In this document: piece by piece, positions 1-64,000 of the stretch
Layout: every line of letters begins with the position of its first letter
How positions within the stretch are numbered: position 1 is the stretch's first letter
Assembly: GCA_013001295.1 (NCBI GenBank)
Contig: JABDMW010000046.1
Coordinates: forward strand, 124,001 to 188,000
DNA from: Hyphomonadaceae bacterium
GTDB taxonomy: Bacteria > Pseudomonadota > Alphaproteobacteria > Caulobacterales > Maricaulaceae
Reading direction: 5' to 3'
Length of the DNA: 64,000 nucleotides
Notes under the pieces: model-generated
Database searches by the model: none
What the model was told of the DNA's origin: nothing
Seen by the model: only the letters and a program-made list of their open reading frames with translations
Position numbers and translations under genes: made by a program

Positions 1-1
1 T

Positions 2-409
2 ATGCCAACAGCCTTGGAACTTACGGGTGTCGTGGAACCGCAAGAGCAACCGTCAAAAGAAAACATTGACGGTGAAATTTTAACGCCGTCTGAAAGGTCA
101 TGGGTGCCGATATTAACCGGTGAAGCTGAGACTGTCAGATCTAAAAATGACGCGATGGCCTGGGAGCTATTCTTAAAAAGAGGTGTGCGGCTCGGCGATT
201 GGAAAGCCGTCTACTCAAAAGCCGCCGATGCGGCTCCGAACGATCGGCGTGCACCATCGTCATGGCGACTTTATAATCTGAAAACTGATCCCAGTGAAAG
301 CACAGATGTGCGCGAACAACATCCGGAAGAGTTCAAGCGCCTTATGACCGCATGGGAGATGTATGCCAAAGAAAACGGTGTATTTGTCCCGGGCCCGCGG
401 AAGCCGTGA
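2..409 (+). CDS. Sulfatase (arylsulfatase-like), C-terminal fragment; 5' end outside window
   Basis: The frame is open from the window edge, so the ATG at base 2 is most likely internal and only about the last 135 residues are visible. The tail reads like the C-terminus of an alkaline-phosphatase-superfamily sulfatase: a surface strand RLGDWKAVYSK followed by SWRLYNLKTDPSESTDV and a closing HPEEFKRLMTAWEMY helix, the usual 'W-x-LYNL-x-x-DP-x-E-x-x-(D/N)-x-A/V' ending of arylsulfatases. The catalytic formylglycine motif (C-x-P-S-R) would lie upstream and cannot be checked. It converges with the aldo/keto reductase gene. Substrate is unknown; a role in desulfating aromatic esters feeding the neighbouring pathway is only a guess. 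Confidence 0.75.
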   Translation: MPTALELTGVVEPQEQPSKENIDGEILTPSERSWVPILTGEAETVRSKNDAMAWELFLKRGVRLGDWKAVYSKAADAAPNDRRAPSSWRLYNLKTDPSESTDVREQHPEEFKRLMTAWEMYAKENGVFVPGPRKP

Positions 410-424
410 ATTGATTCAATATAT

Positions 425-1420
425 TTATTGAAACTCTTCCGTATCAATGGCTTTTCGCATGGCTTCCGGATAGCGGTGTCCGGAAACAGTATCATGATTT
501 ATCAGCTTTGAGATTTCAATTAAAACTGACGGGGCAACGACATTCTTGAGTGTGTCCAGGTTTTCTTCCAAGTGAGCAATTGACGCAGTGCCCGGAATGA
601 CATGCACGTGCTCGCCCTGTGCTAACACCCAAGAAAGTGAAAGTTGTGCGGGTGTTAGATGTTCCCGCATTGCAATTTGCTCAAATTGTGCAACTAACTT
701 CCGGTTTTTTTCCCAGCTGTCATCCTGAAACCGCGGCTGTTTTGTGCGCAGGTCTTTCGCATCCAATTGGGCCGGATCTTTCACCGCACCAGCAAGAACG
801 CCGCGGGCTACCGGAGAGAAGGCTACAAGTGCCGTTCCTAACGCCCTACAAGTTTCCAGCACAGCTATTTCGGGATTACGCGTCCATAATGAATACTCTG
901 ATTGCATGGCTGCGATTGGGTGTTCTTTGTGAGCATCCTTTAGCGTTGAGGCGGACATTTCTGAGAGACCAATCGCACCAATTTTTCCTTCGTCGATCAG
1001 TCTTGCCAACGTACCGACCGAGTCTTCTATCGGTGTGTTTGGATCCCGGCGATGCAGATAGTAAAGGTCAATATAATTGACCCCCATCGTGCTCAAACTT
1101 GTCTCAACGGCCCTGCGTATAGTCTTCGGCCTACAGTCGATACGGCGGTTGCCGCCATCAAATTCAATGCCGCATTTTGATGCAACGAAAACCTCATCTC
1201 TGCGGGTTTTTACGACCTTGGAAAGCAAGGCTTCATTGTGACCAAGCCCATAAAGCCGTGCGCTATCTAAGTGATTGTAACCAATATCTATGGCGCGATG
1301 CAGCAGGGCCTCCGCATCGCTCTCAGATGGCAGTGGGTAATAGGCTTGGCTCAGCGACATGCAACCCAGCCCTACCGGGCAAAGCTCTTTCCCATTCAGA
1401 GGTCTGGTTGGTAGGTTCAC
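425..1420 (-). CDS. Aldo/keto reductase
   Basis: A 331-residue NAD(P)H-dependent oxidoreductase of the AKR (TIM-barrel) family. Visible family signatures are GLGCMSLSQAYYP near the N-terminus, the catalytic Asp/Tyr block HLDSARLYGLGHNEALL, the Lys/His strand VFVASKCGIEF and YIDLYYLHRRDPNTPIEDSV, and the cofactor-binding segment HVHVIPGTASIAHLEENL. It is the last gene of the minus-strand protocatechuate operon and its start overlaps the pobA stop by 4 bp, so it is almost certainly cotranscribed. It may reduce an aromatic aldehyde or a ring-cleavage semialdehyde, but no step of the 4,5-cleavage pathway requires it, so its substrate is unassigned. Confidence 0.88.
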   Translation of the reverse strand: MNLPTRPLNGKELCPVGLGCMSLSQAYYPLPSESDAEALLHRAIDIGYNHLDSARLYGLGHNEALLSKVVKTRRDEVFVASKCGIEFDGGNRRIDCRPKTIRRAVETSLSTMGVNYIDLYYLHRRDPNTPIEDSVGTLARLIDEGKIGAIGLSEMSASTLKDAHKEHPIAAMQSEYSLWTRNPEIAVLETCRALGTALVAFSPVARGVLAGAVKDPAQLDAKDLRTKQPRFQDDSWEKNRKLVAQFEQIAMREHLTPAQLSLSWVLAQGEHVHVIPGTASIAHLEENLDTLKNVVAPSVLIEISKLINHDTVSGHRYPEAMRKAIDTEEFQ

Positions 1421-2585
1421 AAGGGTAGTCCTATATAGTTTTCAGCAATGCTCATCTGGGCCGCTTTGGAGTTGGCAATATAATCTAGTTCCGCAATCTG
1501 CATTTTGCGCCCAAAGTCTCCGTCCTCCGGAAAACTATGCATCAAGGAGGTGAGATACCAAGCGAAGCGCGATGATTTCCAGACTCTTGCCAAAGCCTTT
1601 GCTTCATAAGCGTCTGTTCCTGACAGGTCATTTTGCTTGAAGTAATCTATCAGAGCAGGCGCGAGGTAAGCAATATCCGAAGCTGCAAGATTGAGACCTT
1701 TCGCCCCTGTAGGTGGGACAATATGCGCCGCATCCCCGGCCAAGAATAGACTGCCATAGCGCATTTTTTCAAAGATAAATGACCGCAGCGGCGCGATAGA
1801 TTTCTCCAGGGAGGGGCCGGTGGTAATGTTGTCTTTAAACTCTGATCCCAACCGCACTTTCAGTTCATTCCAGACCCGCTCATCAGACCAGTCTTCAATC
1901 TTCTCATCCGTCGGGACTTGCAAATAGTAGCGACTGCGTGTGTTGGAGCGCATAGAGGCCAGTGCGAAGCCGTTATCGTGCTTGGCATAGACGACTTCAT
2001 GCGCGCAAGGCGGCACATCGGCCAGAATACCCAGCCAACCAAAAGGATAGACGCGCTCCACAGATGACGCTGCTGAAGCCGGAATGGCTTTACGGGAGGG
2101 GCCATGAAATCCGTCACACCCAGCAATAAAACGCGCGTCGATACGGTGCTCTTCTCCGTCTTTTCTAAAGGTGACAAAGGGGGCTTCACTTTCAATGTTA
2201 TGCAAGGCGACATCTTTTACCTCATAGATGGTTTCAACCCCGCGCGTCGGCGCCGCATCCATCAGATCTTTCGTGATTTCGGTCTGCCCATAAACCACGA
2301 CATGTTTTCCGGTCAGTTTTCGAACCGGAATTTTGATCAATTTGTCCCGGTCTGTGAGCGAAACATAGTCGTGGGGAATACCTTCAGCCTGTAGCCTCTC
2401 ATCCAGCCCCAACTGTGTCATAACGTTGATTGTACCTTGCTCAAGGATGCCCGCGCGAATGCGCGAAAGAACATACTCACCAGAGCGGCGCTCAAGAATA
2501 ATCGCGTCTATCCCGGCCTGGGCCAATAAATGTCCAAGCATAAGCCCTGATGGTCCTGCGCCGATAATGACGACATCGGTTTTCA

Positions 2586-2586
<1 letters not shown>
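1417..2586 (-). CDS. pobA: 4-hydroxybenzoate 3-monooxygenase
   Basis: A 389-residue FAD-dependent aromatic hydroxylase that converts 4-hydroxybenzoate to protocatechuate with NAD(P)H and O2. The N-terminal Rossmann motif GAGPSGLMLG, the RIRAGILEQGTINVM segment typical of PobA, the FAD/NADPH motif GCDGFHGPSR and the C-terminal flavin-binding GDAAHIVPPTGAKGLNLAASD are all present, and the length matches the family (about 390 residues). It overlaps ligC by 1 bp and the aldo/keto reductase by 4 bp. This places 4-hydroxybenzoate entry in the same transcript as ring cleavage. A 3-hydroxybenzoate or salicylate hydroxylase is much less likely given the PobA-type motifs. Confidence 0.93.
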
Positions 2587-4788
<2,202 letters not shown>

Positions 4789-4796
<8 letters not shown>

Positions 4797-5811
4797 TTTC
4801 TACTTTCATCAGTTTTTCAATGACCCGGCGCGCATGAGTGCCGCCCGAGTCTATTGAGAGCACGCGCAAAGCCATATCAGGGTTGTCAGCAATCGAGATT
4901 TGCTGACCTTCCAAAATGTCTATGTCTTCGCTAAATATCTTGAACTGACCATTCTTGATGCGATCTGTTAGACCTTGATCCTCGATCCGGAAATTGCGGA
5001 CCATGCCCCAGAAATAGTGACAGGTTGTTTCAGTTTCAGGTGTCATCGAGTCAACGACAAAACCCCGCACACCGGAATCATGACTTTCGATCGTGTCTCC
5101 GTTTTCAACGGGTGAAACACCCACGTCGATATGCACCGAGCAGGGTTCAATGAACTCACATATTTGCCAGCGATCCACAGGTACATCTTTTTGCAAAGCA
5201 TCGCGCCAAAAAGGCGGCGGAGAAATATTGGGTATCCATCGCGACAGGGTCACTTTGTCGCCATCGACAACCGTTTCCAACGGCGCTTCTTTCAATTCCT
5301 TTTGGCCAATAGATCCGGCATGAACATAGGTCTCGTGGGTGAGGTCCATCAAATTATCGATGAACAGCCGATAGTCGCAGGCCACATGCATATACCCGCC
5401 ATCAAAAACCCAACCCTCACTATCGCAGGGCCAGAAGTTTGGTATTTTTGTTTCGTCGGCTTTTTCCTGATCCCCAATCCAGACCCAGATATACCGGAAT
5501 TTTTCAACCACGCCATAACTGGGCGTGCAGACTTTTTTGTTCACGCGTTCATGAACCTGTGGCATTTCCTCCGGGGTCCCGTCAGGGCCCACCAGCATGC
5601 CGTGATACATACAACGGATGTTGTCGCCTTCACGCATCCCCATTGAGAGCGGTAAAAGACGATGTGGACACGCGTCTCGCAACGCCACAACACTTCCGTC
5701 GAGTTTGCGGTACATGACAATCGGCTCGCCACATATTTTTCGCGAGATTGGCTTGTTGGCCACTTCGCCGTCCCAGGCTGCTATATACCACCTGTTTCGA
5801 ATAAATGTCAT
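4789..5811 (-). CDS. vanA: Vanillate O-demethylase, Rieske oxygenase subunit
   Basis: A 340-residue Rieske non-heme iron oxygenase that removes the methyl group of vanillate to give protocatechuate and formaldehyde. The Rieske [2Fe-2S] motif is CPHRLLPLSMGMREGDNIRCMYH (Cys-x-His, 17 residues, Cys-x2-His), preceded by ICGEPIVMYR. The mononuclear iron site is NLMDLTHETYVHAGSIGQKE, nearly identical in layout to VanA. Also VanA-like are PPFWRDAL and VPVDRWQICEF. It sits between ligJ (4-bp overlap) and ligA (8-bp overlap). The usual reductase partner VanB is not in the window, so electrons must come from a gene elsewhere. A related aromatic O-demethylase with another substrate is possible. Confidence 0.88.
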
Positions 5812-6848
5812 AGTCCACGTTCCTTCAACAATTCATCGAGTCGGGGATAAACCCGTCTTGCATTGGTTTCAAATATATCTTTTTCATCTTGCTCTGAGAG
5901 GCCAAGATTTTCGACATAACGTTTTGTATCATCAAAGTATTGACCCGTTTCAGGATCAATTCCGCGCACTGCACCAATCATTTCCGAGGCAAATAAAATA
6001 TTCTTTTTATCGATGACCTTAAACAATAGGTCGATTCCGGGTTGATGGTAGACACAGGTGTCGAAATAGACGTTCTTCATGACATGCTCTGATAAGGGCG
6101 GTATTTTCAGCATGTCGGCAAGGCCGCGATAACGCCCCCAGTGATACGGTACAGCTCCGCCGCCATGGGGAATAATGAAACGAAGTTTTGGGAAATCCGC
6201 AAATAGATCGCCCGTCATTAGGTTCATAAAGGCATTCGTGTCTGCCGCCATGTAATATGAGCCCGTAGCATGCAGGCAGTCATTACAGGAGCCAGATACG
6301 TGGATCATGGCAGGGACATCCAACTCCACCATTTTCTCATATAGGGGATACCAATATTTATCCGTGAGAGGCGGGGCAGCAAAGTGGCCGCCGCTGGGAT
6401 CAGGGTTAAGGTTGCATCCAATAAAGCCCATCTCATTAACACAACGTTCCAGTTCGCTAATGGCGTCATCAAGTGGGGCAGGCATTCCGCCCTCCATACG
6501 TTGCGGCAACATACAAACGCCGACAAAATTATTGGGAAATAAATCCACAACCCGCTTGATCATATTGTTACAAGCATGCGACCAATCCAGGACGGTTTCG
6601 CGGTCACCCACATGCGGTTCCATCGCCGACGCGCGCGGACTAAAGATCGTCAAATCTGCGCCGCGCTCTTGTTGAAGTTTAAGCTGATTGGCTTCAATAA
6701 TATCCCGCAATTCCGTGTCAGAATATTCAGGCTGTGCAGGACGCGGTAAGCTTGGGTCTTCTAATCGTGCTTTTTGAGCGGCTCTGAAATCTAAATGGGC
6801 TTGCGGGACCAAAGTTTGATGTCCGTGAATATCGATGACTAAGCTCAT
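5808..6848 (-). CDS. ligJ: 4-oxalomesaconate hydratase (amidohydrolase family)
   Basis: A 346-residue amidohydrolase-superfamily enzyme that adds water to 4-oxalomesaconate to form 4-carboxy-4-hydroxy-2-oxoadipate. The metal-binding N-terminal motif VIDIHGH is present, then ADLTIFSPRASAMEPHVGD, PPLTDKYWYPLYEKM, MIHVSGSC and the barrel motif FIIPHGGGAVPYHWGRYRG. Length and motifs match the LigJ type rather than the unrelated PIG-L-type GalB hydratase. It is the first gene of the minus-strand operon and lies 105 bp from the divergent LysR gene, with a clear operator-like repeat in between. The closest alternative is another Amidohydro_2 decarboxylase, but the pathway context argues for LigJ. 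Confidence 0.92.
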   Translation of the reverse strand: MSLVIDIHGHQTLVPQAHLDFRAAQKARLEDPSLPRPAQPEYSDTELRDIIEANQLKLQQERGADLTIFSPRASAMEPHVGDRETVLDWSHACNNMIKRVVDLFPNNFVGVCMLPQRMEGGMPAPLDDAISELERCVNEMGFIGCNLNPDPSGGHFAAPPLTDKYWYPLYEKMVELDVPAMIHVSGSCNDCLHATGSYYMAADTNAFMNLMTGDLFADFPKLRFIIPHGGGAVPYHWGRYRGLADMLKIPPLSEHVMKNVYFDTCVYHQPGIDLLFKVIDKKNILFASEMIGAVRGIDPETGQYFDDTKRYVENLGLSEQDEKDIFETNARRVYPRLDELLKERGL

Positions 6849-6953
6849 TTATAGAGTCCCAAATTTGATTGGCTTACAAGTTTCTAACGAAATCGACGGT
6901 CATTGCCGAATTAAGAGTCCACATTCGGTATAAGAAAATGCTAACTGGGAGTT
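6849..6953. promoter_or_regulatory. Divergent promoter region between ligJ operon and LysR regulator
   Basis: A 105-bp AT-rich spacer separates two genes transcribed outward, so it must carry both promoters. It contains a perfect inverted repeat of LysR type (annotated separately), located about 26 bp before the regulator ATG. That spacing fits negative autoregulation of the regulator together with activation of ligJ. I could not assign firm -35/-10 boxes. Confidence 0.7.
6906..6928. promoter_or_regulatory. LysR-type operator, CCGAAT-N11-ATTCGG
   Basis: The sequence has two perfect 6-bp arms, CCGAAT and ATTCGG, separated by exactly 11 bases. This meets the T-N11-A rule for LysR-family binding sites. 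It lies in the only intergenic region shared by the LysR gene and the lig operon. A second site with the same AAT-N11-ATT core is upstream of ligK. Binding by the adjacent regulator is inferred. Confidence 0.72.
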
Positions 6954-8105
6954 ATGGAAACATGGCAATTTAATATTCGGCACTTAAGAGCATTTTTAAA
7001 AACTGTTGATCTCGGCACACTGATATCGGCATCGCAAGCGGTGAACTTATCTCAGTCGGCTGTCACTCAGGCCATCGCAAAACTTGAAAACCAATTGGGC
7101 GTTCGGCTGTTTATTCGGCAGAATGAAGGTATGGAACCTACAGAAGCAGCCCGGATCATCTATCCGCGTGTTCAGGACATTCTGGGACATATTGGCCGAC
7201 GCAATACAACACATACTCAAATCAAAGCTTTTTTGGCCTTAGCGCAGGGCGGTAACTATGCAGAAGCCTCACAGCTGACAGGTCTGTCCACAGCCTCACT
7301 CCATAGAGCAGTAAGAGACCTCGAAATTTTACTCAGGCAAAAACTCACACGCAGAAAAGGGCGTGGGATTATACTGACAGATTTTGGCCAGAACCAAGCC
7401 CGCCATTTTGGGCTCGCAGCCGCAGAACTGCGTTACATGCTCGACGATTTAAGCGCTCTTACGGGGAAAAAGGCGGGACGTATTGCGATTGGGGCTATGC
7501 CGTTATGCCGCGCGCGCGTTCTACCGTCTGCAATCGTGGCTTATATGCAAAAATTCCCAACTGTGGATATCAATATTGCCGAAGGTTCATTTGTTGAACT
7601 CATTGATCCGCTGCGAAACGGTGAACTTGATTTTCTCATTGGCGCGTTACGTGATCCGGGGCCTGGACCTGACCTTGTTCAAATTCCGTTATTTGACGAT
7701 GCCCCCGTGATTGTCGCGCGTGCAGGACACCCCTTAATGACTGAAAGCCGCCGAAGATCTACACCTTTGCAAGCCTTAGCGGAATTTCCGTGGTGCGTGC
7801 CAAATTCCGGAGTGCCGCTGCGCGAAAATTGGGAGAGTCTGTTTACAGATGCTGGTCTTTCTGTACCGCGTATCTCTGTTGAATGTGGTTCAGTCATCGC
7901 TAATCGGCAAATCTTGATGAAAACAGATTGCCTGACCATTTTATCACCGGATCAGGTTGCCGTGGAGCTTGAGGCCGGTTGGCTCGGCATAATATGTCCA
8001 TTACCGCCGCGCCTTAATCGGGTAATTGGCTTAACGCACCGCGAAGGTTGGCGTCCGACAAATTCGCAATCACTTTTCATGAATGAACTCCGAGCTGTTT
8101 GCTAA
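6954..8105 (+). CDS. LysR-family regulator with two tandem HTH domains (probable regulator of the lig operons)
   Basis: A 383-residue LysR-type regulator, longer than the usual 300-330. Residues about 8-67 form a normal LysR HTH (NLSQSAVTQAIAKLENQLG, then VRLFIRQNEGMEPTEAA). Residues about 88-147 form a second one (TQIKAFLALAQGGNYAEAS, LSTASLHRAVRDLEILLRQK, LTRRKGRGIILTDFG). The inducer-binding domain starts near residue 174 (GRIAIGAMPL) and contains the usual VELIDPLRNGELDFLIGAL strand. The gene is divergent from ligJ and upstream of ligK, so it most likely controls protocatechuate catabolism, with a pathway intermediate as inducer. It plays the role of LigR but has a different architecture, so no symbol is given. 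Confidence 0.9.
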   Translation: METWQFNIRHLRAFLKTVDLGTLISASQAVNLSQSAVTQAIAKLENQLGVRLFIRQNEGMEPTEAARIIYPRVQDILGHIGRRNTTHTQIKAFLALAQGGNYAEASQLTGLSTASLHRAVRDLEILLRQKLTRRKGRGIILTDFGQNQARHFGLAAAELRYMLDDLSALTGKKAGRIAIGAMPLCRARVLPSAIVAYMQKFPTVDINIAEGSFVELIDPLRNGELDFLIGALRDPGPGPDLVQIPLFDDAPVIVARAGHPLMTESRRRSTPLQALAEFPWCVPNSGVPLRENWESLFTDAGLSVPRISVECGSVIANRQILMKTDCLTILSPDQVAVELEAGWLGIICPLPPRLNRVIGLTHREGWRPTNSQSLFMNELRAVC

Positions 8106-8125
8106 CTGTTCGTATTTTCTAATGG

Positions 8126-8146
8126 CCAATGCTGAGTTTGTATTGG
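8126..8146. promoter_or_regulatory. LysR-type operator upstream of ligK, CCAAT-N11-ATTGG
   Basis: Perfect 5-bp arms CCAAT and ATTGG are separated by 11 bases, again obeying T-N11-A. The site is 54 bp before the ligK ATG. It shares the AAT-N11-ATT core with the operator in front of ligJ. A possible promoter overlaps its right arm (TTGGAA, 18-bp spacer, GATATT). This suggests one regulator drives both halves of the pathway. Confidence 0.62.
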
Positions 8147-8200
8147 AATCAGATTAGCGTTTAGGCGATATTTGATGTTACGTAATCTTGAGAGGATAAA

Positions 8201-8878
8201 ATGCCCGAACATGTTGTTGTGCAAAATATTGACCGGATAGATTTAGGTGTGGTCGATGGCCTCGGCGCTTGCGGCGTCGCGACAGTGTCGGAGGCACAGG
8301 GCCGAACCGGATGCATGAAGCCCTATATGCGCCCCATATATCCCGGAGCCCGCGTCGCTGGAAATGCGGTCACAGTCTCCATCCCTCCCGCAGATAATTG
8401 GATGATCCATGTTGTCGTTGAGCAGTGCCAAAAGGGGGATTTTCTTGTCATCTCGCCAACCTCTGAATCGGACGCTGGTTATTTTGGAGACCTGTTTGCC
8501 ACGGCGCTGAAATTACGGGGCGTTCGCGGGCTCATCATTGAAGGCGGTGTGCGGGATTTGGCGGAACTGCAGGAGATGGATTTTCCTGTCTGGTCCAAAT
8601 ATGTGCATGGGACAGGGACTGTTAAAGAAAGCCTTGGCTCTATCAATGTGCCAATCGTTTGTGCTGGGCAGACCGTAAACCCCGGCGATGTGATCGTCGC
8701 TGATGATGATGGTGTTTGCGTTGTTTCTCACGCAACTGCTGAGGTCGTGCTTAAAAATTCCCACGCACGCGAAGAAAAGGAAGCGCGCAACCGCGCAAAA
8801 TTTGCTGCGGGTGAACTGGGTCTGGATGTTTATGGCATGCGTGAGCGGCTCAAAGACAAAGGCTTGAAATATATCTGA
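8201..8878 (+). CDS. ligK: 4-carboxy-4-hydroxy-2-oxoadipate aldolase
   Basis: A 225-residue class II (divalent-metal) aldolase of the RraA-like HMG/CHA aldolase family. It performs the last step of the 4,5-cleavage pathway, splitting 4-carboxy-4-hydroxy-2-oxoadipate to pyruvate and oxaloacetate. Family features are the N-terminal [32 protein letters not shown], the metal/substrate loop [18 protein letters not shown] with its conserved Arg-Asp, and [15 protein letters not shown]. Length is typical (about 225-230). An AGAGGATAAA ribosome site precedes the ATG. The stop overlaps the ligI start by 1 bp. RraA itself is shorter and lacks this context. Confidence 0.94.
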
Positions 8879-9798
8879 TGTCCATTTCACAGGCTCAACC
8901 TCCATCGGAAAACGCACGGGATGTTCATCCATCGCCAAAATCTCCGGACTTTAAAGTGCCTGCAGGCGCTGTGGATGCGCATTGTCATGTCTTTGGACCG
9001 TCACATAAATTTCCCTATTCCCCAATCCGTAAATACACGCCTTTTGATGCCCCGGCAGAAAAGCTTTTTGCACTTCGCGATCATCTGGGCTTTGAGAAAA
9101 ATGTACTGGTTCAGGCCAGTTGTCATGGCAAAAATAATGAGGCGATGGTGGATTGTCTCAAGCTGGCAGGCGATAAAGCCCGCGGTGTTGCGATAGTCGA
9201 TCCTGCCATTTCAGACGTTGAACTGATAGCATTGGATCAGGCCGGCGTTCGGGGCGTTCGGTTTAACTTTTTAAAACGCCTTGTCGACCCAACACCAAAG
9301 TCAGAATATTTAAAGATCGCAGAGCGTGTTGCGAAAATGGGGTGGCATACCGTTGTCTATTTTGAAGCTGAGGAAATAGACGAAATTGCTCCGTTCCTGG
9401 AATCTATTCCGACGATTGTTGTGATTGACCATATGGGGCGGCCGGATGTGAGCTTGGGCGTAGATCATCCGCAATTTGAACGGTTCATAAAATTAATGGC
9501 GGCTAACCCGAATTTCTGGGTGAAAGTGTCTTGTCCAGAACGCCTCTCCGTCCAAGGTCCGCCCTATGAGGATGTCACGCCATTTGCGAGGACGCTTGTC
9601 GAGCGTTTCCCTGACCGTGTGCTTTGGGGGACTGACTGGCCGCATCCAAATATGACAACCCATACGCCTGATGATGGTCTGCTGGTTGACCGTATTCCGC
9701 ATATCGCGCCGACCAAAGCCCTGCAGCACAAATTGCTGGTTGAAAATCCGATGCATCTCTACTGGCCTGGACATGCCATTCCTGAAGGTGATTTATGA
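8878..9798 (+). CDS. ligI: 2-pyrone-4,6-dicarboxylate hydrolase
   Basis: A 306-residue amidohydrolase-superfamily lactonase that opens 2-pyrone-4,6-dicarboxylate to 4-oxalomesaconate. Motifs are VDAHCHVFGPSHKFPYSP at the N-terminus (the HxH strand), VLVQASCHGKNNEAM, RGVRFNFLKRLVD, VVIDHMGRPD and the C-terminal WGTDWPHPNMTTHTPDDG carrying the catalytic Asp. All are characteristic of LigI. It overlaps ligK by 1 bp and ligU by 4 bp. Together with ligC it confirms that the pathway runs through the pyrone intermediate. Confidence 0.95.
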   Translation: MSISQAQPPSENARDVHPSPKSPDFKVPAGAVDAHCHVFGPSHKFPYSPIRKYTPFDAPAEKLFALRDHLGFEKNVLVQASCHGKNNEAMVDCLKLAGDKARGVAIVDPAISDVELIALDQAGVRGVRFNFLKRLVDPTPKSEYLKIAERVAKMGWHTVVYFEAEEIDEIAPFLESIPTIVVIDHMGRPDVSLGVDHPQFERFIKLMAANPNFWVKVSCPERLSVQGPPYEDVTPFARTLVERFPDRVLWGTDWPHPNMTTHTPDDGLLVDRIPHIAPTKALQHKLLVENPMHLYWPGHAIPEGDL

Positions 9799-10844
9799 GT
9801 GGTATCCCTTGCATGCTTATGCGCGGTGGAACCTCCAAAGGGCCGTTCTTTTTGGCGAGTGATCTTCCCTCTGATAGTGAAGCGCGCAACCAAGCTATAT
9901 TGACAATCATGGGGTCCCCGGATGCGCGCCAAATCGACGGGATGGGGGGATCCCACCCTCTGACAAGTAAAGTTGCGATTATATCACCATCAAATCGGGA
10001 TGGTTTTGATGTCGATTATTTATTCCTGCAGGTGACGCCCGAGACAGGCGCAATTTCCGATTCTCAAAATTGCGGGAACATGCTGGCGGCCGTCGGTCCC
10101 TTTTCAATTGAACGCGGGCTTGTGAAAGCCGTAAGTGACGAGACGGCTGTCCGCGTCTTTATGGTGAATTCCGACTCTCGGGCCGACCTTATTGTGCAAA
10201 CACCAAATGGTAATGTAACGTATGATGGCGATACCCGCATTGATGGTGTGCCCGGAACCCATGCGCCAATTTTACAAAATTATTATGGAACGGCTGGCGC
10301 CCAATGCGGGGCATTACTGCCGACCGGTCGTCAAATTGACGTCATTGATGATGTCGAATGCACGCTGGTCGATAATGGAATGCCAACCGTCTTAATGCGG
10401 GCGGGGGATTTGGATTTGACTGGATATGAAACGCCGGAGGCTCTCGAAGCCAATGAAAACTTGAAACTGCGGCTGGAGTCTATTCGACTGACGGCGGGAA
10501 AATTAATGAAGTTGGGGAATGTCAAAGACATGACAATTCCCAAAATGTGTCTTATCGCGCCGCCGCGAAATGGCGGAATTATTTCGACACGGACGTTCAT
10601 TCCGCATCGAGTCCATCAAACTGTGGGCGTTCTGGCGGCGGCTTCTGATGCTGCGGGCTGTATGTTCCCCGGCGGCGTTGCTGCAAGTATGGCGGAGTTT
10701 GATGAGATGAATCCATGCCGCGTCGATATCGAGCACCCGACAGGCGCGCTGACTGTTGAGCTGGAATGGGAAGGCGAGACGATCATCCGAACAGCCCTTC
10801 TGCGTACAGCTCGAAAGATCATGGACGGAATGGTTTTCTTATGA
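9795..10844 (+). CDS. ligU: 4-oxalomesaconate tautomerase (PrpF family)
   Basis: A 349-residue protein of the PrpF/isomerase family with two diaminopimelate-epimerase-like halves. It shifts the double bond of 4-oxalomesaconate so that LigJ can hydrate it. Signatures are the N-terminal MLMRGGTSKGPFFL, GMGGSHPLTSKVAII, the half-site SDSQNCGNMLAAVGPFSIE and PKMCLIAPPRNGG. Length is typical of LigU/GalD. PrpF methylaconitate isomerases look similar, but there is no methylcitrate gene here and the neighbours are all protocatechuate genes. Start and stop overlap the neighbouring genes by 4 bp each. Confidence 0.9.
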   Translation: MSGIPCMLMRGGTSKGPFFLASDLPSDSEARNQAILTIMGSPDARQIDGMGGSHPLTSKVAIISPSNRDGFDVDYLFLQVTPETGAISDSQNCGNMLAAVGPFSIERGLVKAVSDETAVRVFMVNSDSRADLIVQTPNGNVTYDGDTRIDGVPGTHAPILQNYYGTAGAQCGALLPTGRQIDVIDDVECTLVDNGMPTVLMRAGDLDLTGYETPEALEANENLKLRLESIRLTAGKLMKLGNVKDMTIPKMCLIAPPRNGGIISTRTFIPHRVHQTVGVLAAASDAAGCMFPGGVAASMAEFDEMNPCRVDIEHPTGALTVELEWEGETIIRTALLRTARKIMDGMVFL

Positions 10845-11617
10845 AGATTGCAATTATCGGATTTGGCGAAGCCGGGCAGATGTTTGGCAAATATTTGACT
10901 GACTACGCGGATGTGAGTGCCTATGATATTAAGCAGAACAATGACATCAAAGCGAAGGCCGCCGCTGCAGGTCTTACGTTTCAACACAATTTCGCGGATG
11001 CATTGGAGGGTGCGGAATTCGTCCTCTCGTTGGTGACAGCTGACCAAGCTAGCGTTGTCGCAAAACAAGCGGCTCAATACTTAGCCCCCGATCAATATTT
11101 TCTGGAGATGAACTCCGTTGCGCCCATGACCAAACAGGCGAATGCCGCCATTTGTCCCAATTTGGTGGATATTGCGATTATGGCGCCTGTCTATCCGCTG
11201 GAAGCAAAAGTCCCCTTATTATTGTCTCACCCAGACGGCGCGGCGTTAACGGCAAAGCTGAATGATCTTGGCCTGAGTGCCCGATGTGTTGGTTCGAACA
11301 TCGGGCGGGCGGCCGCCATTAAAATGTGTCGTTCCGTGATGATAAAAGGCATGGAAGCGCTTACCTTAGAATGTTTTCAAACCGCACGGTTTTATGATGT
11401 TGAGGCGGAAATCAAAGCCTCTCTGCACAATAGCTTCCCGGGCATGGGCTGGGACAAAGACCGCGTCGATTATTGGTTTGAACGGGTTGAAACACATGGT
11501 CTTCGCCGCGCAGAAGAAATGCGTGAAGTCGCGAAGACCGTGAGAGATGCGAATGTTGATTTTGAGATGTCGAAAAGCGTTGCTGAAACTTTTGAGACAT
11601 TCATGCGGAATAGATAG
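10841..11617 (+). CDS. NAD(P)-binding dehydrogenase with DUF1932 C-terminal domain, function unknown
   Basis: The ATG at 10841 was chosen over the track start (10766) because it overlaps the ligU stop by 4 bp and begins directly with the Rossmann motif MKIAIIGFGEAGQMFGKYL. The product has 258 residues. The N-terminal half is a beta-hydroxyacid/6-phosphogluconate dehydrogenase-type NAD-binding domain; the C-terminal half (GRAAAIKMCRSVMIKGMEAL onward) matches the DUF1932 helical domain, with a Lys at the place of the family's catalytic lysine. It is cotranscribed with ligKIU but no known step of the pathway needs it. It may act on a 2-hydroxy acid side product; this is inference. Confidence 0.82.
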   Translation: MKIAIIGFGEAGQMFGKYLTDYADVSAYDIKQNNDIKAKAAAAGLTFQHNFADALEGAEFVLSLVTADQASVVAKQAAQYLAPDQYFLEMNSVAPMTKQANAAICPNLVDIAIMAPVYPLEAKVPLLLSHPDGAALTAKLNDLGLSARCVGSNIGRAAAIKMCRSVMIKGMEALTLECFQTARFYDVEAEIKASLHNSFPGMGWDKDRVDYWFERVETHGLRRAEEMREVAKTVRDANVDFEMSKSVAETFETFMRNR

Positions 11618-11636
11618 AAATGTATAAGCAATATTT

Positions 11637-11660
11637 TTGATATATCATAGATACTATCAA
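11637..11660. repeat. Inverted repeat TTGATA-N12-TATCAA upstream of MFS gene
   Basis: Two perfect 6-bp arms lie in the AT-rich 100-bp gap between the DUF1932 gene and the MFS transporter, about 58 bp before the MFS start. The 12-base spacing differs from the N11 operators elsewhere in this island, so it may bind another regulator or be chance in AT-rich DNA. There is no T-tract making it a good terminator. Confidence 0.35.
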
Positions 11661-11717
11661 TTTGGTTTATTCTTTGTTTCGGACAATAAACGTAGAAATA
11701 AAAAATAGGGGAATGCT

Positions 11718-12905
11718 ATGTCTACACAACAGGCCACAGAAGCGCGGAATATTCACGGAATTATCTTGGTGTTGGCCTCAGTCATGCCGGCCATGGCGAT
11801 TATTTCCCTCGTACCAGTTATGCCGCTGCTGGGCAGAGAGTTTGGTCCGGTGCCGGGCAGCAAGGCTTTAATTCCGATTGCCCTAACTGTTCCGGCATTA
11901 TGTGTTGCATTGTTTTCCGCTCCGGCCGGGTGGCTTTCAGATCGTATTGGCCGAAAAATGTTATTATTTGTTGCCCTGCTTGGCTACGCAGCCATTGGCA
12001 TTGTTCCTTTCTTTTTAACTGATCTGAGGCAAATCATCGGCGCCCGTGTCGGCCTTGGCATATTTGAGGCTGTCATTATGACGGTCGCAACGGCCTTGAT
12101 CGGCGATTATTATAAAGGGGCCGCCCGAGAGAAATGGATTGGCATTCAGATTGCAGTCGTCAGCGTCAGTGCCATTTTCTTGATCGCGATTGGCGGAGCT
12201 TTGGGCGAGGCCATAGGGTCACGCGGTCCCTTCTTGATGTATCTCTTAGCGGTTCCAATCGCCCTTATGGTGGCGTGGAAATTATTTGAACCCGCGATCA
12301 TTGAGAAGACGAGTGGTCCAAAAGTCTCCCTTCCGTGGAAGGCTCTGCTTCCGCTCCTTCTGACCACTTTAGGTGTTGGAATTTTCTTTTATACGACCAT
12401 CGTCAAGCTTGGTGATATCTTGCTCCTGAGTAGTGACGTTTCGCCGGGTGCTATTGGAGGAATAGGCGCACTCTTCAACGTGGGTGTCATGATTGGTGCG
12501 ATTTTGTTTGGCAAACTGAAGGCAAAATCTTCGGGGCCAAAACTACTCGCTCTAGGCATGTTATTGTTTGCCATAGGTTATAGCGGCATGGGATTATCAG
12601 GTGCGCTTCCTATGACAGTCGTATTCGCCGTTATTACAAGCTTGGGCGCCGGCCTGCTCTTGCCGACTATGTTAACATGGGTCATGAATATTCTCCCTGG
12701 AAAGGTACGCGGCAGAGGGACAGGCTTGTGGACCGGTATGTTCTTCTTAGGGCAGTTCGTAGCCCCTCTCGTGGCAGTGGCGCTCTATGGCCCAGCAGGC
12801 GGTCTTCGTAATGTTTTGCTTGTCTATGGCGTGGTTGCCGGTGTTCTAATGGTCGTAGCGGCCATAGCTTCTCGCGGGGCCAAGACCTTAACGCAAGAAC
12901 ATTGA
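11718..12905 (+). CDS. MFS transporter, probable aromatic-acid uptake or related solute
   Basis: A 395-residue major facilitator with about 12 hydrophobic segments. The cytoplasmic loop 2-3 motif is APAGWLSDRIGRKMLL, and a corresponding G-rich loop lies between helices 8 and 9 (FGKLKAKSSGPKLL). A GGGGAATGCT ribosome site precedes the ATG. It follows the ligKIU-DUF1932 genes after a 100-bp gap that holds an inverted repeat, so it may have its own promoter. Location suggests import of protocatechuate, vanillate or 4-hydroxybenzoate. The sequence is not clearly of the PcaK/AAHS subgroup, which usually has about 450 residues, so export cannot be excluded. Confidence 0.85.
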   Translation: MSTQQATEARNIHGIILVLASVMPAMAIISLVPVMPLLGREFGPVPGSKALIPIALTVPALCVALFSAPAGWLSDRIGRKMLLFVALLGYAAIGIVPFFLTDLRQIIGARVGLGIFEAVIMTVATALIGDYYKGAAREKWIGIQIAVVSVSAIFLIAIGGALGEAIGSRGPFLMYLLAVPIALMVAWKLFEPAIIEKTSGPKVSLPWKALLPLLLTTLGVGIFFYTTIVKLGDILLLSSDVSPGAIGGIGALFNVGVMIGAILFGKLKAKSSGPKLLALGMLLFAIGYSGMGLSGALPMTVVFAVITSLGAGLLLPTMLTWVMNILPGKVRGRGTGLWTGMFFLGQFVAPLVAVALYGPAGGLRNVLLVYGVVAGVLMVVAAIASRGAKTLTQEH

Positions 12906-13118
12906 TCGCATTGTTAATATGGGCCCGTCTTTGAGGCGGCTTCCATTGTACGCTTGCCTATTTAAGCACAGATCCACCTCAGTAGTCACTTTGTGAGCAA
13001 CCCAAACTTTCCGCGCTAAATTCTGGTTTTGTCCGCTTCCTATCGAAAACGGTCATTTGAATAATTGGCTCCAATGTCAGCAATGGGGATTAAGGGGTCC
13101 TTTCTCTATTAGTAAAAA
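12906..13118. other. Convergent intergenic region with no gene seen
   Basis: About 210 bases lie between the MFS stop and the acnA terminator. Short frames here have no start or coding pattern, and I see no RNA gene. It is a simple convergent spacer. Confidence 0.5.
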
Positions 13119-13151
13119 CAAAAAAGCCACCAGACGGATCCAGCGGCTTTT
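13119..13151 (-). terminator. Intrinsic terminator after acnA
   Basis: Read on the minus strand the sequence is AAAAGCC...GGCTTTTTT, a stem with 7 perfect outer pairs plus wobble pairs inside, ending in a T-run. It lies about 25 bases past the acnA stop. The A-run on the left arm means it could also work for the MFS gene in the other direction. Confidence 0.75.
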
Positions 13152-13176
13152 AGATTTTAAATTATACTTTTGAAGC

Positions 13177-15867
13177 CTACTCAGCCGCTTCCGCGTCAGC
13201 AGCAAGATTTCGGAGCACGTAATGCAAGATGCCGCCGTGTCGGTAGTATTCCAACTCGTTTTCGGTATCGATGCGGACTTTGGCGCGAATGGTTTCTTTT
13301 TTGCCATTGGCCATGGTCACGACTACGTCGATTTCCGAGCGTGGCGTGATGTCATCGAGGCCTGAAATATCAACGCTTTCATCCCCGGTCATACCTAGTT
13401 TTTCCCAGCTTTGACCTTCCGGCAATTCAAGCGGCAAGACACCCATTCCGATCAGGTTGGAGCGGTGAATACGTTCAAAACTTTCCGCGATTACAGCTTT
13501 AACACCGAGCAGGATTGTGCCCTTTGCGGCCCAATCCCGTGAAGAACCATTGCCGTACAAACCACCAGCAAAGACAACCAGGTCTTTCCCGGCTTCTTTG
13601 TAACGCATGGCCGCATCATAGATAGAAATCACGTCATTGCTCGGCACATGGCGGGTAACCCCGCCGGTGGTGCCGGGTGCTGTGTGGTTTTTGATCCGGA
13701 TATTGGCGAATGTACCCCGCATCATCACTTCATGATTGCCTCGGCGTGAGCCAAATGAGTTAAACTCGGCTTTTGGCACCTGACGCGCGGAAAGATATTT
13801 CCCCGCAGGACCATCATGCTTGATAGCGCCCGCCGGCGAGATGTGGTCGGTTGTAATCGCGTCGCCAAGGAGTGCGAGAATATTGGCGTCTTTGACATCG
13901 GTGATCGCGTCCGGTGTCATCGACATGCCTTCAAAATAAGGCGGGTGCTGCACATAGGTGGAGCTTGAATTCCACTTGTATGTCTTGCCGCCACCGACTT
14001 TGATGTCGCGCCATTGTTTGTCACCTTTGTACAAATCTTTGTAGCGATCGATGAACATTTTCCGGGTGATGGTTTTGCGGACAATATCAGAGATCTCTTT
14101 GCTGTTCGGCCAGATATCACGCAGATAAATATTTTTGCCATTGGCATCGACACCAAGCGGATCATTTTCAAAATCGTGGTGCATCGATCCGGCCAGTGCA
14201 TAAGCGACAACCAGCGGCGGGGAGGCCAGGAAATTGGCGCGGATGTCCGGGCCAATCCGGCCTTCAAAGTTCCGGTTTCCGGAAAGAACGGAGCAGGAAA
14301 TCAAATCGCCTTCCGCAATCGCCGCTGAAAGTTCAGGCGCAATCGGGCCGGAGTTTCCAATACATGTGGTACAACCGAAGCCGACAATATTAAATCCAAG
14401 TGCATCCAGATGTTTCTGGAGGCCGGCTTTTTTGAGGTATTCCGCCACAACCTGTGAGCCGGGGGCCAAAGAGGTTTTCACCCATGGCTTCACCTGCAGG
14501 CCGAGCTCCAACGCTTTTTGCGCCAAAAGGCCGGCGCCCATCAAAACGTCCGGATTGGATGTGTTGGTGCAGGACGTGATCGCCGCGATAAAAATATCGC
14601 CGTGATCAACTTCATAGTCTTTGCCTTTGACTTTGACAGCAGACCCGTCTTCTGGAGATTTATTGAATGTATCGCCAAGGATTTTGGCAAAACTTTTATT
14701 GGCGCCCTTCAGCATAACTTTTTCTTCGGGACGTTTTGGGCCGGAAATACATGGCTGGATATCGCCGAGATTTAGCGAAAGCGTATCGGTGAAGGTGAGC
14801 TCGGACGAGCCGCGCCACATGCCCTGGGCTTTGGCGTATTTTTCAACCAATTCAATGCGGGCATCATCCCGTCCCGTTGCGCGCAAATATGTCAGTGTAT
14901 CTTCATCAACAGGGAAGAAGCCGCAAGTGGCGCCGTATTCCGGGGCCATATTGGCGATGGTTGCTTCATCTTCCAGCGACAGATGATCCAGACCCGGACC
15001 GTAAAATTCAACAAATTTTCCGACAACGCCGCGCTTGCGTAACTGTTCAACAACTGTCAGCACCAGGTCTGTCGCGGTCGCGCCTTCGGGCATTTTACCT
15101 TTAAGCTCAAACCCGATCACTTCCGGGATCAACATGGAAATCGGCTGGCCAAGCATGGCAGCTTCGGCCTCAATACCGCCGACGCCCCAGCCCAATACGG
15201 ACAGGCCGTTGATCATCGTCGTGTGACTGTCCGTCCCAACGAGCGTATCCGGGAAGGCATAAGTCTTGCCGCCTTCGGTTTTTGTCCAGACGGTTTGAGC
15301 CAGGTTTTCAAGATTGACTTGGTGGCAAATCCCTGTGCCTGGCGGGACAACCGCGAAATTATCAAACGCTTCCTGACCCCATTTCAGGAAATCATAGCGC
15401 TCGCCATTGCGTTCATACTCGCGCTTGACGTTTTTCTGGAATGAATTGGCAGTGCCGAAATAATCAACCATTACGGAATGGTCGATGACCAGATGCACCG
15501 GATTTTGCGGATTGATGGCGTCTGCATTAGCGCCTAATTTAACCACGGCGTCGCGCATAGCGGCCAAATCAACAACAGCTGGAACACCGGTAAAGTCCTG
15601 CATCAAAACCCGTGCAGGGCGGTAGGCAATTTCATGGGTTGAAGTTTTGGTTTTCAGCCATCCGACAACAGCTTCGATGTCTTCTTTTTTGACGGTTTTA
15701 TTGTCTTCATGACGCAGCAGGTTTTCCAAAAGCACTTTCAATGAGTTTGGAAGCTTGCTTGCCCCTTTGAGGCCGTTTTCTTCGGCAACTTTAAGATCAA
15801 AATATGTATAGGTGCCGCCCCGCACGGTGAGTTCGCGTTGGCAATTAAAGCTGTCTAAAGAGGCCAT
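13177..15867 (-). CDS. acnA: Aconitate hydratase A
   Basis: An 896-residue [4Fe-4S] aconitase of the AcnA/IRP type, converting citrate to isocitrate in the TCA cycle. Landmarks are the N-terminal YFDLKVAEENGL, VLMQDFTGVPAVVDLAAMR, PDTLVGTDSHTTMINGLSVLGWGVGGIEAEAAM, the cluster cysteines in AITSCTNTSN and VGFGCTTCIGNSGP, and the C-terminal swivel domain GLYGNGSSRDWAAKGT. The length is as expected (about 890-900). An AAGGAATTCTT ribosome site precedes the ATG. It is 69 bp downstream of yciB on the same strand, with a plausible promoter of its own in the gap. Pyruvate and oxaloacetate from the lig pathway would enter the cycle it serves. Confidence 0.98.
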   Translation of the reverse strand: MASLDSFNCQRELTVRGGTYTYFDLKVAEENGLKGASKLPNSLKVLLENLLRHEDNKTVKKEDIEAVVGWLKTKTSTHEIAYRPARVLMQDFTGVPAVVDLAAMRDAVVKLGANADAINPQNPVHLVIDHSVMVDYFGTANSFQKNVKREYERNGERYDFLKWGQEAFDNFAVVPPGTGICHQVNLENLAQTVWTKTEGGKTYAFPDTLVGTDSHTTMINGLSVLGWGVGGIEAEAAMLGQPISMLIPEVIGFELKGKMPEGATATDLVLTVVEQLRKRGVVGKFVEFYGPGLDHLSLEDEATIANMAPEYGATCGFFPVDEDTLTYLRATGRDDARIELVEKYAKAQGMWRGSSELTFTDTLSLNLGDIQPCISGPKRPEEKVMLKGANKSFAKILGDTFNKSPEDGSAVKVKGKDYEVDHGDIFIAAITSCTNTSNPDVLMGAGLLAQKALELGLQVKPWVKTSLAPGSQVVAEYLKKAGLQKHLDALGFNIVGFGCTTCIGNSGPIAPELSAAIAEGDLISCSVLSGNRNFEGRIGPDIRANFLASPPLVVAYALAGSMHHDFENDPLGVDANGKNIYLRDIWPNSKEISDIVRKTITRKMFIDRYKDLYKGDKQWRDIKVGGGKTYKWNSSSTYVQHPPYFEGMSMTPDAITDVKDANILALLGDAITTDHISPAGAIKHDGPAGKYLSARQVPKAEFNSFGSRRGNHEVMMRGTFANIRIKNHTAPGTTGGVTRHVPSNDVISIYDAAMRYKEAGKDLVVFAGGLYGNGSSRDWAAKGTILLGVKAVIAESFERIHRSNLIGMGVLPLELPEGQSWEKLGMTGDESVDISGLDDITPRSEIDVVVTMANGKKETIRAKVRIDTENELEYYRHGGILHYVLRNLAADAEAAE

Positions 15868-15895
15868 AAGAATTCCTTGTGTTTAATGAGGCGAG

Positions 15896-15923
15896 TTATA
15901 AACCCGCTATAATCATCCTGCAA
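15896..15923 (-). promoter_or_regulatory. Possible acnA promoter (TTGCAG-N16-TTATAA)
   Basis: On the minus strand a TTGCAG hexamer is followed after 16 bases by TTATAA, about 29 bp ahead of the acnA start. The match to a sigma70-like promoter is fair. No transcript data are available to confirm it. Confidence 0.35.
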
Positions 15924-15936
15924 TCGGAGATTTTGA

Positions 15937-16539
15937 TTATTCGTCGGGATTGGTCTGATGTTTCAAAAGCAAAGGCACATTGGCCATGGCAAATGTAATT
16001 GTGATGGGAAACATGCCAAAAAACTTGAAATTTGACCAAAATTCGGTGCTTTGCGTGCGCCAGATAAATTCATTTAGCCCGGCTAAAAACAAGAAGAACA
16101 GTCCCCAGCGAAAAGCCAGAATGCGCCAGGCCTTATCGGGAAGAGAATACACTTCGCCCATCAAAAGCTTAAATACGTTTTTTCCAATGGCGAGCGAGCC
16201 TAAAATCATGCCGCCATACAGGATGTTAATCGCGGTTGGTTTGATCTTGAAAATGCGTTCATCTTGAAAAAGCAGCGTGATGGCTGCGGAGCCCACGATC
16301 AATATAGCGCTGACCCATAAAAGAACGGAAACGCGTCCAAATTTTTTCTTGGAATATATGACGGCGACAACAATCGCAATCGAGATAACCACGGCACCGA
16401 TATAAAGAGCGGTGGTGGCGTCCGTGAAACGCCGGGCCAGATTAAATGAGATGACATAGGCAATAACCGGCCCGATATCGACCAGAAGGCTATTGGGTTT
16501 GGCGTCTGTCGCAGATTCAGGGGCAATACGGGATGACAT
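15937..16539 (-). CDS. YciB/IspZ family inner-membrane septation protein
   Basis: A 200-residue integral membrane protein with about five hydrophobic helices. It matches the YciB (septation protein A, also called IspZ) family: LLVDIGPVIAYVISF at the start, then ILYGGMILGSLAIGKNVFKLLMG and the signature RILAFRWGLFFLFLAGLNEFIWR, ending in FFGMFPITITFAMANVPLLLKH. The family is linked to cell division and envelope maintenance; the biochemical role is not settled. It lies between the TPR gene and acnA. Confidence 0.9.
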   Translation of the reverse strand: MSSRIAPESATDAKPNSLLVDIGPVIAYVISFNLARRFTDATTALYIGAVVISIAIVVAVIYSKKKFGRVSVLLWVSAILIVGSAAITLLFQDERIFKIKPTAINILYGGMILGSLAIGKNVFKLLMGEVYSLPDKAWRILAFRWGLFFLFLAGLNEFIWRTQSTEFWSNFKFFGMFPITITFAMANVPLLLKHQTNPDE

Positions 16540-16613
16540 AGGCTCTCAGTAATTGGCGAATTTAGCCCGTGATGTGCCCCAAGCGTTGCGAATTTGCAAG
16601 CTTTTAACCGTGT

Positions 16614-17186
16614 TTATCCATTCGAGGGCTTGGGTGCCGGGACCACTTCGTAATTGTCGATCGCGTTAAGCGCCACGGGCCAGTCCGGGCGCAGCTCCAA
16701 GGCTTTCTTTAGATCATTGTAAGCCTTGGTATATTGCTTGAGATGATCGTAGGCCATGGCGCGGTTAAACAGAACCTCTGGCATTTTATCTGTGCCCATC
16801 TCGATGGCCGTATTGGCGGCGGTGATGGCTTCCTGATATCGACCTGTATAAATATAATTGGCACTAAGATTAATATGTATTTCAGAAACATTGTCGGCCA
16901 TTTTCAGGGCCTTATTATAGTGCTCTTCGGCCTCTTCGTAGTCTTTCTTTCGCATGTAAAGAATGCCGATATTCACATGAGTGGCGGCCCGATCTTTTAG
17001 TTTGAGACTGAGTTCGTCGAGCGCTCCTTCGCATGCTTTGATCGTCCCGATGCGGCCAGGATCCCCGTGTTTGACGCTGTGATAACAGTCTTTTGCCGCG
17101 CCATTGCCGATCACGGTCAACTGGGCCGAGGCGGTGCTGGACATGCAAAATGTAAGAAAACTGGCGACCAATACTCGTTTCAACAT
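16614..17186 (-). CDS. Secreted/periplasmic TPR-repeat protein
   Basis: A 190-residue protein with a signal peptide at residues 1 to about 22 (MLKRVLVASFLTFCMSSTASA, AxA-type cleavage site). An N-terminal segment with two Cys (AAKDCYHSVKHG, TIKACEGALDEL) is followed by three TPR-like repeats: THVNIGILYMRKKDYEEAEE, IHINLSANYIYTGRYQEAIT and VLFNRAMAYDHLKQYTKAYN. Such proteins serve as periplasmic scaffolds; no partner can be named. It lies alone between yciB and the YCII gene. Confidence 0.88.
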   Translation of the reverse strand: MLKRVLVASFLTFCMSSTASAQLTVIGNGAAKDCYHSVKHGDPGRIGTIKACEGALDELSLKLKDRAATHVNIGILYMRKKDYEEAEEHYNKALKMADNVSEIHINLSANYIYTGRYQEAITAANTAIEMGTDKMPEVLFNRAMAYDHLKQYTKAYNDLKKALELRPDWPVALNAIDNYEVVPAPKPSNG

Positions 17187-17353
17187 GACGAACTCCTATG
17201 ACTGAACGTCCAAAGCATAGCACATTTTTGCCGAAATGTCCCGTCAATCATGAATAGGGGCGATGCGCTCCTGGACCTAAAATCAGCCGTTGGGCGAAAT
17301 TCACCTACTCAAACACCGCTGTCTGTTAGTTCCTGACGACCAATGTTCCGTTG

Positions 17354-17662
17354 CTACATAGTTACGGCTTCTGCGATTTCAACGCTGCCATGATCGACGA
17401 TCGGGCACGTTTGGGCCAATTGAATCGCCGATTGTAAATTGTCGGCTTCAATCAGCGAATACCCTGACAATGGATTGGCACCGCCATCATCAACAACACC
17501 ATCCGCTGATACGGTTGTAGACTTGCTGACCGGGTTTCCACCGTCGATTACAGCCGGGCCGAGGCTTTTAAACCATTCGTTCCAGGCCGCCATAACTTTC
17601 TTGCTTTCCGTTTCGCTCACGGGCATTTTCCCGCCGTGATACGCAAATACATATTTGGCCAC
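17354..17662 (-). CDS. YCII/DGPF-domain protein
   Basis: A 102-residue protein of the YCII-related (dimeric alpha/beta ferredoxin-like) fold. It has the MAKYVFAYHGG first strand, an EWFKSLGPAVIDGGNPVSKS turn and the SGYSLIEADNLQSAIQLAQTCPIVDHG segment typical of this family. Members are small cytosolic proteins, often near sigma factors, of uncertain activity. A 20-bp hairpin lies about 30 bp upstream of the start. No operon partner is evident. Confidence 0.85.
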   Translation of the reverse strand: MAKYVFAYHGGKMPVSETESKKVMAAWNEWFKSLGPAVIDGGNPVSKSTTVSADGVVDDGGANPLSGYSLIEADNLQSAIQLAQTCPIVDHGSVEIAEAVTM

Positions 17663-17691
17663 TGTATTCTCCTTTTACAAAACACTAATAT

Positions 17692-17711
17692 TGCCAGCAC
17701 AAAGGCTGGCA
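17692..17711. repeat. Short hairpin upstream of YCII gene
   Basis: A perfect 7-bp inverted repeat, TGCCAGC and GCTGGCA, is separated by a 6-base loop in the 229-bp gap between the thioesterase-like and YCII genes (both on minus). It could be a weak terminator for the thioesterase transcript or a leader hairpin of the YCII mRNA. There is no T-tract. The rest of the gap shows no gene. Confidence 0.4.
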
Positions 17712-17891
17712 GCGCCGAGTTTTCACGGTTCAGAGTTACATATACCAAACCGAAGCAAGACTTTTTAAGGGGGCGTCTTTTGGCTTTCGGCAGCGAAACC
17801 ATAGCATATTTTTGCTTAATTTTAAAGTCGGGAGTTGCGAACAAAACATCCCTGCAGCCAGACCGGAGTGACTTGGTTACATTTAACCCGT

Positions 17892-18692
17892 CTACTTAAA
17901 TAGCGCGGTCTGATAGCTGGTCGCGATCAAAAGCCCGTCGCGGCGAAACAGACGGGCTTCCTCGTTGGACAAGCCGTGCCGCACGGCAGCACTGTCTGCC
18001 TCGAGTATCATATAATCTTCGCCGACCTCGGCAATTTCCGCGTCCGATGCATAGATATGTGAGGACATGGAGAGCGTGGATGCCATACGGGCTTTGTCGG
18101 TAACAAAAAACACCCTCGGCATAGACGCGTCCAGCATGGCGCAAATCGAAACCGCATCGGGCGGCCGCTGATCATCCTCGCGGATCAGGGTGACCGCGTG
18201 AGGTGTCGGGTTTTTGGTAAACGGCTTGCCACTGGAAAGCATCAGCTCATACCGGTCGAGCCATCTCGGTGAAAGCGGGTTGTTGCGCATGCGCACGCAG
18301 TCCTCAGGTTGTTTGAATTCAGGCATTGGCGGATCATAGACAAGGTCATGCTTTCGACGTGACCCGGCAATAATTTCCGCGACCATAAGCGTGCGCCCGT
18401 TTTCAGGGGCATCTGAAATTGTCACGGACCAAAAATCAGTTGTCCGTTTGCTTTCCCGCAAGGTTGCAATTGCGAAAAGGGTGTCCGCCTTGACGGCGGA
18501 AATAAATTGTACGTGCTGTGAAATAATTTCACCGCGAAATTCGTTGGATAGATGCAGTGCGCGAATGGTCGCGGCCGCGACCCAGCCGCCGAATGCAGAG
18601 TTGAAATTCCAGTAGTCTTTGTTGGGATGGAACTTGAAACAACCAGTTGTGTACGGTTCGAGTTTCAGGTTTCGATCAAAAAAGTAGTCCAT
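17892..18692 (-). CDS. Acyl-CoA thioesterase-like protein (double hotdog)
   Basis: A 266-residue protein with two hotdog halves, as in the TesB-like thioesterase superfamily. The first half has FNSAFGGWVAAATIRAL (hotdog helix) and ISQHVQFISAVKADTLFAIATLRESKRTTDFWSVTI. The second has PPDAVSICAMLDASMPRVFF and MSSHIYASDAEIAEVGEDYMILEADSAAVRHGLSNEEARLFRRDG, where the last part matches the usual 'G-hsxxxxxxxDxxGxLxA' ending. The substrate is unknown. It lies about 90 bp downstream of the DEAD-box helicase on the same strand. Confidence 0.82.
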   Translation of the reverse strand: MDYFFDRNLKLEPYTTGCFKFHPNKDYWNFNSAFGGWVAAATIRALHLSNEFRGEIISQHVQFISAVKADTLFAIATLRESKRTTDFWSVTISDAPENGRTLMVAEIIAGSRRKHDLVYDPPMPEFKQPEDCVRMRNNPLSPRWLDRYELMLSSGKPFTKNPTPHAVTLIREDDQRPPDAVSICAMLDASMPRVFFVTDKARMASTLSMSSHIYASDAEIAEVGEDYMILEADSAAVRHGLSNEEARLFRRDGLLIATSYQTALFK

Positions 18693-18778
18693 GACATTTC
18701 AAACCATGTATAGGCGAAGCTGTAAACCCGAGAGCCGGAATGGCCAGTATACACGCATGAATTCTAATCTGAACGAGG

Positions 18779-20437
18779 TTATTTATTGCGTTTCTTACGC
18801 TTGAGTTTGGCACCTGATGGCCCGCCTTTTGATTTGCCGCGCGGTGGTTTGGAGCCTTTTGCTTTGGCGGCTTCACGAGCAGCAGCACGTGCCAGTTTTT
18901 TCTTATGGGGTTTTTTCTTTTTTGTGTTGTTAGGACGATCGCTGGCATCTGTGTTTTGCGGTGGCACGTCCGCATAATCTCCAGCATCCACAGTGCTTTC
19001 ATAACGGGCTTTGGGCTTACGTCTTGATCCGTCTTGACCCCGATGCGGGCGTTTTTTACCGAAATCCCGGCCTTTGCCTTTAGAGCGGCGCGGCCGGTCT
19101 TCGTGGGCACTCGGGTCGTAGGATTTCGTCGACGTTAATTCTTCCGGCGAAGATTTGTTGGCGCGATAAAGATGGATATAGGCGGCCGCCATTTGTTGAG
19201 CGCCATAACGGTCAATCAACGCGTCTGCCATCGCATATTCTTTATCCGTCGATTTTTTTGACAAATTCGGATCGTTCATCAGGCGCTCGTCTTCTTTACG
19301 CATGACGTTTTCTGCGGATGGGGGGTTGGCCCATTCGGCTTCGATATTGGCGTCGCGAAGCAAACGCTCTGTGCGTTTGCGTGCAGGGTGCGGCACAATA
19401 ATCGCGCATGTGCCTTTGCGCCCCGCGCGACCGGTCCGACCGGACCGATGGAGTAAGATTTCTTTGTTCTTGGGAATATCGGCATGGATTACCAATTCGA
19501 GATCCGGGAGATCGAGGCCGCGGGCTGCGACGTCTGTGGCGATACAAACGCGGGCGCGCCCTGAACGCATGGCTTGCAAGGCATGGGTCCGCTCACTTTG
19601 TGATAATTCACCGGAGAGGGCCACTACCTTGAATCCGCGATTGTTAAACCGGCTCACCATCCGGTTGACGGCGGCCCGGGTCGCGCAGAAGACGATGGCA
19701 TTTTTGGCGTCAAAATATTGCAACACATTGATAATGGCGTTTTCGCTGTCCTTCGGCCCAACGGTTAGGGCGCGGTATTCAATATCCAAATGCTGGGAAG
19801 CTTCGGCCTTCGTGTTAACACGTATGGCGTTGCGCTGGTATTTTTTGGCGAGGCGTTCAATGCCGCGGGGCACAGTAGCGGAAAACATAAGGGTCCGGCG
19901 CTCTGTCGGCGCAGCACCCAGAATATATTCCATATCATCGCTGAAACCCATATTGAGCATTTCATCGGCTTCATCAAGAACGGCGACCTGAAGATTTGAC
20001 AAATCCAGTGAGCCGCGATCCACATGATCGCGCAGACGTCCCGGTGTTCCCACCACAATATGTGCGCCGCGTTTCAGCGCTTTACGTTCTTCGCTCATAT
20101 TCATACCGCCTACACAAGATGCAAAAAACGCACCTGCCGGACGGTACAGCCACTGCAATTCTTTTTTGACCTGCAAGGCCAGCTCCCGGGTCGGGGCAAT
20201 GATTAGTGCTAAGGGTTTGTCTGAACGCGGCATTTGGCCGTCTTCATCGAGAAGAGACGGGGCCATGTTGAGGCCAAAGGCTACGGTTTTACCCGAACCA
20301 GTTTGCGCCGAAACCAAAAGGTCGGCCGCAATAAAGTCTGGATCCAACACCGCTTCTTGAACCGGAGTCAGTTTCGTATAACCGCGCTCGGTCAGCGCAT
20401 CTGCAAGGGTGGGGACAACGCCCAAAAATTGAGTCAT
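18779..20437 (-). CDS. DEAD-box ATP-dependent RNA helicase
   Basis: A 552-residue DEAD-box helicase. All core motifs are visible: motif I AQTGSGKTVAFG, Ia PTRELALQ, Ib GTPGRLRDH, II LDEADEML, III MFSATVPRG, V ATDVAARGLDLPDL and VI HRSGRTGRAGRKG. The core ends near residue 360. The C-terminal part is a long basic tail (RPRRSKGKGRDFGKKRPHRG and KKKKPHKKKLARAAA) suited to RNA binding. It probably acts in rRNA maturation or RNA decay, most like the DeaD/CsdA group by architecture, but the exact subfamily is not certain. It is divergent from the ArsR gene. Confidence 0.95.
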   Translation of the reverse strand: MTQFLGVVPTLADALTERGYTKLTPVQEAVLDPDFIAADLLVSAQTGSGKTVAFGLNMAPSLLDEDGQMPRSDKPLALIIAPTRELALQVKKELQWLYRPAGAFFASCVGGMNMSEERKALKRGAHIVVGTPGRLRDHVDRGSLDLSNLQVAVLDEADEMLNMGFSDDMEYILGAAPTERRTLMFSATVPRGIERLAKKYQRNAIRVNTKAEASQHLDIEYRALTVGPKDSENAIINVLQYFDAKNAIVFCATRAAVNRMVSRFNNRGFKVVALSGELSQSERTHALQAMRSGRARVCIATDVAARGLDLPDLELVIHADIPKNKEILLHRSGRTGRAGRKGTCAIIVPHPARKRTERLLRDANIEAEWANPPSAENVMRKEDERLMNDPNLSKKSTDKEYAMADALIDRYGAQQMAAAYIHLYRANKSSPEELTSTKSYDPSAHEDRPRRSKGKGRDFGKKRPHRGQDGSRRKPKARYESTVDAGDYADVPPQNTDASDRPNNTKKKKPHKKKLARAAAREAAKAKGSKPPRGKSKGGPSGAKLKRKKRNK

Positions 20438-20604
20438 GATGTATCTTTCGCCCCTTTTTGAAAATCTAGGGGAGGCAATGAGTTTGGCGGTATCTATCCT
20501 GTCCAGAAAGCGATGTATAGTGCCGATCTGCAGGCAGCTTCCAACAACTCACTTGACATGAAACCAAATGGTGTCGTATTGATGAAACCGAAAGATTTCC
20601 TATT
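20438..20604. promoter_or_regulatory. Divergent promoter region, helicase / ArsR
   Basis: A 167-bp spacer lies between the divergently transcribed DEAD-box helicase and the ArsR-SRPBCC operon, and must hold both promoters. I see no convincing ArsR-type inverted repeat. Confidence 0.4.
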
Positions 20605-20922
20605 ATGCCCGCATCCCAACCTGTATTTCGTGCCATCGCAGATCCAACCCGGCGTGAAATTCTATCCATGCTGGCAGGAGAAGAGCTCAGTGTCGGCGAA
20701 GTGGCGGCCCGTTTCGATATGACACGGCCAGCGGTGGCAAAACATTTGGGCATTTTGCGCGAAGCAGACCTGATCACTGTTCGCTCAGAAGGACGCCGTC
20801 ATGTCAATCGTCTGAAGCCGGAGGCGTTGAAAACAGTTGCCGACTGGTTGTCTTATTTTGACCGGTTCTGGGACGAAAAACTCGCTAAACTGAAATCCAC
20901 TTTGGAGAATGACAATGACTGA
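20605..20922 (+). CDS. ArsR-family HTH transcriptional regulator
   Basis: A 105-residue winged-helix regulator. It has the classic FRAIADPTRREILSMLAGEEL helix, the recognition region LSVGEVAARFDMTRPAVAKHLGILREADLI and the wing ITVRSEGRRHVNRLKPEAL, then a C-terminal helix with WLSYFDRFWDEKLAKL. There are no metal-binding cysteines, so it belongs to the metal-independent SRPBCC-linked subgroup. Its stop overlaps the following SRPBCC gene by 8 bp. It probably represses this small operon. Confidence 0.92.
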   Translation: MPASQPVFRAIADPTRREILSMLAGEELSVGEVAARFDMTRPAVAKHLGILREADLITVRSEGRRHVNRLKPEALKTVADWLSYFDRFWDEKLAKLKSTLENDND

Positions 20923-21334
20923 CGCCGTGTTGGTCAAAACAATTTATATTAAATCCAGTCGCGAAAAAGTATGGGCCTATCTGACCGAGGGCAAGAAATT
21001 GGCGCGCTGGTTTCATGAGGCCGATTGCGATTTGGTGACGCCGGGCAAAGACTATGCCTTGCTCATGGAAAGCGGAAGCAAGGGATGTTGGGGCAAAATC
21101 CTGGAAGTCGAGCCGCCAAACCGGCTTGTTTATACATTTACCCATGATTGGCTCAAAGGATACGAGACGCAAGTGGAGTGGATTTTGCGCGATGTCGACG
21201 GCGGCACTCAATTGACGATGAACCATACAGGCCTCGACAGATCCAAGGCCGATCCATTCGCTATGCTGTCTGATCATGACAAGGGCTGGGATGAACACCT
21301 CCAGCGCCTGCGCATGGTGGCCGGAACAGCATAA
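20915..21334 (+). CDS. SRPBCC (AHSA1/START-like) domain protein, first copy
   Basis: The ATG at 20915 was preferred to 20909 because a GGAG ribosome site ends only 1 base before the first ATG but 7 before the second. The product has 139 residues and the helix-grip fold of the AHSA1 family: LVKTIYIKSSREKVWAYLTEGKKLARWFHEADCD, then WGKILEVEPPNRLVYTFTHDWLKGYETQVEWIL and DVDGGTQLTMNHTGL. These proteins bind hydrophobic ligands in a cavity; the ligand is unknown. It is a close paralogue of the next gene and is translationally coupled to the ArsR regulator. Confidence 0.9.
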   Translation: MTDAVLVKTIYIKSSREKVWAYLTEGKKLARWFHEADCDLVTPGKDYALLMESGSKGCWGKILEVEPPNRLVYTFTHDWLKGYETQVEWILRDVDGGTQLTMNHTGLDRSKADPFAMLSDHDKGWDEHLQRLRMVAGTA

Positions 21335-21354
21335 GGACTACATAGGGGAAGAAC

Positions 21355-21786
21355 ATGCAAGAAGCGACACTCGTCAAAACCATCTATTTACAGGCAACGC
21401 TGGAAACGGTCTGGTCATATTTGACGCAGCCCGACCGATTGGCGCGCTGGTTTCATGAATCCGATACAGCGCTCGACAAAGTAGGAAAAGAGTACAAATT
21501 ATTGCGGGACAATCCCAGTGACAAAGGCCCGGTAATTTGTTGGGGCGAGGTGCTTGAGGTCGATAAACCAAATCGACTTGTGCACACCTTCACCCACGAG
21601 TGGCTCAAAGGAGCCATTACAACAGTTGTGTGGGAATTGATGCCTGTCGACGGTGGTACACAAGTGACGATGACCCATTCAGATCTGGATGCCATGCATG
21701 ACGGCCTGTTCGACCAGCTGTCCGGTCACGATAAGGGGTGGGACGAAGGCTTTATCCGCCTGCGCCGCGTTGCTGCGACGTATTGA
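21355..21786 (+). CDS. SRPBCC (AHSA1/START-like) domain protein, second copy
   Basis: A 143-residue paralogue of the previous gene, sharing LARWFHESD, CWGEVLEVDKPNRLVHTFTHEWLKG, VDGGTQVTMTHSDLD and the ending SGHDKGWDEGFIRLR. It begins 20 bp after the first copy, behind a GGGGAAGAAC ribosome site. The pair looks like a local duplication within the ArsR operon. Its 3' end overlaps the convergent membrane-protein gene by 35 bp. Confidence 0.9.
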   Translation: MQEATLVKTIYLQATLETVWSYLTQPDRLARWFHESDTALDKVGKEYKLLRDNPSDKGPVICWGEVLEVDKPNRLVHTFTHEWLKGAITTVVWELMPVDGGTQVTMTHSDLDAMHDGLFDQLSGHDKGWDEGFIRLRRVAATY

Positions 21787-22162
21787 ATATCATGAAGGCA
21801 GCGCCCATTGCCAGCCATGCCGGCAACTGAATTCCAAAAACGTTGACCGCGAATACCTGATCGAATGGAAAGCCGCGCGCACCCCAAATCCAGATGTGAA
21901 AGAGCGCGTGCAGGCATGGCCATAGCGCACCAAAAACAGCAGCCGTTTTATCCCATTTTTTCAACCCCCATATGATAGCAAGAGCACTGACCAAATAGGC
22001 CAGGGCAACATCACGAATGAAATGAAGGTTAAATGGCCCCATGGCAGCAACGCCGGGCGTGGCCTCATACCAGGCCATCGGCGCAAACCACATATAGAGG
22101 GCCAAAACAAAATTATAAAAAGCAATTACATAAAGGATACTTTTCCACATAACCCGGTTCAT
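21752..22162 (-). CDS. Small membrane protein, function unknown
   Basis: A 136-residue protein with about four hydrophobic segments (ILYVIAFYNFVLALYMWFA, LAYLVSALAIIWGL, AAVFGALWPCLHALFHIWIW, IQLPAWLAMGAAFMIF). I do not recognise a named family. It starts with ATG overlapping the stop of the upstream DUF6498-like gene by 4 bp, so the two form an operon. Its 3' end overlaps the second SRPBCC gene on the opposite strand by 35 bp. Confidence 0.75.
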   Translation of the reverse strand: MNRVMWKSILYVIAFYNFVLALYMWFAPMAWYEATPGVAAMGPFNLHFIRDVALAYLVSALAIIWGLKKWDKTAAVFGALWPCLHALFHIWIWGARGFPFDQVFAVNVFGIQLPAWLAMGAAFMIFNTSQQRGAGG

Positions 22163-22749
22163 AACTTAATTTCTGTTTGGGTATGTTCTTTATTATGGGC
22201 GGCCAGGTCGATAAAAGTCTTCAAACCAATTAAAAATATCAAAGCATACACTGGTGCGCCAAATTTTTGCGCCAGCAAACCGCCGAGCAAAATGGTAATA
22301 TGCATAATGACGACCCGACCATAGGGCAGGAACATCTGGTTGTTGGCGCTGCGGGTTTTGTATTCCCCTTTGCCATAGAAATTGACCATCATCGACACGA
22401 AATGCGAAATGAAAAACGAGGCCGCGGCAATTGTTATCGGGTTGAATGAGAACAGTACGGGCAGTGAGATATCGACCTCAAACATTTCTTTGAGAAAAAA
22501 CACATGCCCGGCGCAAAACCCACCAAAGTGAATGGTAAAAAACGCACTATCGAAGACTTTGCCAAATATATTGCCCCGCGCGCTGAGAATTTTAGGGACA
22601 TTAAGCAGGCCGATGACGACGCTTTCAAGCCAATAAAGTAAAAGGATTGATCCGACGTCCCAGCCCAAGAATACGACACCAACCAAAGGAATCAGATTGG
22701 CGACAATCAGAGATACGACCGGAAAGGTGAGTGTCAGTCCTTTTAGAAT
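22159..22749 (-). CDS. DUF6498-like integral membrane protein (non-ATG start likely)
   Basis: The track gives 175 residues from a TTG at 22686, but the family-like N-terminus continues upstream in the same frame: FPVVSLIVANLIPLVGVVFLGWD then SILLLYWLESVVIGLLNVPKIL. There is no ATG, GTG or TTG between that TTG and an in-frame TGA just before. The best-placed codon is ATT at 22749, 7 bases after a GGAG, which gives about 196 residues. I annotate that longer form tentatively. The protein has about five or six membrane helices and a charged FYGKGEYKTRSANNQMFLPYGR loop. It follows ftsY closely. Confidence 0.65.
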   Translation of the reverse strand: MLKGLTLTFPVVSLIVANLIPLVGVVFLGWDVGSILLLYWLESVVIGLLNVPKILSARGNIFGKVFDSAFFTIHFGGFCAGHVFFLKEMFEVDISLPVLFSFNPITIAAASFFISHFVSMMVNFYGKGEYKTRSANNQMFLPYGRVVIMHITILLGGLLAQKFGAPVYALIFLIGLKTFIDLAAHNKEHTQTEIKL

Positions 22750-22766
22750 ATTATGGCTCCTTTGAT

Positions 22767-25016
22767 TTAAGCATCTACCTCATCTATCACCGCATCGGCT
22801 ACGCCGGACAGGGCCGCAGCGAAAACATCAGCTGAAAAGTTTTCCAAATCTTCAATGCGTTCGCCAATTCCAATCGAATGGATCGGTAATTTAAATTTAT
22901 CCGCCAAGGCCACCAACACGCCGCCTTTGGCGGTGCCGTCAAGCTTGGTCATGATCAGGCCGGTAATGCCGGCTGTGGCCAGGAAGGCTTCGGTTTGTAA
23001 CAAGGCGTTCTGTCCGACTGTAGCGTCGAGGACCAGGATTGAGTGGTGCGGTGCAGTTTCGTCCTGCTTTTTGATCACCCGTACCACTTTGGACAGCTCA
23101 TCCATCAATTCGGTGCGGTTCTGTAATCGCCCGGCTGTATCAATCATCAGGATATCGTAATTTTCAGCTTTGGCTTTAGCGATGGCATCATATACCAATC
23201 CGGCCGCATCAGCACCGAGATTAGCGGATATAACAGGCGCATTGGCCCGCTCACCCCAGACCTTCAATTGCTCAACGGCTGCGGCCCGGAATGTATCCCC
23301 GGCGGCGATCAAAACCTTTTTACCCTGATCGGTATAGCGTTTGGCGATTTTCCCGAGCGTCGTGGTTTTACCCGAGCCGTTAACGCCGACAAATAGCACG
23401 ATTTCCGGCTTGCTATTGCCAAGAACCAATGGTTTCTCAAGCGGCTTCAATGTTTCGGCAATTACGTCGGCGAGGGCGATCTTAATTTCCATGCCGGTGA
23501 CTTGTTTATCGAATTTGTCTTTGGCTAATAGTTCCGTCACCCGCATGGCGGGGGCGACGCCCAAATCAGAAGCGATGAGTAGATCTTCGAGTTCTTCAAG
23601 CGCTTCGGCGTCGAGCTTTCGCTTGTTGAACATGCTCGATACACTGTCGGCCATGCGATTGCTGGATTTTTTGAGGCCGGATGTAATACGTGAGAAAAAG
23701 CCTTGTTTTTTTGGCGCGTTTGGATCAACAGCAGGCGCTTCAGCCTCTGCTTTTTCAGCGGCCAATTGAGCTTCTTCTGCCGCCTTACGATCCGCTTCTG
23801 CTTTTTCAGCCGCTTCTTTTTCGATGCGTTCGGCTTCCAGCTGCTCGACTTCAGCTTTTTCCATCGCCGCTTGGGCGGCTTCGGCTTCTTGTGCTGCGTG
23901 TTGTTCCGCCTCCAGGCGTTCGGCTTCAGCCTTTTCTTTGGCTTGTTGCTCTTGCTCGGCCAACGCGGTTTCACGATCAACGCGTTCTTTCGCTTCTTGT
24001 GCCGCCTGTTCTTCGGCTTCCGCACGCTCGCGCTTAAGGCGCTCAGCGTCTTCTTGCTCTTGTCTGGCCTTGGCTTCGGCGGCAAGGCGTTCAGCCTCCG
24101 CTTTTTCAGCGGCCAAACGTTCGGCCTCCGCTGCCACTTGTTCAGCGGCAAGACGTTCAGCCTCGAGACGCTCGGCCTCCGCTTTATCTGCCGCCTCTTT
24201 TTCGGCTAGCAGGCGCGTCGCCCGCTCTTCTTCCTGTTTTGCCTTAAGGGCTTCAGCCTCAGCTTTACCCTGTTCTTTTTTGGCCAGGGCGATGGCGGCT
24301 TTTTCAGCTTTGATCCGTTCTTTTTCTTCAAGGGCCTTGCGCTTGGCTTCAGCCTTTGTTTCCGCCGCCCGCTGTTTCGCTTCTTCTTTTTCAAGGCGAA
24401 TGCGTTCTTTTTCGGCTTCTTTCTCTGCCTTAATCCGCTCTTTTTCTGCCTGAGCGGCGGCTTCCTGTTCGGCCTTTAAGCGCGCCCGTTCAGCGGCCAA
24501 ACGCTCGGCTTCGGCTTTGGCGGCCGCTTCTTGGCGGGCTTTTATGCGGGCGGCTTCTGCTTCTGCTTCCGCCTTTTCCTTGGCAAGGCGTTCAGCCTCG
24601 GCCTTTTCTTCAGCTATTCGTTTGGCTTCGGCTGCCTTGGCCTTTTCTTCGAGCTCTTTTGCCTTGGCTTCCGCTTCGGCTTTCGCTTTTTCAGCGGCTA
24701 AGCGCTTTTCATCGGCAAGCTTCTTTGCGGCCTCGACGTCTTTGCGGGCTTGCTCTTCAGCTTTTTTCTTTTCTTCCGCTTCCAGGCGGGCTTTTTCAGC
24801 CTCACTCGGCCCGTCGCCAGCCGCCTCGTCTTGCTCGCGCGCACTTTTAAGCGCGGCCGCATTGATAGCGGCCATGCGTTCGGCCATTTGGCGATCGACT
24901 TCAGCGGCCTGTTCGGCTTTAAGTGCAGCGGCTTCTGCCAGCTTTTCTTCTTTGGATTTCAGGCCAAAAGCTTTGGCAAAAAAGCCTTTTTTCTTTTTCT
25001 TTTCGTCGTCGCTCAC
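22767..25016 (-). CDS. ftsY: Signal recognition particle receptor FtsY with long charged coiled-coil N-terminus
   Basis: A 749-residue protein, against roughly 300-500 for most FtsY. The last 310 residues are a standard SRP-type GTPase: N domain (DAEALEELEDLLIASDLGV), P-loop GVNGSGKTTTLGKIAKRY, DTFRAAAVEQLKVW, DTAGRLQNRTELM and TKLDGTAKGG. Residues about 27-430 are a low-complexity Ala/Glu/Lys/Arg helix-forming region. Two similar amphipathic patches flank it: KGFFAKAFGLKSK near the N-terminus and QGFFSRITSGLKKS just before the N domain, both like FtsY membrane-targeting helices. It docks SRP-ribosome complexes at the membrane. It overlaps mtaB by 4 bp. Confidence 0.96.
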   Translation of the reverse strand: MSDDEKKKKKGFFAKAFGLKSKEEKLAEAAALKAEQAAEVDRQMAERMAAINAAALKSAREQDEAAGDGPSEAEKARLEAEEKKKAEEQARKDVEAAKKLADEKRLAAEKAKAEAEAKAKELEEKAKAAEAKRIAEEKAEAERLAKEKAEAEAEAARIKARQEAAAKAEAERLAAERARLKAEQEAAAQAEKERIKAEKEAEKERIRLEKEEAKQRAAETKAEAKRKALEEKERIKAEKAAIALAKKEQGKAEAEALKAKQEEERATRLLAEKEAADKAEAERLEAERLAAEQVAAEAERLAAEKAEAERLAAEAKARQEQEDAERLKRERAEAEEQAAQEAKERVDRETALAEQEQQAKEKAEAERLEAEQHAAQEAEAAQAAMEKAEVEQLEAERIEKEAAEKAEADRKAAEEAQLAAEKAEAEAPAVDPNAPKKQGFFSRITSGLKKSSNRMADSVSSMFNKRKLDAEALEELEDLLIASDLGVAPAMRVTELLAKDKFDKQVTGMEIKIALADVIAETLKPLEKPLVLGNSKPEIVLFVGVNGSGKTTTLGKIAKRYTDQGKKVLIAAGDTFRAAAVEQLKVWGERANAPVISANLGADAAGLVYDAIAKAKAENYDILMIDTAGRLQNRTELMDELSKVVRVIKKQDETAPHHSILVLDATVGQNALLQTEAFLATAGITGLIMTKLDGTAKGGVLVALADKFKLPIHSIGIGERIEDLENFSADVFAAALSGVADAVIDEVDA

Positions 25017-26299
25017 GCAAAATCCCCCAACAAATTTTGCGCATCGTAGCCTGTAATGTGTACGCGGTGCAACTCACCGGGCTTGATTTCACCGCCCTTG
25101 TATAATGGCAATACAACAGGTGAAAAATCAGCCATTCGACCTTTTAGAAATTCCTTGCCGCCGGCCTCTATCAATGCCGTGTCAATCTGCCCAAGGCGTT
25201 TCTTAAAGTGCCGTTCGCGACTTATATTACCAGCTCTACGAAGGCGGGCCGCGCGCTCTTTAATGATCGATCCATTGAGTTGCGGCATGCGGGCCGCAGG
25301 CGTACCTTGCCGGGCCGAAAATGGAAACACATGCAACCAGGCCAGATCGCACTCTTCGATCAAAGCAAGCGAGTTCTCAAACATGGCTTCTGTTTCTGTT
25401 GGGAAGCCTGCAATGATATCAGCACCATAACTGATGTCAGGCCGGACCTCACGCAAGCGTTGACATAGCGAAATCGCATCTTCGCGAGAGTGTCGGCGCT
25501 TCATCCGCTTGAGGATCATATTATCGCCATGTTGTAAGGATAGGTGCAGATAGGGGGCAAACCGCGGCTCACTGGCGATGATCTCAAACAATTCGTCATC
25601 GACTTCGGCGCTATCAATGGACGACAGCCGAAGCCTTGGCAGGTCAGGCACGGTTTTTAAAATGCGTGCCACCAGATTTCCGAGCAAGGGGTTTTCCGGC
25701 AAGTCTTCCCCCCAAGAGGAAATATCTACGCCGGTCAACACGATTTCGTTGAACCCGTCTGCGCGCAGCTCGGCGACCCGCCGCACCACGTCTTCAGCCG
25801 GGACAGAGCGGGAGTTGCCTCGCCCAAAGGGAATGATGCAGAATGTGCAGCGATGATCACAACCATTTTGGACTTGTACGATGGCGCGCGAACGCTCGAT
25901 CAATCCGCCGGCCCGTGATCCTGCTGGTTTTTTGACAGCCATAATGTCGCTTAAATTGACCTTTTCGGTCAGGGCGGTCGGCGCAAAACTTTCCGCCCTC
26001 ATTTTTTCATCATTGCCGAGCACATGATCAACCATTTCCATGTCCGCATAGGTGTCGGGGTCGACCTGGGCGGCACATCCTGTCACGATGATTTTGGCAT
26101 CCGGGTTTTCACGGGCGGCCCGCCGGATGGTTTGGCGGCCTTGGCGCACCGCTTCATTGGTGACCGCGCAGGTGTTGATGATGACGCTATCGGTCAGGCC
26201 CTGGTCGCGCGCATGCCCGGCCATTACCTCGCTTTCATGCAGATTAAGGCGGCATCCGAGCGTGATTGTTTTCACCGTATTTTCGGTCTTTTCGGCCAT
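25013..26299 (-). CDS. mtaB: tRNA (N6-L-threonylcarbamoyladenosine(37)-C2)-methylthiotransferase MtaB
   Basis: A 428-residue radical-SAM methylthiotransferase. The N-terminal UPF0004 domain has CRLNLHESEVM, NTCAVTNEAVRQGRQTIRR and VTGCAAQVDP, giving three cluster cysteines. The radical-SAM triad is NGCDHRCTFCIIPFGRGNSRS. A C-terminal TRAM-like domain binds tRNA. It adds a methylthio group to t6A37 of ANN-decoding tRNAs. The motif details and length fit MtaB rather than MiaB (about 450-470, different triad context) or RimO. It is immediately upstream of ftsY. Confidence 0.93.
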   Translation of the reverse strand: MAEKTENTVKTITLGCRLNLHESEVMAGHARDQGLTDSVIINTCAVTNEAVRQGRQTIRRAARENPDAKIIVTGCAAQVDPDTYADMEMVDHVLGNDEKMRAESFAPTALTEKVNLSDIMAVKKPAGSRAGGLIERSRAIVQVQNGCDHRCTFCIIPFGRGNSRSVPAEDVVRRVAELRADGFNEIVLTGVDISSWGEDLPENPLLGNLVARILKTVPDLPRLRLSSIDSAEVDDELFEIIASEPRFAPYLHLSLQHGDNMILKRMKRRHSREDAISLCQRLREVRPDISYGADIIAGFPTETEAMFENSLALIEECDLAWLHVFPFSARQGTPAARMPQLNGSIIKERAARLRRAGNISRERHFKKRLGQIDTALIEAGGKEFLKGRMADFSPVVLPLYKGGEIKPGELHRVHITGYDAQNLLGDFA

Positions 26300-26390
26300 A
26301 GCCCGCTAGATGGGCCTGAACGGGGCAAAGGTCAAGTTTGTCTTACGGTGAAACTCGCGTATAAGGGAGGAGGGCGCGAAAGGAAAAATC

Positions 26391-26741
26391 ATGACAAAAC
26401 CCGTACTTTATTTGCTGGCTCCTGGCTTTGAGGATAATAATCGGCGAGAATATTGCCCCGAATGTGCTGAAATATGGGGGGTGTTGTCGTATTTTCCCGC
26501 GATCAAGGAGGCGCTCAACATCCACTATATGTCGATTGATCAGCCCCGCGTCGCTATGGTTGAGCTCTTAGGGGAGGAAAACCAGAACTGCCCGACGCTG
26601 GTGCTTGATTATAATGCCGAAATTCCCATGCATGTGCGCACCAAATCGGCTAACGGGCATACATTTATCGACAATGCCCGCGATATCGGCATGTATTTCG
26701 CCCAGGAATACGGCACACCATTCCCGCGCGGGACGTATTGA
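26391..26741 (+). CDS. DUF3088 family protein
   Basis: A 116-residue cytosolic protein that begins VLYLLAPGFEDNNRREYCPECAEIWGVL, with a Cys-Pro-x-Cys pair reminiscent of a redox or metal site. It continues with YMSIDQPRVAMVELLGEENQNCPTLVL and ends FIDNARDIGMYFAQEYGTPFPR, giving a thioredoxin-like glutathione-transferase N-domain pattern. It matches DUF3088; function unknown. It is divergent from mtaB with a 91-bp spacer, and convergent with the DUF885 gene. Confidence 0.85.
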   Translation: MTKPVLYLLAPGFEDNNRREYCPECAEIWGVLSYFPAIKEALNIHYMSIDQPRVAMVELLGEENQNCPTLVLDYNAEIPMHVRTKSANGHTFIDNARDIGMYFAQEYGTPFPRGTY

Positions 26742-26744
26742 GGC

Positions 26745-28532
26745 TTACTTCTGCCTCGCAATCCATGCGTTGATTTTGTCTTCCAACACTGACAAGGGAA
26801 CGGCGCCGTTTTCTAAAACCGCGTCGTGGAACAAGCGCAAATCAAACTTCTCGCCCAGTTCTTTTTCCGACTTGGCCCGCAGTTCGCGGATTTTCAATTC
26901 GCCGGTTTTGTAGGCCAGGGCTTGTCCCGGCCAGGTGATATAGCGGTCGACTTCATTGGTGATATTTTTAAGCGACAAGCCTGTGTTCTCGGCCATATAG
27001 TCAATGGCTTGCTGACGCGTCCAGCCTTTGGCGTGCATGCCGGTATCAACAACGAGGCGGCAGGCGCGCCACATCTCGTAAGACAATCTCCCAAAATTTG
27101 TATAGGGCGTTTCGTAGAATCCCACGTCCAAACCTAAGCGTTCCGAATACAAGCCCCAGCCTTCGACGAATGCAGTGACGCCACCAAATTTGCGAAAGTT
27201 GGGCAAGGGTAATTCTTGTGCAAGGGCGAGTTGGAAATGGTGACCCGGCACGGCCTCATGCAGCGACAGCGCTTCCATTTCATACAGCGGGCGTTTGTCG
27301 AGATTGGTTGTATTTATAAAGTAGAAACCGGCGCGGGAACCGTCACCCGCCGGCCTGTTATAATAGGCGGTTGTGGTTTTCTCCGCGATGTCGAGCGGAA
27401 TTTCCTTCAAGCCATAGGGCATGCGGGGAAACTTTGTAAAAAGCTCCGGCAGCTTGCCGTCCATTTTCTTGAGGATGATCGCGGCGGCGTCCATGCGCTC
27501 TTTGGCAGTCTTTGGATAGAAGTCAGGATTGGTGCGGAGATATTCCTGAAACTCTTTGAACGTGCCCTCGAACCCGGCCTGTTCTTGAACCTCGTCCATT
27601 TCAGCGCGGATGCGCGCGACTTCAGAAAGGCCAATATTGTGCACTTCGTCGGGTGTGCGGTCTGTCGTGGTGAACATTTTGACGCGGTGGGCGTAGTATT
27701 CCGCGCCGCCCGGCATGGACGAGGCGCCAACGTCCTCACGACATTTTGGTGCGTATTCATCCACGTAAAATGTTTCAAACGTTTTGAGGGACGGAATGAC
27801 CTTGTCCTTGATGACGGTGGCGGCCTGCGCGCGAAAACCGTCGAAATCGTCCTGGTTCATACTGGCCGGTTTTTTGTCAAACGGGTCCATCAATACGCTA
27901 TCCTCAACATCATCAACGATGTGGGTTTGAATGGAGGTTTCATAGCCTTGCATAGGGGCACACGGTTGTGACCAGCCGGCCTCCAGACCTGCACGCAAGC
28001 GGGCGGTGGATTTATCCATAATATCGGGAACCAAGCCCAGCCGATCGACATAGCTTTTATAATCGGCGGATTTAAAAAACGGCAATCGGTTGGCCATGCC
28101 GGTTATGCCGGTGTGCGGTCCACCGCGATTGGTCATGATCATGTATTTGCCGCCAAATTGGGATCCGGCAATGCTGTTTTCAAGATCAAGCACCATGAGT
28201 TGGTGGTTGAGCTTATTGTCGTCGCTTAGCGCAGCTTTATCGATCTTGTTGAACTTTTCGAGAAATTCTTTGGTTTGCTCAATTTCAGCGGCATAGGCCT
28301 CAAGCGATGGGTCGGAAAGACGATCATCATAATCGCGCACCCCCAAGGAGGTTGCAAATGTGGGGTTGCTCTCAAGTATCCAGTTCCAATGCTGATCCAG
28401 TAGGGCCTCGAATTTCGCATCCACCGTTTCAGTTTGTCCAATATTTGCCGGCGTAGGACTTTCCGTCGAGGCCGCACAGGAGACGGCCAGAATTGCACTT
28501 AAGACCGCAGTAATTAAATGTGATTTATTCAT
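26745..28532 (-). CDS. DUF885 family lipoprotein, putative zinc peptidase
   Basis: The ATG at 28532 was chosen over the track start because it has a GAGGG ribosome site and gives a proper lipoprotein signal peptide, MNKSHLITAVLSAILAVSCAAS, with the lipobox Cys near residue 20. The mature part (about 575 residues) is a DUF885 protein. It has the M32/M3-like zinc motif SLHEAVPGHHFQLALAQE, a distal FVEGWGLYSERLG glutamate segment and GWTRQQAIDYMAENTGL near the end. DUF885 proteins are thought to be periplasmic metallopeptidases; the substrate is unknown. It stands 53 bp downstream of the glycosyltransferase gene on the same strand. Confidence 0.9.
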   Translation of the reverse strand: MNKSHLITAVLSAILAVSCAASTESPTPANIGQTETVDAKFEALLDQHWNWILESNPTFATSLGVRDYDDRLSDPSLEAYAAEIEQTKEFLEKFNKIDKAALSDDNKLNHQLMVLDLENSIAGSQFGGKYMIMTNRGGPHTGITGMANRLPFFKSADYKSYVDRLGLVPDIMDKSTARLRAGLEAGWSQPCAPMQGYETSIQTHIVDDVEDSVLMDPFDKKPASMNQDDFDGFRAQAATVIKDKVIPSLKTFETFYVDEYAPKCREDVGASSMPGGAEYYAHRVKMFTTTDRTPDEVHNIGLSEVARIRAEMDEVQEQAGFEGTFKEFQEYLRTNPDFYPKTAKERMDAAAIILKKMDGKLPELFTKFPRMPYGLKEIPLDIAEKTTTAYYNRPAGDGSRAGFYFINTTNLDKRPLYEMEALSLHEAVPGHHFQLALAQELPLPNFRKFGGVTAFVEGWGLYSERLGLDVGFYETPYTNFGRLSYEMWRACRLVVDTGMHAKGWTRQQAIDYMAENTGLSLKNITNEVDRYITWPGQALAYKTGELKIRELRAKSEKELGEKFDLRLFHDAVLENGAVPLSVLEDKINAWIARQK

Positions 28533-28585
28533 ACATCCCTCGCATTCTTTGATCGCCATGTAGCATGGAAACACGAGCGAGGGAA

Positions 28586-30274
28586 TTAAGAACCGTTGAA
28601 AAGGGGCCGTGTTGGAACTTCAATATCGGGTTTTTTTAAATTGTCTCCCCAAACCAGGCGGACTTGTCCATTGCCCCATCCGGAAATTTCATGGGTCCCG
28701 GTTGTTAAGTCAATCACCTGGCCTTGGATTATTTGCATGCCGTCAATTCGGACGCCGGGCGGACCCTCATATGTATATGTCCCGCCCATCAGGATTTCGA
28801 ACTCACCTGCTTTGTTGATTACTTTGCCCGGAACATAAACTGGCCCCCAAAACTGGATATAATTGTCCTTTAAAATACGGGTGTCTTCTTCAAGCATGAC
28901 ATAGCGATGTGCGTGTTCAAAATCCTCATTGAGATCCAAACCAAGGACATTGGCCAACAAAATCTGAGGTTTGTATGTCGTGATGACATGGGCCATTTTT
29001 GGGGTCTTGGATTTTAAATAAGTCGAGTGGGCGAAAATATCCGGATTGATGAACAGGCCAGATTCGTTGACGCGGTCAAAGGACGAAATCATGCCGCTAT
29101 AATCGATAACCGGAACAGGCTCAGGAAAAATTTCGTGGACGGCATTTATAACAGTCCGCTGGGCGGTTTGAGGCTGGGACATGCTTCGAATAAAAATTCC
29201 AACGGGAAGGGCCGTAAAAATACACAGGAAAACAACGAACACGATTGATTTTTTGCCGACAAAAAACCGGTCGGCCGCAGCTGCAACGAAGACCATCGCT
29301 GGCGCCAGCATAAAGGGGTAAAAATACGGATTGGCATGATAGTAATAAATCACGGGCGTCAGGGGAATAATAAATGAAGCTAAGGCAATGGTCTCGACTT
29401 TAGGGCGGGCACCCGTTTTTCTTATTTGCAACAAGACGACGCAAAAGCCGGCTAAAACTAAGCCCCATCCTAAAAAGCTTCGGAACAGGCTGACGACGAA
29501 TATGCCCCACCGATTAAACAGGCCGCTCCCCAACAGACTGGAGCCCGAAACCGAGCGTAAATAGTCCGCGCCTTGTTCTGATCCTTGCGTGGCGGGATTA
29601 TGGAGAATAAATATAATGGCGAAGGCGGCAATCGCCGCGAGGAACATGACCAACCCTTGCACGAAAGCGGCCCGCGACCATTGCGACCCGGCCCAACGAC
29701 CGAGCAGGAATATCGCGATAATCGGCATGTAAAAAATTGATTTCAAAGACAGTGTGCAGGCAAGCCCGATCAGTCCGCCGGCTATTACTGCTTTCCTCAA
29801 TGTCTGGTTCGGATCGCTGACCACCCACAAAAGTGCCATCAGGCACATGGTGACGAGAATGTCGGCACGAAAAGCCGTCAAATGCCGGAAAACATAATTG
29901 AACCCGAAAAAGACCAGCACCGCAAACAGGGACGCTTCGACACTGAAATAACGGCGGGATATTTTAAAGATAAAAAAGCAAGTCAGTGCGGCCGCTAAAA
30001 AAGAGAGCATGCGACCGGCGACAATCTGGTCGACCTCGTTCCCGGGCAAGAAGCTAAAAAGCCCGGAAATTCGGAACATTATAGTTTGAAACGGGTTGCT
30101 GATTTCGCCCCGCAGGAACTCATATCCCATATTGAGGTTATAAAACTCGTCCTGGTTGACCTCGAACTTCAACGCCATGAAAAACTGCAAAAACAGGCAA
30201 AGAAAAACAGCGCCCAATAGAATTTTGCGAATAAGCGGGCTGTTTAGGCCCGTTGAGTGCGAAGCAGCATTCAT
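28586..30274 (-). CDS. GT-C membrane glycosyltransferase (PMT/ArnT-like)
   Basis: A 562-residue polytopic protein with about 10-12 hydrophobic helices in the first 370 residues and a soluble C-terminal domain of about 190 residues. The first periplasmic loop has EVNQDEFYNLNMGYEF, the Asp/Glu loop expected of GT-C polyprenyl-phosphate sugar transferases, and RAGRML-like VAGRMLSFLAAALTC in the next helix. It probably moves a sugar from a lipid-linked donor onto lipid or protein on the periplasmic side. Acceptor and sugar are unknown. The C-terminal domain is not a family I recognise. Confidence 0.82.
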   Translation of the reverse strand: MNAASHSTGLNSPLIRKILLGAVFLCLFLQFFMALKFEVNQDEFYNLNMGYEFLRGEISNPFQTIMFRISGLFSFLPGNEVDQIVAGRMLSFLAAALTCFFIFKISRRYFSVEASLFAVLVFFGFNYVFRHLTAFRADILVTMCLMALLWVVSDPNQTLRKAVIAGGLIGLACTLSLKSIFYMPIIAIFLLGRWAGSQWSRAAFVQGLVMFLAAIAAFAIIFILHNPATQGSEQGADYLRSVSGSSLLGSGLFNRWGIFVVSLFRSFLGWGLVLAGFCVVLLQIRKTGARPKVETIALASFIIPLTPVIYYYHANPYFYPFMLAPAMVFVAAAADRFFVGKKSIVFVVFLCIFTALPVGIFIRSMSQPQTAQRTVINAVHEIFPEPVPVIDYSGMISSFDRVNESGLFINPDIFAHSTYLKSKTPKMAHVITTYKPQILLANVLGLDLNEDFEHAHRYVMLEEDTRILKDNYIQFWGPVYVPGKVINKAGEFEILMGGTYTYEGPPGVRIDGMQIIQGQVIDLTTGTHEISGWGNGQVRLVWGDNLKKPDIEVPTRPLFNGS

Positions 30275-30363
30275 TCAGATTTCCCCGACGCATCGTGATT
30301 TATTTCCCTAGGTCGGGATTATCGGAAACCTATTATCTTTGCGTTAAAAGGGCAGGGCCTGTT

Positions 30364-30681
30364 TTATTGGCTTTCAGGCGTGGTTACCACGATACCGTCA
30401 AGTTCGTCGCTCATGAGCAGTTGGCATGAAAGGCGAGAGTTTTCCTGCACCTCTTCGGCAAAATCGAGCATGCTTTCTTCCATATCGTCTTTCGGGCTGA
30501 GCTTAGAGGCCCACTCGTCAGCGACATAGACATGGCAAGTTGCACAGGCGCAGGCGCCGCCGCAATCGGCGTCAATTCCGGGAATCATGTTTTGGACAGC
30601 GGCTTCCATAATGCTGGTACCATTTTTGGCCTCAACCTCGCGTGAAGTTCCTTCGCTGTCGATATAAGTGATTTTAGGCAT
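30364..30681 (-). CDS. Adrenodoxin-type [2Fe-2S] ferredoxin
   Basis: The ATG at 30681 ([11 protein letters not shown]) has a GGAGAAATC ribosome site and is preferred over the track start. The product has 105 residues. The cluster motif is [17 protein letters not shown] (Cys-x5-Cys-x2-Cys), with the fourth ligand in [15 protein letters not shown]. This is the adrenodoxin/putidaredoxin subgroup, used with cytochrome P450 or Fe-S assembly. Without an isc cluster or P450 in view the partner is unknown. It is divergent from tsaE. Confidence 0.93.
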
Positions 30682-30809
30682 GATTTCTCCGTACTTTCCG
30701 GCCATATTTGGGGCCGCATTCTATTTAAGGATAAAAAAGTGAATTGCAAGCGAGACTTACTGCCACACAGGGCTTGCAAGACTTACGCGAGCACGCGTAT
30801 CAAGTCCGG

Positions 30810-31265
30810 GTGGTAGACTTAAACAAATCGTTTATTCTCGACAGCGAGGCCCAAACCCGTGAACTGGGAGCGAATTTGGCGCCTTACTTGCGCCGTGAGG
30901 ACGTTGTGGTGTTGCGCGGTGATCTGGGGGCCGGAAAAACCAGTTTCGCCAGAGGGCTGATACAGGCGCTAACGGAGGCAACAGAAGTCCCGAGCCCGAC
31001 CTACACACTGGTTCAACAATATGATGCGCCCGAATTTGGCATCTGGCATTTCGATCTATACCGGCTTGATGACCCGCAAGACATTTGGGAATTAGGGATT
31101 GAAGAGGCGTTTGATGACGGCGTGTGCCTGATCGAATGGCCGGAGCGTATCGAAAGCCTGTTGTCCGGCGCGGAATTGAATATCGTAATCACATTTGCAG
31201 ACAGCGGACGGGTGGCAACGCTTTCAGGTAGTAAGTCTTGGGAGAAACGACTGCGTGAGCTCTGA
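30810..31265 (+). CDS. tsaE: tRNA threonylcarbamoyladenosine biosynthesis ATPase TsaE
   Basis: TsaE is the small ATPase that works with TsaB and TsaD to make t6A37. The track uses a TTG at 30744; I prefer a GTG at 30810 because it gives the standard length (151 residues) and N-terminus (FILDSEAQTRELGANLAPYL). Ribosome-site support is weak for either, so the start is uncertain. Motifs are Walker A RGDLGAGKTSFARGL, PSPTYTLVQQY, FDLYRLDDP and CLIEWPERI. It starts a tight block with amgK-murU, addB, addA and trxA. MtaB, which modifies t6A, lies about 4.5 kb away. Confidence 0.93.
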   Translation: MVDLNKSFILDSEAQTRELGANLAPYLRREDVVVLRGDLGAGKTSFARGLIQALTEATEVPSPTYTLVQQYDAPEFGIWHFDLYRLDDPQDIWELGIEEAFDDGVCLIEWPERIESLLSGAELNIVITFADSGRVATLSGSKSWEKRLREL

Positions 31266-33051
31266 CCGGGAAAATGAAATTGTTGGGTTCCTGAAAACCA
31301 AAGGGTGGGGTGCGGCACGCCGCGACCCGGTTCCTGGTGACGCGTCAACCCGTCGCTATGAACGCCTGACCATGGGGCTTGAAAAAGCCGTTCTTATGGA
31401 TGCGCCGCTGGCGGCCGAAGGTCCGGCCTGCCCCGTTGATGCCGGCAAAGGCAAACGCCGGGATCTTGGATATAATGCGATGGCACGCTTGGCGGGCCCT
31501 GACCCGGCCGCTTTTGTCTGTCTGGCGCGGGAGTTGACGAGGCGCGGGTTTTCAGCACCACGAATTTTGGCCGCTGATCTTGAGATTGGCCTGATCCTCC
31601 TTGAGGACTTAGGAGACGACTTATTCGCCAAGGTCTTGCAAAAACATCCGGAAAAAGAACAAGAGCTATATTCAAATGCCGTGTCGTGTTTGGCGGCGAT
31701 TTACCGGTCCAGTTTCAATCCCGAAATGGTGCACCAAAATGCGCAATGGACTGTGCAGGATTATGACCCGATGGCTTTGCAAGTAGAAGCGGATTTGTTT
31801 CTGGACTGGCATGCTCCGGAATTTGACGGGCCCATCAATGACGACGCAAAAGCTGAGTGGACAGCGGCATGGCAATCTGCTTTCCAATATTTAGATGCCC
31901 ATGCGCCCGGATTGGCGCTCAGGGATTTTCATGCGGAAAATATTTTTCATCTTCCCGAGCGCGACGGCCCGGCCAATGTTGGGCTGATTGATTTCCAAGA
32001 TGCCCTGTTTGCCCACCCAAGTTATGATCTCGCCTCCTTGCTTGAAGACGCACGCCGTGATGTTGACCCGCGGATCGTTCCGAATCTTATCACACAGTTT
32101 TGTCATGAGGCAGGGATTGAGGAAGACGAAAAATTCCACGCCGCATATGCGGTTCAAGCCGCGCAACGCAATGCCAAAATCCTCGGTATATTTGTTCGGC
32201 TGGCACGGCGTGACGGCAAACAAAAATACCTGAAACTTATCCCGCGGGTAGCGGCGCATTTCTTAAACGATATATCCCATCCGGCGTTGGCAGATATTAA
32301 AGACTGGATCGCCACGCACGCACCATCACTTGTAACGGACACCCCCATCAAAACGGCGATGGTGATGGCCGCCGGGCATGGCACCCGCATGCGCCCGTTG
32401 ACCGACAATACTTGCAAAGCTTTGGTTGAGGTCGGAGGTAAGGCTCTGATCGACCATATGCTCGACCGGTTACACGAGGCAGGAATAACCAAAGCCGTCG
32501 TCAATGTACACGCCTTCGCTGATCAGTTGGAGGCGCATTTGAATTCGCGTGTGGGCGGGCCTGAAATAATTATTTCAGATGAACGGGAAGAATTGTTGGA
32601 AACGGGCGGCGGGCTCATCAAGGCGCTGCCACTCCTCGGCAGGGCGCCTATTTTAATATGTAACATCGATGCAGTTTGGACTGAAGACCGGTCGGAATTA
32701 GAAACACTGATCTCGGTCTGGAACGCACAAAAAATGGACGAACTTTTCTTGTTGGCGGGACTGGACGAAACCCTCGGGTATGCTGGTGCGGGGGATTTTA
32801 ACATGGATGTAAGAATGAACCTATCCCGACGCGATGGTGATCATGCGCCTTATGTCTATGCCGGTGTTCAGATCATGAAGCCGGAATTGGCGAAAGGATA
32901 CAAGCTTGAGAAGTTTTCCCGCAACAAGATTTGGGATGAAAGTTTAAAACGCCAAAAAGCGTATGGCCATGTTATGCAGGGATTTTGGATGCACGTAGGC
33001 GATCCAAATACCCGCGACGAAGCAGAAGCCATATTGAAAGAGCATGGTTGA
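31255..33051 (+). CDS. Fused sugar kinase-uridylyltransferase, AmgK-MurU type (cell-wall recycling)
   Basis: The GTG at 31255 has GGAG 10 bases upstream and overlaps the tsaE stop by 11 bp; this gives 598 residues. Residues 1 to about 360 are an aminoglycoside-phosphotransferase-like kinase: STRRYERL, LILLEDLGDDLFAKVL, the catalytic loop LALRDFHAENIF and the metal motif GLIDFQDA. Residues about 362-598 are a nucleotidyltransferase: MVMAAGHGTRMRPLTDNTCK, LETGGGLIKALPLLG, ICNIDAVW and FWMHVGDP. These match AmgK (MurNAc/GlcNAc 1-kinase) and MurU (MurNAc-1-P uridylyltransferase), normally two proteins. The usual Pro of the LTDxxPK motif is Cys here. Confidence 0.88.
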   Translation: MSSDRENEIVGFLKTKGWGAARRDPVPGDASTRRYERLTMGLEKAVLMDAPLAAEGPACPVDAGKGKRRDLGYNAMARLAGPDPAAFVCLARELTRRGFSAPRILAADLEIGLILLEDLGDDLFAKVLQKHPEKEQELYSNAVSCLAAIYRSSFNPEMVHQNAQWTVQDYDPMALQVEADLFLDWHAPEFDGPINDDAKAEWTAAWQSAFQYLDAHAPGLALRDFHAENIFHLPERDGPANVGLIDFQDALFAHPSYDLASLLEDARRDVDPRIVPNLITQFCHEAGIEEDEKFHAAYAVQAAQRNAKILGIFVRLARRDGKQKYLKLIPRVAAHFLNDISHPALADIKDWIATHAPSLVTDTPIKTAMVMAAGHGTRMRPLTDNTCKALVEVGGKALIDHMLDRLHEAGITKAVVNVHAFADQLEAHLNSRVGGPEIIISDEREELLETGGGLIKALPLLGRAPILICNIDAVWTEDRSELETLISVWNAQKMDELFLLAGLDETLGYAGAGDFNMDVRMNLSRRDGDHAPYVYAGVQIMKPELAKGYKLEKFSRNKIWDESLKRQKAYGHVMQGFWMHVGDPNTRDEAEAILKEHG

Positions 33052-36000
33052 TGGGGAAGGCTGAAACCTTATTTACAGCTGGCGTGCCTAGTGTTTTTAC
33101 CATGCCGCCCGGCGCGCCGTTCCTGGAACATTTGGCTTCCGGCTTGCGCGCATCGCTCGGCGAGAGGCTGTCCACGGCGTTAGTGCTTCTCCCGACGCGC
33201 CGGGCCATTCGCGATCTGACCGGGGAATTCGTTAAATCTGCAGACGGGCATGCCACCCTCTTGCCGATCATGCGTCCGCTCGGGGATATCGACGAAAATG
33301 AACCGCCGTTCGAGCCAGGTGAAATTGCCTTAAACGTCCCGCCGGCAATTGGCTCGACAAAGCGTCGGTTTGAGCTGGCCCGTATAGTCGCCCACCGAAT
33401 GGCCCGGGAAGGACAAGCCCCGGACGCGGCCAGTGCGCTCGCCATGACTGAGCCGCTTCTGAGCCTGATGAATGATTTGGCGATGGAAGAGCTTGGTGTG
33501 GACGCGCTCGAAAAACTGAAAGAGAACCTTGAGACCCTGCCGGAGCACTTTCAGGACGCCGCGACGTTTATGAAAATAGTCGCGAAATTTTGGCCTACCC
33601 ACTTAAAAGAACTCAATCTGACAGAGCCGATGAACCGTCGTGTCACCCTCTTGGATATGGCTGCTTTGCTGTGGCAACAACACGATCCGGACTATCCGGT
33701 AATAGTTGCCGGTTCGACGGGCACCTTGCCGGCGACAGCGCGCTTGATCCGCACCATTGCAGGGCTCGATCAGGGCATGGTTGTGTTGCCCGGTCTTGAT
33801 AAATCTATCGACGACAAATCATTTAAGAATATTGACGATCAGCACCCGCAAGCCTCGCTTAAGAATTTGATCCTGTCCATGGGACTTAACCGAGATCAAG
33901 TCAAAATCTGGCCAGGCGCGAAACTTACCCATAATGCGTCAATGCGTTCACGCATCCTGTCTGAAGCTTTGATACCGGCAGACGAGACAACCGATTGGCC
34001 GGACCGGATTGAGCGCCTGCAAAAAGCCACCAGTGTAGGCAGTCCGATCGAAGACGGGCTTGACGGCCTGTCCTTGATTGAAGCCAAAACCGAAGAAGAG
34101 GAAGCTAATGTAATTGCTGTAATCATGCGCGAAACGCTGGAATTACCAGGGAAAACCTGCGCATTGGTGACACCGGATCCGAGCCTCGCTCGTCGTGTGC
34201 GTGCGAAATTATCCCGTTGGAATGTGGAAGTGGATAGCTCCGCCGGTGAGCCCCTCGAGGAAACCTGGCATGGATCATTTCTAAGCCTGACATTGGAGCT
34301 CGCTCAGGATCCATTAAACCCGATCGTTTTGGCGGGGCTTTTTAAACACAAATTGTTTGGCCGCGATCCTGACGCTTTGCAAAAGTGGAACAGGATTGAA
34401 AAAGCGGCATTTCGGGGTCCACGTCCTAAGTCCATGGACGCGCTTCGCAACGTCTTGAAAGAGCGGGAACTAACAGAGGCGTGCTCGGATGGGATTGCGC
34501 TGATCGAAGAAGCGCACGAACAGATTTCACCGTTACAAAACGCTTTGAAGGCTCCTGACGCCACGATCAATCGTCTGGCGCACTGTCATACCGAATTGAT
34601 TGAAGGGCTCGCGGGCGGGCCCGATTTCATTTGGCGCGACGAGGGCGGGGAGAAAGCTCAAGGCTTGATGGCCGAACTCATTGAACACGGCGATCTTCTG
34701 CCAGGCGGTGATGGACGAGTTTATGGGCGATTGTTGAGCGCGATGATGCGAGGGCGGGTTGTCCGACCGCGCTTTGGCACATCGGAGAACTTACAAATTT
34801 TGGGCCCGCTCGAAGCACGTATGCTGGAGGCAGATACGATCATATTGGGCGGGCTCAATGAAGGAGTTTGGCCGGCCCATCCCGCCCCGCATCCAATCCT
34901 GTCGCGCGGCATGCGCAAACAAATCGGGCTCACCGCGCCAGAGCGCCGTTTTGGCTTGGCGGCCCATGATTTTTCTATTTTGGCGGCCAAGCCCCGCGCT
35001 ATCCTGACACGATCGGCCCGCACGGCTGACGGGCCTGCGGTGATGTCTCGCTGGTTGTGGCGGTTAAAAACATTGGCGCGGGGCGCGCTCGGAACTCATG
35101 TTGATACGGCGTTGGCGTCGGATAAACCGTATCTGGAATGGGCCCGCGCCCTTGATAGGGCTCCGGACGTTCCGTCGCCTGCAAATCGACCCGAACCCCG
35201 ACCGCCTCTTGAGGCGCGCTGGCCGGAAGACAGGAAAGGCCGACGGTTATCTGTTACACAAGTCCAGAAACTAATCCGCGACCCATATGCGATTTACGGC
35301 GAACGCGTGCTTGGCTTGTCTAAGCTCGATCCGCTGGACCAGGAACTGGGCGGCCGCGAATTTGGCAATGCTATTCACACATCCTTCGAGCGGTATGCCA
35401 AAAACGGGGACGATAAATCCGCTGACTGGCTGTATCGAGTTTTGTGCGAAGAGCTGGCAAATGCCGGGTATGAAGATCACCAATTTACCCGCCTCGATGT
35501 GCGGTTGCGTCAAATGGCTGATTGGTTTGTTGAATGGCGAGCCTCAAGGCGTGTCCAAGGTTGGATTAAGACGGATGTTGAAAATAAAGGAACTCTGAGA
35601 ATTCCATTCGATAGCGGTGATTTTGAGCTTTCGGGCATTGCAGACCGGATCGAACAGGCAGGCACTGAGTTTTCCATACTTGATTATAAAACCGGAACAC
35701 CGTCCTCTGCTAAAACTATTGAGGCAGGGTTTGACCCTCAACTTCCACTTCTAGCATCGATGCTCGAAGGCGGCGCATTTTCAAAACCCGGCGTGGCCAG
35801 CGAATTAATGTTTATCAAACCGAACGCGCGTGATCCAAAAAAACGGGAGATCTCAGCCTGTAACAAAAAATCGGTGGCAGAGAACCAGGCCGAAGCCCGC
35901 GAAGCATTCACAAAACTAATCGAGCATTTTGATCAGGCCGACAGTGCTTATTTTTCGCAGCCACGCGCGCAATACACAAACCCTTATGGAGATTTCGACC

Positions 36001-36059
36001 ATCTCGCCCGCCGAACTGAATGGGCAATTTTGGGCACCGACGAGGGAGGCAACGAATGA
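33051..36059 (+). CDS. addB: Double-strand break repair protein AddB
   Basis: The ATG at 33051 shares one base with the murU stop (TGATG) and is preferred over the track start; the product has 1002 residues. It is the B subunit of the AddAB helicase-nuclease that resects broken DNA ends for RecA. Features are ALVLLPTRRAIRDLTGEF near the N-terminus, the central EADTIILGGLNEGVWPAHPAPHPILSRGMRK block and the C-terminal PD-(D/E)XK nuclease with FEL-SGIADRIEQ and FSILDYKTGTP. No classical Walker A is obvious at the N-terminus, as in other alphaproteobacterial AddB. Its stop overlaps addA by 4 bp. Confidence 0.95.
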   Translation: MGKAETLFTAGVPSVFTMPPGAPFLEHLASGLRASLGERLSTALVLLPTRRAIRDLTGEFVKSADGHATLLPIMRPLGDIDENEPPFEPGEIALNVPPAIGSTKRRFELARIVAHRMAREGQAPDAASALAMTEPLLSLMNDLAMEELGVDALEKLKENLETLPEHFQDAATFMKIVAKFWPTHLKELNLTEPMNRRVTLLDMAALLWQQHDPDYPVIVAGSTGTLPATARLIRTIAGLDQGMVVLPGLDKSIDDKSFKNIDDQHPQASLKNLILSMGLNRDQVKIWPGAKLTHNASMRSRILSEALIPADETTDWPDRIERLQKATSVGSPIEDGLDGLSLIEAKTEEEEANVIAVIMRETLELPGKTCALVTPDPSLARRVRAKLSRWNVEVDSSAGEPLEETWHGSFLSLTLELAQDPLNPIVLAGLFKHKLFGRDPDALQKWNRIEKAAFRGPRPKSMDALRNVLKERELTEACSDGIALIEEAHEQISPLQNALKAPDATINRLAHCHTELIEGLAGGPDFIWRDEGGEKAQGLMAELIEHGDLLPGGDGRVYGRLLSAMMRGRVVRPRFGTSENLQILGPLEARMLEADTIILGGLNEGVWPAHPAPHPILSRGMRKQIGLTAPERRFGLAAHDFSILAAKPRAILTRSARTADGPAVMSRWLWRLKTLARGALGTHVDTALASDKPYLEWARALDRAPDVPSPANRPEPRPPLEARWPEDRKGRRLSVTQVQKLIRDPYAIYGERVLGLSKLDPLDQELGGREFGNAIHTSFERYAKNGDDKSADWLYRVLCEELANAGYEDHQFTRLDVRLRQMADWFVEWRASRRVQGWIKTDVENKGTLRIPFDSGDFELSGIADRIEQAGTEFSILDYKTGTPSSAKTIEAGFDPQLPLLASMLEGGAFSKPGVASELMFIKPNARDPKKREISACNKKSVAENQAEAREAFTKLIEHFDQADSAYFSQPRAQYTNPYGDFDHLARRTEWAILGTDEGGNE

Positions 36060-39000
36060 CAGCTGCCCTGTACATCAGAATTGACGCCGCAACGTCAATG
36101 CAACGAACAGCTGCTGCACCCAACAAATCTGTGTTCGTGTCTGCCAATGCCGGGTCGGGTAAAACCCGTGTTCTGGTCGACCGGGTTTCGCGTATTTTGC
36201 TGGCGGGTACGGAGCCCGATAAAATTCTTTGCCTGACATATACCAAGGCGGCGGCTTCTGAAATGCAAGATCGCTTGTTTGCGGCGCTTGGCAACTGGTC
36301 GATTATCGAAACGGCTGAATTGACCAAAAAATTAAACGATTTGGAGGGAGAGGATAAAGATAGAAGCCCGGATGAACTGGGTCGGGCCCGAAAACTGTTT
36401 GCCCGCGCGCTTGAAACTCCGGGTGGACTTAAAGTGCAGACCATTCATGCGTTTTGTGAGCGTCTACTGACCCGCTTTCCGCTCGAGGCAGGGATATTTC
36501 CGGGGACGGAAGCAATCGACGAACGTGAAGCCCGCGACCTGCACCAACTCGTCATTGAAGAATTGCAAACTGATGCCCGGAGCAATCCAGACAACGAGAA
36601 TGCCACGGCAATCAGATTGATTGCGGCGGCGAAAAGTGATTCCGATATGGATGGTTTGTTTTTCTGGATGATGGGTAATGCGTATAAGGTTGACGCGTGG
36701 CGAACTGCGGGTGGTGTGGAACAGCTGGCGGGTCAGTTCGGTGTAGAGCCTGACGCAAACGCCGAGCGCATGATGGCGCAAGCATGGGAAGATGCTCCAA
36801 GAAAAGAAATTAAAACTGCGGCGTTGGATATGCAAAACGGAGGCAAAACTGATGCACCCAAAGCCGAAGCTATTTTCAAGGCTTTGACGGCGAAAAGTCC
36901 AGTCAGTGCATATCAGGCTTACCGTTCTATGTTTTTTACCCAGGCTGGAAAGCCGAACGCCAGCATGGTGACGGGAAAAGCGGGACCGGTAGCGCTCGCG
37001 CTTTTTGGCGACAAGAAGTCCGGGCCTCAAAGCGAAGCTCAGCGCATGATTGAGATCGATGAGAAAATAAAAGCGGCGCGTGTTTTGGAGTTGACGCGCG
37101 CGGTGTACACTTTAGCTCTCAATGCGGTTGACCGATACCGCGCCCTTAAAAAGCGTCGACGCGTCATGGACTTTGACGATCAAATCCATTTGGCCCGCAA
37201 ATTGGTGACAGATAGCCGGGCGCGCGATTGGGTGCGGTATAAACTCGATGGCGGCATAGATCATATCCTGGTCGACGAGGCGCAGGATACGTCCGATGCG
37301 CAATGGGGAATTATTGATGCCTTGTCAGAGGAGTTCTTCCAGCCATCGCCGGACAAAGATGAAAAACTGCAGCGGACATTGTTTGCCGTCGGTGACGAAA
37401 AACAATCGATCTATTCTTTTCAGGGCGCGCGGCCTGAAATGTTTTTGGATAAAATTTCAGCGTTGAGCAATAAGCAAGCCGGCACGCCGGATGTACATAT
37501 GCAGATGTCGTTCCGTTCCGCTGATCAGATCTTGAAACTGGTGGATCAGGTTTTTTATGAGGATCAGGCGATTCTCGAAAGTTTTGGCGGCGACGTATCT
37601 CTTACAGGAGGGCATGAATCGTGCCGCGAGGATTGCGGCCTGGTCGAGTTTTGGCCGGCGGTAAAGGCACCTGACGGGGGCGAGGAAGAAGTGGCATGGC
37701 GTCCGGTCCCTGTCGACAGGCCTGCCGCTCACTCGACACGAGAACAATTGGCGCGGGGCATCGCCGAACAGATCAAGGAATGGCTCGACAAAGGCGAGCC
37801 AATCTATGACCGAGAGGATAAATCGACGCGCCCGATGCAAGCGCGAGATATTATGATATTGGTCACAAAACGCCTGCCGTTTTTTGATGGCGTAATTCGC
37901 AACTTGAAAGCTGTCGGCGTGCCTGTTGCTGGCGCTGACCGGCTTCAGCTCACAGACTCAATTGCCGTCCAAGATTTATTATCCTTGGCAAAATTCACAC
38001 AATTGCCAAGCGATGATCTTTCACTCGCCGAAGTCTTGAAGAGCCCGATGATTGGGTGGGACGACGAGCAACTTTTTAATATTTCTCATGATCGCGGCGA
38101 CCTGACCCTATGGCAGGTAATGCCGGACGGAGAGGATAAATCGATTTTGCGCCGGATTCTGGGTTTGGCTGCCCGCTTCGCTCCTTACGAATTTTTTGCG
38201 CGCACATTGGCAATTGTTCCCGACGATGGACGCAGCTTACTCAAACGTATTTATGACCGGATCGGTATAGAGGCGGCCGATGCGCTGGACGCTTTTCTTG
38301 CCAGAGCATTGGCACATCAACGGCGTGGTGTTCCGTCGCTGGGACGGTTCATTTCAGATATTGAAACTGAAGAGAGTAAAATAAAAAGGGAGATGGACGC
38401 CGCCCAAAACGAGGTAAGGGTGATGACGGTTCATGCCGCCAAAGGGCTCGAATCACCCGTCGTTATTTTGCCTGACACCACCCAACTCCCGACAGTCAGT
38501 CGGGAGAGTTTTTTTCCTGTTGATGACGGTTTTGTTATGAGTGTCGCGAAAGCGGAGCAGCCGGACGCGATGGCAGAAATCGTTGAGGCCCGGTTAGCGG
38601 AGGTCAAGCGGGAACATCTTCGGCTTTTATATGTGGCGCTCACGCGGGCTGAAACGCGTCTTCTTATTTGCGGCTTTGAAAGCAGGAATAAAGTGGCAGA
38701 TGGAAGTTGGCACGACAGAATTGGCAGGGCTCTTGGCGGGCTAGAGTCCACGCAAACAATGTCGACTCGATTTGGTGAAGGTCTGCGGTATGGCAGTCTG
38801 TCAGCCACAAGTGCTGTGGACGTAAAAACTACAAAGACACGTGTCGATATACCCGGTTTTTTGCGTGCGCCAGTGGTGGCGACAGCGAAAAGTATTCGCA
38901 AACTCTCTCCGTCTAAACTGGTCTCCGAAACGGATTTTGATACACCGGTTCGCTCGCCGTTGGACATTACAGGGCCGCAGGGCCAGGGACGGTTTAGGCG

Positions 39001-39499
39001 CGGCAATATCATCCACAAACTTTTACAGATTTTGCCCGACCTGCCGGTCGAACAACGACACGATATGGCGCATCAATATTTAGCGCTTCACGCCAATATT
39101 GATGCCGATCAAATACAGCGCGAAGTGTTCGCTGTTCTCGAGCATCCGGAATTTGCTCCGTTTTTTGCTGAAGGCTCGCAGGCGGAAGTTTCTCTTGCAG
39201 GACGCGCAAAGGGCTTGCCGGAATATGTTGAGTTGAATGGGCAAATCGATAGATTGTCGGTTCAAGGCGATACAGTCTGGATTATTGACTATAAATCCAA
39301 TCGCCCGCCACCCCAAAGCGAGGACGATGTGGCAGAAATCTATATAAACCAAATGGCGGCGTACCGGGCGCTGATTCGGGATTTATATCCAGGAAAAGAC
39401 GTCGAATGTGCCCTGTTATGGACGGATGGTCCGCATTTAATGAGTTTGTCCGATACGCTTCTTGAAAATGTGAATTGGGAAACCGTGCTCGACGCTTGA
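36056..39499 (+). CDS. addA: Double-strand break repair helicase AddA
   Basis: The ATG at 36056 overlaps the addB stop (ATGA) and replaces the track start; the product has 1147 residues. It is a UvrD/Rep-like SF1A helicase with a nuclease domain. Motifs are Walker A SANAGSGKTRVLVDR, motif Ia LTYTKAAASEM, Walker B HILVDEAQDTSDAQW, motif III FAVGDEKQSIYSFQGA, VMTVHAAKGLESPVVIL, LLYVALTRAETRLLI and nuclease VWIIDYKSNRPPPQ. It forms the working AddAB complex with the preceding gene. Confidence 0.97.
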   Translation: MTAALYIRIDAATSMQRTAAAPNKSVFVSANAGSGKTRVLVDRVSRILLAGTEPDKILCLTYTKAAASEMQDRLFAALGNWSIIETAELTKKLNDLEGEDKDRSPDELGRARKLFARALETPGGLKVQTIHAFCERLLTRFPLEAGIFPGTEAIDEREARDLHQLVIEELQTDARSNPDNENATAIRLIAAAKSDSDMDGLFFWMMGNAYKVDAWRTAGGVEQLAGQFGVEPDANAERMMAQAWEDAPRKEIKTAALDMQNGGKTDAPKAEAIFKALTAKSPVSAYQAYRSMFFTQAGKPNASMVTGKAGPVALALFGDKKSGPQSEAQRMIEIDEKIKAARVLELTRAVYTLALNAVDRYRALKKRRRVMDFDDQIHLARKLVTDSRARDWVRYKLDGGIDHILVDEAQDTSDAQWGIIDALSEEFFQPSPDKDEKLQRTLFAVGDEKQSIYSFQGARPEMFLDKISALSNKQAGTPDVHMQMSFRSADQILKLVDQVFYEDQAILESFGGDVSLTGGHESCREDCGLVEFWPAVKAPDGGEEEVAWRPVPVDRPAAHSTREQLARGIAEQIKEWLDKGEPIYDREDKSTRPMQARDIMILVTKRLPFFDGVIRNLKAVGVPVAGADRLQLTDSIAVQDLLSLAKFTQLPSDDLSLAEVLKSPMIGWDDEQLFNISHDRGDLTLWQVMPDGEDKSILRRILGLAARFAPYEFFARTLAIVPDDGRSLLKRIYDRIGIEAADALDAFLARALAHQRRGVPSLGRFISDIETEESKIKREMDAAQNEVRVMTVHAAKGLESPVVILPDTTQLPTVSRESFFPVDDGFVMSVAKAEQPDAMAEIVEARLAEVKREHLRLLYVALTRAETRLLICGFESRNKVADGSWHDRIGRALGGLESTQTMSTRFGEGLRYGSLSATSAVDVKTTKTRVDIPGFLRAPVVATAKSIRKLSPSKLVSETDFDTPVRSPLDITGPQGQGRFRRGNIIHKLLQILPDLPVEQRHDMAHQYLALHANIDADQIQREVFAVLEHPEFAPFFAEGSQAEVSLAGRAKGLPEYVELNGQIDRLSVQGDTVWIIDYKSNRPPPQSEDDVAEIYINQMAAYRALIRDLYPGKDVECALLWTDGPHLMSLSDTLLENVNWETVLDA

Positions 39500-39551
39500 C
39501 GAATCGAACCTGGCTTCTTACCTAAAGTGTCCAAAGCAAAAAGGAATTATC

Positions 39552-39872
39552 ATGGCCACTATCAATGTAACTGACCAAACTTTCAAATCTGACGTTCTCG
39601 GATCCGATAAGCCTGTTTTGCTTGATTTTTGGGCGGAATGGTGCGGGCCCTGCAAGCAGATGACACCGGCTTTGGAAGAGCTTGCCGGCGAATTAGAAGG
39701 CCAGGTCGTCGTTGCCAAAATGAATATTGAGGAAAGCCCTGAAACTCCTATGGACTTTCATGTTCGCGGCGTCCCGACTTTGATGGTCTTCAAGGGCGGC
39801 GAAGTTGTTGCGACCCGTTCCGGTGCCATGACCAAGTCAAAACTGGCGGAATGGCTAGCCGAACACGCTTAA
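39552..39872 (+). CDS. trxA: Thioredoxin
   Basis: A 106-residue thioredoxin with the redox motif FWAEWCGPCKQMTP, the buried lysine region VVAKMNIEESPETP and the cis-proline loop VRGVPTLMVFKGGEVV. It reduces disulfides in cytosolic proteins; ArsC in this window and OxyR could be among its clients, which is inference. It lies 52 bp after addA with an AAGGAATTATC ribosome site. Its stop is 1 bp from the convergent folC stop. Confidence 0.97.
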   Translation: MATINVTDQTFKSDVLGSDKPVLLDFWAEWCGPCKQMTPALEELAGELEGQVVVAKMNIEESPETPMDFHVRGVPTLMVFKGGEVVATRSGAMTKSKLAEWLAEHA

Positions 39873-39873
39873 G

Positions 39874-41169
39874 CTAATCCAGAGATAGAACCTGCCCGGC
39901 CAAATATAGCGATCCGCAAATGAGAATGCGTGGCGGCGTTTTCGTTTTTAATTCACAAGCCCGCTGAACAGCGGCTTCCAATGTGTCATTGGTAAAACTA
40001 TTCATGCCGCGACCTTTGGCAATATCTGCCAGGGTCTCAGGTAAAAGTCCTGCATGTCCAGGAATGGGCACGGCTATCAATGTTTTAGCCAACCCATCAA
40101 AGGCATCTAAAAAACCGGGCGCATCTTTATTTGCCAACATGCCCGCAATCATGATCAGAGGCCGCGGGCTTTTTGCGTCCAGTTCTGCTAACCCGGACGC
40201 CAGCGCTAAGCCGGCGTGGGGGTTATGTCCACCGTCGAGCCAAAGCTCGGCGCCGGCCTTTTGAGCGATACGAGCCAGTTTTCCATCGGTCAAAGATTGT
40301 AACCGCGCTGGCCATTGCGTCTGTTCCAGGCCCTTGGCGATCGCCCGACGGTCAAGCTGTAAGGATTTGGCCAAAGCAATGGCGAGCCCTGCATTTTGAA
40401 TTTGGTGGGCGCCGCGTAACGCAGGGAGGGGCAAGTCGAGAAGCTCATCACCGTCTTCAAAAACGAGCCTCCCTTGTTGCGCATAGGCCCGAAACCCTTC
40501 ATTGGCAAAAGCCAATGTACATCTGGTTTTTTCAGCCTCGCTTTCCAGAACGGCCCGGACTAATTCTGATTGAGGCGCGCTATAGGCCGGGGTGTGGCGC
40601 TTCAATATTCCAGCTTTTTCTCGCGCGATTTGCGCAATGTCTCGGCCGAGAAATTCGGCGTGGTCATAATCTATCGGCGCGATTCCGACGACCGCGGGCC
40701 GGTCAATCACATTTGTAGCGTCATAAAGCCCGCCAAGCCCGACTTCAAGAAGGAGGATATCTGCGGCATGCTCACTAAAGGCGAGAAAGGCTGCGGCCGT
40801 TGTGGCTTCAAAGAAAGACAATTGTGTGCCGTCGTTCGCTTCCAGGACGCGATTAAGTGTTTCGATCAATACGGACTCTTTGATCGGGCTTCCCGAAAGA
40901 ACGATACGCTCAGTAAAACTGACCAAATGCGGGGATGTATAGACATGGACTTTCAGGCCCTGTGCTTCTGCCATGGCCCGTAAAAAGGCAATGGTGGAGC
41001 CTTTTCCGTTGGTGCCGGCAATATGAACCGTCGGGGGTAAATTGTGTTGAGGGGTGCCAAGTTTATTGAGCACCCTCTCGATCCGGTCAAGACCAAGGTC
41101 GATCTTTTTAGGGTGAAGCTTTTCGATGTCATCAAGGAGCGCCTTTAAGGCGGCACTATCCTTATGCAT
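39874..41169 (-). CDS. folC: Bifunctional folylpolyglutamate synthase/dihydrofolate synthase
   Basis: About 431 residues. The ATG at 41169 is preferred over a TTG 9 bases upstream. It adds glutamate to dihydropteroate and to folates. Motifs are HIAGTNGKGSTIAFLRAM (P-loop), YTSPHLVSFTERIVL, LEVGLGGLYDATNVID, HAEFLGRDIAQIAREKAGI and ELWLDGGHNPHAG. It overlaps the accD stop by 8 bp, the usual accD-folC pairing in alphaproteobacteria. Confidence 0.95.
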   Translation of the reverse strand: MHKDSAALKALLDDIEKLHPKKIDLGLDRIERVLNKLGTPQHNLPPTVHIAGTNGKGSTIAFLRAMAEAQGLKVHVYTSPHLVSFTERIVLSGSPIKESVLIETLNRVLEANDGTQLSFFEATTAAAFLAFSEHAADILLLEVGLGGLYDATNVIDRPAVVGIAPIDYDHAEFLGRDIAQIAREKAGILKRHTPAYSAPQSELVRAVLESEAEKTRCTLAFANEGFRAYAQQGRLVFEDGDELLDLPLPALRGAHQIQNAGLAIALAKSLQLDRRAIAKGLEQTQWPARLQSLTDGKLARIAQKAGAELWLDGGHNPHAGLALASGLAELDAKSPRPLIMIAGMLANKDAPGFLDAFDGLAKTLIAVPIPGHAGLLPETLADIAKGRGMNSFTNDTLEAAVQRACELKTKTPPRILICGSLYLAGQVLSLD

Positions 41170-42052
41170 CAGGCGCAATCAGTGCCGGAGTTTTACTGGG
41201 CACGCGTTTTTTTTGCGTCAATGTGCCGAGTATTTTTCCGAGTGTTGAGCGCATATTTTTTCGATGGACGACTTTATCGATCATGCCCTTGGCCTGAAGA
41301 TATTCAGATCTTTGAAATCCTTCCGGCAGCTTTTCTCGAATTGTTTGTTCGATGACCCGCGGACCTGCAAAACAGATTAGGGCATCCGGTTCGGCTAAGT
41401 GGACATCGCCCAACATCGCATAGCTGGCGGTAACGCCGCCAGTGGTCGGGTCTGTAAGAACAACGATATAAGGCATGCCGGCTTCGCGCATTTTTTGTAC
41501 ACCGATGGTTGTGCGCGGCATTTGCATAAGAGAGAGCGCACCTTCTTGCATGCGGGCACCGCCTGCTGCGGTAAAAATCACCAATGGAATTTTGCGGGAC
41601 ACGGCTTTTTCGCAGGCACTGAGAAAGGCGTCTCCGGCGGCCATGCCGAGTGAGCCGCCCATGAAGGCAAAGTTTTGAACCAGAACCAGCGTTTCAATAC
41701 CTTCGATTTTACCGACCGCCATTGCCATAGCGTCCTTCATGCCGGTTTTGCTGCGAGCAGCCTTTAAGCGGTCAGTATATTTCTTGTCGTCTTTAAATTT
41801 TAATGGGTCTGAGACAACGTCCGGCGTTTCGAGCAATTTGTGCTTTCCATCATCAAAAGTATAGGCAAAGCGAAAATCAGGCCCGATGCGCATATGGTGT
41901 CCGGATGGCGTTACGTGCAGATTGTTTTCCAAGTCAGTGTGAAAAACCATCTCACCGGATTTCGGACACTTAACCCACAAATTGTCAGGCGTGTCGCGTT
42001 TGGTAAAAATTTTTTTAACGCCCGGGGGCGTGAGTTTTGTAATCCAGTTCAT
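41162..42052 (-). CDS. accD: Acetyl-CoA carboxylase, carboxyltransferase subunit beta
   Basis: A 296-residue AccD, the beta half of the carboxyltransferase that makes malonyl-CoA for fatty acids. The core has FAFMGGSLGMAAGDAFLSACEKA, IFTAAGGARMQEGALSLMQM, VLTDPTTGGVTASYAMLGD and CFAGPRVIEQTIREKLPEGFQRSEYL. The N-terminal zinc ribbon is degenerate: NLWVKCPKSGEMVFHTDL and VTPSGHHMRI keep only one of the four Cys found in E. coli AccD, a state also known from other alphaproteobacteria. It is followed by folC and is divergent from oxyR. Confidence 0.97.
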   Translation of the reverse strand: MNWITKLTPPGVKKIFTKRDTPDNLWVKCPKSGEMVFHTDLENNLHVTPSGHHMRIGPDFRFAYTFDDGKHKLLETPDVVSDPLKFKDDKKYTDRLKAARSKTGMKDAMAMAVGKIEGIETLVLVQNFAFMGGSLGMAAGDAFLSACEKAVSRKIPLVIFTAAGGARMQEGALSLMQMPRTTIGVQKMREAGMPYIVVLTDPTTGGVTASYAMLGDVHLAEPDALICFAGPRVIEQTIREKLPEGFQRSEYLQAKGMIDKVVHRKNMRSTLGKILGTLTQKKRVPSKTPALIAPDA

Positions 42053-42175
42053 GGGCTCCCTTTAGCCCATTTCGTAAGGGTGTGGCAATGCGCATCTGTC
42101 TTTTTTGTGGCTTTGATTGCGAGGGTGCATGATATATAAAATCAATTGATAGCTACTCAACGATTGGTAAGCACG

Positions 42176-43081
42176 ATGAATGTTCGCGATCTTGATTATA
42201 TATGTGCGCTGGCAAAACATTTACATTTTGGCAAGGCTGCAGAGGCTTGCCATGTCAGTCAACCGACATTATCGGGTCAAATCCGCAAGCTTGAGGACAC
42301 GTTGGGTGCGAAACTGTTTGACCGTACAAACAAGAGTGTTCGGGTGACGGATATTGGAGAGGAAATCATTGCTATTGCCCAGGAGGCCCGAAGCGCATTG
42401 AATCGGATGAAGCTGGTGGCGCAAGCCGCACAGGACCCGCTGGCGGGTAAATTATCCTTGGGCATGATCCCAACCATCGCGCCTTATTTGATCCCGCTAT
42501 GTGCCCGCCCCATTTTACAGGACTTACCGAATTTGGCATTGGCTTATAAAGAGGATATCACCGAACGCCTGACCGAAGGCCTCTTGGCTGGCGATTTGGA
42601 CCTTGCGATTTTGGCGACGCCGCCGGAAACCGACCGCCTTGCTGCCATCCCTTTATATGTCGAGCCTTTTTGGATCGTGTATCCGGAAGGCCACGATCTG
42701 CGAAACTTGGATCCGGTGAAAATGGGCGATGTCGACGGGCAGGAAGTTTTACTGCTCTCGGACGGACATTGTTTCAGGGACCAGGCTTTGTCGATTTGTC
42801 AAACTTCACCACAAAGCGCCGTTCAGGCAACCAGTTTGGAAACCCTGGTCAATCTGGTCGGTTCCGGGCATGGTGTCACATTGGTTCCAGCCCTGTCATT
42901 GCGCGACGGACACACTATAGATCAGGGTATATCAGCACAAAAATTATCAGATAAATCAGCAGAACGTATCGTCTACATGACCTATCGCCGGCAATTTCCA
43001 CGCCTGGAAATCGTCAATGCACTGGCGGATGTCATATGTGATAATCTTCCAGACACCGTGTTTGTGGTTCGAAAACATTAA
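42176..43081 (+). CDS. oxyR: Hydrogen-peroxide sensing LysR regulator OxyR
   Basis: The ATG at 42176 ([19 protein letters not shown]) is preferred over the track start; the product has 301 residues. The LysR HTH is [20 protein letters not shown]. The key evidence is [12 protein letters not shown], which keeps the two redox cysteines and the spacing of E. coli OxyR (GHCLRDQAMGFC), so it should sense H2O2 by disulfide formation. [15 protein letters not shown]-like and [14 protein letters not shown] segments belong to the effector domain. No catalase or AhpC is adjacent. It is divergent from accD and followed 10 bp later by an SDR gene. Confidence 0.93.
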
Positions 43082-43091
43082 GGGGACTTAT

Positions 43092-43874
43092 ATGGGGCGA
43101 TTGGCAGGAAAAACATGTCTGGTGACAGGTGCGGCTCGTGGCATTGGCGCGTCCATTGCGGAAGCTTTTATGGGAGAAGGCGCGCGGGTTATTGTTACTG
43201 ATATTGAGAGTGAACTCGGCACAAAAACTGCGAAAAGATTAGGCACAGCATTTGAAAAACTCGACGTTGCCCGCGAGGCAGACTGGGATGCGATTGCGGT
43301 GAAATATCCAGCGCTTGATGTTTTGGTCAATAATGCTGGCGTGACCGGGTTTGAATCCGGAGAGCTGGTGCATGACCCCGAACATGTGACGCTCGAAACC
43401 TGGCGGGCTGTGCATCATGTCAATTTAGACGGGACCTTCATGGGGTGCCGCTACGCAATTCGGGCCATGCGCGAAAAAGGCGAGGGATCCATCATCAACA
43501 TATCTTCGCGCTCAGGCCTTGTCGGTATTCCCGGCGCGGCTGCCTATGCGTCGTCAAAAGCAGCCATTCGAAACCACAGCAAATCCGTCGCGCTTTATTG
43601 CGCCCAACAAGGGCTGAACATTCGCTGCAACTCGATCCATCCGGCGGCAATTTTGACACCGATCTGGGAGCCTATGTTAGGTGATGGCCCTGACAGGGAT
43701 GATCGTATGGCCGCATTGGTAAAGGACACGCCACTGCAACGTTTTGGGCAACCTGACGAGGTGGCGAAATTGGCTGTGATGCTGGCTTCCGATGAGGCGA
43801 GTTACATTACCGGAGCAGAACTGACGATTGATGGAGGATTGTTGGCGGGATCGGCTGCTAGTCCCGGGTCTTAA
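43092..43874 (+). CDS. Short-chain dehydrogenase/reductase
   Basis: The ATG at 43092, behind an AGGGGA ribosome site, gives 260 residues beginning [19 protein letters not shown]. Classical SDR motifs are [24 protein letters not shown], the catalytic Ser in [29 protein letters not shown] (Tyr-x3-Lys) and [18 protein letters not shown] glucose-dehydrogenase/BaiA-like cyclic alcohol dehydrogenase is likely, substrate unknown. It lies 10 bp after oxyR, so it may be cotranscribed with it. Its end overlaps trpA by 4 bp (convergent). Confidence 0.92.
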
Positions 43875-44698
43875 ATTCGCGGCTCGTGCGCTGCGGCACT
43901 CAAAGATCTGACGAGAGCGAGCGGGGCAGATATGGTTGTCGAGGTCGCCTGACCGTTTTCGTCTAAGGTCTTTGCAATGGCATCGACGATCGCGCTGCCG
44001 ACAACAGCTGCGTCTGCGTCTTGTGCAACGCTTCTTGCTTGCTCTGGAGTTTTAATACCAAAACCGACAACGACAGGCAGGCCGCTGGCTGTGCGGATGC
44101 GTTCAACCGCGTTGGCAACGGCTTCGGACGCGCCAAGCGCTTTGCCTGTAATACCGGCGACAGACACATAATAGACGAACCCTTTGGTGCCTTTAACGAC
44201 GACAGGAAGCCGTGCATCATCGGTGGTTGGTGTCGCCAGTCGGATCAAGGCAAGGTCGTGATCATCAAATGCGGCGCGAAGATCGGCATCTTCTTCGGGC
44301 GGGAGGTCCACAATGATGGCGCCGTCAATGCCCGCCTGCTTGGCGGCGGCGGCAAATTCTGCATAGCCCATATGATGAACCGGATTGGCATAACCCATGA
44401 CAATAATCGGTGTCTCGTTATTTTCCTTGCGAAATTCGGTCGCCATTTTCAAAATAGATTTGAGCGTGGTTTTTGACTTCAACGACCGTAGACCGGCCAA
44501 TTCGATAACCGGGCCGTCTGCAGCAGGATCCGTAAAGGGCATGCCGAGTTCGATAATATCAGCCCCTGCTTTTGGCAGACCCTTCATGATTTCGAGCGAA
44601 GTGTCGTAGTCGGGGTCTCCACCCATGAAATAGGCGACAAAGCCCGCTTTATTTTCCGATCTTAATCGCGAAAATGTACTATCAATCCGCTTGGTCAT
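43871..44698 (-). CDS. trpA: Tryptophan synthase alpha subunit
   Basis: A 275-residue TIM-barrel enzyme that cleaves indole-3-glycerol phosphate. The catalytic residues are visible in [20 protein letters not shown] (Glu) and [16 protein letters not shown] (Asp), followed by the phosphate loop [13 protein letters not shown] and [14 protein letters not shown]. Its start overlaps the trpB stop by 4 bp, as expected for subunits that channel indole between them. Confidence 0.97.
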
Positions 44699-45888
44699 AT
44701 TTCGACCCCCAATGCATCAGCAATGGTGAAAACATCTTTATCGCCTCGGCCACACATATTCATAATGATCAATCCGTCAGGTCCGAGCTCTTTGGCGAGC
44801 TCAAGTGTACGCGGAATTGCGTGGCTCGGTTCAAGCGCTGGAAGAATGCCTTCGAGGCGCGCACACAGCTGGAACGCTTCCAAAGCCTCATCGTCGGTGG
44901 CTGACACGTATTCGGCGCGACCGATATCATGAAGATATGCGTGTTCCGGGCCGATGCCGGGATAATCGAGACCGGCTGAGATTGAGTGGGCATCACAAAT
45001 CTGTCCGTCTTCATCCTGGAGCAAATATGTGCGATTGCCGTGTAATATCCCGGGCGCACCCCCTGTTAGGCTGGCAGCATGAAGACCGGTATCAACGCCG
45101 CGTCCCGCTGCTTCCACGCCAATAAGGCGGACCGATTTTTCCGGCACAAAATCATGGAACAACCCCATCGCATTTGACCCGCCGCCGATGCACGCAACGA
45201 CGGCGTCTGGGAGACGTCCCTCACGCTCCTTCAGTTGCGCTTTGGCTTCGCGCCCGATGACGGCCTGAAACTCGCGCACCATTTCCGGATAGGGGTGCGG
45301 GCCTGCAACCGTACCAATGCAGTAAAACGTGTTTTCGACATTAGTTACCCAATCGCGCAAGGCCTCATTCATCGCATCTTTCAAGGTTGCGGTGCCGCTG
45401 GTTACGGGGCGGACTTCTGCGCCCAACAGCTTCATGCGAAAAACATTGGGTTTTTGCCGAACAATGTCAGTTTCGCCCATAAAGACGATACAATCCATAC
45501 CCAATCGCGCTGCCATCGTCGCCGTCGCAACACCATGCTGACCGGCACCGGTTTCGGCGATAATCCGCGTCTTGCCCATGCGCTTGGCCAGCAAAAGTTG
45601 GCCTAGGCAATTGTTGATTTTGTGCGCGCCGGTATGGTTGAGTTCGTCGCGTTTTAAATAGATTTTTGCGCCGCCCGCATGCTCGGTCAGGCGTTCAGCA
45701 AAGTAAAGCGGGCTTGGTCTTCCCACATAATGGGCGGCAAACTCATCAAACTCTTCTTGAAAATTTGGGTCATTGCGTGCCTCGCTATAGGCGGCTTCCA
45801 GCTCTAGAATTGGCGGCATCAGGGTTTCAGCGACGAACCGCCCGCCAAACGCACCAAAGCGTCCATTTTCATCCGGATAATTACTCAT
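44695..45888 (-). CDS. trpB: Tryptophan synthase beta subunit
   Basis: A 397-residue PLP enzyme that joins indole and serine. It begins [17 protein letters not shown]; the PLP lysine is in [16 protein letters not shown], with [16 protein letters not shown] and the phosphate-binding [13 protein letters not shown]. All are standard TrpB1 features. It lies 5 bp downstream of trpF and overlaps trpA by 4 bp. Confidence 0.98.
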
Positions 45889-45893
45889 GATCT

Positions 45894-46538
45894 TTACTCT
45901 TGTCTGGCTGCTTTCATAAACTCGGTCATCAAGGTCGCATCTTTTATGCCAGGCGCCGTCTCAATACCAGAGGAGACATCAAAAATGTGCGCTTTTGTCA
46001 TTTTTTGAGCTAACCCGATCGTTTTTGAAGAAAGCCCACCGGCGATAATGAGCGGCGCTTTGGTTTTGAAATTTTTCAATAAATTCCAATCAAATGAATT
46101 TCCGTGACCCCCGCGTTGCTTGTCGCCCTTGGGGGGTTTGGCATCCAATAAAAGAAAGTCCGCGACATCCGCAAAGAAATGTGCGTGCTCCAAGTCTTTA
46201 GGGTTGGAAATGTTCAATGCCTTGATCAGTTTGACTGAGTATTGTGTCTTTAAGTCCCGTAGCCGATCCGGGCTTTCGTCGCCGTGCAATTGAACCGCGT
46301 CCGGACTGATCTTCTCTATGATAGATGCTATCAAGGCGTCATCTGCATCGACAGTTACAGCGACCCGGGCCGCAAGACCCGATGCGGGTTTCGCCAACCG
46401 GGCAGCATCGGTTACACTTAGACGCCTTGGGCTTTGGCATTCGATGATGAAGCCAAGATAATTTGCGCCCAGCGCAATGGCGCTCTCGACGTCTTGCGGT
46501 CGTGTGAGGCCACAGAATTTGATATCGGGCGAATTCAT
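45894..46538 (-). CDS. trpF: Phosphoribosylanthranilate isomerase
   Basis: A 214-residue TIM-barrel isomerase of tryptophan biosynthesis. Motifs are [57 protein letters not shown] and [12 protein letters not shown], ending [20 protein letters not shown]. It is the first gene of trpFBA. The mscL terminator lies just upstream, so trpFBA needs its own promoter. Confidence 0.96.
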
Positions 46539-46572
46539 AACGCCTTATACGGGTCCGGCGGGTGCGCGCCAA

Positions 46573-46604
46573 TAAAAAAGGCGCCTGCAATGAGACGCCT
46601 TTTC
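46573..46604 (-). terminator. Intrinsic terminator after mscL
   Basis: On the minus strand the stem AAAAGGCG and CGCCTTTTTT is separated by a 12-base loop and ends in a T-run, 19 bp past the mscL stop. It isolates mscL from the trpFBA operon downstream. Confidence 0.82.
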
Positions 46605-46622
46605 CTTGAGACTAATTCGTCT

Positions 46623-47030
46623 TTATTTTTTAAGAAGATCTCTGATCTCTGCCAGAAGTACTTCATTGGCCGGCGGTGCCGCCGGTGCTTCTTCTTCTTT
46701 TTTCTTAGCTTTGTTCATGCCTTTGATGATCATAAACATGACAAATGCAACAATAATGAATGAAATGAGCGCATTGATGAAGGCACCATACCGAACAGCA
46801 ACTTCGGCGGTTGTGACGACACCATCCGCCCCGAGAACTTCCGGTTGAACAACATACTTCATTTGACCAAAGTCCACTCCGCCCATGACTTTGCCTAAAG
46901 GCGGCATAAAAATATCGTTGATAAATGAGGTGACTACGGTTGCAAATGCACCGCCCATCACAAAGCCGACGGCCATGTCGACCAAATTGCCTTTCATGGC
47001 AAAGTCTTTAAATTCTGAAATCATTCCCAT
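46623..47030 (-). CDS. mscL: Large-conductance mechanosensitive channel
   Basis: A 135-residue channel protein. The N-terminal amphipathic helix is MISEFKDFAMKGNLVDMAVGF, then the pore helix VGFVMGGAFATVVTSFINDIFMPPLG, a periplasmic loop, the second helix INALISFIIVAFVMFMIIKGM and a cytoplasmic KKKEEE helix. The size is typical. It relieves osmotic downshock. It is placed between ihfB and trpF and is closed by its own terminator. Confidence 0.96.
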   Translation of the reverse strand: MGMISEFKDFAMKGNLVDMAVGFVMGGAFATVVTSFINDIFMPPLGKVMGGVDFGQMKYVVQPEVLGADGVVTTAEVAVRYGAFINALISFIIVAFVMFMIIKGMNKAKKKEEEAPAAPPANEVLLAEIRDLLKK

Positions 47031-47133
47031 AAGTTTCCCCTTCTTAAGGATTTTGTTGAGTTAACGCGCGCATATGACAGCAATATATATTGTGCGTCAA
47101 GACGCCGCAGAGTTCATTTGTAATAAATGTCAG

Positions 47134-47427
47134 CTAAGTGTTTTTGCGCGTATTATCGATTTTTTCGCGTAATTCTTTGCCGGCGCGGAAGAAGGGTACA
47201 TATTTTTCTGGTACGGCGACCTGTTTTCCTGTCCGAGGGTTTCGACCCGCCCGTGCTTTACGATAGCGCGGTGAAAACGTTCCAAAGCCACGCAGTTCTA
47301 CGCGGGCTCCCTGTTCAAGGGTTTGGGTAATACTCTCAAGAACGATTGCCACCACCCTTTCAGTCTCTGCAGGACTTAAATGAGGGTTTTCACGTTCCAG
47401 AGTTTCGATCAGTTCAGATTTTAGCAT
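47134..47427 (-). CDS. ihfB: Integration host factor, beta subunit
   Basis: A 97-residue DNA-bending protein of the HU/IHF family. MLKSELIETLERENPHLSPAETERVV and VELRGFGTFSPRYRKARAGRNPRTGKQVAVPEKYVPFFRAGKELRE are characteristic of the beta subunit, including the arm with the Pro that kinks DNA. In most alphaproteobacteria it directly follows rpsA; here arsC is placed between them. The alpha subunit gene is not in the window. Confidence 0.96.
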   Translation of the reverse strand: MLKSELIETLERENPHLSPAETERVVAIVLESITQTLEQGARVELRGFGTFSPRYRKARAGRNPRTGKQVAVPEKYVPFFRAGKELREKIDNTRKNT

Positions 47428-47484
47428 GGGCGCATTTTGACCAGATGAATCGGACTCGTCAATTCCAAATCAAAAAATATTTAA

Positions 47485-47904
47485 TTATTTCAATGGGGTT
47501 AGATTGGACAAGCGGGATTTTATGTCATCTCTTGCAGATCTAAACCGGTCCAACATGTCCGATTCTGTCAAGTTTGGATCATCACTGGCCGGATCGGGCA
47601 GGGGCCAGTGCAGTCTCTCGATGCGGACCGGGACGATTGGACAGACTTCGTCTGCGCACAAGGTAATAATCAGGTCGATCTGATTCATGTTAATATCCAT
47701 TACGTTTTTGGATCGATGTGTGGACAAATCTATGCCCACTTCTTTCATGACGGCTACAGCAAAAGGGTTGACGCCGGCCGGTGCTGAACCGGCACTTTGA
47801 ATGTTGGCGCTATCGCCGAACAACTTGCGAGCCAGGCCTTCTGCCATTTGGCTGCGAGCGGAATTGGCGACACACAAAAATAAAATATTCCGATATGAAC
47901 TCAT
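47485..47904 (-). CDS. arsC: Arsenate reductase / low-molecular-weight phosphatase family protein
   Basis: A 139-residue protein with the LMW-phosphatase P-loop [16 protein letters not shown] (Cys-x5-Arg). It continues with [40 protein letters not shown] (the redox Cys region of thioredoxin-coupled ArsC) and [12 protein letters not shown]. It should reduce arsenate to arsenite with thioredoxin. No ars regulator or pump is adjacent. It lies after the rpsA terminator and upstream of ihfB, apparently a late addition to this gene string. A protein-tyrosine phosphatase role is less likely. Confidence 0.88.
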
Positions 47905-47940
47905 GGGGTGCCCTCCTCAGGATTGAACCATATAGCTCAA

Positions 47941-47965
47941 TAAAAACGGCCCCGAAAGGGGCCGC
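47941..47965 (-). terminator. Intrinsic terminator after rpsA
   Basis: On the minus strand GCGGCCCC-TTTC-GGGGCCG is followed by TTTTTA. It has a strong 7-bp GC stem with a tight 4-base loop and a T-run, 27 bp after the rpsA stop. Confidence 0.92.
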
Positions 47966-47991
47966 TCAATGTTTCATAATTTAAACAACTG

Positions 47992-49704
47992 TTATTCGTC
48001 GCCCTTAAGAGCCGCGCCGAGGATATCACCCAAGGACGCACCGGCATCGGTTGAACCATATTGTTCGACGGCTTCTTTCTCTTCAGCGATTTCAAGCGCC
48101 TTGATTGACAATGTTGCTTGACCGGATTTCTTGTCAAACTTGACAACCCGGGCATCAACTTTGTCACCAACCGCAAAACGCTCTGGACGCTGTTCTGAAC
48201 GTTCACGTGAAAGATCAGACTTACGGATGAAAGCGGTGATTTCGTTTTCTTCACCGTAGCTGACCGCCAAACCGCCGGTCGTGATTTCGGTGACAGTACA
48301 GGTGACGGTTTTCCCGCGTGATGCACTTGCTGCAGATGCGCCTCTGCCTGTGTCTTTGGTCAACTGTTTGATGCCAAGGCTGATGCGTTCTTTCTCGATA
48401 TCAACTTCGAGGATTTTCGCTTCTACCATGTCACCTTTGGTATAGTCGGCCAAAGCGTCTTCACCTGACTTTTCCCAAGACAGATCAGAAAGGTGAGCCA
48501 TGCCGTCAATTTCGCCGTCCAGTCCGATAAACAGACCAAACTCGGTGATTGAGCGAACTTCGCCTTTGATGACCGTGCCGACCGGGTATTTATCGGTAAA
48601 GCTGTCCCAAGGGTTTTCTTGCGTTTGCTTGATGCCAAGAGAAATACGGCGTTTTTCCGGATCGACTTCGAGAACAACCACTTCAACTTCTTGCGATGTT
48701 GAAACGATTTTGCCCGGATGTACGTTTTTCTTGGTCCAGCTCATTTCAGAAACGTGAACAAGGCCTTCAACGCCTTCTTCAAGCTCGATAAACGCACCGT
48801 AATCGGCGATGTTTGAGACCTTACCGGTCAGCTTGGTGCCAACCGGGTAGTTTGCAACCGCTGCCAACCAAGGATCTTCAGTCAACTGCTTCATGCCGAG
48901 GCTGATGCGCTGGGTTTCCGGGTTGATGCGGATAATTTTGACTTTAACTGTATCGCCTACGGCCAGAACCTGGCTTGGGTGGCTGACGCGACGCCAGGAC
49001 ATGTCTGTAACATGCAACAGGCCGTCAATACCGCCGAGATCAACGAATGCGCCGTAATCTGTGATATTTTTAACGATACCTTCGCGCTCTTCACCTTCAG
49101 CCAATTGACCGACAAGTTCAGCGCGCTGTTCCGCACGGCTTTCTTCGAGGATGGCACGACGGGATACAACGATGTTTCCGCGTGGGCGATCCATCTTCAA
49201 AATCATGAAAGGTTGTTCCTGGCCCATAAGTGGTCCGATGTCGCGAACCGGACGGATATCAACCTGTGATCCCGGCAAGAAGGCATTTACGCCGCCAAAA
49301 TCAACAGTGAAGCCACCTTTAACGCGGCCGACGATGACGCCAGGTACAGGCTCTTTGGCTTCAAAGATTTTTTCCATCTTGATCCAGCTTTCCTCGCGGC
49401 GTGCTTTGTCGCGCGAAAGAACAGCGTCGCCCAGCGCGTTTTCGATACGCTCGAGGTAGATATCAACGGTATCGCCAACTTTTACAGTTTCGTCTGATCC
49501 GGGTTGGTAAAACTCCCGCATCGGGATCCGCCCTTCGGTTTTAAGGCCAACGTCAACAACGACGATGTCTTTTTCAATGCCGGTCACGAGGCCTTGGACC
49601 ACGGATCCTTCTTTCATTGAATTTGTTTCAAGAGAGGCTTCCAGCATGGACGCAAAATCGTCCGTGGTGGGATTTAATGTGTTTTCAGTCTGAGCAGCGC
49701 TCAT
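47992..49704 (-). CDS. rpsA: 30S ribosomal protein S1
   Basis: A 570-residue protein with six S1 RNA-binding repeats, for example GSVVQGLVTGIEKDIVVVDVGLKTEGRIP, EREGIVKNITDYGAFVDLGGIDGLLHVTDMSW, GTKLTGKVSNIADYGAFIELEEGVEGLVHVSEMSW and GTVIKGEVRSITEFGLFIGLDGEIDGMAH. It brings mRNA to the ribosome. It is downstream of cmk as in most proteobacteria, with a 112-bp gap for its own leader, and is followed by a strong terminator. Confidence 0.98.
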   Translation of the reverse strand: MSAAQTENTLNPTTDDFASMLEASLETNSMKEGSVVQGLVTGIEKDIVVVDVGLKTEGRIPMREFYQPGSDETVKVGDTVDIYLERIENALGDAVLSRDKARREESWIKMEKIFEAKEPVPGVIVGRVKGGFTVDFGGVNAFLPGSQVDIRPVRDIGPLMGQEQPFMILKMDRPRGNIVVSRRAILEESRAEQRAELVGQLAEGEEREGIVKNITDYGAFVDLGGIDGLLHVTDMSWRRVSHPSQVLAVGDTVKVKIIRINPETQRISLGMKQLTEDPWLAAVANYPVGTKLTGKVSNIADYGAFIELEEGVEGLVHVSEMSWTKKNVHPGKIVSTSQEVEVVVLEVDPEKRRISLGIKQTQENPWDSFTDKYPVGTVIKGEVRSITEFGLFIGLDGEIDGMAHLSDLSWEKSGEDALADYTKGDMVEAKILEVDIEKERISLGIKQLTKDTGRGASAASASRGKTVTCTVTEITTGGLAVSYGEENEITAFIRKSDLSRERSEQRPERFAVGDKVDARVVKFDKKSGQATLSIKALEIAEEKEAVEQYGSTDAGASLGDILGAALKGDE

Positions 49705-49816
49705 AAGTTTACTCCAATATTAACAATATGTGCCAGCCGGTTGGTTCCGGCGGTCTCATCCGACCCATTCGGACGTCATAAATGTTCGGGCTTGTTAGTC
49801 TAAAACGACGATATCT

Positions 49817-50464
49817 TTATACCTGTCGCTCTAAAACGGCACAGATTAATGTCCTTGCCGCTTCGAACGCGGCGTCTATACCTAAATTAGTTGTATCTAG
49901 CAAGTGCGCATTTGCAGCTGGCTTCAAAGGTGCCTCGGCGCGGTTCATATCGCGGTGATCCCGCTCTTTGAGCTGCGCAAGGACCTGCTCATAGCTGATC
50001 TCCTCGCCGTAAGAGACCAATTCCTTGTGCCGACGCTCTGCCCGGATCTCGGGTTTGGCGTCGACATAGAGCTTCACATCCGCATTGGGACAAATAACGG
50101 TGCCGATATCGCGACCGTCAAGGATGGTACCTTTGTAGGCTTTTCCGGGGTTTTTGGCGAAATTTTGCTGGAAATCGAAAAGGGCTGCTCTGACTTGCTT
50201 GTGAACGGAGACTTTAGAGGCCGCAGCCCCGATTTTTCCGCTTTTAAGCTCTGGATTGTCTAAATCCTCCATCGTCAAAGCATTCGCGTATTCCGCGGCG
50301 GATTTCCCGTCCTCTAGGTCGCCGGCGTCTGCCAAAATTTTCGCAGCGGTTGCCCGATATAATTTTCCCGTATCGAGGTAAGCGTAGCCAAAATGCGCGG
50401 CCAATCGCTTGCCCAGCGTGCCTTTTCCGGACGCAAATGTGCCGTCAATTGCAATGACTGTCAC
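49817..50464 (-). CDS. cmk: Cytidylate kinase
   Basis: A 215-residue kinase that phosphorylates CMP and dCMP. The P-loop is VIAIDGTFASGKGTLGKRLA; the usual Pro-Ala of DGPAASGKGT is Thr-Phe here. Also present are YLDTGKLYRATA, TILDGRDIGTVICPNADVKLYVDA and RAERRHKELVSYGEEISYEQVLAQLKERDHRDMNRAEAPL. Its start overlaps the aroA stop by 4 bp. Confidence 0.96.
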   Translation of the reverse strand: MTVIAIDGTFASGKGTLGKRLAAHFGYAYLDTGKLYRATAAKILADAGDLEDGKSAAEYANALTMEDLDNPELKSGKIGAAASKVSVHKQVRAALFDFQQNFAKNPGKAYKGTILDGRDIGTVICPNADVKLYVDAKPEIRAERRHKELVSYGEEISYEQVLAQLKERDHRDMNRAEAPLKPAANAHLLDTTNLGIDAAFEAARTLICAVLERQV

Positions 50465-51798
50465 TTTGCCACCTTAATTTTGGCCCCGATTTCAGCCATG
50501 AGGTCAAAAAAGCTCGGAAAGCTTGTCGCGATCATGCTCGCATCGTCAATGCGGACAGGTTTTTCCGCGCCCAGCCCCAGGATCAACGCGCTCATGGCCA
50601 GTCTGTGATCATGATGCGTTGCAACAATGCCGCCGCCCTCGACATCACCACCGGTCACGTGCAGACTGTCTTCCTGCATTTCAACGATAACGCCATTTGC
50701 CTTGAGAAGATCGAATGTCCCTGCAAGACGGTCGCTTTCTTTGACGCGAAGTTCACCCAGGCCACGCATATCGGTACGCCCGTGGGCGTAAGCCGCACAC
50801 ACCGCAAGGATCGGGTATTCATCAACCATGGACGGGACTTGCGATGCCGGAACATCGACGCCCGTGAGCTTGGAATGTTTGACATGTATATCGGCAATGG
50901 TTTCGCCGCCGGAGCGTCTGAAATTGTCATTGCGGATGAATGCGCCCATACGCGTCAAAACTTCGAACAGTCCGGTCCGGGCCGGATTCATCATAACATT
51001 TTCAATAATAATGTCCGACCCCGGAACGATCAGCGCTGCAGCAATCAGGAATGCAGCCGAGGATGGGTCGCCCGGCACGTTGACCGGTGTCGCTGTCAGG
51101 GCCGCCGGGCCTTCAATACTTATGTGGTTTCCCATGCTTGATGTCTTGCGTTTTACCGGCACGCCGAAAGCTTCGAACATATTTTCGGTGTGATCACGGG
51201 TCGGTCTCGATTCAATGATTTCCGTGGTGCCCTCTGCGTTAAGTCCGGCCAGCAAAAGCGCAGATTTTACCTGAGCAGATGCGTGCGGAGGTGTGAAATT
51301 GATGGCTTTAAGTTTTCCGCCCTTTTTTTGCGTAATCGGGAGTTTATCGTCATCTGATTTGAAGGTCGCGCCCATTTTGCGAAGCGGCGTGAGTACCCGG
51401 CCCATCGGGCGGGATGATAAACTGGCATCGCCGGTATAATTTGCTTTGAGCGGAAACCCTGCGGCAGCGCCCATGATTAAGCGCGCTCCTGTGCCGGCAT
51501 TGCCGAAATCGATTTCATGTTCAGGGCTTTTCCAATTTGCGCCTGTCACCGTCCAAACCGGCTCTTGGTCAATGATGTCACGGCTGACATCAGCGCCAAA
51601 TCCTTGCATAGCTTCGGCCGTATGGAGAATGTCATCGCCTTCCAGCAAACCCGTAATGCGTGTGGTGCCGCGGGCCAGCGCGCCGAGGATTAAAGCACGA
51701 TGCGAAATAGACTTATCGCCGGGTGCGCGGACGCGTCCGCCCAAAGCCTTTGTTCGGCTCGATGACGCACCTTTGACTTTATTTACCTTGGCTTGCAT
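50461..51798 (-). CDS. aroA: 3-phosphoshikimate 1-carboxyvinyltransferase (EPSP synthase)
   Basis: A 445-residue shikimate-pathway enzyme. The motifs RAPGDKSISHRALILGALA, TRITGLLEGDDILHTAEAMQ, GNAGTGARLIMG, SSRPMGRVLTPLRKMG, TRDHTENMFEAFG and MIATSFPSFFDLM are those of EPSP synthase, closest in layout to the class II (Agrobacterium CP4-like) form. The GNAGTG loop keeps the Gly that is Ala in the glyphosate-tolerant CP4 enzyme. It leads the aroA-cmk-rpsA string and is divergent from the FYDLN-protein gene. Confidence 0.96.
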   Translation of the reverse strand: MQAKVNKVKGASSSRTKALGGRVRAPGDKSISHRALILGALARGTTRITGLLEGDDILHTAEAMQGFGADVSRDIIDQEPVWTVTGANWKSPEHEIDFGNAGTGARLIMGAAAGFPLKANYTGDASLSSRPMGRVLTPLRKMGATFKSDDDKLPITQKKGGKLKAINFTPPHASAQVKSALLLAGLNAEGTTEIIESRPTRDHTENMFEAFGVPVKRKTSSMGNHISIEGPAALTATPVNVPGDPSSAAFLIAAALIVPGSDIIIENVMMNPARTGLFEVLTRMGAFIRNDNFRRSGGETIADIHVKHSKLTGVDVPASQVPSMVDEYPILAVCAAYAHGRTDMRGLGELRVKESDRLAGTFDLLKANGVIVEMQEDSLHVTGGDVEGGGIVATHHDHRLAMSALILGLGAEKPVRIDDASMIATSFPSFFDLMAEIGAKIKVAK

Positions 51799-51941
51799 TT
51801 CATCCTTGTTTATTCATTCGAGATCACATTTGCTGGTTGACTTGAAAAAATGAGTCGCTAAGCAGACGGATATAGATCGTGACGGAGTTTTATAGACGCC
51901 GGACGGCATTGCAAGACCAGAGTTTAAAACAGGATAAAACA

Positions 51942-52385
51942 GTGGCGAAAACCGATTTGGGCGAAAAGCAAATTTGCCCCGAATGTGAGAAAAAATTCTA
52001 CGATTTGACCAAGCGGCCCGCCGTTTGCCCGTATTGCAGTACAAGTTTTGACCCGGCCGCGCTCGAACCGAAAGCGGCGCCGATTGTTGCCGCAGCTGTT
52101 GCGGAAGAAGAACCGGAAGACGCAGAAGTGGAAACCGACGACGAAGATGTCGATGAAGCTGAAGAGGAAGCTAAAGAGCTGGAGCTCGATGGCGACTCGG
52201 CCAATTTCAGCGGCGCCGGTGATGACGATGATGAAGACAAAGGTACGAAGGCTGATCTCGACGGCTTCTCAACAGATGACGATGATGACGAAGATGCAGC
52301 CCTGGTTGATGACGACGAAGACGATCCGATGCCGCCGACCGGAAAAGAAGACGACGATGATGATGTCGAGGAAGTCGAAATCTAA
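51942..52385 (+). CDS. FYDLN acidic family protein (TIGR02300)
   Basis: The GTG at 51942 (VAKTDLGEKQICPECEKKFYDLTKRP) is preferred over the track ATG because it matches the family N-terminus and has an AGGA site 7 bases upstream; this gives 147 residues. The N-terminal 40 residues hold a two-pair zinc-ribbon-like motif (CPECEKKFYDL and CPYCSTSFDP). The rest is a highly acidic low-complexity tail with runs of Asp and Glu. The family is conserved in alphaproteobacteria beside aroA; function is unknown. Confidence 0.92.
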   Translation: MAKTDLGEKQICPECEKKFYDLTKRPAVCPYCSTSFDPAALEPKAAPIVAAAVAEEEPEDAEVETDDEDVDEAEEEAKELELDGDSANFSGAGDDDDEDKGTKADLDGFSTDDDDDEDAALVDDDEDDPMPPTGKEDDDDDVEEVEI

Positions 52386-52398
52386 TCGCATTCACCGC

Positions 52399-52426
52399 TT
52401 GACGAAAACCGGCGCGATCCTTTAAG
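52399..52426 (+). promoter_or_regulatory. Possible promoter for tRNA-Ala
   Basis: TTGACG and TTTAAG are separated by 16 bases, about 65 bp ahead of the tRNA gene. The -35 box is close to consensus and the -10 box is weak. This is the only candidate in the gap. Confidence 0.3.
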
Positions 52427-52490
52427 AACACGCTTCCTTACCAAAGTGATGTTTTTGGATTGGCGAACGACCAAAACATCGCGTAAAAAT

Positions 52491-52566
52491 GGGGCCATAG
52501 CTCAGCTGGTAGAGCGCTTCGCTGGCAGCGAAGAGGTCAGGGGTTCGACTCCCCTTGGCTCCACCA
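52491..52566 (+). tRNA. tRNA-Ala (anticodon GGC)
   Basis: A 76-base cloverleaf with CCA encoded. The acceptor stem GGGGCCA pairs with TGGCTCC (one G-U). The D arm is GCTC-AGCTGGTA-GAGC, the anticodon arm CTTCG-CTGGCAG-CGAAG with anticodon GGC, and the T arm AGGGG-TTCGACT-CCCCT. It reads GCC/GCU alanine codons. A terminator hairpin follows within 12 bp. Confidence 0.98.
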
Positions 52567-52576
52567 ATTTTCCAAT

Positions 52577-52603
52577 AAAAAACGCGGCACATGCCGCGTT
52601 TTA
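52577..52603. terminator. Bidirectional terminator between tRNA-Ala and lipoprotein gene
   Basis: AAAACGCGGC-ACAT-GCCGCGTTTTA is a 10-bp perfect stem with a 4-base loop, A-run on the left and T-run on the right. It can end transcripts from the tRNA on the plus strand and from the lipoprotein operon on the minus strand. Confidence 0.85.
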
Positions 52604-52646
52604 TCGTTTTTAAGTCATGAATCTGAAAACCGGATTTGTATCCGAC

Positions 52647-53231
52647 TTAATTCTCGATGGTTTCTTTGGCTTCCATTGTGATAATTTTTTCACCTGTGGG
52701 TGTTTCTTCAGCCGTCATTCCATTGCCTAAACCAGGAACATAGGGCTGATCGCCGACCTGAATTGCGATGGCATAGGCCCGCATCATCGGCGAATCTCCG
52801 CCTTGATCGGATGTGGCGATAAATTTCAAATAATAGCGGCCCGGTTCCTGCGCACCGATACTGATATTCATCGTATGGTCAAGCCCGTCCGGGGCGTCTT
52901 GGGCAATGTCCAATTTTTGAACGGATGTGTCAGAGTAAATTTTCAACCCATCAGGGTTGTCCATTTTCACGTCGACACCGCCAACAATACTGCCACCTTT
53001 GACAAAAACCTGAAATGTCTCAATTTCGCCCGGCTCGGTCTTGCCATCGTAAGTGTGGCTAAATTCGATGCCGGCACCGGGTTTAATGTAATCGGATTTT
53101 TTTTGGTCGGCTTTGGCAAATTGTGTTGTTTTATCGGTGGCGTCCACCGTCATGTTGTCGCTTGTGCAAGCAGACAGCGCGAGCAAACATATTCCGGCGA
53201 GTCCTGAAGAAAGTACATTTCTAAGTGTCAT
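52647..53231 (-). CDS. Small lipoprotein, function unknown
   Basis: A 194-residue protein with a lipoprotein signal, MTLRNVLSSGLAGICLLALSACTSD, lipobox LSAC. The mature part resembles an all-beta domain: GIEFSHTYDGKTEPGEIETFQVFVKGG, then GAQEPGRYYLKFIATSDQGG, similar in style to beta-sandwich domains that assist secreted proteins. I do not recognise a named family. It starts 15 bp after the metallopeptidase-like lipoprotein gene, so the two share a transcript and probably an envelope role. Confidence 0.8.
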   Translation of the reverse strand: MTLRNVLSSGLAGICLLALSACTSDNMTVDATDKTTQFAKADQKKSDYIKPGAGIEFSHTYDGKTEPGEIETFQVFVKGGSIVGGVDVKMDNPDGLKIYSDTSVQKLDIAQDAPDGLDHTMNISIGAQEPGRYYLKFIATSDQGGDSPMMRAYAIAIQVGDQPYVPGLGNGMTAEETPTGEKIITMEAKETIEN

Positions 53232-53246
53232 GGTTTTAATCCTGTT

Positions 53247-54914
53247 CTATCCGGTGATGGAAAAATTGAAGCAAACATCTGAATTGTTGCTCGTATTTGT
53301 ATCAACATTTAAAAAATCATAGGCGTCGATGACGTAATCTCCGGCGGCCAGATTTTGACTGAGCGTTTCAGTATCGGCTGCCGATGATTCCGCGCGGGCA
53401 ATAAGAGAGTTTGCTTGAAAGACGTAGAAGTCCGGGTCACGGAGGGTCGGGCCGGACGACCGCGTCATGGTCAATGTATGTGAACTCGTTGTTGCAGCCG
53501 TGAAGGTTAAAAAGGCCCGATTGCCCAATTTGTTAAACTCACCCGCATCGTTGACGGAACAGATCTGGACGGCAGGGCCGTTAACGGTCACCTCTTTAAA
53601 CAATGGCAAGGCACCTGGAATAGACCCAGAGTTTGTCTCGCCAACGCCCAAAAACCCGTCACCGTTTATCCCTTGTGTGTTGATCAGCGCATCGATCGCG
53701 GCATCATTTCCCGGTGCCTGAAACCTGAATTCAATGAGGAAGGCAAAGATCGAAAGAAACACAGGTGTATTGGTATAGTTTGTGCTGACCAGCGTATCAT
53801 ATATCGGTTGCAGTCCAAGCGATAGGGTGTCGTTCCCATCATCATTTGAGTCGTAAAAATCATACAAAATTGATTGAACGGTCCCTTCATTAAACCAGCC
53901 TTCATTGGTGTGGGTATTGCTTTCTACATTGATCGAAAACCCATTTGCCTGTTGGGCACCGAGGCTGTCTCTATAAAATGGATCATCAAGAACCATGGCC
54001 GATAGGGCGTTACCGAAACCTTCGCCAAGCGCAACACGAGGATCAAGTCTGTCGCCGCCGCCGTGTTGTCCTCCAATAGAGTCGGAACGCGAAAGATTGT
54101 CCTCGAAATAATGGCCCCATTCGTGGGTTACAACATGCTTGTCATATTCATCGGTGTCGGTGTCGGCATCACCGAGCAGGTAAATATTACCGCCTTGGTA
54201 AAATGACGTGCCGATATCACCGGCGGCCAAGTTCCCGCCCGCCGGTCGATTATTGACGCTCCACCGCATTTCGAGGGGTGGAAATGTGAGCAATGTGTCA
54301 AGCGGAGAAAAGTCCTGAATGGCTTCATATACCGGGGCGAGGATCGCAAATGGCGCCGCTGCACGCGTTCCAGTATAGCTCGTTCCACCCCAACCGGAAT
54401 CGGCGCGCAGGTCACGCGTAGAATCTGCGGTGCCTGAGCTCGTCAGACTGCCGTCCAGCGCATACAGCGCGTTTCCGTTGGTATTGTCGGTGACTTTGAC
54501 GTCCCAGTTGCGGCCACCGGTTTGCAAGAGCTGAGCCTTTGCACGAATGCGCACATCCGTATTAGCGTCCACACTCACCGTATAGAGACCTGAATCGTCC
54601 GTATTGGTTGTTGCCAGAACGGCTCCTGCACTATCAAGGGCTTCGATGAGGATACCGGCCGCCGGCCGTTCTACCGTATTTGCATAATCCAGCCCATTTG
54701 TCGCTGTATTATGTGGCACAAAATCAAACGTTACTGCGCCGCTGATCGACACCGACGAAGGAGGCGGCGGCGGTGGCGGAGGAGGAGGAGGAGGTGGTGG
54801 TGGCGGGGGTGGGTTTACCACGACAGGTGGATTGGAGCTGCCGCCGCTTCCGCCGCAACCAACAAGTGCAACCGCGGTTGCCACAGAGACTAAAACTGTA
54901 ATGGATTTTTTCAT
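53247..54914 (-). CDS. Putative zinc metallopeptidase lipoprotein with polyproline linker
   Basis: A 555-residue lipoprotein (signal MKKSITVLVSVATAVALVGCGGSG, Cys about 20). After a short Gly/Ser stretch comes a run of 18 prolines. A carboxypeptidase-regulatory-like beta domain (residues about 55-130) has GILIEALDSAGAVLATTNTD and SGLYTVSVDANTDVRIRAKA. The catalytic core has HVVTHEWGHYFEDNLSRSDS (HExxH) and about 35 residues later ALGEGFGNALSAMV, which could supply the third zinc ligand. The last 100 residues look like a PPC-type beta domain (LTMTRSSGPTLRDPDFYVFQ, NLAAGDYVIDAYD). Activity is inferred from the motif only. Confidence 0.85.
   Translation of the reverse strand: MKKSITVLVSVATAVALVGCGGSGGSSNPPVVVNPPPPPPPPPPPPPPPPPPSSVSISGAVTFDFVPHNTATNGLDYANTVERPAAGILIEALDSAGAVLATTNTDDSGLYTVSVDANTDVRIRAKAQLLQTGGRNWDVKVTDNTNGNALYALDGSLTSSGTADSTRDLRADSGWGGTSYTGTRAAAPFAILAPVYEAIQDFSPLDTLLTFPPLEMRWSVNNRPAGGNLAAGDIGTSFYQGGNIYLLGDADTDTDEYDKHVVTHEWGHYFEDNLSRSDSIGGQHGGGDRLDPRVALGEGFGNALSAMVLDDPFYRDSLGAQQANGFSINVESNTHTNEGWFNEGTVQSILYDFYDSNDDGNDTLSLGLQPIYDTLVSTNYTNTPVFLSIFAFLIEFRFQAPGNDAAIDALINTQGINGDGFLGVGETNSGSIPGALPLFKEVTVNGPAVQICSVNDAGEFNKLGNRAFLTFTAATTSSHTLTMTRSSGPTLRDPDFYVFQANSLIARAESSAADTETLSQNLAAGDYVIDAYDFLNVDTNTSNNSDVCFNFSITG
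54759..54812. repeat. GGN-rich tract encoding 18 consecutive prolines
   Basis: 54 bases on the plus strand consist of AGG, CGG, TGG and GGG triplets, the complement of 18 proline codons in the metallopeptidase gene. Five AGG repeats are in tandem. Mixed codons suggest the amino-acid run is selected, while the AGG run could slip during replication. Confidence 0.9.
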
Positions 54915-55212
54915 CTTCCGTCTTCCTCAAATTCCAAGAACCGCTCTCTAATTGCCAGTTAATACTTAAATATGTCGTTAAAAAGTCAATTATCCGTGTG
55001 TTGAAGCGCCTCGTCCAGCAGTTTACGCATTCACTAACAGTTTGAGGCCTTTTCATGGGCGTTCTGCGCGTAGCCCGCCGTTCTTGTCGTCATTTTGTGA
55101 AATTTGTTCGAGTCACAGTAAATTGAGCATTGATTTAATCTCAGGACGCGTTTTAAGGGACGAGACCCCTTTCTGGTGCTAGGCTGATCCGGATAAAACT
55201 AAGCTGGTAAAA
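54915..55212. promoter_or_regulatory. Divergent intergenic region before putA
   Basis: 298 bp lie between the lipoprotein operon and putA, holding the promoters of both. I see no regulator gene and no convincing operator. The short frames in it are not coding. Confidence 0.45.
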
Positions 55213-58200
55213 ATGATGCAGAAATTATCGGAAATTCGGCAAAAAATCAGAGCGGCTCATCTCGGAGATGAAAAGTCGCTTTTGGCTGATCTGCGCAATC
55301 AGGCCGATTTGAATGCTGATGTGCGGGCGAAAATCGAAAACCGAGCAATTAAACTGGTCGAGGATTTGCGTGCCGATGACCGGCCCGGTCTCATGGAAGT
55401 ATTTTTAGCGGAATATGGGCTGTCAACGGATGAGGGTGTCGCTTTGATGTGTCTCGCTGAAGCGCTGTTACGCGTGCCTGACAATGAAACTATTGACGAC
55501 TTGATCGAAGACAAAATTGCACCGTCGTCCTGGGGACAACATTTGGGTAAATCCAGCTCCTCTTTGGTCAATGCCTCGACCTGGGCATTGATGCTGACGG
55601 GCAAGGTATTGGACGATCAGGAATCCGCCGGCGTCAATCGGGTTTTGCATGGTGCGGTCAAGCGATTGGGCGAGCCGGTCATTCGAACGGCTGTCAAACG
55701 CGCCATGAAAGAAATGGGCAATCAATTTGTCTTGGGAGAGACAATTGACAAGGCCATCAAGCGCGGGATCGGCATGGAGGAAAAGGGTTTTACCTATTCC
55801 TACGACATGCTGGGCGAGGCGGCGTTGACTGAGGCGGATGCCGATGAGTTTTTCAAATCATATTGGCGAGCAATCGAGAGATTGGCGCAGCGAGCCAAAT
55901 CAAAAGATATCAGGGAAAACCCCGGAATATCCATAAAGCTATCCGCTTTACATCCCAGATATGAGGTCAGCCAAAAACAACGTGTATTGCGCGAACTGAC
56001 GTCCCGGACAAAAGCCCTGTGCGTTCTTGCCAAAAAATCAAATATGGGACTCAATATCGACGCGGAAGAAGCGGACCGCCTCGATCTTTCTCTTGATATT
56101 ATAGATACGGTATTGCGCGACGAGGATCTTGCCGGGTGGGACGGATTCGGTGTCGTCGTTCAGGCGTATGGCAAGCGAGCGCCGTTTGTCCTTGATTGGC
56201 TGTATCAATTGGCAAAAAACATTGACCGAAAAATTATGGTCAGGTTGGTCAAGGGCGCCTATTGGGATACAGAGATCAAGCTAGCGCAAATTCAGGGTCT
56301 TAAAGATTTTCCAGTGTTTACGCGTAAGGCAGCAACGGATGTTTCCTATATGTGTTGTGCCAAAAAATTACTGACGATGACCGACCGGATTTATCCGCAA
56401 TTCGCCACCCACAACGCCCATTCGATCGCCACAATTTTGGAAATCGCACTAAAAGACGCACAATATGAATTTCAACGTCTTCACGGTATGGGTGAGGTTT
56501 TGCACAAACAGGTCCTGGCCAAACATGGCACTCACTGTCGCATTTATGCGCCGGTCGGCGCACACCGGGACTTGCTTGCCTATCTTGTGAGGCGATTGCT
56601 CGAAAATGGAGCCAATTCTTCATTCGTCAATCAAATCGTTGATGAGAATGTCCCGGCTGTTGAAATCGCGGAGGATCCCTTCAAGGTGATGGATGAAAGC
56701 CAACCGGTTTCTATCAAATCTCCCGCTGATTTATTTGCGCCGGAACGAAAGAATTCGATCGGCTGGGATTTGCACAATGAAGACGACCTCGCTGATATCG
56801 ATGCTGCGCGGACGCCGTTTAAAACTACGACATGGACAGCCAAGCCGTTGATTGCAGGGAAGAGTGTTGGCGAAGCGCCGCAAACAATATTCAACCCGGC
56901 CAATCCGCAAGAGGTGGTCGGTCATGTTATTGAGGCAACGCCTGAGGACGTCGATATCGCTTTGCTAAAAGCGAGCTCTTGGGAGGATGCGACAGTGCAA
57001 ACCCGGGCTGATATTTTGAACAAGGCAGCAGACCTCTATGAGAAGAACTTTGGAGAGTTCTTCGCCGTCTTGACCCGAGAGGCCGGGAAAACACCCGCCG
57101 ATGCAATTTCTGAATTGCGCGAAGCAGTTGACTTCTTGCGCTATTATGCGGCGCGCGGCGCTGATTTGTACGATAGCCAACCGCGCGGCCTGATTATTTG
57201 TATTTCGCCGTGGAATTTTCCCTTAGCGATATTCACTGGTCAGATCGCAGCGGCACTTGCGGCCGGCAACGGTGTTCTTGCTAAACCAGCTGACCCGACA
57301 CCGATTATCGCAACATTGGCGGTTCAATTGTTACACAAGGCGGGCGTTCCAAAAAAATCCCTTCAACTTTTGCCCGGTGCCGGATCCGTGGTTGGCGCCA
57401 AGTTGTCGTCTGATCCGCGCATCAATGGGCTGTGTTTTACTGGCTCCACGTGGACTGCGCAGACAATCAACAGGGCTATGGCGAAATCCTGTGCGCCCGA
57501 TGCACCATTGATTGCCGAAACAGGGGGTCTCAACGCAATGGTCGTCGATTCGACCGCTCTACCCGAGCAGGCCGTACGCGATATTCTTATTTCCGCCTTT
57601 CAGTCGGCCGGACAACGGTGCTCAGCACTCCGTGTGCTTTATTTGCAAGAGGATATCGCTAAGCCATTTCAGAAAATGCTGTTTGGGGCGATGGATGAGC
57701 TATGCGTTGGTGACCCGTGGGGCTATTCCACAGATTTGGGTCCCGTCATCAACAAAAGCGCTCAGGCCGACATTGATGCGCATATTCAAAAAGCCAAACA
57801 GGACGGACGTCTGCTCAAACAACTAACAGTCGAAAAAGACGGAAACTTTATCGGTCCTGCGGTCATCGCGGTCGGCGACATCAATGATCTCGAGAAAGAA
57901 ATATTCGGTCCTGTTTTACATATCGCGACATTCAAAGCCGAAAATATAAATGACGTCATAAATGATATTAATAACAGCGGATTTGGGCTGACTTTCGGGC
58001 TGCATACGCGGATAGATGACCGCGTGGAACATTTCACTAATAATTTGAATGTCGGCAATATGTATATCAATCGAAATCAGATCGGCGCGATCGTCGGCTC
58101 GCAACCTTTTGGCGGCGAAGGGTTATCAGGTACCGGGCCCAAAGCCGGCGGCCCGCACTATGTCAAACGGTTTACAAAGGACGAAATTAAACGTTTTCGA

Positions 58201-58698
58201 TCGCAACGCGGCGAATTTGTAGATATCAGAACAGTCCAGGCGGCGCTGGATAAATTGCAAACACCGCTTCGACACAGATTGGACGCGCGAGACTTGCCGG
58301 GGCCAACCGGAGAGTCCAACCGGCTTTCCACGTTCCCGAAAGGCACAGTTCTGTGCCTGGGGCCGACATTGGATCAAGCTCAAGAACAGGCTCAAATCGC
58401 GCAAAACTCCGGGTGCCCTACATTGATCGTTGCGCCAGGGGCTCAAGGTGATCATGTAGTTTCCGGGCGTTTGAAACCTGAAGACCTCGTCAAATTAAAC
58501 CGATTTAGCGCCGTAGTTTTATGGAGCGATGAAAGCGAATTACGAGTGGCACGCCAAGCGTTGGCGGCGCGAGACGGTGAACTGATACCATTGATTGCAA
58601 ACCAAGGGTTCGCTGAGCAGTGTGTGCTTGAACGCCATGTATGTATCGACACGACTGCGGCTGGTGGCAACGCGTCTTTATTGGCCGCGAATAGTTAG
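55213..58698 (+). CDS. putA: Bifunctional proline dehydrogenase / L-glutamate-gamma-semialdehyde dehydrogenase
   Basis: A 1161-residue PutA that oxidises proline to glutamate in two steps. It has no N-terminal RHH DNA-binding domain, so it is not a repressor. The FAD PRODH barrel (about 190-480) shows SIKLSALHPRYEVSQ, LVKGAYWDTEIKLAQ and RIYAPVGAHRDLLAYLVRRLLENGANSSFV. The ALDH domain (about 560-1010) shows ICISPWNFPLAIFTGQIAAALAAGN, GLCFTGSTWTAQ, AETGGLNAMVV and the catalytic Cys in SAGQRCSALRVLYL. The last 150 residues form the extra C-terminal domain of long PutA proteins. sdaA follows after 5 bp. Confidence 0.97.
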   Translation: MMQKLSEIRQKIRAAHLGDEKSLLADLRNQADLNADVRAKIENRAIKLVEDLRADDRPGLMEVFLAEYGLSTDEGVALMCLAEALLRVPDNETIDDLIEDKIAPSSWGQHLGKSSSSLVNASTWALMLTGKVLDDQESAGVNRVLHGAVKRLGEPVIRTAVKRAMKEMGNQFVLGETIDKAIKRGIGMEEKGFTYSYDMLGEAALTEADADEFFKSYWRAIERLAQRAKSKDIRENPGISIKLSALHPRYEVSQKQRVLRELTSRTKALCVLAKKSNMGLNIDAEEADRLDLSLDIIDTVLRDEDLAGWDGFGVVVQAYGKRAPFVLDWLYQLAKNIDRKIMVRLVKGAYWDTEIKLAQIQGLKDFPVFTRKAATDVSYMCCAKKLLTMTDRIYPQFATHNAHSIATILEIALKDAQYEFQRLHGMGEVLHKQVLAKHGTHCRIYAPVGAHRDLLAYLVRRLLENGANSSFVNQIVDENVPAVEIAEDPFKVMDESQPVSIKSPADLFAPERKNSIGWDLHNEDDLADIDAARTPFKTTTWTAKPLIAGKSVGEAPQTIFNPANPQEVVGHVIEATPEDVDIALLKASSWEDATVQTRADILNKAADLYEKNFGEFFAVLTREAGKTPADAISELREAVDFLRYYAARGADLYDSQPRGLIICISPWNFPLAIFTGQIAAALAAGNGVLAKPADPTPIIATLAVQLLHKAGVPKKSLQLLPGAGSVVGAKLSSDPRINGLCFTGSTWTAQTINRAMAKSCAPDAPLIAETGGLNAMVVDSTALPEQAVRDILISAFQSAGQRCSALRVLYLQEDIAKPFQKMLFGAMDELCVGDPWGYSTDLGPVINKSAQADIDAHIQKAKQDGRLLKQLTVEKDGNFIGPAVIAVGDINDLEKEIFGPVLHIATFKAENINDVINDINNSGFGLTFGLHTRIDDRVEHFTNNLNVGNMYINRNQIGAIVGSQPFGGEGLSGTGPKAGGPHYVKRFTKDEIKRFRSQRGEFVDIRTVQAALDKLQTPLRHRLDARDLPGPTGESNRLSTFPKGTVLCLGPTLDQAQEQAQIAQNSGCPTLIVAPGAQGDHVVSGRLKPEDLVKLNRFSAVVLWSDESELRVARQALAARDGELIPLIANQGFAEQCVLERHVCIDTTAAGGNASLLAANS

Positions 58699-58703
58699 CC
58701 CTT

Positions 58704-60080
58704 ATGCTGTCCGTCCTCGACATCTTCCGCATCGGTATCGGCCCGTCCAGTTCGCATACGGTCGGCCCGATCCGAATTTCAAAGCGGTTTGTTGACGCGC
58801 TTGAGCGACAAGAGTGTATTGGGGCGACCCATGAAATCATAGTTGAGCTGCAAGGATCTTTGGCGCTGACCGGTGATGGCCACGCAACGCCGAAAGCCGT
58901 TATATTGGGGCTGCTTGGTCTGGAACCCGAAACCCTGGATCCACTCGCTGCTGACGGGAAAGTTGCTCAGGTTTATACAGAGAAAAAACTTGCTCTGGGT
59001 GGCGGGCACGTCATTGGTTTTGAACCCGGAAAACATATCATTTTTGCTTATGATATCATTCCAGATTTGCACCCCAACGGCATGTCGTTGAGCGCCAAAA
59101 ACAATGTTGGCGAAACGTTGTATTCGCAGACCTATTATTCGACAGGCGGCGGTTTCATTGCGTCGCGAGAGCAACTGGAAGCACCAGTGCTTGATGACAT
59201 AGTCCCAACGCCAATTGATGTGCCGCATCCGTTTGCGTCGGCCTCGGAATTATTGCAGTTTTGTTCGATGGAAAAAAAATCCATTCACGAAATAATCTAT
59301 GCCAATGAAGATGCGATGCGTCCACGGGAAGAAACCAATGCGGCCCTCGACCGGGTCGCTGAGGTGATGATGGCCTGTATTGATCGCGGTCTGGAGTCAG
59401 AAGGCATATTGCCTGGCGGACTGGAAGTTAAAAGGCGCGCGCCTGGCATTTGGCAAAAATTGCATGGAGCGCCGATGTCCAATGAGCGCGAGCAATTATT
59501 TGATTGGCTTAATGTTTATGCCATGGCGGTGAATGAAGAAAATGCATCCGGGGGTCAGGTCGTTACGGCACCGACCAATGGGGCAGCGGGGATTATTCCG
59601 GCAGTCATACGACACTATTGTTGTGGCGAAAAAATGAATGCGCAGAATATAAGAAAATTTCTCCTTACAGCAGGCGGGATTGGTTTGCTTTACAAGCAAC
59701 GCGCGTCAATTTCAGGTGCCGAGATGGGGTGCCAAGGTGAAGTCGGTGTCGCCTGCTCTATGGCAGCGGGTGGATTAGCGGCCGTCTGGGGTGCGAGCCC
59801 TCTACAAGTCACAAGCGCGGCCGAGATCGGTATGGAACATAATCTGGGATTAACCTGTGATCCGGTTGGCGGACTTGTGCAAATTCCGTGTATTGAGCGC
59901 AATGCAATCGGAGCTGTCAAAGCAGTCAACGCCGCGCGGCTGGCCTTACACGCGGTCGACCAAATGAAGGTCAGTCTGGATCAGGTGATCGAAACCATGC
60001 GCCAGACCGGGCTCGACATGTCGTCTAAATATAAGGAAACCAGTCAAGGCGGTTTGGCTGTGAATGTTGTTGAGTGTTAA
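58704..60080 (+). CDS. sdaA: L-serine ammonia-lyase, iron-sulfur-dependent, single chain
   Basis: A 458-residue [4Fe-4S] enzyme that deaminates serine to pyruvate. The N-terminal beta domain has FRIGIGPSSSHTVGPIRISKRF. The C-terminal alpha domain has VVTAPTNGAAGIIPAVIRHYCCGEKM, SGAEMGCQGEVGVACSMAAGGLAAVWG and LGLTCDPVGGLVQIPCIERNAIGA, which supply the cluster cysteines. The length matches SdaA. It is 5 bp after putA, forming an amino-acid catabolic operon that feeds glutamate and pyruvate into central metabolism. Confidence 0.97.
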   Translation: MLSVLDIFRIGIGPSSSHTVGPIRISKRFVDALERQECIGATHEIIVELQGSLALTGDGHATPKAVILGLLGLEPETLDPLAADGKVAQVYTEKKLALGGGHVIGFEPGKHIIFAYDIIPDLHPNGMSLSAKNNVGETLYSQTYYSTGGGFIASREQLEAPVLDDIVPTPIDVPHPFASASELLQFCSMEKKSIHEIIYANEDAMRPREETNAALDRVAEVMMACIDRGLESEGILPGGLEVKRRAPGIWQKLHGAPMSNEREQLFDWLNVYAMAVNEENASGGQVVTAPTNGAAGIIPAVIRHYCCGEKMNAQNIRKFLLTAGGIGLLYKQRASISGAEMGCQGEVGVACSMAAGGLAAVWGASPLQVTSAAEIGMEHNLGLTCDPVGGLVQIPCIERNAIGAVKAVNAARLALHAVDQMKVSLDQVIETMRQTGLDMSSKYKETSQGGLAVNVVEC

Positions 60081-60106
60081 GCGCTTTTCTTTTTTTGATC
60101 AGGACA

Positions 60107-63100
60107 TTATGACAGGAGCGGGTTGTCTGCGCTTTTAACGATAAAATCCAGGGCCTCACGTCCTGGCATGAAGAAATAACCGCCGCCGCGCATCGTAACA
60201 AACGGTTTTAATCCTTTCAGTCTCCGTGATTGACCTGGGTTTTGAATGGTGAAACTCAGGTCTTTGGTTTTAAAAGTTCTCTTCTTGGTTTTTGGGTCAA
60301 TGTGATAAAATCCTTGCCCAGTTATCGGGTCCATCTCGTCATTCAGCCCGTGAAAATTGCACGACCCGACCCAGGTTTGCTGGATAAATTCAAACTGCCG
60401 TTCGATATCCGCGTTGAGGCACATAAATAAGATGCCCTTTTTGTCCCGCCCTTTGGTATCTGTATACGATCGCCCACGTCTCAAAATACGGTGTCTGTTG
60501 GCAATGGCAAGGCTGTCGGGGTTTTCAACATCCAGACCGTCCCGTGGATTGGCCCTGCGGATATGTGAACCGTACGGACATTTGTGCCCTTGTGGGTCTT
60601 CTTCGCCCAATAAAAATTCGTTGTCTTCTCGAGAGAAGCGTTTTGAGGTTGGCATACCTGAGAGGGTGACTTTGCCATTCACAGTTTCCATTTTAATCGG
60701 GCAGGCTGTCAAGGATTGTCCGTCCGGCCAACGTCCCATCAGCTTGGCTTTGACCATGGTCTCCGCGTCTTTTGATCGTCTCGCTTCAAATCGGGAAGCT
60801 TCGCGCTTTACAGCTGCGTTGAATCCATCAACGTCTTGCTCCAATTGCCGAATAACTAAATAAGAACCGTTTCGCCCAAGGTCTCGGAATTTTTCGTCTG
60901 CATTTGATAAGAAGCGCGGGTATCTTTGCGGTTGGGCACGCGGTATAGCCGGTAGAACATTGTCCTCATCTAAATGTGAATTGACCTGGGGTGAGGGCGG
61001 ATAATATTCGCGATTATCTTTATACCCCATAATGAACTCGCCGGGGTTGACGGCATGAATGGACTGGCCGCGACCTGCGGCCCGTTTCGTGCCTCGCATA
61101 ATCGGCTGAGATATTCCGTCGACAAATCCGAAGGGCTCGCGCACAGGCCCAGCTTCAGGCAATCTATCAAATTCAATTTCCTTGGTAATCACTAATTTAT
61201 TGTCAGAAACCAGTTTGCGGTGTTTTTTTAACAATGCTTTAAATTCGTCACTTTCACTGATTTTGATGTGCCGAACCGCCTTGCTTTTTTTGGAGGATTT
61301 GGTTTCACCGTAAAGGATCACAACGGCATGAGCCGGGTTTGTTTCATTTCCCCATTGCCAGTTTTCAGATTTGTTATCTTGATGCAGATCGCCAAGAAGC
61401 ACGGAGCGGGATTTGCTGTGCATGCCCATAACAAAGGCCGGGGGGAATTTAATGCAATCCTCTTCAAAATTATCCGGATTGTTTTCACTTTGAGACAACC
61501 CTTTGTGACAGCCCAATCTAGCCATACCGGCAGATGAGAATGCCAGATAAACGGCCTGTCCATCGGGGCGAGATTCTCCGAACGTTACATCTTTTTCAAT
61601 TTCCGATACCCATTTCTGGAAATAGGGGTCAACGCCTTCAACCTGGCTGCGAACAACAAGGCAGCGACCAACTTTTAAATTCCCAGATCCACCAAAAGCC
61701 AGGCTTTGAATTTTATCGGATTGCAGAGCATAATCGGGACGGGGAATTGACCCGATCAGATTGACCCAAGCTTCGGCATCACTCGGTGTTGTGATACGGG
61801 CCAGGCCATCGCGAATAAGTGTATTGCGCCTGATTTTTTCTGCTGTCAGGTGGGGATAGGCGGAATACCAAAATGACGTCGGCTTCATGGATTTTCTGGC
61901 CCACCGTTTAAAACGGTCCCCATCTGTGGCGCCGTCAAAGAACAGGTTTTTGGCCCGCGGGAAGCCGACGCAATTGCTCCAAATTCCGGTCATGCCTGTC
62001 GCGGATTTGGTAATAAAGTCTTCAAGATAACTTTCCCAGCTCCCGTCATAGTTTGATACAAAGATCAAACGATTGGTGTTCGAAATGTGAACCCACCGGG
62101 CGAAATGAACTGTACCTACGGATGCCAAAAATCCGGGCCGGTAGCGGTTTTTGCCTAGAATAATTCGAACAATGTGAAGTGCCAGGGGCAAGAAAAACCG
62201 GATCCGCCATTGTTCCGGAAGTAGAGTTTGAATGCTGATCATGTGATTTTGCGCGATATTTTCATCCTCGCGTTCGAGCATTGTAGCAAGATCATCGACA
62301 TTCGGATCATTATCAATCGGCGTGTTCTTTTGTTCAGATCGGGTCAGCATCGCCCATATAAACCCGGCGACTGCTGCCAAAGCTGCCAGAGTTGCCGGAA
62401 TAGCCAAGACCAGGGCAAGAACAAAGGACCCCAAGCGGTTGGCATCAGGCCATACCGGCCCGCCAAATGTAGTGACGAGCGTCAAGATAAAAACACACAG
62501 GAAAAGCCAAGCGTACATGTCTTTGCGGGTGAAAAGTCGAAATTTTGGATAACTCGCGTTAAACGCAAGAATAGCCGAGCAAATAATCAAAGACACGATC
62601 AGCGGGTAGAATATTAATTGCCCAAGGGATGCCGAGTCCCACCGGTTTAAAACGCGCAAGTCAAATCCATTTATTTGTCCGCTGCTGATAAGGGACGGAT
62701 AGCTTGCCATTAGCCGGATTTGCAAATCGCCGATTGAGAGTATCAACAGGGACATCATACCAAAGGCAACAAGTGCGGATCCTGATTTTGAGAAAGATTT
62801 TCGCTCAAACAAAAATGTAACGGCACCGAGCACCAATGTGGCCAACAGGGATATTATCCATATTCCGGAGTTGAGGTAAATTCCGTCAACAACCGCCGCT
62901 TCTTTATAACCGGCACCCCAATCATTCGTGGGCGAAAAGCTGACAAATACAACGAGCGCAAATATAAAGGGGAAAATTGCCCCCATTCGCACCTTTCGGG
63001 TTGGCCAGATTTTAGAGGACGCGACACTCACGGTTATTGCGAACAGGAATGCAAGAAACAGTCCTTTTAGAATGACAGATACGCTGACAAAAATACCGTC

Positions 63101-64000
63101 AGGGTTAGGGGGAACTCCAAATTTTCCTGGAAAAAACCAAGGGTTTTTTGCTGTTGGGACTCCCGATAAATCACCGGCCACCAGAGCAGAATCCGGGGGT
63201 ACATACTGAAACAGCAAACTCCAGATGACGCTGGCAATGGCGAGAAAGAGAACGAGAGCGGAAACTTTTACAATATCCGGGGTTGCTTTGATGGCAATCG
63301 TGACAGTATCCCAAGCCGATTTCCAGGGCGATTCCGCAACTTCAGCAAAGATCGGTGGCTCAGCGTCTTTGTCAATCCAACGATCTCGTGCTTTGGCTAT
63401 TGGACCAGCCTTGATCGCGGAAAGTTTTTCTTTGGTGTCTTTTAAGTTTTTTAGCGGAGACTCCGCGCTGGCTTGACGGACATTATTTTCTACAAATTCG
63501 GCGAGAGCCTGTTCGTCTTCGATTTGCTCAATGGACAAGCCCGGCGTACCGGTAAATCCAAGGCCGTTTCTCCAATTGCCGCTGTAAAATTGCGGCCAGA
63601 CAGATTGGATCATTTCAACACTGTTCGCGACCAGATGATCAAATAAATGTTCGCCTTTAGTTATGAGGCCTGCAGCACGATAAACGCGCAGGAGTTGATC
63701 CCCGAAATGCCGGCTGACGGCCTCAAGAGCCTGGTCTTTATTCCCGTCTACGGAAAGTTCCATAAAAATATGGTTGGGCTCAACATATTGGTCTTTGCCG
63801 TCAATTTTTTCTCGTGCCCCCTCGACAATATTGATACTCATGAAGTGCACAAGTCCGCTGGCGTCGAGCGCATGTTGAGCATCAGGCAAAGCCGGATTTC
63901 CCAAGTCTTCAATAGCCTTTCTAATGTCTGCAATGTTGCTGTCTTTTGTTTTCGGGATTGCGGAAACAACAGTGACGAAGTTTTGTTGTTTTATCTGCGG
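60107..64000 (-). CDS. Very large membrane protein with C-terminal DyP-type peroxidase domain; 5' end outside window
   Basis: The track starts at a TTG (63904), but the frame stays open to the window edge with coding-like sequence (NFVTVVSAIPKTKDSNIADI), so the gene is cut off. At least 1297 residues. Numbering from the TTG: residues 1-120 hold a domain with LVHFMSINI and ELSVDGNKDQ; about 205-530 hold eight hydrophobic helices; about 580-700 hold a second VHFARWVHIS/FVSNYDGSWESYLEDF domain; about 760-1265 are a DyP peroxidase with FGFVDGISQPIM, proximal His in CPYGSHIRRANPRD and RRGRSYTD. It should use heme and H2O2. It is convergent with sdaA. Confidence 0.88.
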   Translation of the reverse strand, partial: PQIKQQNFVTVVSAIPKTKDSNIADIRKAIEDLGNPALPDAQHALDASGLVHFMSINIVEGAREKIDGKDQYVEPNHIFMELSVDGNKDQALEAVSRHFGDQLLRVYRAAGLITKGEHLFDHLVANSVEMIQSVWPQFYSGNWRNGLGFTGTPGLSIEQIEDEQALAEFVENNVRQASAESPLKNLKDTKEKLSAIKAGPIAKARDRWIDKDAEPPIFAEVAESPWKSAWDTVTIAIKATPDIVKVSALVLFLAIASVIWSLLFQYVPPDSALVAGDLSGVPTAKNPWFFPGKFGVPPNPDGIFVSVSVILKGLFLAFLFAITVSVASSKIWPTRKVRMGAIFPFIFALVVFVSFSPTNDWGAGYKEAAVVDGIYLNSGIWIISLLATLVLGAVTFLFERKSFSKSGSALVAFGMMSLLILSIGDLQIRLMASYPSLISSGQINGFDLRVLNRWDSASLGQLIFYPLIVSLIICSAILAFNASYPKFRLFTRKDMYAWLFLCVFILTLVTTFGGPVWPDANRLGSFVLALVLAIPATLAALAAVAGFIWAMLTRSEQKNTPIDNDPNVDDLATMLEREDENIAQNHMISIQTLLPEQWRIRFFLPLALHIVRIILGKNRYRPGFLASVGTVHFARWVHISNTNRLIFVSNYDGSWESYLEDFITKSATGMTGIWSNCVGFPRAKNLFFDGATDGDRFKRWARKSMKPTSFWYSAYPHLTAEKIRRNTLIRDGLARITTPSDAEAWVNLIGSIPRPDYALQSDKIQSLAFGGSGNLKVGRCLVVRSQVEGVDPYFQKWVSEIEKDVTFGESRPDGQAVYLAFSSAGMARLGCHKGLSQSENNPDNFEEDCIKFPPAFVMGMHSKSRSVLLGDLHQDNKSENWQWGNETNPAHAVVILYGETKSSKKSKAVRHIKISESDEFKALLKKHRKLVSDNKLVITKEIEFDRLPEAGPVREPFGFVDGISQPIMRGTKRAAGRGQSIHAVNPGEFIMGYKDNREYYPPSPQVNSHLDEDNVLPAIPRAQPQRYPRFLSNADEKFRDLGRNGSYLVIRQLEQDVDGFNAAVKREASRFEARRSKDAETMVKAKLMGRWPDGQSLTACPIKMETVNGKVTLSGMPTSKRFSREDNEFLLGEEDPQGHKCPYGSHIRRANPRDGLDVENPDSLAIANRHRILRRGRSYTDTKGRDKKGILFMCLNADIERQFEFIQQTWVGSCNFHGLNDEMDPITGQGFYHIDPKTKKRTFKTKDLSFTIQNPGQSRRLKGLKPFVTMRGGGYFFMPGREALDFIVKSADNPLLS

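Follow-up and report, generated by a model that had tools for sequence, protein, structure and literature searches.

Few families of bacterial regulators are as numerous as the LysR proteins, and working models of their action assume one helix-turn-helix (HTH) domain per subunit. The usual subunit, although this layout is not strictly defining, has about 300 residues and a single HTH, and the usual mode of action is that of a tetramer (a dimer of dimers) bound to a regulatory and an activation site. Among the closest described systems to the locus analysed here is LigR, which binds its operators and activates its targets in SYK-6 and N. aromaticivorans (PMC12710314). The footprints of the two organisms have the sequence TT-N-GC-N6-TTAT in common, and about 30 bp are protected between -51 and -85 (PMC12710314). 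The effectors of SYK-6 LigR are protocatechuate and gallate (PMC6888825), and the effector of P. putida GalR is 4-oxalomesaconate (PMC9942251).

The locus lies in a stretch of 64,000 nucleotides from the genome of a Hyphomonadaceae bacterium, here called the window. Several further regulators resemble its LysR-type protein to different degrees. FldY, from a fluorene/protocatechuate cluster of Sphingobium (AP027331), is about 50% identical over the full length, has two HTHs and is encoded next to fldZ (ligK) and lig-type genes; the literature found describes it only as a putative regulator (PMC8431788). Examples of the GbpR/GalR type from Paracoccaceae (gbpR_3, CP031586), Pantoea and Burkholderia are double-HTH proteins encoded beside gal or lig genes, but they are 29-38% identical to the window protein and their inter-HTH segments are longer. 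The best NCBIfam profile is that of PcaQ, with 189.4 bits, far below the TIGR02424 equivalog cutoff of 303.8, and the best PDB sequence match is TsaR (3fxq). The fold of the effector domain is common to the window protein, PcaQ and TsaR, whereas PcaQ and TsaR have one HTH and about 300 residues, unlike the window protein, and PcaQ falls outside the double-HTH clade.

The reading preferred here, with a probability of about 0.75, is that the window gene is an orthologue of LigR (FldY), a two-HTH LysR-type activator of genes for protocatechuate/gallate 4,5-cleavage, which would act from two flanking sites on both neighbouring operons, most likely with both HTHs on DNA. The two HTHs, their conservation, the gene neighbourhood and the operators were computed in this work, whereas operator binding and activation by LigR, and the effectors, are taken from the cited papers. 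From these we infer orthology of function, the presence of both HTHs on DNA, the pairing of a half-site with each HTH and the oligomeric state.

Domain architecture and predicted structure

The sequence-only reading had claimed two complete HTH blocks followed by a single effector domain. This layout was borne out: a profile search gave two matches to Pfam HTH_1 (PF00126, 60 positions), both above the gathering cutoff of 26.6 bits, and one LysR_substrate domain follows (Table 1). HTH1 covers positions 1-60 of the profile, and HTH2, matched at residues of about 88-146, covers positions 2-60. HTH2 is the weaker match of the two (46 vs 71 bits), and the SQP with which the recognition helix usually starts is replaced in it by STA. 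With two HTHs and 383 residues, the protein departs from the usual layout of a single HTH, a linker helix and about 300 residues, and is a variant architecture inside the LysR superfamily.

The AlphaFold2 model of the whole protein, built with an alignment of 75 homologues, has a pLDDT of 95.1 and a pTM of 0.90 and contains two full winged HTHs. HTH1 is made of helices 8-20 and 23-29, the recognition helix 34-48 and a wing at residues 53-62; the corresponding elements of HTH2 are helices 87-99 and 102-109, the recognition helix 113-127 and the wing 132-141. The HTH2 wing is followed by a linker helix (143-170) and then by the effector domain. The second block could have been a mere linker variant; instead, it scores as an HTH_1 domain and is predicted with a recognition helix of its own. 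When fragment 1-173 is modelled alone it keeps a pTM of 0.86, which suggests that HTH1 and HTH2 take up a defined position relative to each other. Foldseek matched the N-terminal fragment to LysR DNA-binding domains, including DNA-bound CbnR (5xxp) and BenM (4iht/4ihs), and the CbnR and BenM fits have an rmsd of 1.1-1.3 Å over 74-75 columns. None of the best 50 matches contained a PDB alignment spanning both HTHs, the longest having 103 columns.

Table 1. Features of the regulator gene, its flanking sites and the neighbouring genes (positions are those of the window)
Feature	Position	Strand	Basis or remark
ligR/fldY-type LysR regulator, 383 aa, ATG start	6954..8105	+	2 HTH_1 + 1 LysR_substrate
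HTH1, residues 8-67	6975..7154	+	Pfam HTH_1 71.0 bits, E 8e-20
Inter-HTH segment, residues 68-86	7155..7211	+	end of short helix 64-80 + 6-residue connector
HTH2, residues 87-147	7212..7394	+	Pfam HTH_1 46.1 bits, E 4.6e-12
Long linker helix, residues 143-170	7380..7463	+	AlphaFold2 secondary structure
LysR_substrate effector domain, residues 172-382	7467..8099	+	109.4 bits
Predicted LigR regulatory site, ligJ operon, TTAGCATTTTCTTAT	6930..6944	-	exact TT-N-GC-N6-TTAT
Second conserved element, ligJ operon, putative activation site, TCTTAATTCGGC	6905..6916	-	+29..+40 from site start
Predicted LigR regulatory site, ligK operon, TTCGTATTTTCTAAT	8109..8123	+	family motif
Second conserved element, ligK operon, putative activation site, TTTGTATTGGAA	8137..8148	+	site alignment
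4-Oxalomesaconate hydratase (LigJ-like), first gene of divergent operon	5808..6848	-	68% identical to SYK-6
Rieske oxygenase (VanA/LigM-niche), function inferred	4789..5811	-	homologue is vanA_1 in L029
Protocatechuate 4,5-dioxygenase alpha (LigA)	4392..4796	-	TIGR02792, 179 bits, cutoff 108.6
Protocatechuate 4,5-dioxygenase beta (LigB)	3545..4423	-	NF009903, 507 bits, from residue 12
CHMS dehydrogenase (LigC-like)	2586..3548	-	56% identical to SYK-6 homologue
4-Hydroxybenzoate 3-monooxygenase (PobA)	1417..2586	-	TIGR02360, 598 bits
CHA aldolase (LigK)	8201..8878	+	TIGR02798, 346 bits
2-Pyrone-4,6-dicarboxylate hydrolase (LigI-like)	8878..9798	+	56% identical to SYK-6 homologue
4-Oxalomesaconate tautomerase (LigU)	9795..10844	+	NF033377, 497 bits, cutoff 440
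DUF1932/NAD(P)-dependent oxidoreductase	10841..11617	+	homologue of SARO_RS14280

Flanking operons and operators

The regulator gene sits between two operons of protocatechuate 4,5-cleavage, ligJ-Rieske-ligA-ligB-ligC-pobA and ligK-ligI-ligU. The NCBIfam cutoffs are passed by LigA, LigB, PobA, LigK and LigU, and no NCBIfam match was found for the LigJ-like protein. At 73 of 87 double-HTH loci, a lig-type or DUF1932 gene is no more than about 1.5 kb away. The longest open reading frame of ligB overlaps ligA and begins 11 codons before the family profile; the true start is probably MAKISAG, at residue 12. A Rieske gene is found between ligA and ligJ within the lig operon not only in the window but also in Litorimonas (L001), Henriciella (L002) and Sphingobium (L029), and its place inside the operon suggests that O-demethylation of vanillate is co-regulated with the lig genes. 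In most lig clusters (L001, L002, L029, L030, L099 and others) the double-HTH regulator comes with the DUF1932 gene, which in sphingomonads is the first to follow one LigR operator. The homologue SARO_RS14280 of the DUF1932 gene has no known role in the pathway, according to the LigR paper (PMC12710314).

Each of the two intergenic regions beside the gene contains a LigR-type site. On the ligJ side, 9 nt separate the site from the LysR start codon downstream, and the site points to ligJ; the other points to ligK and differs from TT-N-GC-N6-TTAT at two of the eight fixed bases, within the family motif. Relatives carry the same motif at the same places. Of 104 flanking intergenic regions, 89 exceed 6 bits with a matrix fitted on them, the motif being read in a single direction, toward the target genes. 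A second conserved element, with a consensus of about TTCCGATTGG (78 sites, 44 upstream and 34 downstream), is located 28 bp downstream of the LigR box, where an activation site beside the -35 region is expected. The available text of the LigR paper was found to make no mention of it (PMC12710314). The window operator thus has both a regulatory-type and a putative activation-type element. No sigma-70 consensus promoters were found around the window gene.

The composite pattern of box and second element, which was derived from the relatives and from the window's own two sites and hence written with the latter in view, fits the 3.49-Mb genome perfectly at exactly two places, one on each side of the window gene, and at none with one mismatch; a reversed-pattern control also matches at up to two mismatches (7+7 against 4+6). 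The core site alone is unspecific genome-wide, with 9 matches against 7 for its reversed control, and was dropped as genome-wide evidence, only the composite being specific. The earlier claim that the protein controls aromatic catabolism agrees with the lig operons on both sides and with the LigR-type operators on either flank of the gene, and such a function is very likely.

Probable use of the two HTH domains

The recognition helix of HTH1 has the family signature [ST]QPAxTQ, which reads SQSAVTQ in the window protein, and that of HTH2 the signature SQPSLHR, which reads STASLHR. T38 and Q39 of the first helix are conserved in 72 and 65 of 78 homologues, and H117 and R118 of the second in 66 and 69 of the 78. 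As each helix keeps a conserved signature of its own (TQ vs HR), both HTHs are probably used, and the balance of the comparison tips towards contact of both with DNA.

The most serious alternative is that one HTH binds DNA and the other is a dimerisation, spacing or allosteric module, in an otherwise ordinary LysR tetramer occupying one regulatory and one activation site. The operator would suit such a protein, being composed, as for ordinary LysR proteins, of one T-N11-A box (TTMGYA-N5-CTWAT) and one downstream element, and the footprint of about 30 bp published for N. aromaticivorans LigR is no larger than theirs (PMC12710314). In double-HTH relatives further away the outer box, TATAGC-N5-CTTATA, is nearly symmetric. 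Given this box and the ordinary layout of box and downstream element, the operator was rejected as proof of four HTH contacts. The lower profile score of HTH2 in the window protein points the same way, but the two domains of the SYK-6 protein described below score equally (60.2 and 59.4 bits). Moreover, the TQ and HR helices are both strongly conserved and differ from each other, and a module with a purely structural task would have no need to conserve its recognition helix. The conservation thus speaks, mildly, against one HTH having turned into a sensor or dimerisation module, and the use of a single HTH on DNA is regarded as a credible but minority explanation.

If both HTHs are on DNA, as preferred here, the form of the operator becomes relevant. 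In the LigR clade it is asymmetric: of 83 sites, 6% have a mirrored pair at position 1, 10% at position 4 and 4% at position 5, and the sole mirrored pair kept is T2/A14 (98% of the 83). This asymmetry fits two unlike readers and is no proof of them; since the box of the distant relatives suits an ordinary symmetric pair of identical HTHs, it may be a mere specialisation of the LigR clade. A narrower proposal, which we consider doubtful, is that the subunit comprises two non-equivalent readers in a rigid intramolecular pair, HTH1 facing one half of an asymmetric LysR box and HTH2 the other half, and that the box would be read by a single subunit, or by a dimer in place of a tetramer. Operator recognition by unlike readers would then be a mode that was found described for no LysR protein.

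Relation to LigR and spread of the tandem form

The sequence-only reading had credited LigR with about 300 residues and one HTH and had regarded the window protein as a different design for the same job. The genome containing loci L099/L101 was named as that of SYK-6 because its LigB is identical at 301 of 302 positions to PDB 1b4u_B, the protocatechuate 4,5-dioxygenase beta chain, a protein of SYK-6. Its LysR gene is located between ligK-ligU-ligI and DUF1932-ligJ-ligA-ligB-ligC, has TT-N-GC-N6-TTAT on both flanks and encodes a protein of 393 residues with two HTH_1 domains, about 48-49% identical to the window protein. As far as this genome shows, neither the size nor the single HTH ascribed to LigR holds, and the regulator at the SYK-6 ligR position has the same two-HTH design. 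The Sphingobium fldY product and the pCAR3 homologue share this architecture too, so that it is a feature of the LigR clade. The lig neighbourhood of the window is real and speaks for that reading, but the window carries LigR operators, and its protein and that of SYK-6 belong to one clade of double-HTH proteins with the same domain architecture; a separate design was rejected on the SYK-6 locus and is highly improbable.

The LigR orthologue thus preferred is like LigR of SYK-6 and N. aromaticivorans in its position between the ligK and ligJ operons and in the sequence and placement of its operators (PMC12710314). Gene order differs in that the DUF1932 gene ends the ligK operon in the window and adjoins ligR in sphingomonads. 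Unlike the LigR systems, the window operon includes pobA and the Rieske gene.

The tandem form is widespread. The window genome has one double-HTH gene, its 8 other LysR-type matches all being single-HTH. Strong homologues are present in 18 of 299 genomes of the same order and in 61 of 301 genomes of Sphingomonadaceae (a family name that was inferred), further homologues occur in other Alphaproteobacteria and across the phylum, and plasmid-borne copies are found in Novosphingobium, Sphingobium, Rhizobium, Agrobacterium, Pantoea and Burkholderia. The tandem layout is kept by nearly all strong homologues, with one single-HTH exception (L044), and among the family members sampled an HTH_1 match was obtained for 25 of 25 first blocks and 25 of 25 second blocks. 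The survey thus ruled out that the double HTH is unique to the window genome. It has a negligible probability that a chance fusion or an assembly artefact gave rise to the gene in this genome alone, the same architecture being present in Litorimonas (80% identity), in another genome of the same family (78%) and at over 80 further loci in Alpha-, Beta- and Gammaproteobacteria.

When HTH1 was left out of the tree, a branch with SH-aLRT 95 separated 57 double-HTH proteins from 15 single-HTH proteins, the latter a small sample. Identities are 47% between HTH1 domains, 42% between HTH2 domains and 30% between HTH1 and HTH2, within or between proteins. As HTH1 and HTH2 are no more alike within a protein than between proteins, the tandem-HTH event is old by this measure and without recent exchange. 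A tree of HTH1 and HTH2 on 71 columns favoured neither duplication nor fusion. The inter-HTH segment varies from 19 to 55 residues across the aligned family.

Several relatives deserve separate mention. Of the single-HTH proteins found, L044 (genome G527) is the closest relative, with 35% identity (E 6e-41); it may stand near the ancestor of the double-HTH clade or be a case of secondary loss. Four sphingomonad double-HTH homologues (L080, L083, L084 and L048), about 51% identical to the window protein, have no lig neighbours within 1.5 kb, and their genomes (G983, G1111, G1258 and G1293) contain a second double-HTH copy elsewhere; they are possibly duplicated regulators with a new target. L069, L071, L072, L108 and L109 form a deep double-HTH sub-clade with different recognition-helix sequences, some members of which adjoin gallate dioxygenase or galB genes (Burkholderia, Pantoea). 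No LigR box was recognisable upstream of the three regulators of this sub-clade that were scanned (L069, L071 and L072).

In the working model, the regulator would bind on both sides of its own gene, at one site per intergenic region, and turn on ligJ-Rieske-ligABC-pobA on one side and ligK-ligI-ligU on the other. The trigger would be a pathway compound in the effector domain, either protocatechuate/gallate or 4-oxalomesaconate, the latter as in P. putida GalR. Each site would present a T-N11-A box and, 28 bp on, the conserved element just upstream of the promoter. A rigid HTH1-HTH2 pair in each subunit would provide two unlike readers (TQ and HR), fitting an operator with differing half-sites.

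No LysR protein with two HTHs was found described in open-access full text, and no PDB entry for such a protein was found; HTH domains are not a subject of the LigR paper (PMC12710314). The two HTHs of LigR-clade regulators, including the one at the SYK-6 ligR position, thus appear to be undescribed in the searchable literature, and in that paper the LigR footprint and effector data are interpreted without mention of two HTHs (PMC12710314). A clade encoded beside meta-cleavage genes for lignin-derived aromatics in alpha-, beta- and gammaproteobacteria, the SYK-6 ligR-position regulator included, keeps two distinct conserved HTHs. Whether such unlike heads can read LysR operators matters for lignin biosensors and for aromatic-funnelling strains.
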